Below are positions 1 to 64,000 of a stretch of 64,000 nucleotides of DNA, piece by piece (position 1 is the first letter of the stretch; each line of letters begins with the position of its first letter). The position numbers and the translations under genes were made by a program. The DNA is taken from the NCBI GenBank assembly GCA_944323075.1, contig CALURC010000010.1, positions 37,512 to 101,511 on the forward strand, written 5' to 3'. The notes beneath the pieces were generated by a model. The model was not told the DNA's origin. It saw only the letters and a program-made list of their open reading frames with translations, and did not search any database. This DNA comes from an uncultured Alistipes sp. GTDB taxonomy: Bacteria > Bacteroidota > Bacteroidia > Bacteroidales > Rikenellaceae.

Positions 1-600
1 ATCATCGTCATGATCAGCAACCCGATGGATACGATGACCTATCTGGCATTGAAAAAGACCGGACTACCCAAAAACCAACTCTTCGGAATGGGTGGCGCAT
101 TGGACTCGGCTCGTTTCAAATGTTACCTGAGTAAAGCTCTCAACGCCAACTCGAACGAAATCGAAGGCATGGTAATCGGTGGGCACGGTGACACAACCAT
201 GATTCCGCTCTATTCGAAAGCTGCCTACAAAGGTATTCCCGTAACGGAATTGCTGAGCAAAGAGCAAATCGACAAAGTGGTAGCAGACACTATGGTAGGT
301 GGAGCAACACTCACCAAACTGCTCGGCACATCAGCTTGGTATGCACCTGGTGCAGCGGGAGCTTACGTCGTTGAATCGATCATCCGCGATCAGAAAAAAG
401 TTGTACCGTGCTGCGCATACCTCGAAGGCGAATACGGTCAAAACGACATCTGCATCGGAGTACCTGTCGTACTCGGCAAGAACGGTGTAGAGAAAGTGAT
501 CGAACTCAATCTGGACGACGAAGAAAAAGCCCTCTTTGCGAAGAGTGCAGAGGCTGTCCGCAAGACCAACTCTGTACTGAAAGAGATCAACGCGCTATAA
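1..600 (+). CDS. mdh: Malate dehydrogenase (NAD), C-terminal part
   Basis: This is the 3' part of a lactate/malate dehydrogenase-family gene; the reading frame is open from base 1, so the 5' end lies outside the window. The enzyme interconverts malate and oxaloacetate with NAD in the cytoplasm. Seen here are the SNPMDTMTY segment, the substrate-side GGALDSARFK segment, and the GGHGDTTMIPL motif, whose His codon at 184-186 is the catalytic base of the family. The C-terminal helix ends at a TAA. The gene is followed by a strong hairpin terminator and is transcriptionally separate from the division cluster. Malate rather than lactate specificity is inferred from overall similarity, because the specificity loop is not in the window. 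Confidence 0.9.
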   Translation: MIVMISNPMDTMTYLALKKTGLPKNQLFGMGGALDSARFKCYLSKALNANSNEIEGMVIGGHGDTTMIPLYSKAAYKGIPVTELLSKEQIDKVVADTMVGGATLTKLLGTSAWYAPGAAGAYVVESIIRDQKKVVPCCAYLEGEYGQNDICIGVPVVLGKNGVEKVIELNLDDEEKALFAKSAEAVRKTNSVLKEINAL

Positions 601-620
601 AATCTGAATTCGGATCAAAC

Positions 621-664
621 ATAAGCGAGAGGATATTTAATGGTCCTCTCGCTTATTCTTTTTT
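621..664 (+). terminator. Rho-independent terminator after mdh
   Basis: A perfect 13-bp stem (621-633 with 644-656, loop of 10) is followed by a T-rich run. It begins 20 bases after the mdh stop codon and separates mdh from the ftsL promoter. Confidence 0.85.
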
Positions 665-691
665 CAGAAAAATATCCCTTCATCCGAAAAG

Positions 692-721
692 TTGACTTTC
701 GATCAAAAAAAACTATTTTTG
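692..721 (+). promoter_or_regulatory. Bacteroidetes-type promoter for ftsL-ftsI
   Basis: TTG at 692-694 (in TTGAC) and TATTTTTG at 714-721 match the Bacteroidetes −33 and −7 (TAnnTTTG) elements with 19 bases between them. The ftsL start codon at 741 leaves only a short leader. This is the best two-element promoter match in the window. Confidence 0.7.
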
Positions 722-740
722 TAACCAAAAGCGAACGGTT

Positions 741-1157
741 ATGATCGAGACTGAGGAGACTCCCAAACAAACCATATCGGAAGAGACTTCCACTCCCGTA
801 AATGAGGGAAACTCTCCTGTGGACAGTGTCAAAACGCCCTCCCGATTCGAGCGCTATGTAAAGCAAATTTTATCGGGAAGCATACTGACGAATGCAGAAG
901 TACAGAAACATTACCCGTATATTCTGTTTATGGTGTTATTGGCCTTTCTGTATATCGCCAACGGCTTCCACATGCAAAAACTCCACAGACAACACAACCG
1001 ACTGTCGGCTCAGGTCAAAGAGCTTAGAGCCCGTTCGCTAACCCTCTCGTCACAACGTATGATCGCCACACGACAGAGCGAAATCATTCGTGCCGTCGAA
1101 GAGCGCGGTATTCCCCTCGAAGAGCTGTTGGCTCCTCCTAAAATAATCGATAAATAG
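741..1157 (+). CDS. ftsL: FtsL-like cell division protein
   Basis: A 138-residue bitopic membrane protein. An acidic, Pro/Thr-rich cytoplasmic segment (about residues 1-54) is followed by one membrane helix (about 55-74, YILFMVLLAFLYIANGF) and an extracytoplasmic coiled-coil-like region rich in Arg, Gln and Leu. Size and topology match FtsL-like proteins of Bacteroidetes, which link FtsQ to the FtsI/FtsW synthase in the divisome. It lies four bases upstream of ftsI, the conserved position for ftsL. Sequence conservation in this family is low, so the call rests on topology and context. Confidence 0.75.
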   Translation: MIETEETPKQTISEETSTPVNEGNSPVDSVKTPSRFERYVKQILSGSILTNAEVQKHYPYILFMVLLAFLYIANGFHMQKLHRQHNRLSAQVKELRARSLTLSSQRMIATRQSEIIRAVEERGIPLEELLAPPKIIDK

Positions 1158-1161
1158 AGAT

Positions 1162-3351
1162 ATGGAAAAGGGGAAAACCGACATCAAAAAAGGAATTCTG
1201 CATCGTGTACAGGTCCTCTACATTCTATTTTTCTCGATCGGACTTTTGATCACCGGAAAAATAATCTATCTGCAGTACGGTCCCAAAGGGGAAATCCTTC
1301 GCAGCAAAGGAGCTACCATCACCTATGAACGCGTCGCCATCGAAGCAGACCGGGGTGATATTCTGGCCTGTGACGGACGTATTCTGGCCACTTCGGTTCC
1401 GGAATACGAAGTCCGCATGGATTTTGCTGCCAACGGACTGGTCGATTCGGTCTTTCTGCACGACGTCGACTCGCTGGCTTGGTATCTGGCCGACTTCTTC
1501 AAGGACAAATCCAAAAGCGACTACAAAATTAAACTCCTCAACGCTTTCAAAAACAAGAAAAAGAACCGATATGTTCTGATCTCTCCCCGAAGAATCAACC
1601 ATCTGGAGATAAAAACGATCCGGCAATTTCCCATCTTCCGGTTAGGCCAAAACAAAGGCGGACTCATTCTCAAACAGACCAACCGGCGTCTGCTGCCCCA
1701 CGGTTCGATGGCCAAACGAACCATCGGAATGGTCAATCTCACCGGAACAAAAGTCGGCATTGAGGGAGCTTTCGATACGATCCTCAAGGGCATCGATGGA
1801 AATGAGCTCCGACAACGGATATCGGGATCTTTCTGGATTCCTGTTCCGGACGAGATGAATGTAGATCCGGTGGATGGAATCGACGTGGTCACCACGCTCG
1901 ACGTCGACATTCAGGATGTCGCCGAACGGGCTCTGCGCGAACAGCTCGAAAACATGCAGGCCGATTGGGGTACTGCCATTCTGATGGAGGTCTCCACCGG
2001 AGAGATCCGGGCCATGACCAACCTCACCCGTAAAGGAGAGGGACAGATCGTCGAAGATTACAACTACGCCATCGGCATGAATATGGAGCCCGGATCGACT
2101 CAGAAACTGGCCTCTCTGATCACCCTGCTCGACGATGCCGGTGCCTCGATGGACGAAAAGTTCGACACCGGAAACGGACGGGCCGTAATCGGGAAAACGG
2201 TCGTTTCCGACACGCACGGTTACGGAGAACTGACCCTCAAGGGCGTGTTCGAGAAGTCGTCCAACATCGGTTTTGCCAAAGCCGTAAACAAATACTACAA
2301 AGATAAACCGGAAAAATTCGTCGAGCACCTGTATAAAATGGGACTCAATCAGCACATGGGTCTGCAAATTGCCGGCGAACAGGATCCAGTTATCCGTAAA
2401 CCGGGCGACCGCTGGTGGGACGGAACGACATTGACCAACATGGCATACGGGTATGCACTATTGGTTACCCCGCTCAAAACACTCACCTTCTATAACGCAG
2501 TAGCCAATAACGGGAAAATGGTTTGCCCTTTGTTTGTCAAGGAGCTACGGCAATACGGACAGACGCTCCGCTCGTTCCGTTCACGGGTAATGGTATCGTC
2601 GATCGCTTCGGAAGAGACTTTAAAACAAGTTCGCGAAGCCATGCGCGGAGTGGTCGAAGAGGGTACCGGACGATTGCTGAAGAATCCCTATTACAAAGTA
2701 GGAGGAAAGACCGGAACCGCACAAATTGCGGTCAACGGTCGCTATACGGACCGTAACGGAGGGCGACACTATCTGGCTACGATTGTCGGATACTTTCCAG
2801 AAGACAATCCGAAATACAGCTGTCTGGTCGCCATCAAAACCTACAATGCACCGGGACATCGTCGGTTCTACTATGGAGCATCGCTCTCCGGACCTGTATT
2901 CCGGGCCATTGCCGACCGCGTCTATGCCAAAAATACGTCATGGCAGATTCCTCTTTCGGAACGCATGGAGAAAACCGAAGAAAAGCCCGAACTCAAAGCC
3001 GGACAAGCCGATGAGATGAGAGAGATCGCCTATCGGTTCGACTTGCACAACAATACCTTCCGTGGAGGGGACAAATGGTACGACATACAGGCCGTCGATT
3101 CGACGGGCATTATCTATTCCGAATATGACCAATCATCCAATGAAGTGCCTCCAGTTATAGGAATGGGTCTAAAAGAAGCGATCTACCTGCTGGAAAGCAA
3201 AGGTTTGACCGTCGCTTTCTCTGGACGCGGATGGGTCGAATCACAGTCGATCCCCGCCGGCACAAAAATTGGGCGGGGCATGACTATTGTATTGAGATTG
3301 GGTTGTTCTCCAATCGATCGCAACCGTTCACTGCGTCGTCATACCGACTGA
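1162..3351 (+). CDS. ftsI: Penicillin-binding protein FtsI (septal DD-transpeptidase) with PASTA domain
   Basis: A 729-residue class B penicillin-binding protein that cross-links septal peptidoglycan in the periplasm. It has an N-terminal membrane anchor (about residues 15-35), a PBP dimer domain, and a transpeptidase domain with all three active-site motifs: STQK with nucleophile Ser312 and Lys315, SSN at 366-368, and KTG at 516-518. A single PASTA-like domain occupies about residues 665-720 (VPPVIGMGLKEAIYLLE). It is coupled to ftsL and probably shares its promoter. In most Bacteroidetes dcw clusters murE follows directly, whereas here two unrelated genes intervene. Confidence 0.93.
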   Translation: MEKGKTDIKKGILHRVQVLYILFFSIGLLITGKIIYLQYGPKGEILRSKGATITYERVAIEADRGDILACDGRILATSVPEYEVRMDFAANGLVDSVFLHDVDSLAWYLADFFKDKSKSDYKIKLLNAFKNKKKNRYVLISPRRINHLEIKTIRQFPIFRLGQNKGGLILKQTNRRLLPHGSMAKRTIGMVNLTGTKVGIEGAFDTILKGIDGNELRQRISGSFWIPVPDEMNVDPVDGIDVVTTLDVDIQDVAERALREQLENMQADWGTAILMEVSTGEIRAMTNLTRKGEGQIVEDYNYAIGMNMEPGSTQKLASLITLLDDAGASMDEKFDTGNGRAVIGKTVVSDTHGYGELTLKGVFEKSSNIGFAKAVNKYYKDKPEKFVEHLYKMGLNQHMGLQIAGEQDPVIRKPGDRWWDGTTLTNMAYGYALLVTPLKTLTFYNAVANNGKMVCPLFVKELRQYGQTLRSFRSRVMVSSIASEETLKQVREAMRGVVEEGTGRLLKNPYYKVGGKTGTAQIAVNGRYTDRNGGRHYLATIVGYFPEDNPKYSCLVAIKTYNAPGHRRFYYGASLSGPVFRAIADRVYAKNTSWQIPLSERMEKTEEKPELKAGQADEMREIAYRFDLHNNTFRGGDKWYDIQAVDSTGIIYSEYDQSSNEVPPVIGMGLKEAIYLLESKGLTVAFSGRGWVESQSIPAGTKIGRGMTIVLRLGCSPIDRNRSLRRHTD

Positions 3352-3446
3352 ATTCTGAAACTCGCTTTTTCTCCATACAGGAAAAATTTCGCGACGAACC
3401 GCACTAAAATCGAAGAAAGAATTATCCAACGGAATCTAAAAATTTT

Positions 3447-3454
3447 TACTTTTG
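3447..3454 (+). promoter_or_regulatory. Promoter −7 element before the PHP gene
   Basis: TACTTTTG matches the TAnnTTTG consensus exactly, 20 bases before the GTG start at 3474. No convincing −33 TTG is seen at the usual distance. It suggests that the PHP-antiporter pair is transcribed independently of ftsI. Confidence 0.5.
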
Positions 3455-3473
3455 TCTAAAAATATAGAGTGCC

Positions 3474-4739
3474 GTGCTCATATTCGGTAAATATCTTCTA
3501 TTGGTCATTCTCAGCATACTGCTGCTATGTGTAATCAGTTATATGCTGGTTCCCGTATATAAATTTTCGTACGGGACCCCATTTTCAGGCGACCGCATAT
3601 ACAACCCATATAAAGATATTGACTCAACAGCCTGGAGAAAAGCCAATTTTCATTGTCACCAGAAAGAAAAGCCCCAATGCAACTATACAGTGGGCCAGAT
3701 GTTAGATGCTTACTATCGTAACGGATACGACATAGCCAGCATATCAGACCATCAATGTCTCAACTACGAACATGCAAACCGTCCGGGTTTTATCCCTACC
3801 TACGAACACGGATACGGAATCAATGGATACCATCAGTTGGTTATGGGTGCAGAAGAGGTCACCTGGCGAGAATTTCCATTGATGATTACCCAATCACAAA
3901 TGCAATATATGCTCGCATGGCTCCGACCACAAAGCAAGGCTCTCGTTCTGAATCATCCAGGTAAGACAAAATTGATCGATTTGGATATTTACGGCTGGTT
4001 GCGTGGATACGACCTGCTGGAGATTAACCCCGAACAGGGAAGACAGCGCTCTGATCAATATTGGGATATCGCTCTTTCTGCCGGAATTTACTCCACCCTG
4101 ATCGGAAACGACGATGCACACAGTATTACGAACCGTGAATCGTGGTTCCAACGCTGCTTTACAAGAGTCAACACACCAACATTGAATCCCGACGATATCA
4201 TTGCATCGCTAAAAAAAGGAGCAGCGTATGCCGTTATAGTTCCTCATACATTAAACCGTCAGGAGAATCCCCATGCAGATCTTCCCGAGATGAAATCTAT
4301 TTCATTCGAACATGATACGATTCGAATTTGTGTAGATCGCCCTGCCAACATCCGTTTTATCGGACAAAACGGAACATTACTCCATGAATCTTCCGGGACC
4401 GAAGGACATTATCGATTCTCAGAACAAGATACATATGTTCGGTGTGAAGCCCGGTTTGAAAATGGAGTAATCCTATATTTCAATCCTTTCATAAGGACTC
4501 AAGACGGAGCCCGTCCAGCCAATATATTTACACCCGTAATCAATTACCCGTTGACCATATTGAGTCATGTTCTCTGGTTGGTTCTGAGTTTCGGTCTTGT
4601 CGCAGCAATGTTCCGCGTGGCCGGTATATCCAAAAAAGGGCTTTTCTACCGTTGGCATCCGCGCACCACACTGAGAGCAAGATTGCCGAAATTTCCCGAT
4701 AACAATTATCCGCCGAAAAAACCCCGTTACGCACTATGA
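3474..4739 (+). CDS. Membrane-anchored PHP-domain phosphoesterase-like protein
   Basis: A 421-residue protein with a GTG start, an N-terminal membrane helix (about residues 6-30) and a second near the C-terminus (about 360-382). The central domain has the metal-ligand pattern of the PHP (polymerase and histidinol phosphatase) fold: HCH at 60-62, SDH with Asp92/His93, Glu127/Glu128, NHP with His161, and NDDAH with Asp214/His216. With both helices inserted the catalytic domain would face the periplasm. Families with this fold hydrolyse phosphoesters, but the substrate here is unknown. The stop overlaps the next start as ATGA, so translation is coupled to the antiporter. Its position between ftsI and murE is unusual. 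Confidence 0.72.
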   Translation: MLIFGKYLLLVILSILLLCVISYMLVPVYKFSYGTPFSGDRIYNPYKDIDSTAWRKANFHCHQKEKPQCNYTVGQMLDAYYRNGYDIASISDHQCLNYEHANRPGFIPTYEHGYGINGYHQLVMGAEEVTWREFPLMITQSQMQYMLAWLRPQSKALVLNHPGKTKLIDLDIYGWLRGYDLLEINPEQGRQRSDQYWDIALSAGIYSTLIGNDDAHSITNRESWFQRCFTRVNTPTLNPDDIIASLKKGAAYAVIVPHTLNRQENPHADLPEMKSISFEHDTIRICVDRPANIRFIGQNGTLLHESSGTEGHYRFSEQDTYVRCEARFENGVILYFNPFIRTQDGARPANIFTPVINYPLTILSHVLWLVLSFGLVAAMFRVAGISKKGLFYRWHPRTTLRARLPKFPDNNYPPKKPRYAL

Positions 4740-6979
4740 ATCATTTGGATCCTATCGTTTCCGATTTGGCTTTAATCCTTGCTGTTGCGGGAATTACAAC
4801 CTTATTATTCAAATGGCTGAAACAACCTGTCGTCCTGGGATATGTTGTAGCGGGTTTTCTATGTAGTGGAAATTTCCTTCTGGAAGGTGTCTCCAACATG
4901 GATTACGTCGACATGTGGGCCGAAATCGGTATCATCTTCCTGCTCTTCTCGTTAGGACTTGAATTCAGTTTCAAAAAACTGATGAACGTCGGAGGACCTG
5001 CACTGATCACTGCCTTGGTTATCATTGTCGGAATGATGTGTACCGGATTTATGGCCGGACGACTGCTCGGTTGGACCTCAACAGACAGTATATTCTTGGG
5101 GGGAATGCTCTCCATGTCCTCGACAACAATCATTATCAAGGCATTCGACGACCTGGGACTAAGAAACCAAAAGTTTACCTCTTTAGTTTTCGGCGTACTG
5201 ATTGTCGAGGATCTCTTCGCCGTAGTCCTGATGGTGATGCTCTCTACACTCTTCATGCAACGGGTCGTCGAACACGGCATTATTGTTGAACAACTGTTCA
5301 AACTGATTTTCTTTTTGATCCTTTGGTTTGTGATAGGTATCTATCTGATCCCCACGTTTCTGAAGAAAATCAAAAAATACCTCAATTCAGAGACCTTGCT
5401 GGTCATTTCGCTCGGGCTCTGCCTGACAATGGTTGTAGTCGCCTCCTATGCCGGATTCTCAGCTGCCTTGGGAGCTTTCGTCATGGGTTCGATTCTGGCC
5501 GGCACCACCGAAGCGGAAAGCATCGAAAAAATCGTGGCTCCAGTCAAAGATCTTTTCGGAGCTATTTTTTTCGTATCGGTCGGCATGCTTGTTGAGCCTT
5601 CGTTGCTTGTACAACATATCGGCCCCATTCTGTTCTTGACCATAGTGGTGATCGTCGGACAGATCTTTTACGCAACACTGGGATTCCTGGTTGCGGGACA
5701 AAACTTAAAAATCGCATTGCAATCCTCATTCTCTCTTGCACAGATCGGAGAGTTCGCCTTCATCATCGCTTCGCTAGGCCTTACGATGGGAGTAACCAGT
5801 TCGTACCTCTATCCGATCGCTGTCGCCGTGTCGGTCATCACGACTTTCACCACTCCGTTCATCATGCGGTTGAGTGAACCCGCCTACCATAAAATCAACA
5901 AAATCTTACCGCAATCCGTCAAACAGGTCTTAGCCCGATACAGCTCCGGCTCTCAAACCGTCAACAACGAACGGGAATGGCTTTCGTTACTGAAAAAATC
6001 GTTATTGAACATATTTCTCTATTCCATTCTGCTAGGAGGTATCGCATGGCTCTCCTCGACCTATTATGCTCCATTCATCGAAAGCCATTTCAGCGGATTT
6101 CTGGGCAAACTGATCACAACGACTACAACAATCATCTGCATGACGCCATTTCTTTGGGGTCTGGCATTCCGACATCTCAGTCGAAGATTATTCGTCCCGT
6201 TATGGAAAGATCCAAAATTCAATCACGGGCTGCTGGTCTCGCTGATCCTGCTGCGGATTCTCATCGCGTTGATGTTCGTACTGACCGTTGTGGCACACCT
6301 GAGCTCTTATCGATTGGGAAGTGTTGCCGCCATTGTGGTACTGCTGCTTTTTCTCGCCCTGTTTTGGAAAAAGATCAAAAAACGTTACCTCAAATTCGAA
6401 ACCCAATTTTTTTCCAATCTGAACGAGAAAGACGAAAGCGGTAATGTCATTGCCACCGGAAACGGAAATTACCGGGCAAAATTCCTGCACATGGCCAGAT
6501 TGACAGTCTCTCCCGACAGTCCATGGGTCGGTAAAAAATTCGAAGAGCTCGACCTCCGGCTGCATTACGGAGTAACTATCGTCTCAGTGCTACGGGGAAG
6601 CCATCGATACAATATTCCAAAACTTAACATGGTCCTCATGCCGGGCGACCGCATCTCGGTAGTCGGAACCGATACACATCTACAAAATTTTGCATCCCGT
6701 ATCGAAGTTCCGGTTGCAACCGTTGATCATGAAGATGTCATGATGTATAAATTCTCGGTCAGCCGTCAATCCGTTCTGATCGACATGACGATCGACCAAT
6801 TCAACATGATGTGCCGCGGAGCCTGCGCCATTATCGGTATCGAGCGTAGCGACGGCTCTTTCGTAGAACCTCTGGATCTGGTCCGTTTCAAACCTTACGA
6901 TATGGTTTGGATCGCGGGTGATAAAGAGATGATCGAACGGGTATTGATCGGGAATAAAACTCTCGACTCGAAAAAATAG
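4736..6979 (+). CDS. CPA2-family cation:proton antiporter with C-terminal TrkA_C domains
   Basis: A 747-residue inner-membrane protein. About residues 5-385 form the multi-helix Na+/H+ exchanger domain of the CPA2 (KefB/KefC) family, with typical segments GYVVAGFL, LFSLGLEFSF and FVSVGMLVEP. Further membrane helices follow at about 425-545, and a cytoplasmic tail contains two TrkA_C-like (RCK_C) ligand-binding modules at about 585-655 and 670-745. No NAD-binding TrkA_N Rossmann domain is seen between pore and TrkA_C, unlike KefB/KefC. Likely function is K+ or Na+ export against H+; the ion is not evident from sequence. It is translationally coupled to the upstream PHP protein. Confidence 0.85.
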   Translation: MNHLDPIVSDLALILAVAGITTLLFKWLKQPVVLGYVVAGFLCSGNFLLEGVSNMDYVDMWAEIGIIFLLFSLGLEFSFKKLMNVGGPALITALVIIVGMMCTGFMAGRLLGWTSTDSIFLGGMLSMSSTTIIIKAFDDLGLRNQKFTSLVFGVLIVEDLFAVVLMVMLSTLFMQRVVEHGIIVEQLFKLIFFLILWFVIGIYLIPTFLKKIKKYLNSETLLVISLGLCLTMVVVASYAGFSAALGAFVMGSILAGTTEAESIEKIVAPVKDLFGAIFFVSVGMLVEPSLLVQHIGPILFLTIVVIVGQIFYATLGFLVAGQNLKIALQSSFSLAQIGEFAFIIASLGLTMGVTSSYLYPIAVAVSVITTFTTPFIMRLSEPAYHKINKILPQSVKQVLARYSSGSQTVNNEREWLSLLKKSLLNIFLYSILLGGIAWLSSTYYAPFIESHFSGFLGKLITTTTTIICMTPFLWGLAFRHLSRRLFVPLWKDPKFNHGLLVSLILLRILIALMFVLTVVAHLSSYRLGSVAAIVVLLLFLALFWKKIKKRYLKFETQFFSNLNEKDESGNVIATGNGNYRAKFLHMARLTVSPDSPWVGKKFEELDLRLHYGVTIVSVLRGSHRYNIPKLNMVLMPGDRISVVGTDTHLQNFASRIEVPVATVDHEDVMMYKFSVSRQSVLIDMTIDQFNMMCRGACAIIGIERSDGSFVEPLDLVRFKPYDMVWIAGDKEMIERVLIGNKTLDSKK

Positions 6980-7060
6980 TTCGCTTTTTGGCCTCCATGT
7001 GCTCCGTTTGACCAAACAAAATTCCTCATCCACATGACCAAGTCCAAACCGTGGCTTGCG

Positions 7061-7082
7061 ATTTGTCAATATGATGACAAAT
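7061..7082. other. Short inverted repeat upstream of murE
   Basis: An 8-bp inverted repeat (atttgtca at 7061-7068 with tgacaaat at 7075-7082) lies in the antiporter-murE gap, about 40 bases before the murE −7 box. No T-run follows, so it is not a convincing terminator. It could be a regulator site or chance. Confidence 0.3.
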
Positions 7083-7122
7083 AAAAGAGATCTTATTTTT
7101 TTATTTCTCCGTTACAAAAGCG

Positions 7123-7130
7123 TATTTTTG
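7123..7130 (+). promoter_or_regulatory. Promoter −7 element for murE and downstream dcw genes
   Basis: TATTTTTG matches TAnnTTTG exactly and lies 23 bases before the murE ATG. No clear −33 element is visible. It fits a separate transcription start for murE-mraY-murD and following genes. Confidence 0.55.
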
Positions 7131-7153
7131 TAGCATCGGATATATGTGCATTT

Positions 7154-8602
<1,449 letters not shown>

Positions 8603-8635
8603 ACGAATAGGAAATAACGAAACTGTCGGATCAAC

Positions 8636-9883
8636 ATGTTATATCACTTAGTAAAATATCTTTCGAACCATTTCGACATTCCGGGAACGGGAATGTTTCT
8701 CTCCCTATCGTTCCGCGCTGCCATGTCAATCATCCTTGCACTGGTCATCGGCATGATTTTCGGACGGAAAATCATCCGGATGCTGCAACGGCACCAAATC
8801 GGAGAGGAGATCCGTAATTTAGGCTTGGAAGGACAGTTGCAGAAGAGAGGCACACCCACAATGGGAGGAATCATCATTCTGATATCGATTCTTATTCCGA
8901 TCCTGCTGTTTGGTGACCTGACCAACATCTACACGCAGTTGATGATCATCTCGACACTGTGGCTCGGAGCCATCGGCTTCATCGACGACTACATCAAGGT
9001 GTTCAAAAAGCACAAAGAGGGATTGAACGGCCGATACAAAATCGTAGGACAGGTCGGACTCGGATTGATCGTGGGATGTGTGATGTGGCTCAACCAGGAT
9101 ATCGTCGTCAAAGAAAAAAGCGATAAAAACGAACCCCGCGCCCAAGTGGAATATGTAACAGAAAATGGCACCAATAATGCCGTGTATGTTACCCCTGCCG
9201 AAAAAAGTATTACAACAACCATTCCGTTCGTCAAGGACAATGAATTCGATTACCGATGGCTGATACCGGGAGACAACGACACCTCCGACCTGTTGAGCTG
9301 GTTGGTCTACATCGCAATCGCCATTTTGGTAATCACCGCCGTATCCAATGGAGCCAACCTGACCGACGGTCTCGATGGACTCTCTGCGGGTGTTTCGGCC
9401 ACCATCGTCGTCGTACTCGGAATTTTAGCTTATCTGTCAGGCAACATCATCTATGCTGACTACCTGAATATCATGTACATTCCGACCAGCGGCGAACTGG
9501 TCGTCTTTGCCGCAGCCTTTGCCGGAGCTCTTTTCGGATTTTTGTGGTACAACTGCTATCCGGCCCAGGTATTTATGGGCGATACGGGAAGCCTGGCCAT
9601 CGGAGGAATCATTGCTGTCTTCGCCCTGTTAATCCGCAAGGAACTGTTATTGCCGATTTTATGCGGCATCTTTTTCATTGAAAGTCTTTCGGTCATCATG
9701 CAGGTGAGCTATTTCAAATACACCAAAAAGAAATACGGTGAGGGACGACGAATTTTTCTAATGTCGCCGCTGCACCATCACTACCAGAAAAAAGGACACT
9801 TCGAATCCAAAATCGTCGTCCGCTTCTGGATCGTACAGCTGCTATTGGCCGCTATTACACTCGTAACGCTTAAAATCAGATAA
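8636..9883 (+). CDS. mraY: Phospho-MurNAc-pentapeptide transferase (lipid I synthase)
   Basis: A 415-residue polytopic inner-membrane enzyme that transfers phospho-MurNAc-pentapeptide to undecaprenyl phosphate. Family motifs present include KRGTPTMGG, the DDYIKV aspartate pair, [18 protein letters not shown] and the MSPLHHHY segment near the end. A polar insertion at about residues 155-215, between membrane helices, makes it longer than the roughly 360-residue E. coli enzyme; such an insertion is usual in Bacteroidetes. It lies two bases upstream of murD. Confidence 0.95.
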
Positions 9884-9885
9884 TC

Positions 9886-11226
9886 ATGGAACGAATCGTC
9901 GTATTGGGAGGAGGAGAAAGCGGCTGCGGATCGGCCGTATTGGCTCGTGTAAAAGGATTCGATGTTTTTCTTTCGGATCGAGGTGCTATCGCTCCGAAAT
10001 ACAAAAGCCTGTTGGATCAATGGGATATCCCCTATGAGGAAGGGACCCATACGGAAGAGAAGATTCTGTCGGCCGACCGGATCGTCAAGAGTCCCGGTAT
10101 TCCGGATAAAGCTCCGATGGTACAAGCCGCTGTGAAGAAGGGTATCCCAATCATTTCGGAAATTGAATTTTCTGCTCCTTATCTCACAGCCTCGACGATC
10201 TGTATTACCGGTAGTAATGGGAAAACCACGACGACGACACTTACCTATGAGATCCTGAAACAAGCTGGCAAAAAGGTCGGCTTAGCCGGAAATATCGGAG
10301 AGAGTCTTGCCCTGTCGGTCGCCTTAAACCACTACGACTGGTATGTTATCGAACTGAGCAGCTTTCAATTGGACGGTTGTTACCGTTTCCGCACCGACAT
10401 CGGTGTACTGATGAACATCACGCCGGATCACCTCGATCGGTACGATTACAAGTTACAGAACTATATCGACAGCAAATTCCGCATCTTGCAGAACCAACAT
10501 CCCGAAGATCGTTTTATCTACTGTGCCGACGACCCGTTGACCATAAAAAATCTGCCCGACCATCCACTTCCCATGCGAGTGCTTCCGTTCAGCGTAAAAA
10601 AGGAAGAGGAGTGTGCAGCCATACTTCGAGAGGGTGTGATTCACGTTTCGCTCGACGGGAAACAAGTGAATGTCCCGGCTGCCGAGATGAAAATCAAAGG
10701 AATCCACAACATATACAACGCCATGGCTGCTTCGCTGGCCGCTCTGTCCGCCGGAGTCGATCCAAAATCGATCGAGCAGACGCTCCGTTCGTTTGCCGGA
10801 ATCGAACACCGCCTCGAACCGTGCGGTACGATCGACGGTGTCGATTACATCAACGACTCGAAAGCCACAAACGTCGATTCGGTATGGTATGCATTGGAGA
10901 GTATGACGCGACCGGTTGTATGGATTGCCGGCGGCACGGATAAAGGGAACGACTACACACAGCTTTACGACCTCGTCAAAGACAAAGTCAAGACGCTCGT
11001 TTGCATGGGTGTCGACAATTCGAAACTGACGAAAGCCTTTGCCGGACGGATCGAACATATCGTCGACACTCATTCGTTGGACGAAGCTATGACTGCAGCT
11101 CGTAAATATGCGAAAGCTGGAGAAACGGTACTGCTCTCTCCGGCCTGCGCAAGCTTCGATCTGTTCAAAAATTACGAAGACCGGGGACGTTTATTCAAAG
11201 AGTGGGTTGCTTCTCATAAATCATAA
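9886..11226 (+). CDS. murD: UDP-MurNAc-L-alanine:D-glutamate ligase
   Basis: A 446-residue cytoplasmic Mur ligase adding D-glutamate, the second stem-peptide residue. It has an N-terminal Rossmann-like domain beginning VVLGGGESG, the P-loop GSNGKTTT (Lys113), the NITPDHLDRY segment and the C-terminal NDSKATN and SPACASFD motifs typical of MurD. Spacing to mraY (2 bases) and ftsW (15 bases) indicates one operon. Length is as expected. Confidence 0.95.
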   Translation: MERIVVLGGGESGCGSAVLARVKGFDVFLSDRGAIAPKYKSLLDQWDIPYEEGTHTEEKILSADRIVKSPGIPDKAPMVQAAVKKGIPIISEIEFSAPYLTASTICITGSNGKTTTTTLTYEILKQAGKKVGLAGNIGESLALSVALNHYDWYVIELSSFQLDGCYRFRTDIGVLMNITPDHLDRYDYKLQNYIDSKFRILQNQHPEDRFIYCADDPLTIKNLPDHPLPMRVLPFSVKKEEECAAILREGVIHVSLDGKQVNVPAAEMKIKGIHNIYNAMAASLAALSAGVDPKSIEQTLRSFAGIEHRLEPCGTIDGVDYINDSKATNVDSVWYALESMTRPVVWIAGGTDKGNDYTQLYDLVKDKVKTLVCMGVDNSKLTKAFAGRIEHIVDTHSLDEAMTAARKYAKAGETVLLSPACASFDLFKNYEDRGRLFKEWVASHKS

Positions 11227-11241
11227 AGCGGGGTAAAGCAG

Positions 11242-12528
11242 ATGGAAGAACATAAAACGGCATCCGGCAAGAGCTCTCTTATCGACCGACTTTTCGGTGG
11301 AGATCGCATTCTATGGACCATTATCGCCATTTTATCGATCATTTCGCTGTTGGTGATCTATTCGTCGACAGCATCGATGGCCTATCGGAAAGCCGGAGGA
11401 GATACGACCCATTATTTCTTCCAGCAACTGAAATTCATTCTGCTCGGCTTTATTGCCATGATCATTATACAGCGGGCTAATTATCAACGCTATGCTCGGC
11501 CCAAGCTGCTCTCGATTGTATTCATTGCGGCTTTACTCTTTATGTTGCTGACCTTTTTTGTCGGCGTGAATCTAAATGATGCTTCGCGATGGCTCAAGGT
11601 TCCGATTCTCGGCGTTACGTTCCAGCCCTCCGACTTCCTGCGTATTGCACTGATCGCAATTCTGGCCCGACAACTGGCTAAACGACAAGTCGGTATAGAA
11701 CGGATGCCTCTACTTCCAGCTCTCACTTTACGGGGGTGGCAGAAAAACCCGGAAAAAAACATCAACATCCTGACGCGTAATACGATTCCAATTTTAGGAC
11801 CGATCGTATTGGCCTGCGGAACCATCTTCATGTCAAACTTTTCGACCTCGGCCATTACGTTCTGTACCTGCTGGATTATGCTTTACGTCGGACGGGTCAA
11901 GACCAAAGAGCTGGTCAAGCTACTCGTATTGATCGCCGGAGTAATGATCCTCGCCGTATCGGTCATGTACATCTTCAATATCGGCCGATCGCACACATGG
12001 GTCAACCGACTGGGCATCGGCACGCTCGTCAACCAGACCGAGCAGACTGAAATGCAAAACGAGGACGACAACCTACAACAGGAACAGGCCCGGATCGCCA
12101 TCGCCTCGGGCGGACTGCTCGGGAAAGGTCCCGGAAACAGTACGCAGCGCTCCAACCTTCCGCACTCCTACTCCGATTTCGCCTACGCCTTTATCGTCGA
12201 AGAGTACGGATTGGCCGGAGCCGTTACCATACTGTTCCTCTATCTGTGTATCTTCTTCCGCGGAATTGTAATTTTCCGGCGCTGCGGAACGGCCTTCCCG
12301 GGACTGTTGGTATTGGGACTTTGCCTGATGATTACGTTCCAAGCGATATGTAACATGCTGGTCTCCGTATGTCTGTTTCCCGTAACCGGACAGACCCTGC
12401 CCCTGATCAGTTTGGGGGGCTCGTCCATTGTGTTTACCTGTATGGCATTGGGATTGATCTTGGGGATCAGCCGTCAGGTCAAGGAGCAGTCGCTGGACAG
12501 ACCCCGTAAAGAGTCTTTACTCGAATAA
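11242..12528 (+). CDS. ftsW: FtsW peptidoglycan glycosyltransferase
   Basis: A 428-residue SEDS-family inner-membrane protein with about ten membrane helices. It polymerises lipid II at the septum together with its partner FtsI, encoded upstream. The conserved regions VNLNDASRWL, PSDFLRIAL, KGPGNSTQRSNLPHSYSDF and PLISLGGSSIVF fit FtsW/RodA proteins; the dcw location favours FtsW over RodA. A charged insertion of about 20 residues around residue 160 and a long periplasmic loop around 255-300 are seen. It sits between murD and murG as in other dcw clusters. Confidence 0.93.
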   Translation: MEEHKTASGKSSLIDRLFGGDRILWTIIAILSIISLLVIYSSTASMAYRKAGGDTTHYFFQQLKFILLGFIAMIIIQRANYQRYARPKLLSIVFIAALLFMLLTFFVGVNLNDASRWLKVPILGVTFQPSDFLRIALIAILARQLAKRQVGIERMPLLPALTLRGWQKNPEKNINILTRNTIPILGPIVLACGTIFMSNFSTSAITFCTCWIMLYVGRVKTKELVKLLVLIAGVMILAVSVMYIFNIGRSHTWVNRLGIGTLVNQTEQTEMQNEDDNLQQEQARIAIASGGLLGKGPGNSTQRSNLPHSYSDFAYAFIVEEYGLAGAVTILFLYLCIFFRGIVIFRRCGTAFPGLLVLGLCLMITFQAICNMLVSVCLFPVTGQTLPLISLGGSSIVFTCMALGLILGISRQVKEQSLDRPRKESLLE

Positions 12529-12563
12529 TCACGATATTGTCGTATCGAAAATAGTATCGAAAC

Positions 12564-13682
12564 ATGAATCGTAAACTGAAAATCATCCTGAGCGGAGGCG
12601 GTACCGGAGGACACATCTATCCGGCCGTTGCTGTCGCTGAAGCCTTAAAACAGAAATTAGGCGACAACGTGGAGATCCTCTTCGTCGGCGCTCAGGGCAA
12701 GATGGAGATGGAAAAGATCCCCGCATTGGGGTACAAAATCATAGGACTCCCCGTTGCTGGCCTGCAACGGAAACTGACCCTCCGCAATCTGGCGGTTCCG
12801 TTCAAGGTTCTGCGCTCGATCTGGATGGCCCGGAAAGTCCTCCAGGACTTCAAGGCCGATGCTGCAGCCGGATTCGGCGGATATGCCAGTGCACCGGTAT
12901 TGTGGTGCGCCCAGCGAATGGGAATTCCGACGCTCATTCAGGAACAGAACTCCTATGCAGGTGCTACGAACAAAATGTTGGCCTCAAAAGCCAAGCGTAT
13001 CTGCGTCGCCTACGAGGGCATGGAACGCTTCTTCCCGAAAGAGAAGATCGTCCTCACGGGCAATCCGCTTCGGGGTCGCTTTTCCCAAAACGCTGAATTA
13101 CGGGGAGAGGCCTTGAAATATTTCGGTTTCGAGGAGAACAAACCGGTCGTTCTGGTCGTTGGCGGAAGCCTCGGAACCCGGACCCTGAACAACATGATGA
13201 AGGCGAACGTCGATCGGATCGTCGCAGAAAACAGGCTTCAAGTGATCTGGCAAACCGGAAAATATTATGAACGGGAGATGTCCGAGTTCATGCAGGGCAG
13301 AGCCGATCGAGGTATCTGGCGGGGGGCATTCATCGACCGGATGGATTTGGCCTATGCGGCTGCTGATATTGTCGTCGCTCGTGCCGGTGCCTGCACGGTA
13401 TCGGAACTTTGTCTAATCGGCAAAAGTACCATTTTCGTACCCTCACCGAATGTTGCCGAAGACCACCAGACTAAAAATGCGATGGCACTCGTCAAAAAGC
13501 AGGCTGCCTGCATCGTCCCCGACAAGGAAGCCGTAGAGAAGGTTTTTCCAGAAATCGATCATCTGCTCGCACAACCCGAAACGATGGAACGTATGCGGCA
13601 GAACATGCTGCATTTGGGTATCAGCGACTCAGCGAGTCGTGTAGCCGAAGAACTAATAAACATTATTAAAAAATGGAAATGA
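12564..13682 (+). CDS. murG: UDP-GlcNAc:lipid I N-acetylglucosamine transferase
   Basis: A 372-residue GT-B glycosyltransferase attached to the inner face of the cytoplasmic membrane, making lipid II from lipid I. It shows the N-terminal GGGTGGHIYPA glycine-rich loop, the GFGGYASAP segment, the EQNSYAG motif and the C-terminal donor-site region ARAGACTVSEL followed by PSPNVAEDHQ. Its end overlaps the murC start, so the two are translationally coupled. Length is normal. Confidence 0.95.
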   Translation: MNRKLKIILSGGGTGGHIYPAVAVAEALKQKLGDNVEILFVGAQGKMEMEKIPALGYKIIGLPVAGLQRKLTLRNLAVPFKVLRSIWMARKVLQDFKADAAAGFGGYASAPVLWCAQRMGIPTLIQEQNSYAGATNKMLASKAKRICVAYEGMERFFPKEKIVLTGNPLRGRFSQNAELRGEALKYFGFEENKPVVLVVGGSLGTRTLNNMMKANVDRIVAENRLQVIWQTGKYYEREMSEFMQGRADRGIWRGAFIDRMDLAYAAADIVVARAGACTVSELCLIGKSTIFVPSPNVAEDHQTKNAMALVKKQAACIVPDKEAVEKVFPEIDHLLAQPETMERMRQNMLHLGISDSASRVAEELINIIKKWK

Positions 13683-15040
13683 AGTTTACTAAAGTATATT
13701 TTTTGGGAATCGGAGGTATCGGCATGAGTGCATTGGCTCGATTCTGCCTGCACGAAGGCCTGCAAGTGGCTGGATACGACCGAACTCCGTCGGAACTGAC
13801 TGAGGCTCTGAGCCGAGAGGGTGCCCACATCACGTACGAAGACACACCGGATACGATTCCAGCCGAATTTAAAAATCCGGCTGACACACAAGTCGTCTAT
13901 ACACCGGCCATTCCCTCGGACAGCCCCCAGCTTCTCTTCTTCCGCAACGGCAATTTCGAGATCGAGAAGCGCTCCCGGATGCTGGGCGTAATCTCCCGGA
14001 ACAAGTTCCTGATGGCTGTATCCGGTACGCACGGCAAAACGACCACCAGCACTATGGCCGCATGGTTCAACCACGAAGCGGCTGATGGAGGCAGTGCTTT
14101 TCTGGGCGGGATTTCGAAAAATTTCGACAGCAACTTGGTACTCGGAAAGGGCAACCGACTGGTTGCCGAGGCCGATGAGTTCGACCGTTCGTTTCTGCAG
14201 CTCTATCCGGACGTAGCCGTTGTCACCGCTGCAGACGCTGACCATCTCGACATCTACGGGACCCACGAAGCGGTCAAAGAGGCTTTCGCCGCGTTTATCG
14301 ACCAGATCAAACCCGGCGGAACACTGATCCTGAAAAAGGGAGTGGACGTAGCCGTTCGCAATACAGCCATCAAGGTTTACCGCTACTCATACGACAGTCC
14401 CTGCGACTTCTATGCGGAACGCATCCGTGTCGGAGCGAACGGATGCTACACATTCGACATCGTCTGCCCGGACCGTACCATCGCCGACTGCACGTTAGGC
14501 ATTCCGGGATGGGTCAATGTCGAAAACTGCATCGCCGCAGTAGCCATGCTCTGGGCCAGCGGCAGCTTCGACGAAACGCGGTTACGGCAAGCCATCGCCT
14601 CATTTCGCGGAGTAAAACGCCGGTTCGACTTCTACGTCAACACCCCCCGGCATATTTATATGGACGACTATGCCCACCACCCGAATGAACTCCGTGCTAC
14701 GATCACATCGGTCCGGAAAATGTTTCCCAATCGCCTGTTGACTGTCGTTTTCCAACCCCACCTCTACACCCGGACCCGCGATTTCGCTTCGGAGTTCGCC
14801 GACGCGTTGTCTCTTTGTGATGACGTACTGCTGCTGCCGATCTATCCGGCACGCGAAGAACCGATCGAAGGGGTGAGCTCGGAGATGTTACTCCCCATGA
14901 TCCACTCCTCGGTCCAAATTGTCGAAAAAAACGAACTGCTCGACACGATCCGTAGAAAAAATCCGGAATTATTGGTAACTTTCGGAGCAGGAGATATAGA
15001 CCGATTCTGCACAAAAATAGCCGCAATATTGTCCGAATAA
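13673..15040 (+). CDS. murC: UDP-MurNAc:L-alanine ligase
   Basis: A 455-residue cytoplasmic Mur ligase adding the first stem-peptide residue, L-alanine. Motifs are the N-terminal LGIGGIGMSALA nucleotide-fold loop, the P-loop GTHGKTTT (Lys122), the EADEFDRSFL region and the DDYAHHP motif. Two ATGs are possible: 13673, overlapping murG by ten bases, and 13679, overlapping as ATGA; the residues between are only Met-Glu. The overlap couples it to murG. The next gene, ftsQ, follows after 15 bases. Confidence 0.95.
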   Translation: MEMKFTKVYFLGIGGIGMSALARFCLHEGLQVAGYDRTPSELTEALSREGAHITYEDTPDTIPAEFKNPADTQVVYTPAIPSDSPQLLFFRNGNFEIEKRSRMLGVISRNKFLMAVSGTHGKTTTSTMAAWFNHEAADGGSAFLGGISKNFDSNLVLGKGNRLVAEADEFDRSFLQLYPDVAVVTAADADHLDIYGTHEAVKEAFAAFIDQIKPGGTLILKKGVDVAVRNTAIKVYRYSYDSPCDFYAERIRVGANGCYTFDIVCPDRTIADCTLGIPGWVNVENCIAAVAMLWASGSFDETRLRQAIASFRGVKRRFDFYVNTPRHIYMDDYAHHPNELRATITSVRKMFPNRLLTVVFQPHLYTRTRDFASEFADALSLCDDVLLLPIYPAREEPIEGVSSEMLLPMIHSSVQIVEKNELLDTIRRKNPELLVTFGAGDIDRFCTKIAAILSE

Positions 15041-15055
15041 CATCCTATCTGTACC

Positions 15056-15895
15056 GTGAAAAAGTCGTTGGCCATAACACTGAATCTTTCGGCATGGATC
15101 CTGCTTATCCTCTATCTGTCGTTCGCGTTACCCTACACGAATCGACAAAAGAAGGAGCGACTGTGCAAAGGAATCAACGTTACGATCCTCGACAGCGCAG
15201 AACGTAAATTCATCACACCGGCTATGGTAAAGATGTGGTTCGAAACGGAAAAGATAAAACTGGTCGGAGAAAAGCTTATGTCGATCAACACGATCGACTT
15301 GGAACAATTCATCGGACGGCGAGGCTATGTCCGTACAGTACGGGTATACACCTCGATGGATGGACTCCTCAACATCGAAATTACCCAACGTCGCCCGATC
15401 GTACGGTTCAATACTCAGAACGGATACAACTTCTACGTAACGGAAGACAATTACATTCTTCCGGCACAACGACATTTCGTCACTTACGTTCCAATTATCA
15501 CAGGATACGTGCTCCCTCCTTTCCACCGCGACTACGTCGGCCCACTCGACCGCTTCGCCCGTAGTGAAGAAAAAAAAGTAGAAAAAAGTTACCTGTTTTT
15601 AACGAAACTAATTAATTTTGTAAAATTCGTGGAAGGTGACGATTTTTGGCGCTCGTTCATCGTACAGATCAACGTTGAGGGAGGTGGAGCTGAGCAACAA
15701 TACGATCCTGATATAGAGATCGTTCCCCGTGCAGGAAATCAAGTCATCATGCTCGGAAGAATTGACGGGTATCAGGAAAAATTGAATAAACTGCTCGTCT
15801 TTTACAAAAACGCCGTCGCCTACGAAGGCTGGGAAAAGTTCAAATACATAAATTTACAATACAAAGATCAGATTGTCTGCATCGAAAATAAATAA
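15056..15895 (+). CDS. ftsQ: Cell division protein FtsQ
   Basis: A 279-residue bitopic membrane protein with a GTG start, a short cytoplasmic tail, one membrane helix (about residues 7-27) and a periplasmic region with a POTRA-like part followed by the FtsQ beta domain. It is a divisome scaffold that recruits FtsL, FtsB and FtsI. The family is weakly conserved; the call rests on topology, length and the position between murC and ftsA. Segments such as GYVRTVRVYTSMDGLLNIEI and RRPIVRF fit the POTRA-to-beta transition. The coding frame has no in-frame ATG closer to the membrane helix. Confidence 0.88.
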   Translation: MKKSLAITLNLSAWILLILYLSFALPYTNRQKKERLCKGINVTILDSAERKFITPAMVKMWFETEKIKLVGEKLMSINTIDLEQFIGRRGYVRTVRVYTSMDGLLNIEITQRRPIVRFNTQNGYNFYVTEDNYILPAQRHFVTYVPIITGYVLPPFHRDYVGPLDRFARSEEKKVEKSYLFLTKLINFVKFVEGDDFWRSFIVQINVEGGGAEQQYDPDIEIVPRAGNQVIMLGRIDGYQEKLNKLLVFYKNAVAYEGWEKFKYINLQYKDQIVCIENK

Positions 15896-15904
15896 ATAGA
15901 GACA

Positions 15905-17329
15905 GTGGAAAACGGGGGTTATATCGTTGCGATCGATTTAGGAAGTAATACAGTTGTTGCGGTCGTCGGCACCAAAACCGACGACGGAAAGATCCGAATT
16001 CTCGACAAGGAGATCTCCACCGTTCAGGGAGCGGGGATGGTTCGCGGAGAGATTAAAAATATCGATCTGGTGTCGCAAAGCATCAAAAATGCCGTAAACG
16101 CCATCGAAGAACGGATGGGCATACGGATTACCGAAGCCTATACCGGCATCTCGGGTCAACACATCCGCAGTGTAAAACAACCCTATTATGTCTTCGCCAG
16201 CCGAGGCGACGAAATTCGTCAAGAGGACGTCCGCCAACTGCACGACAGCATGCGTAATGTTCCTGCTCCGGACGGTGAAAAAATACTTCAAATCATCCCC
16301 CAAAACTATATTATCGACGACAAGGAAGAGACGGCAAATCCGGTCGGAACGTTCGGCAATAAATTGGCGTCTACGTTCAATATCATCTTGGGCGACACGG
16401 TCGCAATCAACCGGCTCGAGATGGCTCTCAAGCGAGTAAATATCGCTCCTCTGGAGCTCTATCTGAATGCCATTGCGTCAGGTGAAGCCGTACTTACTCC
16501 TGATGAAAAAGAGGAAGGAGTTGCCGTAATCGATATCGGAGCCGGAACAACCGATATCGTCGTTTACCAAAACAACATCATCCGCCATGTGGGAATCGTC
16601 CCGATGGGAGGAAACGTAATCAACAAGGATATACGCTCATACGGCATTCTCGAAAAACACGTCGAAAGCCTGAAAACCCGATACGGTGAAGCCATGCGCG
16701 ACGCAGCCCAACCGGATAAATATATTACGACTCCAGGGCTCAGCGCCAAGGCCTCCAAGGAGATCTCCGCCCAGAATCTGGCAGCCATCATCGAGGCCCG
16801 GATGCTGGACATCATCGACTTTGCCATCGAAGAGATCAAAAAATCGGGATACCACGACAAATTGGGGGCCGGAGTTGTCCTCACGGGTGGCGGAGCCCAA
16901 CTCAAACATGTCGACTTGCTTTTCAAAAGTTACACAGGATTGGACGCGCGTGTTGCAGGGGCTGAAAGCAACCTGGATGAAAGTTGTCTGGAAATAGCCG
17001 AAAGTCCTGCTCTCTCTACAGCCATCGGACTGTTGTTGAAAGCATATGAGGATCGTGCCCAGAACAAAACGATAAGTCGAAGCAGACCTTTGTCACCCCG
17101 TCCGGCCAAAACCGAACAAACGTCTGCCAATACGGGAGTCAAACGTAATCTCAACGATTTTTATCAAAATCGCAATAACATCAACGACGAGCCAGAAGAG
17201 GACGAAAACGACACAGAAAAGCCTGCTACTGGAAACAATAAGCCTGAAAAGAAGAGCGCGATCAAACGCTTTTTCAATCGGCTGCGTGATTATCTCGAAG
17301 AAGACGAGATTGAAGACAACGAAATATAA
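15905..17329 (+). CDS. ftsA: Cell division protein FtsA
   Basis: A 474-residue actin-like ATPase that tethers FtsZ to the membrane and signals to the divisome. It starts at GTG, nine bases after ftsQ, and shows the phosphate-1 loop AIDLGSNTVVAVVG, the second nucleotide loop VIDIGAGTTDIVVY and the adenosine loop VVLTGGGAQLK. A charged, low-complexity linker (about residues 385-450) leads to a C-terminal basic, amphipathic segment (KSAIKRFFNRLRDYL) that fits the membrane-targeting helix. It is directly upstream of ftsZ with an 86-base gap. Confidence 0.95.
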   Translation: MENGGYIVAIDLGSNTVVAVVGTKTDDGKIRILDKEISTVQGAGMVRGEIKNIDLVSQSIKNAVNAIEERMGIRITEAYTGISGQHIRSVKQPYYVFASRGDEIRQEDVRQLHDSMRNVPAPDGEKILQIIPQNYIIDDKEETANPVGTFGNKLASTFNIILGDTVAINRLEMALKRVNIAPLELYLNAIASGEAVLTPDEKEEGVAVIDIGAGTTDIVVYQNNIIRHVGIVPMGGNVINKDIRSYGILEKHVESLKTRYGEAMRDAAQPDKYITTPGLSAKASKEISAQNLAAIIEARMLDIIDFAIEEIKKSGYHDKLGAGVVLTGGGAQLKHVDLLFKSYTGLDARVAGAESNLDESCLEIAESPALSTAIGLLLKAYEDRAQNKTISRSRPLSPRPAKTEQTSANTGVKRNLNDFYQNRNNINDEPEEDENDTEKPATGNNKPEKKSAIKRFFNRLRDYLEEDEIEDNEI

Positions 17330-17415
17330 TTCGGATATACGTCAGCTCGTGATGGAGATTATCCTCAGTAAGATTCTCAGATCGGGCCATCGATTAATCC
17401 ATTAACATTGAAAAC

Positions 17416-18921
17416 ATGTCTGAAGAGAACAAAATAATCGATTTCGAAATACCCAAATTATCTCCCTCCATTATTATGGTCACCGGTGTGGGTGGCGGTG
17501 GTAGCAATGCTGTCAACCACATGTACGAACTGGAAATTGCAGATGTATCGTTCATGGTCTGCAACACCGATCCCCAGGCTCTGCGCAATAGTCCGGTTCC
17601 GGTAAAAGTTCGCCTCGGACAAAACGGTCTGGGAGCAGGAAATAACCCGGAAAAAGGTAGACAGGCGGCATTGGAGAGTCTGGATGAGATCATCGACATA
17701 TACAAGAGAGAGGGAACGAAAATGGTCTTTATCACGGCCGGTATGGGTGGTGGAACCGGGACAGGAGCCGCTCCCGTAATTGCCCGGGCAGCAAAAGAGA
17801 TGGGCATATTGACCGTCGCAATCGTTACGATCCCGTTCAAAACCGAAGGCCCGAAACGAATGAGACAGGCCTACCAAGGTATTGAAGAGTTGCGGGGCTG
17901 CGTCGATTCGCTGCTGCTGATCAATAACGAAAACATTCAGGAAATCTTCGGAAAACTAACCCTGACGGAAGCATTTGGAAAGGCCGATGATATTTTGGCA
18001 ACAGCAGCAAGAGGTATTGCAGAAGTCATCACACGGGAAAATACCGTCAATGTCGACTTTGCCGATGTGCAAACGGTTATGACCGACAGCGGTGTCGCTC
18101 TGATGGGATCAGGAAGAGCTTCAGGTGAGGATCGCGCTATGAAAGTAGCCAATATGGCTCTCGAATCACCGCTATTGAACCATAACGACATTGCCGGAGC
18201 GAAAAACATCTTGATCAATATCACTTCCGGAGACGAAGAGATTACTCTGGAAGAGACCTACATGATCACCGAGTACATTCAAGAGCGTGCGGGCAACAAT
18301 GCCGACATCATCTGGGGTGCCGGAAAAGACGACTCGCTCGGTACGGATATCGAGGTGACGATCATAGCAACCGGATTCGACTATACACAAATGAATATGG
18401 TCAGCTATTCACCGCTGCAGGATTACAAAGATATGCAACGCAAGGCAGCGATGAAACAACAAGCTGAACAACAGGACGAGGTGAAAAATGACTCTTCGGA
18501 AACACAGTTCCAAGATACACCTGCACAAGTTCTGCCAGAAGCGGGGCCCAGAAAACAACGTCCAGAACCGATAACCGTAGCTACGATCCCCTCCCCGATC
18601 GCAGTTTCCAAACAACAGGTACAGGAGCAACCGCAACAAACACAACAACAACCGCAACCGACGGTCCACAAAAACATGTTCCATACGCCGCGTCCTCAAC
18701 CCAAACCGATCGCCGGACCGATTGCACAGCCTGCGATCGAATCGAAGAAAGAGGGGGATACGGATATCGATATTGATGAATGGGAAAAACGTCCAGCTTT
18801 TGTCCGTCGAAACATTAAGTTTGTCAAAGACAGCTCTTCAGACGGATCACGCTCGCGGGTCGTACTGAAAGATGATACTCCTACTGACCACAACTCTGGC
18901 CAAAACGGATCGTTGTTTTAG
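17416..18921 (+). CDS. ftsZ: Cell division GTPase FtsZ
   Basis: A 501-residue tubulin homologue forming the division ring. The GTPase domain covers about residues 15-330, with GVGGGGSNAVNHM near the start and the tubulin signature GGGTGTG at 111-117. A long Gln/Pro-rich linker (about 335-450) follows. A motif resembling the conserved C-terminal peptide, RPAFVRR at about 459-465, lies inside the tail, and 36 more polar residues follow it. In most bacteria that peptide is almost terminal. The 86-base gap after ftsA may hold its own expression signals, but none matches the −7 consensus well. Confidence 0.96.
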   Translation: MSEENKIIDFEIPKLSPSIIMVTGVGGGGSNAVNHMYELEIADVSFMVCNTDPQALRNSPVPVKVRLGQNGLGAGNNPEKGRQAALESLDEIIDIYKREGTKMVFITAGMGGGTGTGAAPVIARAAKEMGILTVAIVTIPFKTEGPKRMRQAYQGIEELRGCVDSLLLINNENIQEIFGKLTLTEAFGKADDILATAARGIAEVITRENTVNVDFADVQTVMTDSGVALMGSGRASGEDRAMKVANMALESPLLNHNDIAGAKNILINITSGDEEITLEETYMITEYIQERAGNNADIIWGAGKDDSLGTDIEVTIIATGFDYTQMNMVSYSPLQDYKDMQRKAAMKQQAEQQDEVKNDSSETQFQDTPAQVLPEAGPRKQRPEPITVATIPSPIAVSKQQVQEQPQQTQQQPQPTVHKNMFHTPRPQPKPIAGPIAQPAIESKKEGDTDIDIDEWEKRPAFVRRNIKFVKDSSSDGSRSRVVLKDDTPTDHNSGQNGSLF

Positions 18922-18957
18922 TCATAGAATCATCAAGATTTATTTTCAACATACGCT

Positions 18958-20274
18958 TTGAGCTATTTATATATTTCGTCGGTAACATTCAATACATTCT
19001 CTCTTCAAGACGGAGTGATTCTGTCGTTGATCGTTTTGTTGTTGTTCGTATCGGCAATCGTGTCGGCATCGGAAACGGCTTTTTTTTCACTGACCCCACA
19101 CGACATCGAACGATTTAAGAACAACAAAGATCGATCCAGCAAAACGATTCTCACACTGCTCTCGTCGGAGAAGTATCTACTCGCGACCATACTGATTGCC
19201 AACAATCTCGTCAACGTATGCATCGTCGTCTTGGCTAACGGACTGATCGACTCACTAATCGATTTTGGAGAGGCTACCGGGTGGGAATTTTTAATCAAAA
19301 TGGTCGTTGTGACCTTTTTGCTTCTGCTTTTCGGAGAGATCATGCCCAAAATCTTCTCTTCATACAACCCGATACGAATTACCAGAATCATGGCTCTCCC
19401 GCTATCCGGACTGAAATCACTGTTTAAACCCTTTTCATATCTGCTCATTCGTTCGGGAAACTACATCAGTAAAAAATTCTCCGACAAACACGACAATATC
19501 TCAATAGATGAGCTTTCAAACGCAATTGAGATGACCTCGGATCAGAATGCCGAAGAGAAACAGATGTTATCGGAAATCGTCGATTTTGTTCATACGGAGG
19601 TTGGCGAGATTATGAAACCGCGTCTGGACATCATCGCCCTCGACATCAAATCGAATTTCGAAGAGGTACGCCAAACAATTGTAACTTCGGGATTCTCACG
19701 CATTCCGGTTTTCGAAGAGAACATCGACAAGATCAAGGGAATCCTTTACGTCAAAGACTTACTCCCCTACATAACGCAAGATCAAAATTTTGAATGGCCG
19801 AATCTGATTCGGAAACCCTATTTCGTCCCTGAACACAAAAAAATCAACGAACTGCTCGAAGAGTTCCGCTCAAACCAAATCCACATCGCAATCGTTGTCG
19901 ACGAATACGGGTCGACACTCGGGTTGGTCTCACTTGAGGATATCTTGGAAGAGATTGTCGGTGAAATTTCAGACGAGTCAGACCGTGAACAAACATTCTA
20001 TAAAAAACTTGCCCCCAACAGCTATCTTTTCGAAGGTAAAACGCACCTCAACGATTTTCTAGAAGTACTTGGACTCGATGACAGTTATTTAGATTCAGTA
20101 AAAGGAGGTGCAGAAACAATAGCCGGACTGATGCTGGAAATTCAAAAAGATTTTCTGCATCAAGGAGAATCATTGACCTACCGTGATCTGTTGCTCCAGG
20201 TCGAAGCCGTAGACGGACTTAGGATAGACAAGGTTAAAGTTACCCTTATGAATCACCCGTCATCAGCCTTATAA
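18958..20274 (+). CDS. gldE: GldE-like CNNM/CBS transporter-associated protein
   Basis: A 438-residue protein of the HlyC/CorC (CNNM) superfamily. An N-terminal domain of about four membrane segments (residues 15-165, with ASETAFFSLT) is followed by two CBS domains (about 205-330, with MKPRLDIIALDI and VDEYGSTLGLVSLEDILEEIVGE) and a C-terminal CorC_HlyC domain. In gliding Bacteroidetes the homologue is GldE; in non-gliding relatives the role is probably Mg2+/Co2+ handling, which is inference. The only start allowed by the upstream stop at 18925 is TTG at 18958 or later codons. It follows ftsZ by 36 bases. Confidence 0.82.
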   Translation: MSYLYISSVTFNTFSLQDGVILSLIVLLLFVSAIVSASETAFFSLTPHDIERFKNNKDRSSKTILTLLSSEKYLLATILIANNLVNVCIVVLANGLIDSLIDFGEATGWEFLIKMVVVTFLLLLFGEIMPKIFSSYNPIRITRIMALPLSGLKSLFKPFSYLLIRSGNYISKKFSDKHDNISIDELSNAIEMTSDQNAEEKQMLSEIVDFVHTEVGEIMKPRLDIIALDIKSNFEEVRQTIVTSGFSRIPVFEENIDKIKGILYVKDLLPYITQDQNFEWPNLIRKPYFVPEHKKINELLEEFRSNQIHIAIVVDEYGSTLGLVSLEDILEEIVGEISDESDREQTFYKKLAPNSYLFEGKTHLNDFLEVLGLDDSYLDSVKGGAETIAGLMLEIQKDFLHQGESLTYRDLLLQVEAVDGLRIDKVKVTLMNHPSSAL

Positions 20275-20477
20275 CGCACACCTGAAAGCTAATCGGTTTT
20301 AATTATACAGAGGATCGCCCATTCGCCCATTATTAATTACATAAAACACATCTCGCAAAGGAAATACAAACATACCTACTCTTCCCCCAATAGGTATTCC
20401 CCATCCTTGCCATGCAAAAGGGCTGCAATTCCTCACATCACACAGGGAGTAATGTAACCCGTCGCCCCCCCACAGCT
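20275..20477. other. Convergent intergenic region gldE/recO
   Basis: These 203 bases between convergent genes contain only a weak imperfect inverted repeat (atacct...aggtat, about 20371-20397) and a C-rich run near 20465. I see no gene and no convincing terminator. Confidence 0.5.
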
Positions 20478-21206
20478 CTAAAACACCTCACGTAGAATGG
20501 ATATCGACCGAACAGTACGAATAGCATCAAGATGATACCCAAAAAACTCCAATATGGATTCGAGAAAAGCTGAGCGTCGCTCCCGTGAAAGCCGAAGACT
20601 GTCGAGATCATCTACAGAACAATCCATCAACCGTCCCAACAACGAAGAGCTATCTTGATCCATACACACAGCATGTACCGGCAATGAAGGGGTAAACAAT
20701 CCACTCCTCATATCAAAAAAAGCTCCTTCCGAAAATTCATTTCCGGGATAAAAACCCAAATAAGCAGAGAGTTGCACTAAAAACCAAAGATGAAAATTTG
20801 CAACGCCCTTTTCCATTCGATCGAGCTGGACCACTGAATTGGAAATAAAATCGAACAAAGCATCATTCGGTTCCGACTCCCGAATCAACCGATACAGCAC
20901 TTCGGCCATAAAGAGTGATATGGTACTTTTCCGGACATCGAACGGAAGCGAAGACAACGGCACTAAATTCCGAATCTCGCGTATGCGGTGCATCTGTGCA
21001 TGAGACGAAATACCAGCCTCCAGTTCCACCAAAAACATCGGTTGTAATAACGCTGCCTTGTTTCCCCGACCTCGAGAACTTCGCACGCCTTGAACCATAT
21101 AATTCATCCGGCCATACAAGTCAGTCAAAAGGTAAGCAACCAATGAACTTTCCCCGTATTTGATCGTATGCAATACAATCCCCCGTGCTTTATAAAAGTT
21201 CTGCAT
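20478..21206 (-). CDS. recO: DNA repair protein RecO
   Basis: A 242-residue protein with the RecO N-terminal OB fold (YKARGIVLHTIKYGESSLVAYLLTD, then GRMNYMVQGVRSSRGR) and a helical C-terminal part. RecO loads RecA onto SSB-coated single-stranded DNA in the RecFOR pathway. The zinc-finger cysteines found in some RecO proteins are not visible. It is the last gene of a minus-strand unit and starts two bases after the rdgB stop, so it is probably translationally coupled. Confidence 0.9.
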   Translation of the reverse strand: MQNFYKARGIVLHTIKYGESSLVAYLLTDLYGRMNYMVQGVRSSRGRGNKAALLQPMFLVELEAGISSHAQMHRIREIRNLVPLSSLPFDVRKSTISLFMAEVLYRLIRESEPNDALFDFISNSVVQLDRMEKGVANFHLWFLVQLSAYLGFYPGNEFSEGAFFDMRSGLFTPSLPVHAVCMDQDSSSLLGRLMDCSVDDLDSLRLSRERRSAFLESILEFFGYHLDAIRTVRSISILREVF

Positions 21207-21208
21207 AA

Positions 21209-21784
21209 CTACCGTTTCAAAAGAAATGCAGCTAACTTCTCCACAGCAAGACCTCGATGACTAATGGCATTTTTCGATTCGGAATCCATCTCGGCAAAAG
21301 TCGTGGCATATCCATCCGGAACAAACAACGGATCATACCCGAAACCTGCGGTTCCTCTTGGCTGCTCTGTAATCACACCGTTAACAATCCCTTCAAAAAG
21401 GTACTCCTTACCGTCGAGAATCAAGGCTATCACAGTCCGGAAACGAGCCTTTCTATTTTGTTTACCCTCCATGTTCTTCAGCAATAGCGCCATATTGTCA
21501 AGCGAATTTTTAGACTCTCCCGCATAACGAGCTGAATAAACACCTGGAGCTCCGTTCAACGCCTCTACCTCGAGACCCGTATCGTCCGCGAAACAACTTT
21601 CCCCGGTCCTTTGGTACAAAAAACGGGCCTTCTGAAGTGCATTTCCCTCAAGAGTTTGTTGATTCTCTGGTATATCTTCATGAATTCCTAACTCATGCAA
21701 CGATTCTATCTGAAACGAATCACCCAAAACCTCTTGGACCTCTTTTAACTTGTGATTATTATTTGTAGCAAAATTCAATTTCAT
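21209..21784 (-). CDS. rdgB: Non-canonical purine NTP pyrophosphatase (RdgB/HAM1)
   Basis: A 191-residue enzyme that hydrolyses dITP, ITP and XTP to monophosphates, keeping deaminated purines out of DNA. It begins with the family signature [16 protein letters not shown] and has the conserved [12 protein letters not shown] and GVYSARYAG segments and a C-terminal ISHRGLA motif. Length is normal. It lies between a HAD hydrolase (16-base gap) and recO (2-base gap), so a nucleotide-sanitising and repair operon is plausible. Confidence 0.94.
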
Positions 21785-21800
21785 AGTTTACTAAACACAA

Positions 21801-22637
21801 CTAAGATTTACAATTTTTACTCAACTGATAATCAATAGCAATCTTATCGATTATCATTTTGACAAGACGATCTATCTCTTTATCGGGACTATAGTCTGCA
21901 GGACAAACATAATTTACCCGATTATCCTGAATCAAACGAAGCATCTCCTGACGTTTTTGCCGCGACCGGGGATTATATACAGCGATTGAATGTCCCCCCT
22001 GCTGTTTGACCAATTTCATACAAGGAATATCTGTCGTCCCATCCCCAAAATAGATCATGTGACGGAACTGTACGGGCCGTTTTTCCTCTTCGATAAACTC
22101 ATTAATTCGTACACTATCATAAACACTCTCGACCCCTTTGTTTATTTTAAAAATAAACTGTGTTTTATTCGTATAATTGACTGCAACAGCTGGCCAATAG
22201 GCTACCCCATCAACGTTATAAAAAAACGAGCAGGCGTATATCTTCCGAAACTCTTTTGCTATTGGCGTTCCCTCAATCATCTCTCGCAATCCCGACGAGT
22301 TGATGTAATGATGCAATTTAATCCCTCTTTCGGCGGCATAGGCATTAATACGCGGAAACCACTCCTTGACACCCTCATACAACTCGATATTCTGCCCTGA
22401 CTGGGCGAAAGATTCGCGACGAAGCGATTTTCCTGCACTTTGTGCCTCATGCAACATCTGATACATATAAGCAAGAATCGGGTCTCCATCCTGTTCTAAT
22501 GCCGTTTGGTTACTTCTTTCCCAAAACTCGTGGTTGCTTTTCCCGATAGCCGGAATAAAATCGTACTCTTGCATATTCCCGGGCGAAAGCGTCCCGTCGA
22601 AATCATAGATCAACGCAACAACTAATTTTTTAGCCAT
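21801..22637 (-). CDS. HAD-family hydrolase
   Basis: A 278-residue cytoplasmic haloacid dehalogenase-superfamily protein. Motif I is DFDGTL near residue 13, with the nucleophile as the first Asp; motif II-like NSSG is near the middle (HHYINSSG), and motif IV is FGDGTTDIPCM. A cap insertion lies between motifs I and II. The superfamily mostly removes phosphate from small molecules; the substrate cannot be named. It begins the HAD-rdgB-recO unit on the minus strand. Confidence 0.82.
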   Translation of the reverse strand: MAKKLVVALIYDFDGTLSPGNMQEYDFIPAIGKSNHEFWERSNQTALEQDGDPILAYMYQMLHEAQSAGKSLRRESFAQSGQNIELYEGVKEWFPRINAYAAERGIKLHHYINSSGLREMIEGTPIAKEFRKIYACSFFYNVDGVAYWPAVAVNYTNKTQFIFKINKGVESVYDSVRINEFIEEEKRPVQFRHMIYFGDGTTDIPCMKLVKQQGGHSIAVYNPRSRQKRQEMLRLIQDNRVNYVCPADYSPDKEIDRLVKMIIDKIAIDYQLSKNCKS

Positions 22638-22706
22638 AACCGTAATTTTTGTCCATAAAGGTATAAAAAATCAAAGAAAACAGGACACCTATAAAATTTC
22701 CTTATT

Positions 22707-23249
22707 TCAAAGACCAACCTTACGGCACATCATTTTCGCATGACTTCTCAAAGAAGGAACATGACTCTGCCTAAACCATTTCAATACCTCGGAAATTTCT
22801 TCGTCAATCCAAGACTCCTGATGCGGAAGCCTGCACAGAATATCCATACACCAAACCCGAACAGATGGAGGTATAGCAGAATCAATCAGCCGTGTGAAAG
22901 TTACGTCCACTATTCGGTCGACACAATCAGAAGAGAGATCAGTTTTTGGAGCAGACAACAGACGAACCATCATTTTACTGTATAACCGTATGACTCCGAA
23001 ATAATTCGCTTGCAAATAGTTATCCGTAATTCGTTCACAATAATCGAATAGACGCGCAGGACTATACGAAAAAGCATGCTCCAAAGCCCATGTCACCCGA
23101 AAGGCGAACCGCTCAGGCTTCTTTACTCCCCAATCCAAAGCCTCATCGAAGAGATCATTCGCAACAATCAAACGCCCGCAATACGCAGCTTCTGATGACC
23201 GATAATTTTGTTTGCCACATATCCATTCGAAACAATCCTCTTCAACCAT
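22707..23249 (-). CDS. Uncharacterised all-helical (HEAT-like) protein
   Basis: A 180-residue protein that I do not recognise. It appears mostly alpha-helical, with regularly spaced hydrophobic residues and short Pro- or Asp-rich turns that suggest ARM/HEAT-like helical pairs. There is no signal peptide or membrane segment, so it is probably cytoplasmic. It stands alone: the ilvE terminator lies upstream, and a 69-base gap separates it from the HAD gene downstream. No catalytic motif is visible. Codon use is like its neighbours, and the longer open frame on the opposite strand here looks like a shadow. Confidence 0.6.
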   Translation of the reverse strand: MVEEDCFEWICGKQNYRSSEAAYCGRLIVANDLFDEALDWGVKKPERFAFRVTWALEHAFSYSPARLFDYCERITDNYLQANYFGVIRLYSKMMVRLLSAPKTDLSSDCVDRIVDVTFTRLIDSAIPPSVRVWCMDILCRLPHQESWIDEEISEVLKWFRQSHVPSLRSHAKMMCRKVGL

Positions 23250-23310
23250 ACTCTCAAATTATTCTTACCCACTTCTCACTTTATGACCCTCACTTCCACT
23301 GCTATTTTTC

Positions 23311-23348
23311 AGCAAAAAGACTGCGGATAAGGTTACCCTTATCCGCAG
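23311..23348 (-). terminator. Rho-independent terminator after ilvE
   Basis: A perfect 13-bp GC-rich stem (23319-23331 with 23336-23348, loop of four) is followed on the minus strand by CTTTTTGC. It lies 32 bases past the ilvE stop codon. Confidence 0.85.
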
Positions 23349-23380
23349 TACTCACTATTTATATCCGATATAGATCTCTT

Positions 23381-24397
23381 TTATTTCACCTCGACCATCC
23401 ATCCGTACGTATCGGGTTCTTCACCATATTGAATTGCACGCAATCTATGATAAAGTTTCTCACAATTCGGCCCGGCTTTAGTCCCATCTCCATAAACAAA
23501 CGTCCGATCATTCGACGGATCGTAAATAGATCCGATTGGCGAAATCACGGCTGCCGTACCGCATGCTCCAGCCTCTTCGAATGTCGCCAGCTCCTCATAG
23601 TCTACAATGCGTTGCTCCACCTTCAAGCCCAATTCCTCGGCCAATGTCATCAAGCTTTTGTTCGTAATAGAAGGCAACACCGAATGAGACCTTGGCGTAA
23701 TGTATGTTCCCTGGCGAATACCAAAGAAGTTAGCACCACCACATTCGTCAATATGTTTTTTCTCTTTCGCATCCAGATACAAAACACATGGATATCCTTT
23801 CTCATGACCGATCTCTCCCGACGTAAGACTCGCCGCATAGTTACCTCCGACTTTAACATGCCCGGTTCCCAGAGGTGCCGCACGGTCGTGATCTCGATCG
23901 ATCATCACCTTAATCGGATTAAATCCCTCTTTATAATATGGTCCTACAGGAGTTACAAACATCAACAAAAGATACTCTTGTGAAGGGTTAACACCCACTT
24001 GTGCAGAAGTACCCAGCAACAGCGGACGAATATATAGCGAAGCTCCCGTTCCATAAGGCGGAACGAAACGTTCATTCGCTTTCACCACCCGCTTCATCAT
24101 ATCGACAAACAAATCAACCGGCGGTAAAGCCATTTTAAGATATGCAGCTGAGGATTGCATCCGTTTTGCATTCTCTTCTGGACGGAAGATACGAATCACT
24201 CCGTCTGCCCCACGAAAAGCTTTCTGTCCTTCGAAAACTTCCTGGCCATAATGCAAGCACGTTGCTGCCATATGCAGCGATACGGTTTCATCCGATGTTA
24301 GTTCGGGTTCACTCCAAGACCCATTGCGGTAGTAACTCCGTATATTATAGTCTGTTTTCAGATACCCGAAAGATAGGTTTTTCCAATCTAGTTCCAT
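23381..24397 (-). CDS. ilvE: Branched-chain amino acid aminotransferase
   Basis: A 338-residue class IV PLP-dependent aminotransferase converting branched-chain 2-oxo acids to leucine, isoleucine and valine with glutamate. The PLP lysine is Lys182 in GHVKVGGNYAAS. Other conserved regions are YGQEVFEGQKAFR, SLYIRPLL and ANFFGIRQGTYITP, together with the EEAGACGTAAVISP segment that binds the cofactor phosphate. Length fits the longer eukaryote-like BCAT group common in Bacteroidetes. It follows metG by 75 bases and ends at a strong terminator. Confidence 0.93.
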   Translation of the reverse strand: MELDWKNLSFGYLKTDYNIRSYYRNGSWSEPELTSDETVSLHMAATCLHYGQEVFEGQKAFRGADGVIRIFRPEENAKRMQSSAAYLKMALPPVDLFVDMMKRVVKANERFVPPYGTGASLYIRPLLLGTSAQVGVNPSQEYLLLMFVTPVGPYYKEGFNPIKVMIDRDHDRAAPLGTGHVKVGGNYAASLTSGEIGHEKGYPCVLYLDAKEKKHIDECGGANFFGIRQGTYITPRSHSVLPSITNKSLMTLAEELGLKVEQRIVDYEELATFEEAGACGTAAVISPIGSIYDPSNDRTFVYGDGTKAGPNCEKLYHRLRAIQYGEEPDTYGWMVEVK

Positions 24398-24472
24398 AAC
24401 CTTTCTCTCTATTTATCATTTATTTTATCGTTATTTCCATCTTTATGGATGAAGGGAAGACGATCCCATGTT

Positions 24473-26512
24473 CTATCCAATCATCGTTCCATTTCCAACC
24501 TTATCGACCGGTGAGAGAAGAACCATCCGTCCTGATGCATCCTGCGCCATCAGAATCATGCCTTCTGACAAAACACCTTTCAACTCTCTCGGTTCAAGAT
24601 TGATCAGCACAAGCACCTGGCGTCCGATCAACGACTCCGGCGTATAGTGTTCCGCTATCCCCGAAACGATCGTCCGTTTGTCAATTCCTGTATCAATCGT
24701 CAGTTTTAGGAGTTTTTTCGTTTTGGCCACTTTCTCTGCCGCCAAGATTGTTGCGGTGCGAATATCCATCCGATTAAAATCATCGAACACGATACGCTCC
24801 TTCTGCGGTTCAATCTTCCGACCTGCCTCTTTTGCCATATTGGCTTTTTTCGTATCGGCCAATTTCTTCAACTGTGCTTCAATCGTGCTGTCTTCGATCT
24901 TTTCGAACAACAGAACTGGTGTTCCGATTTCATGTCCTGCAGTCAACAAGTCGGTTGCACCCAACTTGTCCCAACCGAAACGATCCACCTGCAACAATTT
25001 TAAAATCTTGTCTGCGGTAAACGGCATAAAGGGTTCGATACCGATCGCAATCGACGCGGTAATCTGCAAGGCAACGTTCAAAATCGTCTTTACCCGCTCG
25101 GGATCGGTCTTATATAACTTCCACGGCTCCGTATCAGCCAAATATTTATTTCCCAAACGGGCAATATTCATTGCCTCCTTAAGTGCCTCACGGAACCGAT
25201 AATTTTCGATATTCTCCTCGAGCGCTTTCTTAATAGAAGGCAGCTCACTCAGGATATCCCGATCATAATCGGTCAAGGTTCCACATTCGGGTACACGTCC
25301 TCCGTAGTATTTATGGGTCAGCACCAATGCCCGATTAACAAAGTTCCCCAATACGGCAACCAGCTCATTATTGTTACGGGCCTGAAAATCGCGCCACGTG
25401 AAATCATTGTCTTTGGTCTCCGGAGCATTGGCACACAACACATAACGCAATACATCCTCCTTGCCCGGAAACTCTTCCAAATATTCATGCAACCACACCG
25501 CCCAGTTACGCGACGTTGAGATCTTTTCGCCTTCGAGATTCAAGAACTCATTGGCAGGTACATTTTCCGGCAGGATATATCCACCGTGCGCCCGCAACAT
25601 GGAGGGGAAAACAATACAATGGAACACGATATTGTCTTTACCGATGAAGTGAACCATTTTGGTTTCCTCATCCTTCCAATACTTTTCCCAGTCGGGCGTA
25701 AGCTCTTTTGTTGCGGAGATATACCCGATCGGAGCATCGAACCACACGTACAGCACCTTCCCTTCAGCTCCTTCGACCGGAACGGGAATACCCCAATCCA
25801 AGTCACGACTCACGGCACGCGGTTGAAGTCCAAGGTCGAGCCAACTCTTGCACTGTCCGTACACATTGACCTTCCACTCTTTGTGACCCTCAAGAATCCA
25901 CCGACGCAAAAATGCCTCATGCTTATCAAGCGGTAGGAACCAATGGGTTGTCTCCTTCATTACCGGAACAGAGCCGGTTATCGCACTCCGAGGATTGATC
26001 AAATCAATCGGACTCAACGTACTGCCACACTTTTCACATTGATCTCCATATGCCCGGTCGTTCTGACAATGTGGACACGTTCCGACAATATAACGATCTG
26101 CCAGAAACTGTCCGGCCTCTTCGTCATAATACTGCATCGTTGTCTTTTCGATGAACTCACCTTTATCATATAGAGTACGGAAAAAATCCGACGCTGTCTT
26201 GTGGTGTACCGGAGAGGTCGTCCGCGAATAGATGTCGAACGACATACCGAGCCGTTTGAAAGAGTCCTTTATAATATTATGATACTTATCGACGATATCC
26301 TGTGGCGAAACGCCCTCCTGACGGGCCTTGATTGTAATGGGAACTCCGTGTTCGTCCGATCCGCACACCGAGATCACATCCTCGCCGCGCAAACGCAAAT
26401 ATCTCACATAAATGTCCGAAGGGATATATACTCCCGCGAGGTGTCCGATATGTACCGGACCGTTGGCATAAGGAAGTGCCGATGTAACAAGATAGCGTTT
26501 AAACTTTTTCAT
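24473..26512 (-). CDS. metG: Methionyl-tRNA synthetase
   Basis: A 679-residue class I aminoacyl-tRNA synthetase charging tRNA-Met. The HIGH motif is HIGH at 21-24, and the KMSKS-type loop is KISTS at 330-334. A zinc knuckle has two CxxC pairs (CPHC and CEKC, about residues 145-165). The anticodon-binding helical domain follows, and the last about 110 residues form an EMAPII/Trbp111-like tRNA-binding and dimerisation domain ([32 protein letters not shown]). This is the full-length two-domain form. A −7 promoter box lies just upstream. Confidence 0.96.
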
Positions 26513-26540
26513 CGCAAAGTCAAAAAAACAATAATCCGTA

Positions 26541-26548
26541 CAAAGTTA
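26541..26548 (-). promoter_or_regulatory. Promoter −7 element for metG
   Basis: On the minus strand TAACTTTG matches TAnnTTTG exactly, 28 bases before the metG ATG. A −33 TTG at the usual distance is not evident. Confidence 0.5.
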
Positions 26549-26595
26549 TGAATTTTTCGCCAAAATATGTCTCGATCACACACAAATCCCTCTTA

Positions 26596-27492
26596 CTATT
26601 TCTTCAGGGGTTCAAATCCTCGTCCGTAGACACCCATTACATTTGCATAAGTAATAAACGCTTCGGGATCCACACGTTTGATCAGTTTGAAGAGTACCCC
26701 TGTCTCGTAACGTCTGCATACCACCATCACCACTTTGGTCGGCTCTTTGGTAAACCACTTTTCACCGTCGATCAACGTGACTCCACGGCTCATCTCGGTT
26801 GAGATTGCCTCGGCTATCTCCCGGTAACGAGACGAGATAACCATGATCTGTGCCGACTGACGATTTCCCGCAACCACCGCATCGATCGTATAACCATTGA
26901 CAGCGACCATAACACCTCCATAAATTACCGTAGCAATATCCTTAAAAATGAAGATCGAGCATCCGATGATCAACAAGTCACAAAGCATGATGATCCGACC
27001 ATAGCTAATCGTTTTATATTTATTGATAATCATGGCAATGATATCTGTTCCTCCAGTACTTCCTCCCTGGGTGAAACAAATTCCTATACCACCTCCGGCC
27101 AAAGCTCCTCCCAACAATACGGACAAAAGTTTATCCTCTCCGAGTCCCATAATGTTATTCGGGACCACACCTTGCATAACAGACATGGCCGCCGAAATGA
27201 AGATAATGGCATAAAACGTCTTTGCACCAAACCGCACACCGATCAACGCCGACCCCAAAGCTATCAGAAAACCGTTCAAAACCAGATACGACAATCCCAA
27301 CGGTATACCTCCGTCCTCACCTCCCGTAGCATAATAGATCAACAATCCGACACCGTTGATTCCGCCCCCTACCACATCGGCTGGCATCAATATTCCAATC
27401 CACGCGAAAGAATAAAGAATCAACCCGACAGAGATCAAAGCATACTCTTTGACCGTTTTCAACACACCCGAACGCAACATCTTATTTTTCAT
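26596..27492 (-). CDS. YitT-family membrane protein (DUF161 + DUF2179)
   Basis: A 298-residue inner-membrane protein. About five hydrophobic segments with glycine-rich motifs (GGGINGVGLLIYY, GGSTGGTDIIAMII) make up the YitT/DUF161 region, and a soluble C-terminal DUF2179 domain (about residues 220-295, with SRGVTLIDGEKWFTKEPTKV) resembles small regulatory ligand-binding folds. The biochemical function of the family is not established. It is transcribed divergently from priA and ends 83 bases before the metG start. Confidence 0.85.
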   Translation of the reverse strand: MKNKMLRSGVLKTVKEYALISVGLILYSFAWIGILMPADVVGGGINGVGLLIYYATGGEDGGIPLGLSYLVLNGFLIALGSALIGVRFGAKTFYAIIFISAAMSVMQGVVPNNIMGLGEDKLLSVLLGGALAGGGIGICFTQGGSTGGTDIIAMIINKYKTISYGRIIMLCDLLIIGCSIFIFKDIATVIYGGVMVAVNGYTIDAVVAGNRQSAQIMVISSRYREIAEAISTEMSRGVTLIDGEKWFTKEPTKVVMVVCRRYETGVLFKLIKRVDPEAFITYANVMGVYGRGFEPLKK

Positions 27493-27597
27493 ACTTCTTA
27501 AAAAAACACAAAGAAAATAAAGACGATCTCTTTATAAATTCGACAAAAGATAGTCATAATTCCCCGAAATTCGATCTCGAAGCATCGGGAAAAATAC

Positions 27598-27605
27598 TAT
27601 TTTTG
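27598..27605 (+). promoter_or_regulatory. Promoter −7 element overlapping the first possible priA start
   Basis: TATTTTTG matches TAnnTTTG exactly. The most upstream in-frame start, TTG at 27603-27605, lies inside this box, so transcription would begin downstream of that codon and translation should start later, for example at GTG 27621. Confidence 0.45.
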
Positions 27606-29906
27606 TATAAATTTTATTCGGTGCCGAAAAATTCGTCCGATACTCCGAAAATACTTTATGCCGACGTTATCCTGCCGTTGGCCGTACCGTGCATGACTTT
27701 TGCCGTGCCGGATAACATACGGGAACAAATTGCCGTAGGACAACGCGTAATTGTTCCTATCGGGAACCGAAAACTCTACACGGGAATTATCGACCGCCTG
27801 CGCACAGAGGCCCCGTCCTATTCACGCATTAAAGCCATTGTCAGACCGATCGGAACCAATCCGATCGTAACACCCGAACAGCTCAATCTGTGGCATTGGC
27901 TCTCCTCTTATTATATGGCCCCACTGGGCATGGTCATGCGCACAGCTCTGCCCGCTGAATTCAAATCAAGCGGACTCTCAGAAGAAGAGACTTCCCGAAA
28001 CGACTTCACCCCACGTAGTGAACCGGCATTGAAATTACATCCGGAGATCGACAGCGAAGACCGCCTTCACGAGGTCCTTGACACACTTCACCGAGCCAAA
28101 GCACAACATCGGACTTTAATCGAATATCTCCATCGTGCGAACATTCATAGTTACACCGATTCGCCCGCAATTCCCCGACGCCTGTTCGACATTTCGGCAA
28201 CTGCATTGAAATCACTGACAGACAAACACATCCTGCTACAGACTGAAATCACCTGCCCTTATGTCGAACCCCGTCGGCCAGATATCGCTCTACCCGAACT
28301 CTCACCGGCCCAACTACGGGCACTCAACTCGATCCGCAACGGATTTGTCAATAAAAATGTCATCTTGTTGCACGGAGTCACCGGAAGTGGAAAAACAGAA
28401 ATTTACATCCACCTGATCGCAGAGACCCTCGATGCCGGCCACAATGTTCTCTTTTTGCTTCCCGAGATCGCTTTGACCGATCAGCTGGTCAACCGCATGA
28501 AACGCTATTTCGGAGAGACAGTCCGGGTTTACCACTCACGACAGACACCCCGACAGCGAGCCGAAGTATACGACGAACTACTACACACATCCGGAGGGAA
28601 ACTCTTGATAGGTGTCCGGTCGGCCGTTCTGCTTCCTCCGAATCATCTGTCGCTGATTATCGTCGACGAAGAGCACGACTCCAGCTTCAAACAGACCGAC
28701 TCAAGCCCGAAATACCACGGACGCGACACCGCAATCTATCTCGCTTCTCTTTGCAAAGCACACACCCTTTTGGGTAGTGCCACCCCCTGCGCAGAAACCT
28801 ATTACAATGCGGCAATCGGCAAATACGGCCATGTGGTCCTTAATGAACGATACAGCGGTGTGACATTACCACAGGTGATCGTATCGAACACCTTAACGAC
28901 TGCAAAACGAGGTGAAAAATTTTCGCATTTCAACAAAATACTGTTCGACCGCATCGCCGAAACACTCCATCGCGGACGCCAGGTAATGCTCTTCCAAAAC
29001 CGAAGAGGATTTTCGCCTTTTGTAACCTGTGGCACCTGCGGCTGGACCGCCATGTGTCCCGACTGCAACGTCTCGCTTACTTACCACAAAAACGACAGCA
29101 CACTCCGCTGCCACTACTGTGGATTCCACATCCCGATCCCGGAACACTGTCCTTCCTGCTCTACAGGGAGCCTTATTCCTCAAGGATTCGGGACCGAAAA
29201 AATCGAAGAAGAACTTCATCATTACTTTCCAGACGCCCGAATCGAACGACTGGATGCCGATTCTGCCCGCTCAACCCGAAATTATCAACGGATCATCAAC
29301 TCTTTCAGTTCGGGGACGACCGATATTCTGATCGGGACTCAAATCATCACCAAAGGGTTCGATTTCGGAGGGGTCGCATTGGTCGGAATCCTCAATGCCG
29401 ACAACCTATTATTATATCCCGATTTCCGATCCAGCGAACGGGCCTTTCAACTGATCGTCCAAGTGGGAGGTCGTGCCGGACGGCGGGATGAACAGGGAAC
29501 TGTCATTATCCAAACCACACAACCCGATCATCCGGTCATCCGACAAGCCATGAACGGCGATTACGAAGTGATGATCCACACGCTACTGGCCGAACGCCAA
29601 ACCTTTCTCTACCCGCCTTTCTGTCGAGTAATCTCGATCATCTTCCGCCATAGAGACCGTACATTGCTTCAACGAGCCGCCGATACATTCGCAGCTCAAG
29701 CCCGACCCCGTTTCGGACGCATGCTGATGGGACCAGAAACTCCACCAGTCGACCGGATACGTAATCAATTCAGACTCCAGTTCTTATTAAAAGTCGATCG
29801 ACATCAAGCTGCTGTCAAACAAGAATTGACAACGCTCATCAACGAATTGCACAACCATCCATCATTTCGCTCCATTGAAATCATTCCTGACGTAGACCCT
29901 CAATAA
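27603..29906 (+). CDS. priA: Primosomal helicase PriA
   Basis: A replication-restart 3'-5' DNA helicase of up to 767 residues. It has the N-terminal 3'-DNA-binding domain (LYADVILPLAVPCMTFAVP), the Walker A motif GVTGSGKTE (Lys264 counted from TTG), DEEHD as Walker B, and a zinc-binding insertion with cysteine pairs (CGTCGW, CPDC, CHYC, CPSC, about residues 475-525). The helicase C-terminal part contains IGTQIITKGFDF and QVGGRAGR. The first possible codon is TTG at 27603, but it overlaps a −7 box, so GTG at 27621 is the more likely start and would shorten the protein by six residues. Confidence 0.94.
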   Translation: MYKFYSVPKNSSDTPKILYADVILPLAVPCMTFAVPDNIREQIAVGQRVIVPIGNRKLYTGIIDRLRTEAPSYSRIKAIVRPIGTNPIVTPEQLNLWHWLSSYYMAPLGMVMRTALPAEFKSSGLSEEETSRNDFTPRSEPALKLHPEIDSEDRLHEVLDTLHRAKAQHRTLIEYLHRANIHSYTDSPAIPRRLFDISATALKSLTDKHILLQTEITCPYVEPRRPDIALPELSPAQLRALNSIRNGFVNKNVILLHGVTGSGKTEIYIHLIAETLDAGHNVLFLLPEIALTDQLVNRMKRYFGETVRVYHSRQTPRQRAEVYDELLHTSGGKLLIGVRSAVLLPPNHLSLIIVDEEHDSSFKQTDSSPKYHGRDTAIYLASLCKAHTLLGSATPCAETYYNAAIGKYGHVVLNERYSGVTLPQVIVSNTLTTAKRGEKFSHFNKILFDRIAETLHRGRQVMLFQNRRGFSPFVTCGTCGWTAMCPDCNVSLTYHKNDSTLRCHYCGFHIPIPEHCPSCSTGSLIPQGFGTEKIEEELHHYFPDARIERLDADSARSTRNYQRIINSFSSGTTDILIGTQIITKGFDFGGVALVGILNADNLLLYPDFRSSERAFQLIVQVGGRAGRRDEQGTVIIQTTQPDHPVIRQAMNGDYEVMIHTLLAERQTFLYPPFCRVISIIFRHRDRTLLQRAADTFAAQARPRFGRMLMGPETPPVDRIRNQFRLQFLLKVDRHQAAVKQELTTLINELHNHPSFRSIEIIPDVDPQ

Positions 29907-29974
29907 ATTAGCTCCGGTACCCTCGATCATTGGTATTCGAATTGCAGCTCCGATAGTGTGCTCTCCGATCAATT

Positions 29975-29992
29975 ACACATACATGTATGTGT
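29975..29992. promoter_or_regulatory. Perfect 18-bp palindrome upstream of the XRE regulator gene
   Basis: The sequence acacatacatgtatgtgt is a perfect inverted repeat with no spacer, ending 47 bases before the regulator's ATG. Such symmetry suits a dimeric helix-turn-helix protein, and autoregulation by the downstream XRE protein is the simple inference. A near match to the −7 box (TATGTGTG, 29986-29993) overlaps it. Confidence 0.5.
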
Positions 29993-30039
29993 GAAAGATT
30001 CGGCAAGAATACGCATCTTGGAAAAGATTTTTACCTGCA

Positions 30040-30267
30040 ATGAAAACCGCCATCGAGATGTTTGTCATACAGAAAGTTAAGGAGATACGAATCCGTGAAG
30101 GCTTATCACAGGCCGCCTTAGCCGATTGTCTAAATGTCTCCAAAGGATTCATCGGAGACGTTGAGAATCCAAAACCACGTGCCAAATATAACCTTAACCA
30201 CCTGAATGAAATCGCCAAGATTTTCAACTGTTCGATAAGCGATCTTCTGCCGGAACAACCGCTGTGA
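30040..30267 (+). CDS. Small XRE-family transcriptional regulator
   Basis: A 75-residue protein that is almost entirely a Cro/C1-type helix-turn-helix domain: IREGLSQAALADCLNVSKGFIGDVEN fits the five-helix HTH_3 fold, ending in NLNHLNEIAKIFNCSISDLLPE. No partner or sensor domain is present. Its stop codon overlaps a possible GTG start of comF, so the two are probably co-transcribed. A perfect palindrome lies upstream and could be its operator. A stand-alone HTH protein of this size may also be an antitoxin-like regulator, but no toxin-like gene is adjacent. Confidence 0.85.
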   Translation: MKTAIEMFVIQKVKEIRIREGLSQAALADCLNVSKGFIGDVENPKPRAKYNLNHLNEIAKIFNCSISDLLPEQPL

Positions 30268-30290
30268 TTCAAGAAAAGCAGGGATCAAAT

Positions 30291-31034
30291 ATGGATATCC
30301 TTATTCGTTACGCCACCGAAATTTTTCATTTGTTCTTTCCGGAACGTTGTCCCGCCTGCGGGAAAGCACTACCCGAAAGCGTCTCTTTTCTCTGTCCCTC
30401 ATGTCAATGGGAAATACCGCTGACCGAATACTGTTTCGAACATGATAACCCCGTAGCCCGTAAATTTTGGGGAATGATTCCGATCGAAGAGGCCTCCTCC
30501 ATGTTCTTCTTCTCTTCTCACGGTCTTTACCGAAATCTGATCCATCGTTTTAAATATCGTGGACAATGGAACATCTGCAAGAGAATGGGCATTTGGTTCG
30601 GAAAAGAGTTACGGAAAAGCGGTTTATACAACACTGTGGACGTAGTTATCCCGGTTCCTCTTCATCCCCGTCGCCTTTTTCATCGTGGATACAACCAATC
30701 GGAATACCTGGCTCAAGGAATCGCAGAGAGCCTCGGGAAACAAACCGAGACTCATTGCCTGATCCGTAAACGATACAACCGTTCGCAGACGAAAACCCAT
30801 AACAGAAAAGACCGATGGGAAAACGTAGTCGGAATTTTCGCGGTACGGCATCCTGAAAAACTCGAAGGGAAACATATTCTATTGGTCGACGACGTACTTA
30901 CAACCGGATCAACCCTAACGGTTTGTGCCGAAACCCTTTTAAAACATGTAACTTCTTGTCGGATCAGTATCGCAACACTCGCCGTCTCCTCGTACGAACT
31001 ATCCCGCGTCGAACAAAAAAACTCCCTGATGTAA
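30291..31034 (+). CDS. comF: ComF-family phosphoribosyltransferase-like protein
   Basis: A 247-residue protein with an N-terminal zinc-ribbon (CPAC and CPSC pairs) and a C-terminal phosphoribosyltransferase domain whose PRPP loop is LLVDDVLTTGSTL. ComF proteins are linked to DNA uptake in naturally competent bacteria, but the role in Bacteroidetes is not settled. I chose ATG 30291 because MDILIRYATEIFHLFFPERC matches the usual ComF N-terminus; GTG 30264, overlapping the regulator stop as GTGA, would add nine residues. The gene converges on the araC-type gene with 13 bases between stops. Confidence 0.85.
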   Translation: MDILIRYATEIFHLFFPERCPACGKALPESVSFLCPSCQWEIPLTEYCFEHDNPVARKFWGMIPIEEASSMFFFSSHGLYRNLIHRFKYRGQWNICKRMGIWFGKELRKSGLYNTVDVVIPVPLHPRRLFHRGYNQSEYLAQGIAESLGKQTETHCLIRKRYNRSQTKTHNRKDRWENVVGIFAVRHPEKLEGKHILLVDDVLTTGSTLTVCAETLLKHVTSCRISIATLAVSSYELSRVEQKNSLM

Positions 31035-31047
31035 TCGCTGACTCAAA

Positions 31048-33897
<2,850 letters not shown>

Positions 33898-33922
33898 GCA
33901 TAAACGCCTGCGCAAAAGGAGC

Positions 33923-34330
33923 ATGAACATCGAAGATCGTAAATTTAAAAGAGATTACATTATCGGTCTGACCATAGTCGCTCTCCTCACGGGATGGGGA
34001 GGAGCTGCTCTGATCAAAGGGTGCCTTCCGGAACATTATGTCGAATGGTTCCCGTTCATGCCGCTGTTCTTTTACATATGGGGATTGATTTTCATCGCGT
34101 TATTCCGCAGGGAAAGCCGGCGAGTAGCGTGGCTCTTTCTGGGAATGAAAGTTGCCAAGATGCTACTGTTCGTACTGATCTGTGGCCTCTATATCGCGTT
34201 GAGCGACACACAAAAGACGGATTTCGTCGTGACGTTTTTGATCCTCTACATCATTTTTATGATTTTTGAAACCGTGTTTTTCTGGTATTACGAGAAAAAA
34301 CGAAAAATAAAAAATAATGAAGATGAATAA
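33923..34330 (+). CDS. AtpI-like membrane protein of the ATP synthase operon
   Basis: A 135-residue protein with about four membrane helices (near residues 12-30, 43-60, 68-90 and 98-122) and a basic C-terminal tail rich in Lys and Arg. It occupies the place between atpC and atpB where Bacteroidetes operons carry an AtpI-like gene, and its end overlaps the atpB start by 14 bases. AtpI/UncI proteins help assemble the c-ring in other bacteria. Sequence resemblance to AtpI is weak by eye, so the role is inferred from place and topology. Confidence 0.6.
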   Translation: MNIEDRKFKRDYIIGLTIVALLTGWGGAALIKGCLPEHYVEWFPFMPLFFYIWGLIFIALFRRESRRVAWLFLGMKVAKMLLFVLICGLYIALSDTQKTDFVVTFLILYIIFMIFETVFFWYYEKKRKIKNNEDE

Positions 34331-35405
34331 ATTAAGACATATCGCCGTATGCTTGTGTCTGCTTCTATTCGGAAGCTTCACAGCCCACGCCGAAGAGTTG
34401 CCCGAAGGTGAAGATACGGATGTCAAAGAGATCGTCTTCGAACACTTGGGAGATTCGTACGAATGGCACATCACGACATGGGGAAAAACTCATGTTTCAA
34501 TACCCTTGCCAGTAATCGTACGGAGCCGTACGGGTCATTGGGATGTATTTCTCTCCTCCCGGTTCAAACACGGAGAAGAATCCTACAACGGCTACTACAT
34601 TGCAAAAGAGGGTCCTTATGCCGGGAAAATCGTCGAACAAGTCAACGGAGAAGAGATCCGTCCGATCGATATCTCCATCACCAAAACCGTCTTGGCCCTG
34701 TTACTGAACAGCTTGATCTTGGTTTGCATCATTCTGGGCGTTGCGCATTGGTACAAAAAGCGTAAAGTCGAAAATGCAGCACCGGGAGGCTTCGTCGGGG
34801 CGATGGAGATGTTCATCATGATGATCCACGACGACCTGATCAAAAGTTGTGTAGGGAAAGATTACAAGCGGTTCGCCCCCTATTTGCTGACCGTCTTCTT
34901 CTTTATCTTCATCAACAACCTGATGGGTCTGATCCCGATCTTCCCAGGAGGAGCGAATGTCACGGGTAACATCGCGATTACACTGGTTCTCGCCTTGTGC
35001 ACATTCTTTGCCGTCAACCTGTTCGGAACACGGGAGTATTGGAAAGAGATCTTCTGGCCCGAAGTACCGACGTGGCTCAAATGTCCGGTGCCGATGATGC
35101 CGGCGATCGAATTGGTCGGAATCTTCACCAAACCGTTCGCCCTGATGATCCGTCTGTTCGCCAACATGATGGCCGGACACGCCGTAATCCTCAGCCTGAC
35201 CTGTCTGGTATTCGTTACCGTCAGCATGGGCAAAGCCGTCAATATCTCCATGACCGGAGTATCGGTCTTGTTCTGTATCTTCATGAATCTATTGGAACTT
35301 CTGGTAGCCTTTATCCAAGCCTATGTATTTACGATGCTATCGGCCGTATTCATCGGTCTGGCCCGCGTCAAACACCACAAGACAACGGAAGAGGCTGAAA
35401 TTTAA
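34317..35405 (+). CDS. atpB: ATP synthase Fo subunit a
   Basis: A 362-residue membrane subunit that forms the proton half-channels. A cleavable signal-like segment (residues 1-25, ending TAHA) precedes a periplasmic extension of about 90 residues that E. coli subunit a lacks; such an extension is typical of Bacteroidetes. Five or six membrane helices follow. The essential arginine is Arg279 in MIRLFANMMAGH. Start codons at 34317 and 34323 are both possible. It overlaps the AtpI-like gene by 14 bases. Confidence 0.94.
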   Translation: MKMNKLRHIAVCLCLLLFGSFTAHAEELPEGEDTDVKEIVFEHLGDSYEWHITTWGKTHVSIPLPVIVRSRTGHWDVFLSSRFKHGEESYNGYYIAKEGPYAGKIVEQVNGEEIRPIDISITKTVLALLLNSLILVCIILGVAHWYKKRKVENAAPGGFVGAMEMFIMMIHDDLIKSCVGKDYKRFAPYLLTVFFFIFINNLMGLIPIFPGGANVTGNIAITLVLALCTFFAVNLFGTREYWKEIFWPEVPTWLKCPVPMMPAIELVGIFTKPFALMIRLFANMMAGHAVILSLTCLVFVTVSMGKAVNISMTGVSVLFCIFMNLLELLVAFIQAYVFTMLSAVFIGLARVKHHKTTEEAEI

Positions 35406-35742
<337 letters not shown>

Positions 35743-35771
35743 TAAAAACCTCAATTTAAAACACAGAAGCG

Positions 35772-36275
35772 ATGGGACTCTTACAACCCGAAACGGGCCT
35801 CTTATTTTGGATGCTGCTCTCGTTTATCGTGGTCTTCGTTATACTGGCCAAATATGGTTTCCCAGTCATTACGAAGATGGTAGAAGAGCGTAGGGTCTTC
35901 GTCGAAAAGTCGTTGGAAGCAGCCAAAGAAGCGAAAGCCCAATTGGACAACATCAAAACCGAAAGCGAAGCCTTACTGCAAAGCGCACGCGAAGAACAGA
36001 TGAAAATTCTGAACGAAGCCGCAGCAGCCAAGGAACGCATCATCAGTCAGGCAAAAAACGAAGCCTCGATTGAAGCTCAGAAACAATTGGACGAAGCTAA
36101 ACGCCAGATTCAACTCGAAAAAGAGGCGGCTGTCCGCGAAGTGCGCAGTCAAATCGCCTTGCTTTCGATCGGAATTGCAGAAAAAGTAATCCGTAATAAA
36201 CTGGAAGACGCCCCGTCTCAAATGTCGATGATCAATCGGATGCTCGACGAAATGCCCGACATGAAACAATCGTAA
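35772..36275 (+). CDS. atpF: ATP synthase Fo subunit b
   Basis: A 167-residue peripheral-stalk subunit with one N-terminal membrane helix (about residues 8-28, FWMLLSFIVVFVILAKYGFP) and a long Ala/Glu/Lys-rich coiled coil reaching up to F1. Length and composition are normal for subunit b. It starts 29 bases after atpE and ends four bases before atpH. Confidence 0.94.
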   Translation: MGLLQPETGLLFWMLLSFIVVFVILAKYGFPVITKMVEERRVFVEKSLEAAKEAKAQLDNIKTESEALLQSAREEQMKILNEAAAAKERIISQAKNEASIEAQKQLDEAKRQIQLEKEAAVREVRSQIALLSIGIAEKVIRNKLEDAPSQMSMINRMLDEMPDMKQS

Positions 36276-36279
36276 GCCT

Positions 36280-36834
36280 ATGAACACAGGAATGATCTCG
36301 GTACGATATGCCAAAGCACTGCTGGAGTTCGCATACGAAAAGAAGTGTGCGGAACAAGTCTATGGTGAAATGTCGAACGTAGCCCGAAGTTTCGAACAGG
36401 AAGCATCGTTACGCCGGATATTGGATAACCCGATTCTGCCGGATCGAACGAAAGCGGAAGTGATCCGAAATGCGGGAGGCGGTAAAACGAGCGATGTATT
36501 TGATCGTTTCGTGACACTCGTGCTGCACAACAAACGTGAACGCTACATGCAACAGATCAGCCTGATGTACCTCGATCTTTACCGTAAATTGAATCACATC
36601 AGCACCGGCAAACTCGAAACCGCCGTTGCTATCGATTCAGAGACGGAAAAACGGATCAGCGACTGGATCGCCGCAAAAACCCGCGGAACCGTCGAACTCC
36701 GTACCTCCGTAAAACCGGAACTGATCGGCGGCTTTATCTTTGAGATGGATTCCGAACGGCTCGATGCCAGTATCGCCACTCAACTGAGAAGCATCAAAAA
36801 ACAATTCGTCGAAAAGAACAAACGGATTGTGTAG
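36280..36834 (+). CDS. atpH: ATP synthase F1 subunit delta
   Basis: A 184-residue OSCP/delta subunit joining the b stalk to the top of F1. The N-terminal helical bundle starts ISVRYAKALLEFAYEK, and the conserved C-terminal segment VELRTSVKPELIGGFIFEM is present. It is placed between atpF and atpA as usual. Length is normal. Confidence 0.93.
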   Translation: MNTGMISVRYAKALLEFAYEKKCAEQVYGEMSNVARSFEQEASLRRILDNPILPDRTKAEVIRNAGGGKTSDVFDRFVTLVLHNKRERYMQQISLMYLDLYRKLNHISTGKLETAVAIDSETEKRISDWIAAKTRGTVELRTSVKPELIGGFIFEMDSERLDASIATQLRSIKKQFVEKNKRIV

Positions 36835-36860
36835 TGTAAAAAAGTAAATTATTGATAGGT

Positions 36861-38441
36861 ATGTCTGAAAATATAAAAGCAAGCGAGGTCTCTGATGTGT
36901 TGCGCATGCAGCTCGAAGGAATCGACACACACCTCCAGTTTGAAGAGGTGGGGACAGTCCTTCAGGTCAGCGATGGCGTAGTCCGTATCTACGGTTTGCA
37001 GAATGCCGAAGCCAACGAATTGTTGGAGTTCGACAACGGAATCCGCGCCGTCGTGATGAACCTCGAAGAGGATAACGTCGGAGCCGTACTTTTGGGCCCG
37101 ACCGACCGAATCAAGGAGGGAGACACCGTAAAACGAACCCGGCGAATCGCGTCGATCAACGTTAGCGAAGCCATGTTGGGACGTGTCATCGATCCTCTGG
37201 GAAATCCTGTGGATGGTCTGGGCCTGATCGGAGGCGAAACTACCGAAATGCCCTTGGAGCGTAAAGCACCGGGAGTTATTTTCCGTCAACCGGTAAACCA
37301 ACCGCTACAAACAGGTCTGAAAGCCGTCGACGCTATGATCCCGATCGGACGCGGACAACGTGAGCTGATCATCGGAGACCGGCAAACCGGAAAAACGGCA
37401 ATCGCCATCGATACGATCCTTAATCAAAAAAGTAATTTCGAAGCAGGAGATCCGATCTACTGCATCTATGTTGCCATCGGACAGAAAGGTTCAACGGTTG
37501 CCTCTCTTGTCAACACCCTGCGCGAAAAAGGAGCTATGGCCTACACGATCGTCATCGCTGCAACCGCATCCGATCCTGCTGCCATGCAATACTTCGCTCC
37601 ATTCGCCGGTGCCGCTATTGGTGAATACTTCCGCGATACGGGACGCCATGCACTGGTCGTTTACGACGACTTGTCGAAACAAGCTGTCGCCTACCGTGAG
37701 GTATCATTGATTTTGCGCCGTCCATCTGGACGTGAGGCCTATCCGGGAGACATCTTCTATCTGCACTCCCGTCTGTTGGAGCGCGCCGCTAAAATTATCA
37801 ACCAACAGGAAGTGGCCGAAAAGATGAACGACCTGCCACCTTCACTGAAAGGTAAAGTAAAGTGCGGTGGTTCATTAACAGCTCTACCGATCATCGAAAC
37901 ACAAGCAGGAGATGTTTCGGCATATATTCCTACGAACGTAATCTCTATTACGGATGGCCAGATATTCTTGGATACCGACCTGTTTAACCAGGGTAACCGT
38001 CCTGCCATCAACGTAGGTATATCCGTCTCACGTGTGGGTGGTAACGCACAGATCAAGGCAATGAAGAAAGTGGCCGGTACATTGAAAATCGATCAGGCCC
38101 AATACAGAGAGCTGGAAGCTTTCACGAAGTTCGGAGGAGACATGGACCCTGTAACTGCCCTGACAATCGACAAAGGACAAAAGAATACCAGGTTGCTCGT
38201 TCAACCTCAATATGCACCGATGCCTGTAGAACAACAGATCGCTGTGCTTTATTGCGGAACACACGGATTGTTGAAAAATGTACCGCTCGATCGAGTTCAC
38301 GACTTCGAAAAAGCACTGATCAACAATTTGGAAGGCACCGAGGTACTGTCTACCCTGAAAAAAGGAGTTATCAACGAAGAGGTTACCGCCAAAATCGAAG
38401 AGGTGGCAGCCGCTGTCGCATCGGCACTTAAAAACTCATAG
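36861..38441 (+). CDS. atpA: ATP synthase F1 subunit alpha
   Basis: A 526-residue non-catalytic nucleotide-binding subunit of F1. It has the P-loop [13 protein letters not shown], the [34 protein letters not shown] region in the middle, and a helical C-terminal domain. The start is ATG 36861, nine bases after an in-frame TTG; the ATG gives the expected [16 protein letters not shown]-terminus. Two bases separate it from atpG. Confidence 0.96.
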
Positions 38442-38443
38442 CC

Positions 38444-39310
38444 ATGGCATCACTTAAAGAGGTCAAAGGAAGAATCGCATCGGTCAACAGTACGCTGAAA
38501 ATCACGTCAGCCATGAAAATGGTGGCGTCGGCCAAACTGCACCGTGCACAAGGCGCCATAGAAAATATGCTGCCTTATGAACGGAAACTGAACGACATCC
38601 TATCGGGATTCCTGTCCTCCGAAGGTGCCTCCAATTCACCTTATGCAGAACATAGAGAGGTCGAACGAGTTGCTATCGTAGCTGTTTCATCGAATTCATC
38701 ACTTTGCGGTGCGTTCAATGCCAATGTAGCCAAAAAGCTACAAGACACCATAGAACATACGTACGGAAATTTCCGGAAAGAAAATATTCGGATCTTTGCC
38801 GTCGGTAAAAAGATCGCCGATGTTGTCCGGAAAATGGGATTCCCGTCTGAGGGCGACTTTCAGCATCTTTCGGACAAACCCTCCTACAAAGAAGCAGCAC
38901 AATTAGCCGAGAAACTGATGCAGATGTTTCTTAACCATGAGGTAGATCGCATTGAGTTGATATATAATCATTTCAAAAGCGTATCCACCCAAGTTATGAC
39001 GCAAGAGACCTATTTGCCGATTTCGACCGAGAAAAAAGAACATAAGGGAGCTGACGCGGACTACATCGTCGAACCCAATCGGGAAACGGTCATCCGGACG
39101 CTGATTCCCCAAGTATTGGGCCTCAAAATCTTTACGATTATGCTCGATTCCAATGCGGCAGAACATGCAGCCCGGACGATCGCCATGCAAATGGCAACAG
39201 ATAATGCCACTGAACTGATCCAAGAGTTGACGATCCAATATAACAAGACACGTCAACAATTAATCACCAGTGAATTATTGGATATGATGGGAGCGGAGAT
39301 GTCCAATTAA
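38444..39310 (+). CDS. atpG: ATP synthase F1 subunit gamma
   Basis: A 288-residue central-shaft subunit. Its N- and C-terminal helices form the rotating coiled coil (SLKEVKGRIASVNSTLKITSAMKMVASAKL at the start; ATDNATELIQELTIQYNKTRQ near the end). It is the last gene of the operon. Beyond the stop come a purine-rich tract and then a long perfect hairpin. Confidence 0.95.
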   Translation: MASLKEVKGRIASVNSTLKITSAMKMVASAKLHRAQGAIENMLPYERKLNDILSGFLSSEGASNSPYAEHREVERVAIVAVSSNSSLCGAFNANVAKKLQDTIEHTYGNFRKENIRIFAVGKKIADVVRKMGFPSEGDFQHLSDKPSYKEAAQLAEKLMQMFLNHEVDRIELIYNHFKSVSTQVMTQETYLPISTEKKEHKGADADYIVEPNRETVIRTLIPQVLGLKIFTIMLDSNAAEHAARTIAMQMATDNATELIQELTIQYNKTRQQLITSELLDMMGAEMSN

Positions 39311-39432
39311 CAACAAGGGAGTGGAACGGAGAATAAGGAAGAAAGAGAATAAGAGCAAAACAAACAGACAAGAAGAAGGGGAAAAGAAAGAAGGCGCAGA
39401 TATTTGAATAACCTCTTTCAAACCCCAATACA

Positions 39433-39474
39433 AATAAAGAGGCAACAGAATGATTTTTCTGTTGCCTCTTTATT
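39433..39474 (+). terminator. Terminator of the ATP synthase operon
   Basis: A perfect stem of about 16 bp (39435-39450 with 39457-39472, loop of six) containing ggcaacag/ctgttgcc, flanked by A-rich and T-rich arms. It lies about 120 bases past atpG. Confidence 0.8.
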
Positions 39475-39660
39475 ACATTTACAACCTATTGCCTAACAAT
39501 CTGGACTCAAAGCTGACACATAATAAACACTCGCCTATTTCGATTGAAAAAGTTTAAGATAAAACTAAAATTTTCCATATAATTATATCCATCTAACCAA
39601 AATCAATCGAACAAACGGATCTTATCCATACGAAAAAACGGCAAAAGTTTCACCTGAATT

Positions 39661-39693
39661 TTTGGCGATTCCCTATTATTTTTCGTATATTCG
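39661..39693 (+). promoter_or_regulatory. Candidate promoter of the cytochrome/oxidoreductase cluster
   Basis: TTTG at 39661-39664 and TATATTCG at 39686-39693 (one mismatch to TAnnTTTG) are 21 bases apart, with the GTG start 42 bases beyond. The match is reasonable but not perfect. Confidence 0.4.
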
Positions 39694-39734
39694 CAAAGTA
39701 TTGTATACCTAACTTAACCAAAATATCAATTCTT

Positions 39735-41324
39735 GTGTTTTTAAAACGTACGAAAAAAGACCAATCGGCCCGCAAAGGTATTGGCCGTAAAAAGCTCATC
39801 TGGATCATCATTGCAGCTTTAGCCGTAGGAAGCAGCATCACCATCGGATTAAACAGAATTTATATACAGAGTTCGAGTGACGAATATTGTCAGTCGTGTC
39901 ACATTCATCCGGAAGCAGACAAAAGCTGGAAACTATCGAGTCATCACAACAGCAAAAGCGGGGTCGTAACAGGATGTGCAGAATGTCACCTTCCCCCACG
40001 TGGATCTTTCGACTACTTTAAAGCCAAAGCCAAAACCGGATTGAAGGACATTTGGGGCTATTGGACCAAAGACAGTGCAGATTTTGACTGGGAAAGCAAA
40101 AAACAGCTGGAACATGCCGTAACGATTGTTTATAACGAATCCTGCAAAGAGTGCCACAAACAACTTTTCCCTTCGCGTCTGACCCAAGAGGGAATCACAG
40201 CTCACCTCTACTACGAAGAGAACGAGGAGAAACTCGATCTGCAGTGTATCAGTTGCCACCTCGACGTAGGACACTATGATCCGAATTACCAGCACTCCCA
40301 AATGACAGGCATTCCCCAATCGTCCGAAACAAAAAATGACACACTGTACACCTCCGCAACTACAGTAACCGAGTTTGCTGATTTCACAGAGACCATACCG
40401 GGAACAGCCGTATCCTTTAATATGAAGGCAATTCCAGGAGGTTCATTCACAATGGGTAGCCCTGAAGATGAACCGTTCCGCAAAGAGGATGAAGGTCCTA
40501 CACACACTGTAAATATATCCCCATTCTTTATGGGCGAAACTGAAGTAACATGGGATCAATATTGGGCATTCTACGCCGAAACCATGTCAGAAGGCCGTAC
40601 CCCACCCGCTGTGGTATATGCAAACAACTCGAATCCCGAAGCCGATGCCATCAGTGGCCCGACTCCACCGTTCGGAATTCCAGATCAGGGTTGGGGCGGA
40701 GGCGAACGACCCGCAATCACCATGACCCATTACGCAGCAGAAACATTCTGTCAATGGCTGTCGAAAAAAACAGGTAAAAAATATCGGCTGCCGACTGAAG
40801 CCGAATGGGAATATGCGGTACGAGGCGGTACGCAAACTCCCTATTTCTTTGAGGGTAATCCGAAAAAACTCTCTGATAAAGGATTCTGGCGTAAATTCTT
40901 CGACGCAGACACGACCAATATTGATCGCTACGTCGTGTACAGCAAAAACAGCCAAAACAGGACCCAGGAACCATCGGCCGTTCAAGCCAATCCTTTCGGG
41001 CTAAAAAATATGCTGGGTAATGTATTAGAGTATTGTTCAGACTGGTATGCCGAAGACGCCTACTCTCAATTAACGGATGGAGTGACGGATCCGAAAGGCC
41101 CTGCATCGGGCGAGGAGCATGTTGTACGAGGCGGACAATACTTTGACGATGCTTCTGATCTCCGTTCAGCAGCTCGTGGACATACCGAACACGACAAATG
41201 GCTGAAAACCGATCCGCAGAATCCGAAAAGTATCTGGTGGTATTCCGACATCCGGAGTATCGGATTCCGAGTGGTGTGTGAGCCCATCACAACGGAAACC
41301 CAAACGACACCGACAAACCAATAA
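39735..41324 (+). CDS. Tetraheme NapC/NrfH-like cytochrome c fused to a SUMF1-like domain
   Basis: A 529-residue fusion. The N-terminus has a membrane anchor (about residues 22-42) and then four CxxCH heme sites, at Cys52, Cys81, Cys137 and Cys171, in the arrangement of NapC/NrfH quinol-oxidising cytochromes. From about residue 220 to the end is a formylglycine-generating-enzyme/SUMF1-like domain (IPGGSFTMGSPEDEP, YRLPTEAEWEYAVRGG, IGFRVVC). The active-site cysteine region of true SUMF1 (RYRCAAR) reads DLRSAARG here, so sulfatase-type formylglycine activity is unlikely. Both parts should face the periplasm. Start is GTG. It leads a group with two Tat-type lipoprotein enzymes and may pass electrons from them or to them. 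Confidence 0.83.
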   Translation: MFLKRTKKDQSARKGIGRKKLIWIIIAALAVGSSITIGLNRIYIQSSSDEYCQSCHIHPEADKSWKLSSHHNSKSGVVTGCAECHLPPRGSFDYFKAKAKTGLKDIWGYWTKDSADFDWESKKQLEHAVTIVYNESCKECHKQLFPSRLTQEGITAHLYYEENEEKLDLQCISCHLDVGHYDPNYQHSQMTGIPQSSETKNDTLYTSATTVTEFADFTETIPGTAVSFNMKAIPGGSFTMGSPEDEPFRKEDEGPTHTVNISPFFMGETEVTWDQYWAFYAETMSEGRTPPAVVYANNSNPEADAISGPTPPFGIPDQGWGGGERPAITMTHYAAETFCQWLSKKTGKKYRLPTEAEWEYAVRGGTQTPYFFEGNPKKLSDKGFWRKFFDADTTNIDRYVVYSKNSQNRTQEPSAVQANPFGLKNMLGNVLEYCSDWYAEDAYSQLTDGVTDPKGPASGEEHVVRGGQYFDDASDLRSAARGHTEHDKWLKTDPQNPKSIWWYSDIRSIGFRVVCEPITTETQTTPTNQ

Positions 41325-41342
41325 ACCTAAATATTAACTGAT

Positions 41343-42704
41343 ATGAGCAAAGATAACAAGATTACAAGAAGAGAGTTTCTCTCTTACTCGGCATTGGCAG
41401 GTGTTGCCGGCGCTATGGGATTTTCGCCCCTTTTGACCTCGTGTAAAGGAGACAAAGCAGTAGCTTACACTCCACTGAAAGCTCCCGGAGAATACTATGT
41501 TCCGGAATTGCCCGACAAAGCAGTCGACGGCAAAGAGCTGAAAGCCGGTGTGATCGGTTGCGGCGGGCGTGGCTCGGGTGCTGCCGAAAACTTTTTAAAT
41601 GCAGCCAATGGGGTTACGATTACCGCACTGGGCGATGTATTCGATGACCGTCTGCAAGGTCTTAAAAACTCATTGAAAGAGAAATATCAGATAGACGTCC
41701 CGGCCGATAAATGTTTCACCGGTTTCGATGCCTACCAGAAAGTCATCGACTCGGGCGTTGATGTAGTAATCATTGCTACTCCGCCGTTTTTCCGTCCGGA
41801 ACACTTCAGATATGCCGTTGAAAAAGGGGTACACTGCTTCCTCGAAAAACCGATCTGCGTCGATCCCGAAGGGTACCGCACCATCATGGCGACTGCAAAA
41901 CAGGCTCAGGCCAAAGGCTTATGCGTCGTAACAGGAACGCAACGCCACCACCAACGTTGCTACGTTGAATCCTATAAGAAAGTGCAGGAAGGTTTGATCG
42001 GAGAGATCACCGGAGGAAACGTATATTGGAATCAACCGATGCTGTGGTACCGCAACCGTGAAAACGGGTGGTCGGACATGGAGTGGATGATCCGCGATTG
42101 GGTGAACTGGAAATGGCTCTCTGGAGACCACATCGTAGAACAACACGTACACAACATCGACGTGTTCACATGGTTCTCGGGATACAAACCCGTTCGCGCA
42201 ACCGGTTTCGGAAGCCGCCAACGCCGTGTTACGGGAGATCAATACGATAACTTCAGCGTCGATTTCGAATTTGACAACGGAGTCCATATGCACAGCATGT
42301 GCCGCCAGATTGACGGTTGCGACTCGAATGTCAGTGAGTTCATTCAAGGGACGAAAGGATCATGGAACAGCGTCGATTTCGCGATTCGGGATCTGCAAGG
42401 TAATATCGTATGGCAATACGACGCAGCGAGTGAAGAGGGACGCCAAAACGATCCGTACACGCTCGAACATGTGAACTGGATCTCCTGCATCCGCAACAAC
42501 ACGCCGATCATGCAAGCCGAAGAGACTGCCCTATCGAACATGATGGCCATTATGGGACGTGAGTCGGCCTATACGGGCAAATCCGTAACATGGGACGAAA
42601 TGACCGCATCACCGCTGAACCTCGCTCCGGCAAAACTGGAACTCGGTCCGATGGACATGAAGATCTACACCGTTGCCGTACCGGGAACCGGCCAAGAGAA
42701 ATAA
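41343..42704 (+). CDS. Tat-exported lipoprotein Gfo/Idh/MocA-family oxidoreductase
   Basis: A 453-residue NAD(P)-dependent sugar oxidoreductase-like protein. The N-terminus has the twin-arginine motif RREFLSYS and a hydrophobic stretch ending LLTSC, a lipobox, so it is predicted to be exported folded and lipidated. The Rossmann domain starts AGVIGCGGRGSG; the EKPICVDP motif supplies the family Lys-Pro, and SGDHIVEQHVHNIDVF carries the probable catalytic His/Asp. Family members such as glucose-fructose oxidoreductase keep a tightly bound NADP when exported by Tat. The substrate is unknown. It is 18 bases downstream of the cytochrome fusion. Confidence 0.87.
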   Translation: MSKDNKITRREFLSYSALAGVAGAMGFSPLLTSCKGDKAVAYTPLKAPGEYYVPELPDKAVDGKELKAGVIGCGGRGSGAAENFLNAANGVTITALGDVFDDRLQGLKNSLKEKYQIDVPADKCFTGFDAYQKVIDSGVDVVIIATPPFFRPEHFRYAVEKGVHCFLEKPICVDPEGYRTIMATAKQAQAKGLCVVTGTQRHHQRCYVESYKKVQEGLIGEITGGNVYWNQPMLWYRNRENGWSDMEWMIRDWVNWKWLSGDHIVEQHVHNIDVFTWFSGYKPVRATGFGSRQRRVTGDQYDNFSVDFEFDNGVHMHSMCRQIDGCDSNVSEFIQGTKGSWNSVDFAIRDLQGNIVWQYDAASEEGRQNDPYTLEHVNWISCIRNNTPIMQAEETALSNMMAIMGRESAYTGKSVTWDEMTASPLNLAPAKLELGPMDMKIYTVAVPGTGQEK

Positions 42705-42734
42705 TTTACCGACAATCTAACGGTTGCCAAGCCA

Positions 42735-42770
42735 GAAAACGGGTATAAATCAGGGTTTATACCCGTTTTC
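42735..42770 (+). terminator. Hairpin between the oxidoreductase and cupin genes
   Basis: A perfect 15-bp stem (42735-42749 with 42756-42770, loop tcaggg) lies 30 bases after the oxidoreductase stop and 17 bases before the cupin ATG. It ends in ttttc rather than a long T-run, so it may terminate only in part. Confidence 0.6.
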
Positions 42771-42787
42771 CGGATAAAAACCAAACC

Positions 42788-43252
42788 ATGAAGATCATCG
42801 ACAAAGCCCTACTCGACCGTACCTCGAAGGAGGCGCGAAAAGAGAGTCGCTTACGAAAAAACTATAACTTACACGAGCGCCTCTGCGATCCGGTCAACCG
42901 ATTGCTCAACGCACTTGAGCCCGGGACCTATATCCCGGTACATCGCCACAGCCATCCGGCCAAAGACGAAACCATTATCGTTTTGCGGGGAAGTGTCGTC
43001 TCAGTAATTTTCGATGACGCGGGAAATATCATAGAACGTGTGGAGGTCGATCCGACACATGGGGTATACGGCTTCGATATTCCGGCCGGCCAATGGCACG
43101 GTCTATTGGTCAAGGAGAGCGGAACCGTCGTTTTCGAGGTCAAAAAAGGGCCTTTTACTCCGTTATCGGAAGAGGACATCGCTCCATGGGCACCACGGAC
43201 CGACGATCAGGAGGGAATCGCTCGATACCTGAATCGACTCTCCGAGGAGTAA
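42788..43252 (+). CDS. WbuC-family cupin protein
   Basis: A 154-residue single-domain cupin. The WbuC family is recognised by the N-terminal KIIDKALLDRTSKEAR and RKNYNLHE segments, NALEPGTYIPVHRHSHPAKDE (first cupin motif with the metal-binding HxH) and DIPAGQWHGLLV (second motif His). WbuC genes occur with O-antigen and other sugar-biosynthesis genes; the reaction is not well established. It has no signal peptide, unlike its two neighbours, so it is probably cytoplasmic. It follows a hairpin and precedes the TIM-barrel gene by 36 bases. Confidence 0.82.
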   Translation: MKIIDKALLDRTSKEARKESRLRKNYNLHERLCDPVNRLLNALEPGTYIPVHRHSHPAKDETIIVLRGSVVSVIFDDAGNIIERVEVDPTHGVYGFDIPAGQWHGLLVKESGTVVFEVKKGPFTPLSEEDIAPWAPRTDDQEGIARYLNRLSEE

Positions 43253-43288
43253 TCCATTACAGAAAAATTTCTCAAAACAGATAAAAAC

Positions 43289-44203
43289 ATGAAAAGACGT
43301 GATTTCTTAAAAACATCGCTGCTGAGCGGAGCCGCCATGGCAGTTGCTCCGATGCAGCTATTCACAAGCTGCTCCGATGGCGAAAAAGAGCAAGCGGCAG
43401 CACCCGCTCCCGAACTGAAAATCTCCTTTCAGGAGGGAAATGCCCCGGGAGAGACTCTGGCCGAAAAATTCGACTACATGGAGGCCAACGGAGTCGTAGG
43501 TTTCGAACCGGGAGGCGGAAATCTGGCCAGCAGAGTCGAAGAGCTCAAAAAACTGCTTAACGGCCGCAACATCAAGGTAAGTGCAATTTGCGCCGGATTC
43601 CAGGGATTTATCCTGTCGGAGGACGAAGCCGTACGGCAAGAGTTCGACCGCACGATGCGTGAAATCATCGCTGCTGCCGGCGAGCTGGGATCGACGGGAG
43701 TCATCATGGTACCCGCTTTCAACGCCCAAGTACCGGTTATGCCCCATACGATGGCTACGCGCGACTACCTGATCGAACAACTGCGCCTGCTCGGGGATTA
43801 TGCCGTACAGTGCGGAACCACGGTCATCCTCGAACCGCTGAACCGCAACGAAGCCTTCTACTTGCGCCAAGTGGCCGACGCCGCATCGATTTGCCGCGAT
43901 GCCAACAACGCCGGAGTGAAATGTATGGGTGACTTCTGGCACATGACCTTTGAAGAGACGTCGGACTACGGTGCTTTCTTCTCGGCCGGAGAGTACCTTC
44001 AGCACGTCCACATCGCCAGCCGAGGCACGCGGAACACTCCGGGAGAAGATGGTGAAGTGGACAATTATGTAGAAGGATTTCGGGCGTTGAAGGCCATGAA
44101 TTATCCGAACTATGTCAGCTTCGAATGCGGATGTAAGGGAGACCGGGCACAAAGCATTCCGGCAGCATTGCAACTGATCCGCCAACAATGGGAAATGGCT
44201 TAA
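43289..44203 (+). CDS. Tat-type lipoprotein sugar-phosphate isomerase/epimerase-like TIM barrel
   Basis: A 304-residue protein of the xylose-isomerase-like/hydroxypyruvate-isomerase-like TIM-barrel superfamily. It begins with a twin-arginine motif (KRRDFLKTS) and a lipobox (LFTSC), and the lipidated Cys would be followed by SDGEKE, an acidic stretch like the surface-export signals known for Bacteroidetes lipoproteins. Probable metal ligands are the Glu in VILEPLNRNE, Asp and His in MGDFWHMTFEE, His in HVHIASRG and Glu in YVSFECGC. Such enzymes isomerise or epimerise free or keto sugars. Pairing with an exported Gfo/Idh/MocA enzyme suggests successive steps on one sugar. Confidence 0.83.
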   Translation: MKRRDFLKTSLLSGAAMAVAPMQLFTSCSDGEKEQAAAPAPELKISFQEGNAPGETLAEKFDYMEANGVVGFEPGGGNLASRVEELKKLLNGRNIKVSAICAGFQGFILSEDEAVRQEFDRTMREIIAAAGELGSTGVIMVPAFNAQVPVMPHTMATRDYLIEQLRLLGDYAVQCGTTVILEPLNRNEAFYLRQVADAASICRDANNAGVKCMGDFWHMTFEETSDYGAFFSAGEYLQHVHIASRGTRNTPGEDGEVDNYVEGFRALKAMNYPNYVSFECGCKGDRAQSIPAALQLIRQQWEMA

Positions 44204-44232
44204 TAAAATAAGCCATACCACATACTTTTATT

Positions 44233-44272
44233 AAAAAAATAGGAAAATCAAATTATTTTCCTATTTTTTTTG
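44233..44272 (+). terminator. Rho-independent terminator after the TIM-barrel gene
   Basis: A perfect 16-bp stem (44233-44248 with 44255-44270, loop caaatt) ends in a run of eight T. It lies 29 bases after the stop codon. Confidence 0.85.
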
Positions 44273-44280
44273 TATCTTTC
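44273..44280 (+). promoter_or_regulatory. Possible −7 element for the unknown lipoprotein gene
   Basis: TATCTTTC differs from TAnnTTTG at the last base and lies 25 bases before the ATG at 44306. The match is weak. Confidence 0.3.
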
Positions 44281-44305
44281 GAGAAACTACTTAAAACTAC
44301 GCGCT

Positions 44306-45394
44306 ATGGAAAAGATTACTTTTCTATTTTTAAATTTTCTTTTATTCGGTAGTTTCTTTTCATGTAAAACTGACAACGCCGGAGAAATTAAAGAAGCGAT
44401 ACACTTCGACACCACGTACCTCTCCTGTGACCAAGGGATGGAGACCGCCATCCTCTTAAATGACACATTATATGTCTTCTCACCCAGAGTATCGAGCTCT
44501 CTTGGTCAAAGCGACACAGTGCAAAAGATGTACTGTTTTAACAAACAAGGTGAAAAATTATTTGAGATAGTCTTAGACAGCCTGTTTCATAACTACTATT
44601 ACCTCTTTCCTGCCAACAACCAACTCTATGCCTCTGTTCGGTTAAATAACGAGGACGCAACCCTCCGATTCGATCCATCTCTGCACAAATGGATTCCTGC
44701 CGAGGGGGTAAAACCTGCTCCTTTGTTCGAAGACGAAAACTACATCGTCACCTCAAGCAGCAGCGGAGAATGGGGTGGCACGATCTTTCTCACCTCGAAG
44801 CAGGACGGAAAAACCTACGAAGGGGCATCTTTGAGTCCGATACAAGTAGTGAAAAAAGACGGAGTCTACTACATTTCGAACGCACTTGAACACATGAGTG
44901 GCCATAGCACGATATATGCGATCGAGGATCCGCTAAAAATGGCCGTTTTCAAGAACGATCGTCCAACCGCCGATAGTCTGATCCATCTCCGGGAATCCAC
45001 ATCAACACAAGGCCTAAAAATGATCGCAGATTATGGAGCATACAAAAAGCCGACAGGTCAATTTACGGAACCGGCAGGTGATACCGTTTACGTAATGCAA
45101 CCCGCCATGCTATTGAGTTCGTTTATCCACAAAAATGATCTCTACTACATATACGCTGACACGGCCGTCCACATTTTCCGGATCAATCCAACCTCCGAAT
45201 CGACTGTAACCGATATACAAGACCCTCGTGTTGAAATACTCTACACATTCACAACTCCGATGAGTGCAAGTCCGTGGCTCAAATATAGTCAGACCAACTA
45301 TCACCAACTCTTTTTCCTTACTGGCGAAGGTGGAGCCATCATGGAAGTTGTTCCGGATGCGATTTATCTTCATACACTCGTCAATAAAAAGTAA
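44306..45394 (+). CDS. Uncharacterised lipoprotein
   Basis: A 362-residue protein that I do not recognise. The N-terminus, MEKITFLFLNFLLFGSFFSC, is a lipoprotein signal with Cys at residue 20, so it is predicted to be membrane-attached in the envelope. The rest is rich in aromatic, Asp and Thr residues in short beta-strand-like stretches (DTLYVFSPRV, YCFNKQGEKLFEIV, DAIYLHTL), which suggests a beta-propeller-like fold, but no repeat is clear. An in-frame earlier ATG at 44270 overlaps the upstream terminator and is not preferred. Terminators on both sides make it a single-gene unit. Confidence 0.7.
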   Translation: MEKITFLFLNFLLFGSFFSCKTDNAGEIKEAIHFDTTYLSCDQGMETAILLNDTLYVFSPRVSSSLGQSDTVQKMYCFNKQGEKLFEIVLDSLFHNYYYLFPANNQLYASVRLNNEDATLRFDPSLHKWIPAEGVKPAPLFEDENYIVTSSSSGEWGGTIFLTSKQDGKTYEGASLSPIQVVKKDGVYYISNALEHMSGHSTIYAIEDPLKMAVFKNDRPTADSLIHLRESTSTQGLKMIADYGAYKKPTGQFTEPAGDTVYVMQPAMLLSSFIHKNDLYYIYADTAVHIFRINPTSESTVTDIQDPRVEILYTFTTPMSASPWLKYSQTNYHQLFFLTGEGGAIMEVVPDAIYLHTLVNKK

Positions 45395-45479
45395 TTTACA
45401 GACCAAACAAGTAACATTCGCAGATACTTTGCAACAAACCTATACAAACGCTATTTAGATAACTCTCCAATATCTATCC

Positions 45480-45520
45480 TACCGAGTAGCTTTGAACCAA
45501 GCTACTCGGTATTTGTTTTA
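45480..45520 (+). terminator. Terminator after the unknown lipoprotein gene
   Basis: A perfect 13-bp stem (45480-45492 with 45499-45511, loop of six) is followed by tttgtttta. It lies about 85 bases past the stop codon. Confidence 0.75.
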
Positions 45521-46215
45521 AGAACAAAATAAATCGAACCGAATTTGCTATTTTAGCTTACTATCACTCATCTTCAAAATATCTCTATAAACGAACTTCA
45601 ATCCTTGCTTCTGATACTCATCTTGGTATCATCCCCTCTCGCTACTGTTTCGGATGTGAGTCTTTAGATCATAACACATCTGTAGCCATTACAGAAAACA
45701 CCGGATAAAAAGCCTTCGACGAGCCCACTGTTCTGCTGTAAACCAAATATCTGGTCCATTTTGTTCCTGACATGCACCGTCCCCACATGACATACATAAT
45801 TTCATTCCTTCAAACTATTGGGTCATCGTTGGCATTCAGAAGAAATAATACCACAGCGTTTAGAATAACATGCTCACAGCAAGTTCTCATGATTAAAACG
45901 CCACAGAATGGCACAAATTTCTTAACCACAGTATAACTGAAGAGCAAACAAAAATCACGTAAAACACGACAAAGGAGCGGGTCTCGACAATGCAAAAGAC
46001 AGTATTATCGCATATGACATTATTCATGAAAATACAACTATTTTCAATCCTGAGTTTATAGAGAAAATGAATTTGAAGGAAAACAATTACTAAAAAGAGA
46101 AATGCGATATGTCGATGCCCTCAATCATATTTTCAGGCAATAAACACACTTTAAAAATATGGTTTAGTTCTACGATGCCAAGTACATTTTGAAAGATCCA
46201 TATTTCTCATACGAA
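45512..46215. pseudogene. Region of decayed coding sequence
   Basis: About 700 bases have no complete gene but contain short coding-like runs broken by stops and frame changes. The clearest, on the plus strand near 45970-46091, reads DKGAGLDNAKDSIIAYDII and continues to about KENNY before a TAA. A second in another frame (about 46097-46141) begins REMRYVDALNHIF, and a third (about 46168-46215) includes YDAKYILKDPYFSYE. I cannot name the parent gene. Alternatively these runs are chance. It adjoins the 3' end of a tRNA gene. Confidence 0.4.
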
Positions 46216-46260
46216 ACAAAAAAGAAAGGAGACACTGAAAATTTCAGTGTCTCCTTTCTT
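46212..46260 (-). terminator. Terminator of tRNA-Thr
   Basis: A near-perfect palindrome (46222-46240 with 46242-46260) lies directly next to the 3' end of the minus-strand tRNA gene and is followed on that strand by TTTTTTG, as expected of a rho-independent terminator. Confidence 0.8.
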
Positions 46261-46264
46261 TTCG

Positions 46265-46337
46265 AGCCACAAGTGGGACTCGAACCCACGACCTTTTCGT
46301 TACGAATGAAATGCTCTACCAACTGAGCTATTGTGGC
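46265..46337 (-). tRNA. tRNA-Thr (anticodon CGT)
   Basis: The 73-base cloverleaf on the minus strand has acceptor arms GCCACAA/TTGTGGC, D-arm GCTC/GAGC, anticodon loop TTCGTAA with anticodon CGT, and T-arm GTGGG/CCCAC with loop TTCGAGT. It reads the threonine codon ACG. CCA is not encoded. The anticodon stem TTTCA/CGAAA has an A-C mismatch at the pair closing the loop (31-39). Confidence 0.93.
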
Positions 46338-46433
46338 AGCACAAGAATTACCTATGGGTTATCCTTTGCGAGTGCAAATTTCATAAAATTAATTGAATTT
46401 CCTACAAAAACATCAATTTTTTTTACTACAAAA

Positions 46434-47195
46434 TTAACGGTCCTTCAATATCCGTTGTAAAACTTCCGGTTCATTTGTCGTAATATAATCTGCTCCTTTA
46501 TCGATTAACCACCTCATATTCTCTTCATCGTCCACAGTCCATACATTAACAGTCAAGCCCAATTTTTTCGCCTCACTGAACCAATCCTCATGTGCGCGCA
46601 TTGTTCCAATATGGTAATCCAGCCCGCTATAACCTAAATCAGAAAGTTGCTGCGGTGTCAACTCACCTCCTAAATAGGCCACTTTTGCCCGCGAATCCTT
46701 TTCAATAAGACGTTCACAAATATTACGACTAAATGAAATATACTCTACTTTTTTCTCCATTTTCGCATTGTGAACCAAATCCAGAACTGCATCTACAGCA
46801 GCATTCTCTTTTTGTTGTGTATCATGAGGCTTTATCTCGATTATCAGCTTCGTTTTATTTTGCTTATCCGCTTCTTTTAAGACGTCAGTCAATAAAGGTA
46901 ATGATTCCCCATTAGATAATTTAATCTCTTGCGTTTGTGCGTAGGTCATATCATCTATACGCTTGCCATTAATCGAAGAATCATGAAATAAGACCACCTT
47001 ACCATCCGTCGTAATATACACATCAAGCTCAGATCCATAGGCTTTAATAGACAATGCGTTTTTCAAAGAACTCATTGAATTTTGAGTTGAATTTTCAACT
47101 TTCCAATGCCCTCTATGGGCAATTACTCCTGGATCTTTGCCAAATACACCAACTGAACATCCTAAAAGGAACAGTGATAAAACTATTTTTTTCAT
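46434..47195 (-). CDS. Exported glycerophosphodiester phosphodiesterase
   Basis: A 253-residue GDPD-family enzyme with a TIM-barrel fold. It hydrolyses glycerophosphodiesters to glycerol-3-phosphate and an alcohol. Conserved residues are HRG in VIAHRGHW, the Glu-Leu-Asp of GSELDVYITTDG and the catalytic His in VVLFHDSSINGKR. An N-terminal signal sequence (about residues 1-19) includes LLGC, which could be a lipobox, so the enzyme acts in the envelope. It lies downstream of the tandem SusC/SusD genes on the same strand, but a terminator separates them. Confidence 0.87.
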   Translation of the reverse strand: MKKIVLSLFLLGCSVGVFGKDPGVIAHRGHWKVENSTQNSMSSLKNALSIKAYGSELDVYITTDGKVVLFHDSSINGKRIDDMTYAQTQEIKLSNGESLPLLTDVLKEADKQNKTKLIIEIKPHDTQQKENAAVDAVLDLVHNAKMEKKVEYISFSRNICERLIEKDSRAKVAYLGGELTPQQLSDLGYSGLDYHIGTMRAHEDWFSEAKKLGLTVNVWTVDDEENMRWLIDKGADYITTNEPEVLQRILKDR

Positions 47196-47219
47196 TTTGA
47201 GTATAATTAAAACCGTTTA

Positions 47220-47250
47220 TAAAGGTAAACATTTATACTTTTTCAAACAA
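47220..47250 (-). promoter_or_regulatory. Candidate promoter for the GDPD gene
   Basis: On the minus strand TTG (47248-47250) is followed after 20 bases by TACCTTTA (47220-47227), one mismatch from TAnnTTTG. The ATG is 24 bases further. Confidence 0.4.
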
Positions 47251-47263
47251 GACTCAACTAATT

Positions 47264-47300
47264 ATAAACAAAAAAGAGACGGAAGTACCGTCTCTTTTTT
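47264..47300 (-). terminator. Terminator after the second susD gene
   Basis: A perfect 13-bp stem (47270-47282 with 47288-47300, loop of five) carries gagacgg/ccgtctc, with T-runs on both strands. It lies 17 bases past the susD stop and can also act on plus-strand transcripts. Confidence 0.8.
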
Positions 47301-47317
47301 GTTTATACAAACACTCC

Positions 47318-49171
47318 TTATTCTGGAGATTCGTAACCCGGATTCTGCCAGTTAACACCTGTTACACCAAACATTTTATTTACTTCACTTGTAGGCAGCG
47401 GATCAAGCAAATATTTTTCTTGATTACACAACCGCTCACTAACAACAAAACGGGTATATTTAAACGTACCATCATTTTCATTTTTAGTTGCACGCATACC
47501 TGTAACAATAGCCTCAGTAAACTGCTCGGTAGGACCATTTGTAAGCGTCTTCCAACGACGAATATCATAGAAATAAATTGGCTCAAATGCGAACTCAACA
47601 CGACGTTCATTGCGAACTCTAGCTCTAAACGTATCAGGATCAGCCGTATATTCAGTCCGTACTTTACACATACCTGCACGTGCACGAACAGCATTTACAG
47701 CATCTACAGCTGACATATCTTCACTATTGTTAACGCCAGAAGACACTACATATGTTGGTCCATACGCTTCATTCGCTGACTCCGCGAAATTAAGATATAA
47801 CTCAGCCAAACGCCAAACTCGCATCTGCCCATCTGCAGGTTTTTCATAAGAAGAATTATGTTTATTGTATTTACGAATATAATATCCCGTACGTGTATAC
47901 TGCTGTAAAGTTTCATGAATTGCACAGGACTCATCCGCAGGTGCACCATCATAAATAGCAACAGTCTCTGTATCGTCCCAATGACGAAGTGCACCATTAT
48001 AATAGAAAGTAGTGTAGAAACGGGGATCACGATTCACATACGGATTCTGATCATCATATCCCGAAGCTAAGGCTTCGTCTGTAAATGTTGGTCTCAAATG
48101 ATTTTCATTATATTTTTTAATAATTGCACAACCATCTGCAGTCTCATAACAATCCACCAATTCTTGCGATGGTGACATACCAGCCGAAGATTGTTTGTCT
48201 GTAGTTGGCAATCCATACTGATCCCAAATAGAGACAGGGATAACACCTTGAATCGTTTCTTTATCCGTCGTTCTATTGTAACTGTATGACGTTAAGAAAT
48301 AGTTTTCATACGCATTATAAGCATCCGTCGGAATCAATGGCAACTGATCAAACAATTCATAATCATGAGTCAAACATTGATCAAGAGCCTCCTTTGTAAT
48401 TTTTGCAGCATCTTCCCATGTATATGGATTCCCTTCTTCATCAGCATGAAGCGGACTTACTGCTAACATAATAGCTCGAGATCTAATTGCATAAGCCAAA
48501 GCTCTGTGCATGGAGCCCGCATAGCTATCACCCAAAGCCCATCTAAAACCTTTTGATGTTGCAGAAATATCCTCAGCGCCAGCAGCAGCCAAAGCATCTT
48601 CCGTATCTTTCAGAATCTGCTGAACAATTTTCCAAACCGGTGTACGCGAATCTTGACTAAAATCATGATCAAAATCGTATGGCTCAGTAATTAAAGGAAC
48701 AGGACCATAGCCTCGAATCAGATAATAATAATACAAAGCACGCAAACATTTTGCTTGAGCCATCCAACTCTCTTTCTCTTCAGGCTGCGCAAAAGCAGTA
48801 GCAGTAGGTAATGCTTGAATAAACACATTACAATAACGAATACCATAATACGCAAGGCTCCAATAGTTATAAAATAGCCAATTGTTTGCGCCGATAATCC
48901 CCGTATACCACTTCATAGGAGCGGATGTAGCTGTATTATCTTGCACACTTTGAGCATCATTTGTATAAGCACAAAGCTCAAAAGTCTCAATTGCCGTAAT
49001 AATAGAACTATTCGTATAACATGAGTTCAAATAACCCATTGTTCTGTTTCGATCTGCCCAAATACTTTCATACGAAATTCGTCCATCGTCAGGCAAATCT
49101 AGTGCATCTTTACAAGAGTTTAAACCTCCTGTAAAAAGTATTACAAACAGAATAATTACATATTTTTTCAT
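47318..49171 (-). CDS. SusD-like glycan-binding lipoprotein (second pair)
   Basis: A 617-residue SusD/RagB-family outer-membrane lipoprotein with signal and lipobox LNSC (Cys at residue 20). The N-terminal SusD-like TPR helices include WADRNRTMGYLNSCYTNS and an aromatic segment LFYNYWSLAYYGIRYCNVF; the C-terminal RagB region includes RVWRLAELYLNFAESANEAYG and RNERRVEFAFEPIYFYDIRRW. It caps its SusC partner, encoded 37 bases upstream, and binds the imported glycan. It ends at a strong terminator. Confidence 0.92.
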   Translation of the reverse strand: MKKYVIILFVILFTGGLNSCKDALDLPDDGRISYESIWADRNRTMGYLNSCYTNSSIITAIETFELCAYTNDAQSVQDNTATSAPMKWYTGIIGANNWLFYNYWSLAYYGIRYCNVFIQALPTATAFAQPEEKESWMAQAKCLRALYYYYLIRGYGPVPLITEPYDFDHDFSQDSRTPVWKIVQQILKDTEDALAAAGAEDISATSKGFRWALGDSYAGSMHRALAYAIRSRAIMLAVSPLHADEEGNPYTWEDAAKITKEALDQCLTHDYELFDQLPLIPTDAYNAYENYFLTSYSYNRTTDKETIQGVIPVSIWDQYGLPTTDKQSSAGMSPSQELVDCYETADGCAIIKKYNENHLRPTFTDEALASGYDDQNPYVNRDPRFYTTFYYNGALRHWDDTETVAIYDGAPADESCAIHETLQQYTRTGYYIRKYNKHNSSYEKPADGQMRVWRLAELYLNFAESANEAYGPTYVVSSGVNNSEDMSAVDAVNAVRARAGMCKVRTEYTADPDTFRARVRNERRVEFAFEPIYFYDIRRWKTLTNGPTEQFTEAIVTGMRATKNENDGTFKYTRFVVSERLCNQEKYLLDPLPTSEVNKMFGVTGVNWQNPGYESPE

Positions 49172-49208
49172 ATTGATTCTTTTTACATCATTAAAAACAT
49201 CACTTTGT

Positions 49209-52200
49209 TTAGAACAGTAAGCTTACACCAATATTATATACCCTATATACTGGCAAGACATGAAGAGTTCCTATTTCAGGATCAATATCCTTATTCTTCA
49301 TTTTACTCCACGTAACCAAGTTCTGACCACTCAAAGAGAATCGAATTTTGTCAGAAGAAATCTTCTTAGACACTTTCAAAGGCAAAGTATACGCAATTTC
49401 TATATTTTTCAATCTCAAAAAAGCTCGATCTTCTACATAGTAATCATTAGACATTTGGTCACTAGAAGTTGCAGCAGCAGATAATGCAGGAGATGTAATC
49501 TTTGCACCTGACGCATATCGTTCTGGTGTCCATGCATTTTCCAATATCGGATTATAAATGCCATCATAAGATCTTCCTAAGTTATATGTAGAATTATAAC
49601 CTGCAGATTTATATCGCCCTACACCTTGGAAAAGCACATTAAACTCAAACGACTTATATGTAAATCCAGCATTGAAAGCATAGAAAACCTCAGGAAGGCC
49701 ACCATAAGTAATAGGAGCATAATCCTTTTCATCAATTACATAATCACCATTGAGATCCTTATAAATCAAATCTCCTAAACGCGGAGCTTGCAAAACTCCT
49801 CCATAGGAACACTCATAGCTATCTAACTCTTCTTGTGTATTGAAAAAGCCATTGCCATTACTATAATCTACTAGCAAACCAAATGAAGTTCCTAATGGAA
49901 AACCTTCTGAGTTTTTCCGATACGCATACCCCTCACCTAATTCCGTTTCATCTTGATATATCACCTTATTCCGAGCATAACTTACCCAACCACCTACATG
50001 CATACTCCAATCGGCATTGAAGCGCTTATAATAATTTGCCGAAATTTCATATCCAGAGTTTTCGTATTTTCCGGCTTGAGTACTTGGATAATTGTTAAGA
50101 GGAATACCCTGATAAATAGGAATAACAGATACTGCACGGATCAAGAAATCGTCCGTTTTTTCTCTAAAATAATCAAACGAGAAAGTAAAACCGTTAAAGA
50201 GTCCAATATCAATACCGTAATTCTGTTTTTTAACAGTTTGCGCATGCAATATACTATTACCTTTTGTTCCTTCTGTAGTAACATAAGAAAGGAATGATAC
50301 AAAACCTCCTGTGCCAAAAGTATTCTGATCAAGATATCCTGCACGGCCATTATTCAAAACGTCATCTGCTGCACGACCATAAGATGCTCGTAGTTTCAAA
50401 TCGCTCAACCAATTTTTCGCACCAGCCATAAAAGGTTCGTTTGAGATATTCCAAGCAGCAGAGACCGCAGGAGTAGCAATCCAGCGATAATCAGGAGCAA
50501 ATTGTTCTGTAGCAGAATAGCCAAGGTCAAATTTTACAAAATACCGATTATCATATGAATAAGCCGCATTAAAACCACTCAGAGCAGTATTAAATGGCAA
50601 CACATAATTTGAACTACCAACATACCCGCCGCTTTGTAAAGCTACTGACAAATTTTGAAAATAGAAAAACGCAGAGGCCTGTATATCATGTTTACCAAAA
50701 GATCTATTATAATCCAAATATGCGCGGTAATCAAGATGGTAGTAAGAACTTCCTGCTGGTTTATTATAGACCAACGCAGTATCCTGAGTTGTACCAACCG
50801 TTTCAAATTCCAAAGTATTAGGTTTAGTCAAAACTCTTTTCACCAATTCATACGAACGCGAGGCCGTTGTTGTTCCATCGCCATAAGTTCGATAAGCCAT
50901 ATAAGCCCCCAAGTTCAATCCCTTTGTGAGGAAACTCAAATCAAAATCCAATCCAAACTGCGCGTTAATCTCCACGGAAGTAGATTTAGCAAAACCCGCT
51001 CTATTTAACATACCATATAATGACGACTGATACTTTTCATCAACAATCACCTTACCACCTTCATCAAGCACTGTAACACCATCTTGATCATAAATAGTAG
51101 GAGTCAATGGGCCATAAACATTTGGAGCACGATAGAATAAATGTTCATACAAGGTAGCCACATCTGCGTTCGGAGTACGATCTCTCCTAATATTACCACT
51201 CAACCGTAAGAAAGAACTCAAATACTTATTGACTTTCATAGTTACATTTGAACGAAAATCGAACCAATTAGTATTAAATGAGTTTTTATACAGTTCATTA
51301 GTTGTTTTGTATTGATTTCCTTGATGTACAAAATTAACATTCGTAAAATAAGTAAACTTATCACTACCTCCAGATATATTGACACCTGCTCGAGACATGA
51401 CATTCAATTTCTTAAAATACATGTCATACCAATTATTGTTAGGATAAAGTTCAGGATCATCGCCTGAGATATATTTAGCTATATCTAAAGGTGAATACAC
51501 AGAAGTTTTACCTAAAGAGGGATTGTCGTTATACGCAATTTCATTACGGAAAGTTGCGTATTCCCATGAGTTATAAATACGAGGAGTTATTGATGGTTGT
51601 TGTACCGACTGATTATAATTAACTTCAATCTTGACAGGTCCCTTTACTCCCCGTTTAGTTGTAACTACCAGAACTCCAGGATTACCTTTTAAACCGTACA
51701 ATGCCTGGGTAGATGCATCCTTCAACAAAGTTATAGACTCAACCTCTTGTGGAGTAATATAATCGAGAACACGAGACCCATTAAACGACATTACCACTCC
51801 ATCAATCACTACCAATGGAGTCTGCCAACCACTTAATGGATTGTTTGCTCCACGAATCAACATACCAAAACTTTCATCACTTGGCCGTGCTCCTGTCTGC
51901 GTCATCCCCAAATTCGGCACATTTCCATTCATTGCAGGAGACAATCTAGAATTCGGAGAAGACTCCATGATTTTACCTTTAACAGAAGTTACAGCACCTG
52001 AAATTGCACCACGTTTTTGCTTTGTAAAACCCATATCAATAATCTCATCACTTCTATGAGCATCCAAAGCCATTTTAACATCTACTTGCTCTTTATCGGC
52101 AAAACTTTGTATCTGATCGGCATAACCTAAATAAGAAAACACCAATGCATTACTTTGGTCATCGATCATAAGAACGTAATTTCCGTCAACATCCGTAGAT

Positions 52201-52382
52201 GTTCCATTTTTGCCGTTCAAAGAATTAACGACAACTCCCTGTAACGGTTTACCATACTCATCTGTAACATTACCTTTTATAGTAGTAGTGACAGCAGACT
52301 GAGCACTAACGCCTTTCCCAAATGCACTCAAAAGCATACATCCGAGCAACAGGGTTATTTTGATATTTAATTTATGTCTCAT
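49209..52382 (-). CDS. SusC-like TonB-dependent transporter (second pair)
   Basis: A 1057-residue outer-membrane SusC/RagA-family transporter. A signal peptide (about residues 1-28) is followed by a carboxypeptidase-regulatory-like domain (IKGNVTDEYGKPLQGVVVN), the plug domain (LIRGANN, VVIDGVV, SITLLKDASTQALYG) and a 22-strand barrel ending YNIGVSLLF. The usual hydrophobic TonB-box-like segment before the plug (VVVVGYG) is replaced by EIIDMGFTKQKRGA. I prefer ATG 52382, which gives MRHKLNIKITLLLGC; ATG 52394 would add four residues. It follows the first SusD gene by 40 bases. Confidence 0.93.
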   Translation of the reverse strand: MRHKLNIKITLLLGCMLLSAFGKGVSAQSAVTTTIKGNVTDEYGKPLQGVVVNSLNGKNGTSTDVDGNYVLMIDDQSNALVFSYLGYADQIQSFADKEQVDVKMALDAHRSDEIIDMGFTKQKRGAISGAVTSVKGKIMESSPNSRLSPAMNGNVPNLGMTQTGARPSDESFGMLIRGANNPLSGWQTPLVVIDGVVMSFNGSRVLDYITPQEVESITLLKDASTQALYGLKGNPGVLVVTTKRGVKGPVKIEVNYNQSVQQPSITPRIYNSWEYATFRNEIAYNDNPSLGKTSVYSPLDIAKYISGDDPELYPNNNWYDMYFKKLNVMSRAGVNISGGSDKFTYFTNVNFVHQGNQYKTTNELYKNSFNTNWFDFRSNVTMKVNKYLSSFLRLSGNIRRDRTPNADVATLYEHLFYRAPNVYGPLTPTIYDQDGVTVLDEGGKVIVDEKYQSSLYGMLNRAGFAKSTSVEINAQFGLDFDLSFLTKGLNLGAYMAYRTYGDGTTTASRSYELVKRVLTKPNTLEFETVGTTQDTALVYNKPAGSSYYHLDYRAYLDYNRSFGKHDIQASAFFYFQNLSVALQSGGYVGSSNYVLPFNTALSGFNAAYSYDNRYFVKFDLGYSATEQFAPDYRWIATPAVSAAWNISNEPFMAGAKNWLSDLKLRASYGRAADDVLNNGRAGYLDQNTFGTGGFVSFLSYVTTEGTKGNSILHAQTVKKQNYGIDIGLFNGFTFSFDYFREKTDDFLIRAVSVIPIYQGIPLNNYPSTQAGKYENSGYEISANYYKRFNADWSMHVGGWVSYARNKVIYQDETELGEGYAYRKNSEGFPLGTSFGLLVDYSNGNGFFNTQEELDSYECSYGGVLQAPRLGDLIYKDLNGDYVIDEKDYAPITYGGLPEVFYAFNAGFTYKSFEFNVLFQGVGRYKSAGYNSTYNLGRSYDGIYNPILENAWTPERYASGAKITSPALSAAATSSDQMSNDYYVEDRAFLRLKNIEIAYTLPLKVSKKISSDKIRFSLSGQNLVTWSKMKNKDIDPEIGTLHVLPVYRVYNIGVSLLF

Positions 52383-52422
52383 ACTTATTAACAATTTAAA
52401 TCATTAAACAAACCTGTAAATA

Positions 52423-54375
52423 CTACCAACCCGGATTTTGCCATTCTTCACCGGTCAAAGTACCCAGTTTATTTTGTTCAGAAAGATTCAATGGAACCCA
52501 TAACCACTTATTCGAATAACATTGTCTTGGTGAAGTACGAACTGTTCTCCGAGTATATGTATAAATTGGAGTTCCTCCAGCGTCATCCCCCTTCCATGAA
52601 ATTTCCATAGCAGTTGACCATTGATATTCTGTCATATCACCATCAGGAGCAGTCCAACGACGCAAATCATTGAATCGAATTTCTTCACCTACAAACTCGA
52701 TACGTCTTTCATGACGTAAATACAGACGTGCTTCATCAGTAGTGGGATTTTCAGGAAGAGGAGGCATTGCTGCCCTTTCTCGAATCTCGTTGATCAATTG
52801 CATACCTTCCTGCACACGACCAGATTCAATTGCACATTCAGCTGTATTCAAAATCACTTCAGCCAAACGATACATTTTATACCTAGTAACTGTTCCATCT
52901 TTACCTTCACCTGAACTAGGTAACAAATGTTTATTCATATAATACCCTGTACGAGTTCGAGTCCGTTGAGTAACATGAATTCCGGTATAATTGTCCTCTT
53001 TATTTGTCCAGATCGTTTTATTACGATAATTATTACCAGCATATTTTACACCTGTACGTCCATCCGTCTCCTCATTCTTCCAAAGAGCATTTCGAGTACA
53101 TTCATTATAAATAACTGTTGCATAAAAACGAGGATCACGGTCAACATATGGATTCATTGCATCATAAACCGGATTTTCTGTATTATAATTCGGCATCAAA
53201 TGCTTTTCATCCATATAAGGTTTTTCCAAATCGAGCACGAAATAACTAGCTGTCGCCTCAGTACTATTGTATACTACATTCTCATACTGATCAACTAACT
53301 CTTGTGTCGGCACCATGCCACAACGATATCCACCTTGGAAGCCAACTCCATTGACAAACCATGGTACACCACCACCGTTACCCCGTGTAGAGAAAATCGT
53401 TTCAAGATCTCTTTCTGAAGTTGAGAAATCTGGATTTGAACAAAAATACTCACTGATAGCTGCTGCTGCGTCGGCTCCTTTACTCCATTTTACTTGCCCT
53501 TTCGAACCATAAATGCCAAATTCCGACGTATTGTGGCTTGTTTTGTACAACTCATAACCATTATCACGCAACTGCTGTAACGCCGCATGATTAATCTGAT
53601 AAGCTTCCTCCCATGTCATCGCCTGATTCAATGGACTCGCGGCATAAAGAGCAAATCGAGATTTTATTGCAAGACCTAAAGCTTTCGTAACTCGGTTTGC
53701 TTCACTACCTGACGTATTTCTCCAAGGAATAGTCTCCTCCATCAACGCGGTATCAATATCTCCGAAGATAAAATCAATTACTTTCCGATATCCTTCCTCC
53801 CGAGTTGCTGCTCCATTATATTTTTGAACAAATGAAAAATCATCGTCATACATATTCGGTTTTGTCAATATAATTGTCAAAGCTCCGTAATTACATAACA
53901 AGTTCGAATATATGGCAGCTCTCAACAAACGAGCTTCTGCTTTCCATCGAGCACGATTCGTTTCACTTTTAACATTTGCCTCATCAATATGAGTCAAAAA
54001 CATATTACATTTTCGAACACCCTCATAAGCAGAAGCCCATGAACGAGTTCCTTCAATCCAAGGATGAGAATTACTTGAACAAGCTCCATTATACATCATC
54101 GCATGACTCAAACCTGTCTCGACTTCAGCATCACAATCCCATAGATCATCTGAAATAGATACAAATGGATTTGTTTGAAAATGATATGCATTCAAACCGC
54201 CATTATCTGCATAATAATTATAACAACCATTAAGATACGCTCCGGTCATATCATTGTCTTTCCATACATCGTCTATATCGATTCGACCGTCCGGAGTTAT
54301 ATCCAAAACCCCCGAGCATGATCCCATAGCCAACAGAGAAGCCATGCCCAATATATATAATTTTTTCACTTTCAT
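52423..54375 (-). CDS. SusD-like glycan-binding lipoprotein (first pair)
   Basis: A 650-residue SusD/RagB-family outer-membrane lipoprotein with a signal and lipobox MGSC (Cys at residue 20). It shares the family helices (VWKDNDMTGAYLNGCYNY; WASAYEGVRKCNMFL) and the C-terminal segment YRLAEVILNTAECAIESG followed by LRHERRIEFVGEEIRFNDLRRW. It is clearly different in sequence from the other SusD in this locus, so the pairs are not a recent duplication. It follows its SusC partner by 19 bases. Confidence 0.92.
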   Translation of the reverse strand: MKVKKLYILGMASLLAMGSCSGVLDITPDGRIDIDDVWKDNDMTGAYLNGCYNYYADNGGLNAYHFQTNPFVSISDDLWDCDAEVETGLSHAMMYNGACSSNSHPWIEGTRSWASAYEGVRKCNMFLTHIDEANVKSETNRARWKAEARLLRAAIYSNLLCNYGALTIILTKPNMYDDDFSFVQKYNGAATREEGYRKVIDFIFGDIDTALMEETIPWRNTSGSEANRVTKALGLAIKSRFALYAASPLNQAMTWEEAYQINHAALQQLRDNGYELYKTSHNTSEFGIYGSKGQVKWSKGADAAAAISEYFCSNPDFSTSERDLETIFSTRGNGGGVPWFVNGVGFQGGYRCGMVPTQELVDQYENVVYNSTEATASYFVLDLEKPYMDEKHLMPNYNTENPVYDAMNPYVDRDPRFYATVIYNECTRNALWKNEETDGRTGVKYAGNNYRNKTIWTNKEDNYTGIHVTQRTRTRTGYYMNKHLLPSSGEGKDGTVTRYKMYRLAEVILNTAECAIESGRVQEGMQLINEIRERAAMPPLPENPTTDEARLYLRHERRIEFVGEEIRFNDLRRWTAPDGDMTEYQWSTAMEISWKGDDAGGTPIYTYTRRTVRTSPRQCYSNKWLWVPLNLSEQNKLGTLTGEEWQNPGW

Positions 54376-54394
54376 ATTTAAAAAACTTTATCGC

Positions 54395-57300
54395 TTAGAA
54401 TGTTATATTAAATCCAAGATTCCAAGTTTTAACCAATGGATAACCGATCTGATCATCTTGCTCAGGGTCTGTCGAATCGACTCTTAAACGATCCCAAGTA
54501 AAGATATTATCCCCACGAACATATACTCTAAGCTGCTTGATTCCTATTGCACGAAGTGCTTTTTCTGGAAGAGTATATCCCAACTCAACAGCTCTCAAAC
54601 GTAAGAATGATCTATCCATAATGAAGAAATCATTGGCAACCTTTGAAGAGGTAGCTCCAGTCGAAAGTCTAGGATAGGTAATTTTTTCACCAGCCGCGTA
54701 ACGTTCTGCTGTCCATGCATGTTTATGCCATTCATAAAAGGTTCCTTGGAAAATATTCTCATTTACACCTTGTCCACTATAATACATAGAATATTTACTT
54801 ACACCTTGAAGGAAGACTGTTAAATCAAACCATTTATAATTTGCCGCAACCTGAAAACCGTATGATATACGCGGTACTTTTGAAGTATATCCGATAGGTA
54901 CTTGATCTCTATCATCAATTACTCCATCACCGTTTTGGTCTATGTATTTAAAATCACCTAATTTAGGAGCGGTTCCAATAGCATATGAAATACCTTGATG
55001 TTCAACACCATTTTCATCGACGTAACCCTCAGTATAACGATCTAACTCCTCTTGAGTATTAAAATAACCATTGCCATTGCTCCAATCAATTTGATAACCC
55101 CAACATTGATTCAAAGAGAAACCTGTGGTACGATAACGATAGACGTAATCTTCTGTATACATTGGTTCATCCCAGAAAATCACTTTGTTCTTATTATAAC
55201 TGAGGTTACCTTTTGCAGACAAGAACAAATCTTTGGTAACTTGTTTATTAAAATTCAACTCTATTTCGAAACCGCGGTTATCTACTACACCTAAATTCAT
55301 TGTCGGCCACGAAATAATACCAGCAAAATAAGGATTCAAACCGCGACTTTTCAGAATATCTGAACGTTTTTCGATAAAATAATCAAAAGTCAAAGACCAG
55401 CTACTAAACAATTGAACATCTATACCATAATTTTGCTTTTTGGCAACCTCCCAATGCAAATTAGTGTTACCGATACGACCTTCAGTAACAGAACCATACC
55501 CTGAAACAATTCCGCTACCAGCGCTATATGTATTGTTGTCCATATAAAGGAAACGAGTTCCGCCTAATTGATCACTACCTACCTTACCATAAGAAGCTCT
55601 CAGTTTCAAGTTTGTCAAAACTTTATTACCTTTAAGGAATTCCTCATTTGTAACAACCCAACCTCCTGAAAAAGCAGGGAAGAAACCGAAACGTGTCTCA
55701 GGGGCAAATTGTTCCGAACCGTTGTAACCCATATTGATTTCGGCAAAATAACGATTGTCAAAACCATATGCAAAACGAGCAGCATAACTGATCACATTAT
55801 ACGGCATTGCAGACTCACCAGAACCAGTTGCATTCTCTTTAAGATCTCGTTGTGCCAATAACATTGCCGTCACATCATGTTTACCAAAAGTTCTATTGTA
55901 ATTAATCGACCCTTGCAAGTTCACAGACCAGCTTGTATCGCCCGATTTACTAAGACCTATCGTTCCATTATTTTCAATAATACATGGGAAATAAATTGTA
56001 TCTGTATTTTCATCCACCGTAGCAGTAAACTGCATTTCTTGAATGGTACCTTGCAAGAGCGTATTAGACACTGCATCAAACGATGCCATCCCTTTCAAGC
56101 TCAGACCTTTCGTAATAAAATCGAGCCCCCACTCACCTCCGATAGATGAATTCAGATTAGAGCGTACTGTATTCCAATAGCCCCTACGATTTATAGATTC
56201 ATACGGAGAACGGTCTGCCTCAATTGGTTTAATAATTCGATATGGAACTACATCAAATCCTAATTCTTCACCCGGAGTAAGTGGCCCCACCGTCATCGGC
56301 TTTAAACCATTCACATTATGAAACAAATCTCGCACCATCCATGCACGGTCACCATTAGGATAGTAAGAAGTATTCGGTTGATTAATTTTTTCTACATAAC
56401 TACCAATATTCACAAAAAGCTTTAAATCCTTCGTAACTTGATAGTCAACATTTGACCGAAAACTAAACCGATCATTTTTCATCTGAGGATCGTAACCCAA
56501 GAAAGATTTTGGCTCCGTATGCAAGTTACCTCCTTGATGAAGATATCCAGCATTAACAAAATATTTCAGTTCTTCTGTACCTCCAGTTACATTAATATTA
56601 ACTTGGCTTTGAGAAGACCATTTTTTAAACATCTCGCGATACCAATCGTGATTTGGATACATATAATATCTACGAGCAGATTTTAAAGCATACTCTGGAT
56701 CATTGGGATCCAAACCATACAACGGATCCAAATGCCGAGCTATTGTTCGTCCACTATACTCTTCATTCATACCATCATTCCGGTCTGCTTCGTTACGCAT
56801 AGTCATAAATTCCCATGCATCAACCCGGGTCGGCTGACGAGTATAAGTTTGCCATGTTTGATCAAACACGACATTTAACTCAGTTTGGCCAACCTGTCCC
56901 CGTTTGGTTGTAATAAGGATTACACCATTAGCACCACGTACACCATACATAGCCGTCGCCGAAGCGTCCTTCAACACAGAAATTGTTTCGACCTCATTCG
57001 CATTTAATGTACGAATATTATCACGCGGCACTCCATCGATCAAAATCAAAGGCGACGTACCGTTAGTCGTTGCCATACCACGCAAGTACAGCTTTGCATC
57101 ATCAAAACCTGGCTGAGATCCGCCATTTTGCAAAGAAGTCAAACCAGCCAAACGACCAGCCAATGCATTCGCAATATTAGGAGACGAACTTTGACGAAGT
57201 TCCTTACTCGTTACCGAAGAAATAGCAGCTGTAATAGACTCTTTTTTCTGAGTACCATACGCAACCACAACCACATCATCCAATGTCTGAACATCCTCTT

Positions 57301-57682
57301 CCATAACGATTGTAAAGGAAGTCCTATTCCCGACTTTGACTTTTAACGGTTTAAAACCGAAATAGGTAACGCTCAATTCAGCTCCTGCTGGAACCTTCAA
57401 AGTAAACTTACCTTCGAAGTCCGTTGCCGTACCGGTTGTTGTTCCCGTAACAGACACAGACACACCGATCAACGGTGCTCCGTTTTGATCCTGAACGACA
57501 CCAGTAATAGTCTGAGTTCCATCCTGCGTAGATTCTGAAACTTCAGATAGGCTCCCATTACTCGAGAAAGCCGCGTATGGAACCGACGACAACATGAGCA
57601 ACAATGCCAGCACCTTCGCACCGACCAGATTGCGACACATTGTCTTCGTCCATGTCTTGAAGTAAAGTAATGTTTTGTTCAT
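54395..57682 (-). CDS. SusC-like TonB-dependent transporter (first pair)
   Basis: A 1095-residue outer-membrane transporter of the SusC/RagA family. After a long signal region (about residues 1-40) comes a carboxypeptidase-regulatory-like domain (ITGVVQDQNGAPLIGVSVSV). Then follow a typical TonB-box-like segment LDDVVVVAYGTQKKES and the plug domain (LYLRGMATTNGTSPLILIDG, SVLKDASATAMYGVRGANGV), leading to the barrel, which ends LVKTWNLGFNITF. It imports oligosaccharides using TonB energy together with the SusD encoded next. It is the first gene of the minus-strand operon and is divergent from the hybrid regulator. Confidence 0.95.
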   Translation of the reverse strand: MNKTLLYFKTWTKTMCRNLVGAKVLALLLMLSSVPYAAFSSNGSLSEVSESTQDGTQTITGVVQDQNGAPLIGVSVSVTGTTTGTATDFEGKFTLKVPAGAELSVTYFGFKPLKVKVGNRTSFTIVMEEDVQTLDDVVVVAYGTQKKESITAAISSVTSKELRQSSSPNIANALAGRLAGLTSLQNGGSQPGFDDAKLYLRGMATTNGTSPLILIDGVPRDNIRTLNANEVETISVLKDASATAMYGVRGANGVILITTKRGQVGQTELNVVFDQTWQTYTRQPTRVDAWEFMTMRNEADRNDGMNEEYSGRTIARHLDPLYGLDPNDPEYALKSARRYYMYPNHDWYREMFKKWSSQSQVNINVTGGTEELKYFVNAGYLHQGGNLHTEPKSFLGYDPQMKNDRFSFRSNVDYQVTKDLKLFVNIGSYVEKINQPNTSYYPNGDRAWMVRDLFHNVNGLKPMTVGPLTPGEELGFDVVPYRIIKPIEADRSPYESINRRGYWNTVRSNLNSSIGGEWGLDFITKGLSLKGMASFDAVSNTLLQGTIQEMQFTATVDENTDTIYFPCIIENNGTIGLSKSGDTSWSVNLQGSINYNRTFGKHDVTAMLLAQRDLKENATGSGESAMPYNVISYAARFAYGFDNRYFAEINMGYNGSEQFAPETRFGFFPAFSGGWVVTNEEFLKGNKVLTNLKLRASYGKVGSDQLGGTRFLYMDNNTYSAGSGIVSGYGSVTEGRIGNTNLHWEVAKKQNYGIDVQLFSSWSLTFDYFIEKRSDILKSRGLNPYFAGIISWPTMNLGVVDNRGFEIELNFNKQVTKDLFLSAKGNLSYNKNKVIFWDEPMYTEDYVYRYRTTGFSLNQCWGYQIDWSNGNGYFNTQEELDRYTEGYVDENGVEHQGISYAIGTAPKLGDFKYIDQNGDGVIDDRDQVPIGYTSKVPRISYGFQVAANYKWFDLTVFLQGVSKYSMYYSGQGVNENIFQGTFYEWHKHAWTAERYAAGEKITYPRLSTGATSSKVANDFFIMDRSFLRLRAVELGYTLPEKALRAIGIKQLRVYVRGDNIFTWDRLRVDSTDPEQDDQIGYPLVKTWNLGFNITF

Positions 57683-58006
57683 AGATAAAAATTTAGGTTT
57701 AATTTTCTTGTTTCATCTGATTTTCCCCGCATAAAATTATTTAGAAAATTCCGATACCACGAAATTCTACAAATCTTGGCTATATATAGAGCTCATTTGT
57801 TTCATTTTTTTTCAAATTCTGTTCATTCTTCCGCCCAAACGGACTATCTTTATCAAAATTCAGGTCAAAATGATTCATCAAAAATCACTAAAAATCAATG
57901 CTTTAACAAAAAACAAAACTTTTTTCTGAAACAAAAACGAAAGAAATAAGCAAAGATTAATTAGCTTTGTTGACAAAGATACATAAAACCGACGAAACTA
58001 GCAACT
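57683..58006. other. Divergent regulatory region between susC and the hybrid regulator
   Basis: These 324 AT-rich bases separate the divergent susC and regulator genes and must hold both promoters and, by family precedent, the regulator's binding site. I see a −7 box for the plus-strand gene at 57962, but no clear −7 box for susC and no strong palindrome. Confidence 0.55.
57962..57969 (+). promoter_or_regulatory. Promoter −7 element for the hybrid regulator
   Basis: TAGCTTTG matches TAnnTTTG exactly, 37 bases before the ATG at 58007. A −33 TTG at the usual distance is not seen. Confidence 0.5.
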
Positions 58007-61000
58007 ATGCGCAGGAAGAATACCTCTCTCATCTTTATCATTTCCTTAATGTCATTACTTCAAATCAACATTAAGGCACAGGAAAAATTCCATATTTCCC
58101 CCCAAATATCCAACCTGCAAATCCGCGACATTTGTCAAGATTCACTCGGATACATCTGGTTCGCAACTGCTCGAGGTATCAATCGATACAATGGTTATGA
58201 ATACGTACAGCTTTTCCGCAACGCATCGAACCCTCAGGCAAGTATCCAGTCAAACCGAATCAACAGACTCCATCTGGACAGACAAAACAACCTCTGGATA
58301 TCCACATCAAGAGGTTTAAGTCGCTACGATATGACCAAAGACCGAATTATACCTTATAATATAGACAAAGATGATGAATACTACGCCGACGACATTAGTG
58401 AAGACAAACAAGGCAATATCTGGATCGCCACTTATAATAACGGCATCCTCAAATACGACCGCAAAAAAGATCATTTAGACAGATTCCCGATTACCTACCG
58501 AGGAGAAGAAACGCCTTTATACGTCCGGACTCTATTTATAGACAAACAAAATAATTTATGGATCGGCTACTCAGCCGGCTCAGCACTCGGACGGTACAAC
58601 ATAGACGATCAAACATCCGAGTTGATCTCCTTTCCAAATCAAACCGCAATTAATTGCATCACTAATTTCGGAGAATCACAACTTTGGATTGGAACAGACC
58701 AAGGAATCATCGCATACAGTATAAAAGAACGGAAAATAACCACACTTCCCGCCTCTTTAAAAAAACAGCGCGAACTAAATTACTCAAGAGTAAACAGCAT
58801 TAAACTGATAGACAACGACAACTACATTATCACCTCAACTCGTCGTGCATATAAATATTGCATAACAACAGGAGAAGTGACAACCCTTACGATTGGCGCC
58901 AACGAAAACGACAAAAACAATGACATTACATGTGCCCTAAAAGACAACCAGGGAAATTTATGGTTGGGGACAGTTGAACAAAGTTTTTATAAAATTAAAA
59001 AATCTGAAAATATATTTAATAACTTAAATGAACTGAACGGGAAGCCCGTATTATCAAATTGTGAAGATACTCAATTCGACAGAATATGGATCGGAACAAA
59101 ATACGATGGTCTGTTTCTACATTCAAAAAAAAGTGGGAAGACCATCGCCTATACATCACCACACTTGTCATCGTATAAAAATCAATCTCCGATAATTCGA
59201 GCTCTTTTCTGCGATAGTCGGGGACGAATTTGGATTGGAGCCGGCAGCAGCCTGATTATCGGCCAACTCACTCCGACCGGCTTTACCGAAATTACCGTTT
59301 CCGATGAACTATCGGTCATAGCAAAGATTGCCGAAGACAAACAAGGGAATATTTGGGTTGGCAGTTATTCAGGCCTTTATTGTTTCAAAAACAACACGAC
59401 CACTTCTCCTCATAAAGTTATCGAAAATGCATCCGTGACGGCTATTGCACCACTGGACCAAAACGAAATAGCCTACGCTATTTACGGAACCGACGTCTAC
59501 ATAACCGATGCTGACAGCTTCCGTCAAAAGACATTAAACCCACAAGATTCTCTCGACAACGAATACGTATTAAACTCCTGTTCCGACCTTTACTTGGCTC
59601 AAGATACTATTCTGTGGATCAGCAACTACAACAGAGGTGTTATGCGTTATAATCCAAAAGATAGTACGATTTCAACCTATACACAACGAAAGGGTCTTCC
59701 AAGCAATGATGTCCTTTCCATCACGGAGGATAAAAATGGACATATATGGCTTGCAACGTCCAACGGACTTACTCGTCTAGATCCGAAAACAGGACGGCTG
59801 CGTAATTTCAGCGAAGCAGACGGTCTTTCCAATACTCAGTTTTTTGAGCAAGCCATACTAACCTCTTCTGAAGGAAATATTTACCTTGGAGGTAACTCTG
59901 GTGTCGACCGGTTCGACCCTTCCGATATCAAACAGAATGGATACCAACCGTCGGTCGTATTGGAAGACCTGAAAATACAGAATCGAAGCATATCTCCGGA
60001 CGAAAAAAACTCTCCATTAGATCGCAACATTGCATATGCCCATAAAATTATTCTTAAACATAAAGAAAACTCATTCAGCATTGACTACACCGGCATCGAT
60101 TACACGTACACCGATAAACTGCGTTATGCCTATAAACTTGAAGGGTTCGATCAGGAATGGATTGAAACAGACGGAAATAAACGAGCCCATTTCACCAATC
60201 TTCCGGCCGGAAATTATCGGTTCAAGGTAAAAGCACAAAACGGAGATGGAGAATGGAGTCCCGAAGTTGGAATAGACATTACGGTTAAAGCCTCTCCTTG
60301 GTTGACAGGTTGGGCCTATTTATTCTACTTTGCCGCAATCATCAGCGGAATCATCCTTGCAACCAAAATTTACTTCAGAAAAAAATACAATAAGAAAGCC
60401 AAAGAGCTGGCCGAACAACAACGTAAACACGAACAAGAAATCAACCGACAAAAAATCGAGTTCTACGGCAACATCTCTCACGAATTAAGAACACCGCTGA
60501 CATTAATCAACGGAAACATCGAATTATTAGCCCAAAATGCTCGTACGGGCATTCACGACATGAAATTGATTTCAATACTGTCGTACAATTCAGGACGACT
60601 CTTAAAATTGGTCAACCAACTCCTCGACTTCAGTCGCATGGAGAGCGGATCGACTCCACTGCGCGTCTTGTATCTCGATTTCTATCCGATACTTCAGAAT
60701 GTAATCAATTCATTCCGCTTCAGCGTCCAAGCCAAAGAAATCGAATACAAAATAGATATTGACCCCAATTTCCCGATGATCTATACGGACGATGACCTGC
60801 TTGAAAAGATCATAACCAATCTATTATCCAATGCAGTAAAATATACTCCACGAAGAGGCCGTATTCGCGTAGATGTGTCACATTCAGCCTCACAAAACAC
60901 CTCCTCGCCAGGATCTGCCACCATGACAATAAGTATTACAAACACATGCGAAAAAATCGAGCCGGATGAATTGGAACGGCTGTTCGACCGTTTTACCCGA

Positions 61001-62101
61001 TTAACAGGCAATGATGATATTCCCGGAAGTGGCATCGGGCTACACTACACCAAAACATTGATTTCCAGGCTACACGGAGATATCCATGCTGCATGGACTG
61101 AATCTGACGGACTCACAATGAGGTTGACAATTCCGGTCGGGAAAGAGGCTTTCTCTGCGGATGAAATAGCAGAAACCCCTTCTGCCGACGAAAGAGAATC
61201 TGTAGAATCAGATATAGAATCCATAGAATCATCCTCCAAAGAGAGCGAAGAAAACGACACATCTGCCGAATCACAACCGATCACCAAGCAACGTACTCTG
61301 CTAATCGTGGAAGATGACCCACAGATCCATACCCTACTCCACGAAATCTTACATCATGAATATAATGTACTGCATGCCTATGACGGAGCCGAAGGCCTAC
61401 AAATGATCCGCTCACAAATGCCGGAGATTGTAATCAGTGATATCCGTATGCCCGAAATGGATGGAATAGCTCTTTGCAAAACCATTAAAAACGATCCTCA
61501 ATTATGTCATGTAATTCTGATTCTCTTGACGGCTAAGAACAGAATCGAAGAACGAATCGAGGGTTACAATTGCGGGGCCGATGCCTATATAAACAAACCG
61601 TTTCGAGCCGATCATCTGATTTCGATCATCCATAACCAACAAGCCAATCGCGATCGAATGAAGGCCTTCTTCCACAGCCAAAATCCGACTTCGGAACAAA
61701 ACGACGAAGACAACGACAACAGGATTCCCGATTCATTATCGGAAATCGATCGCCGTTTCTTAGAGAAACTTCATCAATTCATCGATAAAAGTATTGAAAA
61801 TCCAGATATTAACATCAATGTAATTGCTGTCGAACTCGGATTCAGTCGAACAAGTTTTTATCGAAAAATGAAAGGCCTGACCGGTTTAGCACCCAATGAT
61901 TATGTCCGCAACTTCAAAATGAAAAAGGCAGCAAAACTGATTCTGGAGGGGAATTTGAGTATCGCCGAAATTTCCGACCAAACGGGCTTCGGTACACAAT
62001 CCCACTTCTCCACTGCATTCAAAAAATATTTCGGCGTAAGCCCCAAAGACTATAAAGAAAAATGGAAAGCTGAACAACAACAAAAAAACCGGACGAAATA
62101 A
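58007..62101 (+). CDS. Hybrid two-component system sensor/regulator (HTCS)
   Basis: A 1364-residue one-protein signalling system typical of Bacteroidetes glycan loci. A signal peptide is followed by a periplasmic region of two seven-bladed propellers built of repeats such as GYIWFATARGINRYNGY and GNIWIATYNNGILKYD, then a Y_Y_Y domain (about residues 690-760). After a membrane helix (about 768-788) come a HisKA domain with phospho-acceptor His825 (SHELRTPL), an HATPase domain with GSGIGLHY, a receiver domain with phospho-acceptor Asp1145 (ISDIRMPEMDG), and an AraC-type DNA-binding domain at the C-terminus. It probably senses a breakdown product of the glycan taken up by the SusC/SusD pairs and activates them. 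Confidence 0.95.
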   Translation: MRRKNTSLIFIISLMSLLQINIKAQEKFHISPQISNLQIRDICQDSLGYIWFATARGINRYNGYEYVQLFRNASNPQASIQSNRINRLHLDRQNNLWISTSRGLSRYDMTKDRIIPYNIDKDDEYYADDISEDKQGNIWIATYNNGILKYDRKKDHLDRFPITYRGEETPLYVRTLFIDKQNNLWIGYSAGSALGRYNIDDQTSELISFPNQTAINCITNFGESQLWIGTDQGIIAYSIKERKITTLPASLKKQRELNYSRVNSIKLIDNDNYIITSTRRAYKYCITTGEVTTLTIGANENDKNNDITCALKDNQGNLWLGTVEQSFYKIKKSENIFNNLNELNGKPVLSNCEDTQFDRIWIGTKYDGLFLHSKKSGKTIAYTSPHLSSYKNQSPIIRALFCDSRGRIWIGAGSSLIIGQLTPTGFTEITVSDELSVIAKIAEDKQGNIWVGSYSGLYCFKNNTTTSPHKVIENASVTAIAPLDQNEIAYAIYGTDVYITDADSFRQKTLNPQDSLDNEYVLNSCSDLYLAQDTILWISNYNRGVMRYNPKDSTISTYTQRKGLPSNDVLSITEDKNGHIWLATSNGLTRLDPKTGRLRNFSEADGLSNTQFFEQAILTSSEGNIYLGGNSGVDRFDPSDIKQNGYQPSVVLEDLKIQNRSISPDEKNSPLDRNIAYAHKIILKHKENSFSIDYTGIDYTYTDKLRYAYKLEGFDQEWIETDGNKRAHFTNLPAGNYRFKVKAQNGDGEWSPEVGIDITVKASPWLTGWAYLFYFAAIISGIILATKIYFRKKYNKKAKELAEQQRKHEQEINRQKIEFYGNISHELRTPLTLINGNIELLAQNARTGIHDMKLISILSYNSGRLLKLVNQLLDFSRMESGSTPLRVLYLDFYPILQNVINSFRFSVQAKEIEYKIDIDPNFPMIYTDDDLLEKIITNLLSNAVKYTPRRGRIRVDVSHSASQNTSSPGSATMTISITNTCEKIEPDELERLFDRFTRLTGNDDIPGSGIGLHYTKTLISRLHGDIHAAWTESDGLTMRLTIPVGKEAFSADEIAETPSADERESVESDIESIESSSKESEENDTSAESQPITKQRTLLIVEDDPQIHTLLHEILHHEYNVLHAYDGAEGLQMIRSQMPEIVISDIRMPEMDGIALCKTIKNDPQLCHVILILLTAKNRIEERIEGYNCGADAYINKPFRADHLISIIHNQQANRDRMKAFFHSQNPTSEQNDEDNDNRIPDSLSEIDRRFLEKLHQFIDKSIENPDININVIAVELGFSRTSFYRKMKGLTGLAPNDYVRNFKMKKAAKLILEGNLSIAEISDQTGFGTQSHFSTAFKKYFGVSPKDYKEKWKAEQQQKNRTK

Positions 62102-62280
62102 AATTATAACAAAATAGTCTTTTTTTTATCAAATTTCGGAAAAAATCATTTACTTTGTCTTACTTGGTAGTGTTTGTTTCGTTCTCAACTGCACCTTGTT
62201 TTGCATTGACTAAGATAGAAATAACCCAACTGCTAAAACCTAACTGAGTAACCAAAAACAAGACGAACAAATCTCGTCCG

Positions 62281-64000
62281 ATGAAGTTTTTAAGTAAAAT
62301 AGCCTTTTTACTTACGTGTTGCTGCTGTTCGATTATCACATGGGGACAAGTGGTCAGCAGCGATTCGTGGGCAGCGACTGATGCGCTCGGGCGTAAAATT
62401 CGCGACTATCAAGAAGCAGGAAATAAAAAACAAAATAAGTTCGTTGCCTTATTTTATTGGACTTGGCACATATATGATCTTCCACCGGGCAGTCAGGTGA
62501 ACAACAATACCGAAATCCTCCGTAAAAATCCGGAGGCAATTTTAGACTATAATCATCCGGCATGGAACAATCCCGGTAGATACTATTGGGAACAACCGTT
62601 ATTCGGCTATTATAAAACTACCGACCCATGGGTTCTGCGCAAACATGCGGAAATGCTAGCCGATGCAGGCGTAGACGCGGTATTTTTTGACTGCACCAAT
62701 TTGACCTTAACGTGGAAAGAATCATACGACGTACTGATGGAGGTATGGGATCAGGCCCAGAAAGATGGAGTCAATGTACCGAAAATCGCTTTTATGTTGC
62801 CGTTTGCCTCCCCTGAGTACGGAACGCCTCAACTTCATATGCTCTATGAAGACATCTATAAACCAGGACGATATCCAAATCTGTGGTTCATCTGGAAAGG
62901 AAAGCCCTGTATCATGGCCCAACCTGAATATCTGAGCGATTCAAAAGAGGATCAGGAAATTGCTGAATTTTTCACTTTCCGCCCCGGACAATCCGATTAT
63001 GTTGACGGACCCAAACGAAACGATCAATGGGGATGGATGGAAATCTATCCGCAAAACGGCTACGCCCCACTTCCTAACGGCGGCTTTGAACAGACCGTAG
63101 TAAGTGTTGCCCAGAATGCCAATTTTGCCAGCGGAGGTCATTTCTGTGCCTTCAACGAACCGGAAACATTCGGACGTAACTTCAGCATGCTCAAAGGATT
63201 CGATCCGCGTGTTGATGGATACCTCTACGGCTGGAATTTCCAGGAACAATGGAATCGTGCTTTTGAAATAGACCCCGAACTGGTGTTCGTAACCGGTTGG
63301 AACGAATACATTGCAGGACGCGCTGCCGACTGGCCTCCCCACAGACCCTATTATATGGCTTTTCCAGATCAATACAACTGGAACTGCAGCCGCGATATTG
63401 AGCCCAATGCAGGATGGGGTGACAAGGGTGACGTTTACTACCTGCAACTCGTCGACAATGTCAGGAAGTTCAAGGGTATGGACGCACCTGAAAAGGCATC
63501 TGCCCCCAAAACCGTAAAAATCGGTAAAGCCGACGGATGGGACGATGTAGCTCCATACTATCATCACTACAAAGGAAACACCATGCATCGAAATCACAAA
63601 GGGTATGGTGGTAACATGTATATTAATCAATCAGGTCGCAACGATATCATTGGAGCCAAAGTTGCCCGCGACGATGAAAACCTCTATTTCTACGTCGAAA
63701 CTGCTGAAGAACTGACTCCTTCGACTGACCGGAACTGGATGATGCTCTTCATCGATACCGACCGCGATAAAACGACCGGATGGAACGGTTATGACATCAT
63801 CGTTAACCGGGTTTCGCCTAAAGGCAAGAAAGTTATCGTTGAAAAGAACGTCGGAAACCGGTGGGAATGGGAGACCGTCGCCGAATGTAAATTCGCCGTC
63901 AACGTCGACAAACTCGAGTTCGCCATCCCGAGAGAGGTGCTCGGTATCGACGGTGAGGAGGTAAACATCGAATTCAAATGGAACGACAACATGCAGGACA
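62281..64000 (+). CDS. Secreted GH71/GH99-like protein with CBM9-like C-terminus (partial at window end)
   Basis: An open frame of 573 codons running off the window. The signal peptide (about residues 1-22, ending TWGQ) indicates export. The main domain looks like a TIM barrel of the GH71/GH99-like group: KFVALFYWTWHIYDLPPG, HAEMLADAGVDAVFFDCTNL, DLWFIWKGKPCIM, and VTGWNEYIAGR, a Trp-Asn-Glu segment resembling that of GH99-related proteins. From about residue 455, DDENLYFYVETAEELTP and GWNGYDIIVNRVSP resemble a CBM9-like/DOMON beta-sandwich. Catalytic acids cannot be assigned with confidence and activity is inferred. It lies 180 bases downstream of the HTCS gene on the same strand, within the glycan locus. 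Confidence 0.65.
   Translation, partial: MKFLSKIAFLLTCCCCSIITWGQVVSSDSWAATDALGRKIRDYQEAGNKKQNKFVALFYWTWHIYDLPPGSQVNNNTEILRKNPEAILDYNHPAWNNPGRYYWEQPLFGYYKTTDPWVLRKHAEMLADAGVDAVFFDCTNLTLTWKESYDVLMEVWDQAQKDGVNVPKIAFMLPFASPEYGTPQLHMLYEDIYKPGRYPNLWFIWKGKPCIMAQPEYLSDSKEDQEIAEFFTFRPGQSDYVDGPKRNDQWGWMEIYPQNGYAPLPNGGFEQTVVSVAQNANFASGGHFCAFNEPETFGRNFSMLKGFDPRVDGYLYGWNFQEQWNRAFEIDPELVFVTGWNEYIAGRAADWPPHRPYYMAFPDQYNWNCSRDIEPNAGWGDKGDVYYLQLVDNVRKFKGMDAPEKASAPKTVKIGKADGWDDVAPYYHHYKGNTMHRNHKGYGGNMYINQSGRNDIIGAKVARDDENLYFYVETAEELTPSTDRNWMMLFIDTDRDKTTGWNGYDIIVNRVSPKGKKVIVEKNVGNRWEWETVAECKFAVNVDKLEFAIPREVLGIDGEEVNIEFKWNDNMQD

Follow-up and report, generated by a model that had tools for sequence, protein, structure and literature searches.

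Oxidation of glycosides at C3 is already known from the periplasm of gut Bacteroidales. In Bacteroides thetaiotaomicron it is carried out by the BT2156-BT2160 pathway, with BT2158 as the periplasmic glycoside 3-dehydrogenase, and, like the locus described here, this Bacteroidales system joins an exported Gfo/Idh/MocA enzyme to partners of the TIM and DUF1080 types (PMC11300592, available portion). That portion names no electron acceptor for exported NAD-type Gfo enzymes, and the word cytochrome is absent from its main text. An iron-stimulon table lists BT2156-58, and strains deleted for BT2157 or BT2158 grow normally on raffinose-family sugars; neither result concerns the fusion described below (PMC10434189 and PMC11501099, each in part). 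The Caulobacter lactose 3-dehydrogenase LacABC also oxidizes a disaccharide at C3 in a membrane-bound, periplasmic setting and has a proposed DUF1080 hydrolase (PMC9007349, available portion). The locus analyzed here uses an NAD-type Gfo enzyme and an NrfH-type tetraheme protein. It differs in this from LacABC, in which the GMC-type flavoenzyme LacA is accompanied by a cytochrome subunit. Stepwise redox cleavage of glycosides by gut bacteria was reportedly also the subject of a 2024 paper in Nature.

The locus lies in a 64,000-nucleotide stretch from an uncultured Alistipes sp., which we refer to as the window. The initial annotation had placed four genes at 39735-44203, a cytochrome gene followed by those for a Gfo/Idh/MocA oxidoreductase, a cupin and a TIM barrel, and all four open reading frames were found there on the plus strand. 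Pfam searches gave Cytochrom_NNT and FGE-sulfatase matches within one open reading frame, GFO_IDH_MocA domains in the second and AP_endonuc_2 in the last. The features are as follows.

39735..41324, + strand: fusion gene, GTG start, 529 aa; NrfH-like tetraheme cytochrome plus FGE-like (SUMF1-fold) domain, with an N-terminal membrane helix
39789..40286, + strand: NapC/NirT (NrfH) domain, residues 19-184, with four CxxCH motifs (Cys 52, 81, 137, 171); Pfam and alignment
40428..41192, + strand: FGE-like domain, residues 232-486, lacking the cysteine pair of FGE (RGGQYFDDASDLRSAAR); Pfam FGE-sulfatase 7.8e-41 and alignment
40644..40664, + strand: loop D304-A-I-S-G-P-T310, in the register of the ApbE flavinylation motif save Pro for Ala
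41211..41240, + strand: signature DPQxPKSxWW, residues 493-502, of the fusion's FGE subfamily; alignment
41343..42704, + strand: Gfo/Idh/MocA oxidoreductase with Tat motif (residues 9-14), lipobox Cys34, Asp98, EKP Lys169 and His270; Pfam, motifs and AF2 model
42735..42770, + strand: 16-bp perfect hairpin between the Gfo and cupin genes; folding energy against shuffles
42788..43252, + strand: WbuC-family cupin, accessory; TIGR04366 5.5e-47
43289..44203, + strand: AP_endonuc_2 TIM barrel with Tat motif (residues 3-8) and lipobox Cys28; Pfam, motifs and PDB relatives

The initial annotation had tentatively tied the oxidoreductase to quinone through the cytochrome and would have given up this link if the cytochrome fusion were not kept beside the oxidoreductase in related genomes. 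We made this comparison with the best-scoring 80 of 192 confirmed relatives, and with 91 unique loci, all located by their fusion. The link held across related loci: Gfo is the next gene after the fusion, on the same strand, in 87 of the 91, with a median gap of 41 bp, an arrangement that is far from chance. The four remaining fusions have Gfo elsewhere in the genome (G016, G020, G035) or upstream (L081). Among 61 relatives the fusion occurs in 19 genomes and Gfo in 19, the identical set (Fisher 3e-16), and among 247 genomes of the order the fusion occurs in 28, Gfo in 29 and both in 28, with a single genome (G195) having Gfo without the fusion. Because the genes used to build the Gfo profile came from loci with the fusion, this co-occurrence partly reflects transfer and loss of the operon. 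The conserved core is fusion, Gfo and TIM barrel; the cupin, counted earlier as a member of a four-gene module, is present in only 15 of the 91 loci and was rejected as a core part.

Among the genomes sampled, the cytochrome part of the fusion was found only in Bacteroidales. Across the Bacteroidota the partner of Gfo is the FGE-like domain: the remaining 26 matches in a sample of the phylum are FGE-like domains without a cytochrome, and in the 12 that we examined (the best 11 plus one more) an exported-type Gfo adjoins the stand-alone FGE-like gene in nine, which makes the FGE-like domain the wider partner of Gfo. The initial annotation was silent on this second, key domain of the cytochrome protein.

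The Tat and lipobox signals claimed for both the Gfo protein (RREFLS and LLTSC) and the TIM barrel (RRDFLK and LFTSC) are present and kept among relatives. Using regular expressions rather than a signal-peptide predictor, we found Tat-like motifs in 85/85 Gfo and 75/76 TIM relatives and lipoboxes in 82/85 and 63/76, respectively. A TatC gene is present in the window genome. The assignment of Gfo to an NAD-binding fold was borne out by its Rossmann motif, Pfam domains and model (AF2, mean pLDDT 87.6), which matches inositol dehydrogenases, GFOR (1ofg), GH109 (6t2b) and many others. All superfamily features are in place, namely the Rossmann motif, the EKP lysine, the catalytic His and the C-terminal domain. 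Bound NAD(P) had been expected; Asp98, which follows strand 2 and is invariant among Gfo relatives, is acidic and so argues for NAD rather than NADP. The protein scores 26 bits against the BT_2158 glycoside 3-dehydrogenase family (NF058561), whose curated cut-off is 750. Unlike BT2158, it therefore falls outside that family, membership was rejected, and we speak of a candidate sugar substrate only.

The matches to GFOR and GH109 among many other folds, together with the confident modelling, from about residue 41, of the segment that links lipobox to Rossmann fold (41-65, without helix or strand), would fit a Gfo that runs a redox-neutral cycle on tightly held NAD, as those enzymes do, with a fusion that merely rescues enzyme stranded with NADH. 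We consider this unlikely, as the near-obligate co-occurrence with the fusion exceeds what occasional rescue predicts, and GFOR and GH109 are not known to need a cytochrome-FGE-like partner.

The proposed tie to 3-keto sugars gained support from the TIM barrel. Its closest solved relative is 3kws, a putative sugar isomerase from Parabacteroides distasonis, a species of which some contigs also have the module, and the second is 6wn6, a 3-keto-D-glucoside 4-epimerase from E. coli YcjQRS that is also its closest characterized relative (8e-29). The enzyme in 6wn6 is YcjR, which is paired with Gfo enzymes. YcjQRS is cytoplasmic and is not known to include a cytochrome, and differs in this from the window module. 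Besides the AP_endonuc_2 match, the window protein has the metal-ligand residues (E in EPLNR, D and H in GDFWHM, H, E), assuming that the roles known from D-psicose 3-epimerase carry over. DUF1080 3-keto-disaccharide hydrolase genes are found in 19/19 fusion carriers versus 13/42 other genomes, and lie within the cluster at two loci (L044, L081). Clusters around window-type Gfo paralogues are similar in content: L129 has a cytoplasmic-type Gfo and a TIM barrel, L148 has DUF1080 and ThuA as well, and L135 looks likewise by eye, in neighbor tallies made with a crude open reading frame filter that missed known genes in some loci.

We propose that the operon is an extracytoplasmic sugar-oxidation unit in which the fusion links exported, NAD-bound dehydrogenases of the 3-keto type to menaquinone, and we would put the chances of this at about even. 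Gfo would be exported folded via Tat, probably with NAD bound, and would oxidize a sugar or a glycoside, with C3 as the likeliest position, after which the TIM-barrel lipoprotein would isomerize or cleave the keto product. The membrane-anchored fusion may then be the dedicated redox partner, a role suggested by Gfo's place after it in 87/91 loci and by their matching presence across genomes; since the window genome has three exported-type Gfo paralogues versus one fusion, it could serve these as well. Handing electrons to menaquinone would, in anaerobic Bacteroidales, pull an oxidation that is uphill by itself. The contact with the Gfo step that is common to more lineages would be the FGE-like domain, to which the NrfH-type cytochrome was probably joined later. 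If this is true, sugar breakdown in the cell envelope is joined to menaquinone respiration, and a function is suggested for an FGE-like subfamily so far named, in the libraries used, only a sulfatase-modifying-factor-like domain. Judged by sequence, the fusion probably passes sugar electrons to the respiratory chain and, being present almost exactly with this Gfo subfamily, is a concrete candidate for the electron acceptor.

In favor of the proposal, 16 of the 19 carriers including the window genome have a marker for menaquinone, either PF02621 or a MenD match above cut-off; two (G050, G059) gave no clear marker and a third (G047) only a partial MenD match below cut-off. MenD was rejected as the marker for the window genome, where its best match is below cut-off, and PF02621 was used.

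Like NrfH/NapC quinol dehydrogenases (PDB 2j7a), the fusion has an N-terminal helix (residues 18-46 in an AF2 model of mean pLDDT 77.5) and four CxxCH motifs, which are kept in 92/92 fusion sequences; the Cytochrom_NNT match is 3.4e-24. Lys98 and Asp105, invariant in the 92, align with Lys82 and Asp89 of D. vulgaris NrfH, which we take to be quinol-site residues, and the domain thus carries a quinone-site-like signature. Unlike NrfH/NapC, the cytochrome continues into an FGE-like domain and has His58 at the heme-1 position held by Met49 in NrfH: the residue after the first heme motif is His in 92/92 fusions versus Met in 7/7 stand-alone NrfH proteins, with heme-ligand roles again presumed from NrfH. 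The fusion scores 69 bits against the NrfH equivalog TIGR03153, below the curated cut-off of 134. No NrfA match was obtained in 17/19 carriers, a further departure from the NrfH system that we count in favor of the proposal, and since the window genome is among the 17, we rejected an NrfHA nitrite reductase.

Characterized NrfH and NapC proteins oxidize quinol, which is the direction opposite to the one we infer for the module. Together with the retained Lys and Asp positions, this raises the prospect of a reverse chain, one that would carry electrons from menaquinol via the fusion either to a keto sugar, reducing it, or to the exported Gfo, holding it in the reduced state. Menaquinol, at about -74 mV, is ill suited to reducing NAD, at about -320 mV, however, and the DUF1080 hydrolases, like the relative of the TIM barrel that epimerizes 3-keto-glucosides, act on sugars that are already oxidized, so that we find such a chain quite improbable.

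In FGE the catalytic cysteine pair sits in the segment after RGG/KGG. The corresponding segment of the window, RGGQYFDDASDLRSAAR, contains no Cys, and the Cys that FGE has after GGSFL is aligned with Asp. The Pfam family name, sulfatase-modifying factor, would suit a fusion that serves in protein maturation, perhaps by activating sulfatases as an FGE, and is a mere syntenic companion of its neighbors. We regard this as scarcely credible, as its strict co-occurrence is with Gfo, and the missing cysteine pair led us to reject sulfatase maturation.

The domain shares the SUMF1 fold with FGE and with PvdO, which NCBIfam names dihydropyoverdine dehydrogenase, and differs from both in lacking the cysteine pair, in its own signature loops and in its fusion to hemes. 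In DPQxPKSxWW the residues D, P, Q, P, S, W and W are found in 92/92 fused sequences, with Lys in 89 and Gln in 3; with either Lys or Arg at that position, the motif also occurs in 12/12 stand-alone proteins, whereas all 8 of the other FGE-domain stretches compared from Bacteroidales lack it. PvdO is the best structural match of the window domain and the best PDB match of the one stand-alone homologue checked (L173). These matches, the two loops that are conserved between stand-alone and fused forms, and the Gfo neighbors at 9/12 stand-alone loci would fit a domain that is itself a PvdO-like enzyme oxidizing the sugar or the Gfo product, with Gfo as another step of the same pathway and with the hemes as acceptor in Bacteroidales and oxygen or another acceptor where it stands alone. 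Still, it scores only 98 bits against the PvdO equivalog NF051459 (curated cut-off 500) and we identified neither a metal site nor a cofactor site in it, and we hold this reading to be rather doubtful.

Under the proposal that we prefer, electrons would pass from a hydride donor to one-electron hemes, and annotation of the module shows neither a flavin nor any other switch from two-electron to one-electron transfer. The ApbE flavinylation motif is D-x-x-[S/T]-G-A-[S/T] (PMC12052999, available portion). At loop D304-T310, D, G and T are found in 92/92 sequences and Pro in 90/92; GAT takes this position in L081, the only sequence with the full motif, and in L046, which has a near-motif. In the stand-alone forms the Gly of this loop is missing too, and pLDDT is below 50 for residues 309-321 of the fusion model. 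The domain might carry a covalently bound flavin, although this is speculation. It is also conceivable, though improbable in our view, that the domain is a new kind of redox enzyme whose cofactor, perhaps FMN covalently attached to Thr310 by ApbE, moves the two electrons of Gfo-bound NAD singly to the tetraheme and on to menaquinone. If so, stand-alone units in other Bacteroidota would use another acceptor, and Bacteroidales would have adapted an FGE-fold oxidase to anaerobic respiration through fusion with an NrfH cytochrome. In the open-licence literature searched, no paper was found on NrfH together with formylglycine-generating enzyme, and among the matches listed none contained the NapC phrase and none contained both MocA and formylglycine.

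Also in favor of the proposal, cytochrome-c maturation genes follow the TIM barrel at some loci, ResB-type in 17/91 and CcsA-type in 16/91, and both are named by Pfam in L055. At the window locus, the 86-nt stretch holding the hairpin between the Gfo and cupin genes folds at -28.6 kcal/mol (z -4.8), a stability reached by 0/200 shuffles.

Four same-strand genes of the window sit downstream of the ATP synthase genes, the first encoding a fusion of an NrfH-type tetraheme cytochrome to a domain resembling the formylglycine-generating enzyme (FGE).

Features of the module
39735-41324, + strand: gene 1, the fusion (NrfH-type tetraheme PF03264, 3.4e-24; FGE-like PF03781, 7.8e-41)
41343-42704, + strand: gene 2, Gfo/Idh/MocA lipoprotein (Gfo)
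between genes 2 and 4, + strand: gene 3, WbuC-family cupin (TIGR04366)
43289-44203, + strand: gene 4, AP_endonuc_2 TIM-barrel lipoprotein (TIM)

The genome is Alistipes-like, its best named relative being Candidatus Alistipes merdigallinarum (96% across the fusion). The initial annotation had described these genes as a candidate extracytoplasmic sugar-oxidation module, an observation that proved sound and is stronger than first claimed. A Tat-like motif is present in 85/85 related Gfo and 75/76 related TIM proteins and a lipobox in 82/85 and 63/76, and the window genome matches TatC, ResB and, twice, the menaquinone-pathway family PF02621. We also observed a perfect 16-bp hairpin (42735-42770; -28.6 kcal/mol, z -4.8) separating the Gfo and cupin genes, which has no T run after it and is possibly an attenuator or processing site. 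Adjoining the module at 44270-45394 is a lipoprotein-like ORF of 374 aa that has no Pfam match and is kept in the nearest relative.

We gathered 98 fusion-bearing loci (found by their fusion, including the best 80 of 192 relatives) and dropped seven duplicates to leave 91. Gfo is the next same-strand gene after the fusion in 87 of these, at a median gap of 41 bp, and TIM lies downstream in the same orientation in 74/81 loci where 2.8 kb or more of sequence was available. The cupin is present in 15/91. Among the exceptions, L081 carries Gfo and a DUF1080-ThuA protein upstream of the fusion, TIM is divergent in L046 (Pfam), a TIM-like gene lies on the opposite strand in L047 and L048 (weak similarity or by eye), and L039, L041 and L042 have no Gfo near the fusion. 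In L041 (5776-7419) and L042 (2723-4363) the gene after the fusion encodes a DUF2961 lipoprotein rather than Gfo (PF11175 for L041, similarity for L042), with Gfo and TIM elsewhere in both genomes. Genes after TIM include ResB-type maturation genes in 17 and CcsA-type in 16 of the 91 loci (Pfam identification in L055). By a crude ORF filter, a RIC-like di-iron protein whose TIGR03652 score is below cut-off follows TIM in 33/91 (e.g. L067 12947-14231) and a LuxR-type regulator in 29/91; these may sense redox or NO.

Across 61 relatives the fusion query found some match (E <=0.001) in 50, of which only 19 were full-length and the other 31 covered one domain. Gfo at 1e-60 marks an identical set of 19 (Fisher 3e-16). 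In a sample of 247 genomes from the order, partly overlapping the 61, the fusion (1e-100) is found in 28, Gfo in 29 and both in 28, G195 alone having Gfo without the fusion. One caution is that the Gfo profile was itself built from fusion-bearing loci. The single Gfo threshold was untuned, and the score gap is wide because the best match in Gfo-positive genomes is always <1e-150 while no other genome attains 1e-60. The window genome has three exported-type Gfo genes versus one fusion, the further two lying beside a cytoplasmic-type Gfo and TIM (L129) and near another Gfo (L130). Compared with the 42 other relatives, the 19 carriers more often match TatC (19/19 versus 31/42), ResB (18/19 versus 20/42) and DUF1080 (19/19 versus 13/42). 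A menaquinone marker is found in 16/19 carriers, G047 having a partial MenD below cut-off and G050 and G059 none clear. NrfA had no match in 17/19 carriers; it is present in G043, and G058 has only a match below cut-off.

The best structural match of the FGE-like domain is PvdO, followed by FGEs, and the FGE Cys pair is absent from the window protein. A phylum sample of 296 genomes gave 26 matches besides the window genome, all to the FGE-like domain only and beginning at profile positions 174 to 213. In 12 of these stand-alone loci that were fetched, Gfo adjoins the FGE-like gene in nine, and the same stretch holds a TIM of another subfamily in four, DUF1080 in one and ApbE in five. An FGE tree took its root from one of eight further FGE-domain stretches of Bacteroidales; its support is 0.973 for the fused forms, 0.998 for the stand-alone forms and 0.999 for both as a single clade; a DPQ-WW signature is common to both groups and found in 0/8 of the other stretches. 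The stand-alone neighbourhoods, tree and shared signature therefore define a wider unit of FGE-like protein and exported Gfo. The simplest history is that Bacteroidales acquired the NrfH part once; loss elsewhere is also compatible with the tree taken alone. In L168 and L169 the stand-alone gene lies upstream of a planctomycete-type cytochrome cluster (PSCyt1, DUF1549, DUF1553; Pfam for L168).

The only PDB sequence match of the cytochrome domain at E <=0.01 is D. vulgaris NrfH (2j7a, 2.6e-4). Fusion positions 98 and 105, invariant in 92 sequences, align with NrfH Lys82 and Asp89, residues of the quinol site. Unlike the CxxCHxM heme-1 motif of NrfH, all 92 fused proteins have CxxCHxH. Stand-alone NrfH from the relatives retains the Met in 7/7, each with a multiheme protein gene next downstream. 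The Met to His swap may tune heme 1.

Gfo holds the superfamily catalytic set, and its Asp98 after strand 2 is invariant; an acidic residue there is the rule for NAD, so that Asp98 is typical of an NAD enzyme. The TIM metal-ligand pattern is that of sugar epimerases, the nearest characterised relative being a 3-keto-D-glucoside 4-epimerase (6wn6). These TIM features support, short of demonstrating, 3-keto chemistry. Sugar oxidation by NAD is uphill; passing the electrons on to menaquinone would draw it forward. As an association in genetics and evolution, the previously proposed link to electron transport has good support; as chemistry it is still putative. We class the module as exported 3-keto-type sugar oxidation, itself known, with an unusual redox partner. 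The missing element of the proposed path is a switch between hydride and single-electron transfer.

A covalent flavin at the FGE-like loop is possible but speculative. The loop, D304-A-x-S-G-P-T310, lines up with the ApbE flavinylation motif D-x-x-[S/T]-G-A-[S/T] (PMC12052999), which is complete in L081 and near-complete in L046. Against this, Pro precedes Thr in 90/92 fused sequences, and the motif section of that paper makes no mention of Pro being accepted; the loop Gly is also absent from stand-alone forms, the loop is modelled at pLDDT <50, and only 2/91 fused loci (L096, L124) have a nearby ApbE gene. Pfam identifies ApbE in L124 and in four of the five stand-alone loci. Gfo is absent from the main text of two flavinylation papers, as is FGE-sulfatase from that of one and FGE from that of the other.

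A GH2 beta-galactosidase lies directly before the fusion in 10 loci (L068 5638-8733, by Pfam, and related loci), a cytoplasmic-type Gfo falls within the stretch in 25/91 (crude ORF filter), and genes resembling cytochrome bd oxidase subunits were seen, by eye only, near the fusion or Gfo in L046 (10688-13383) and L149 (26-2228).
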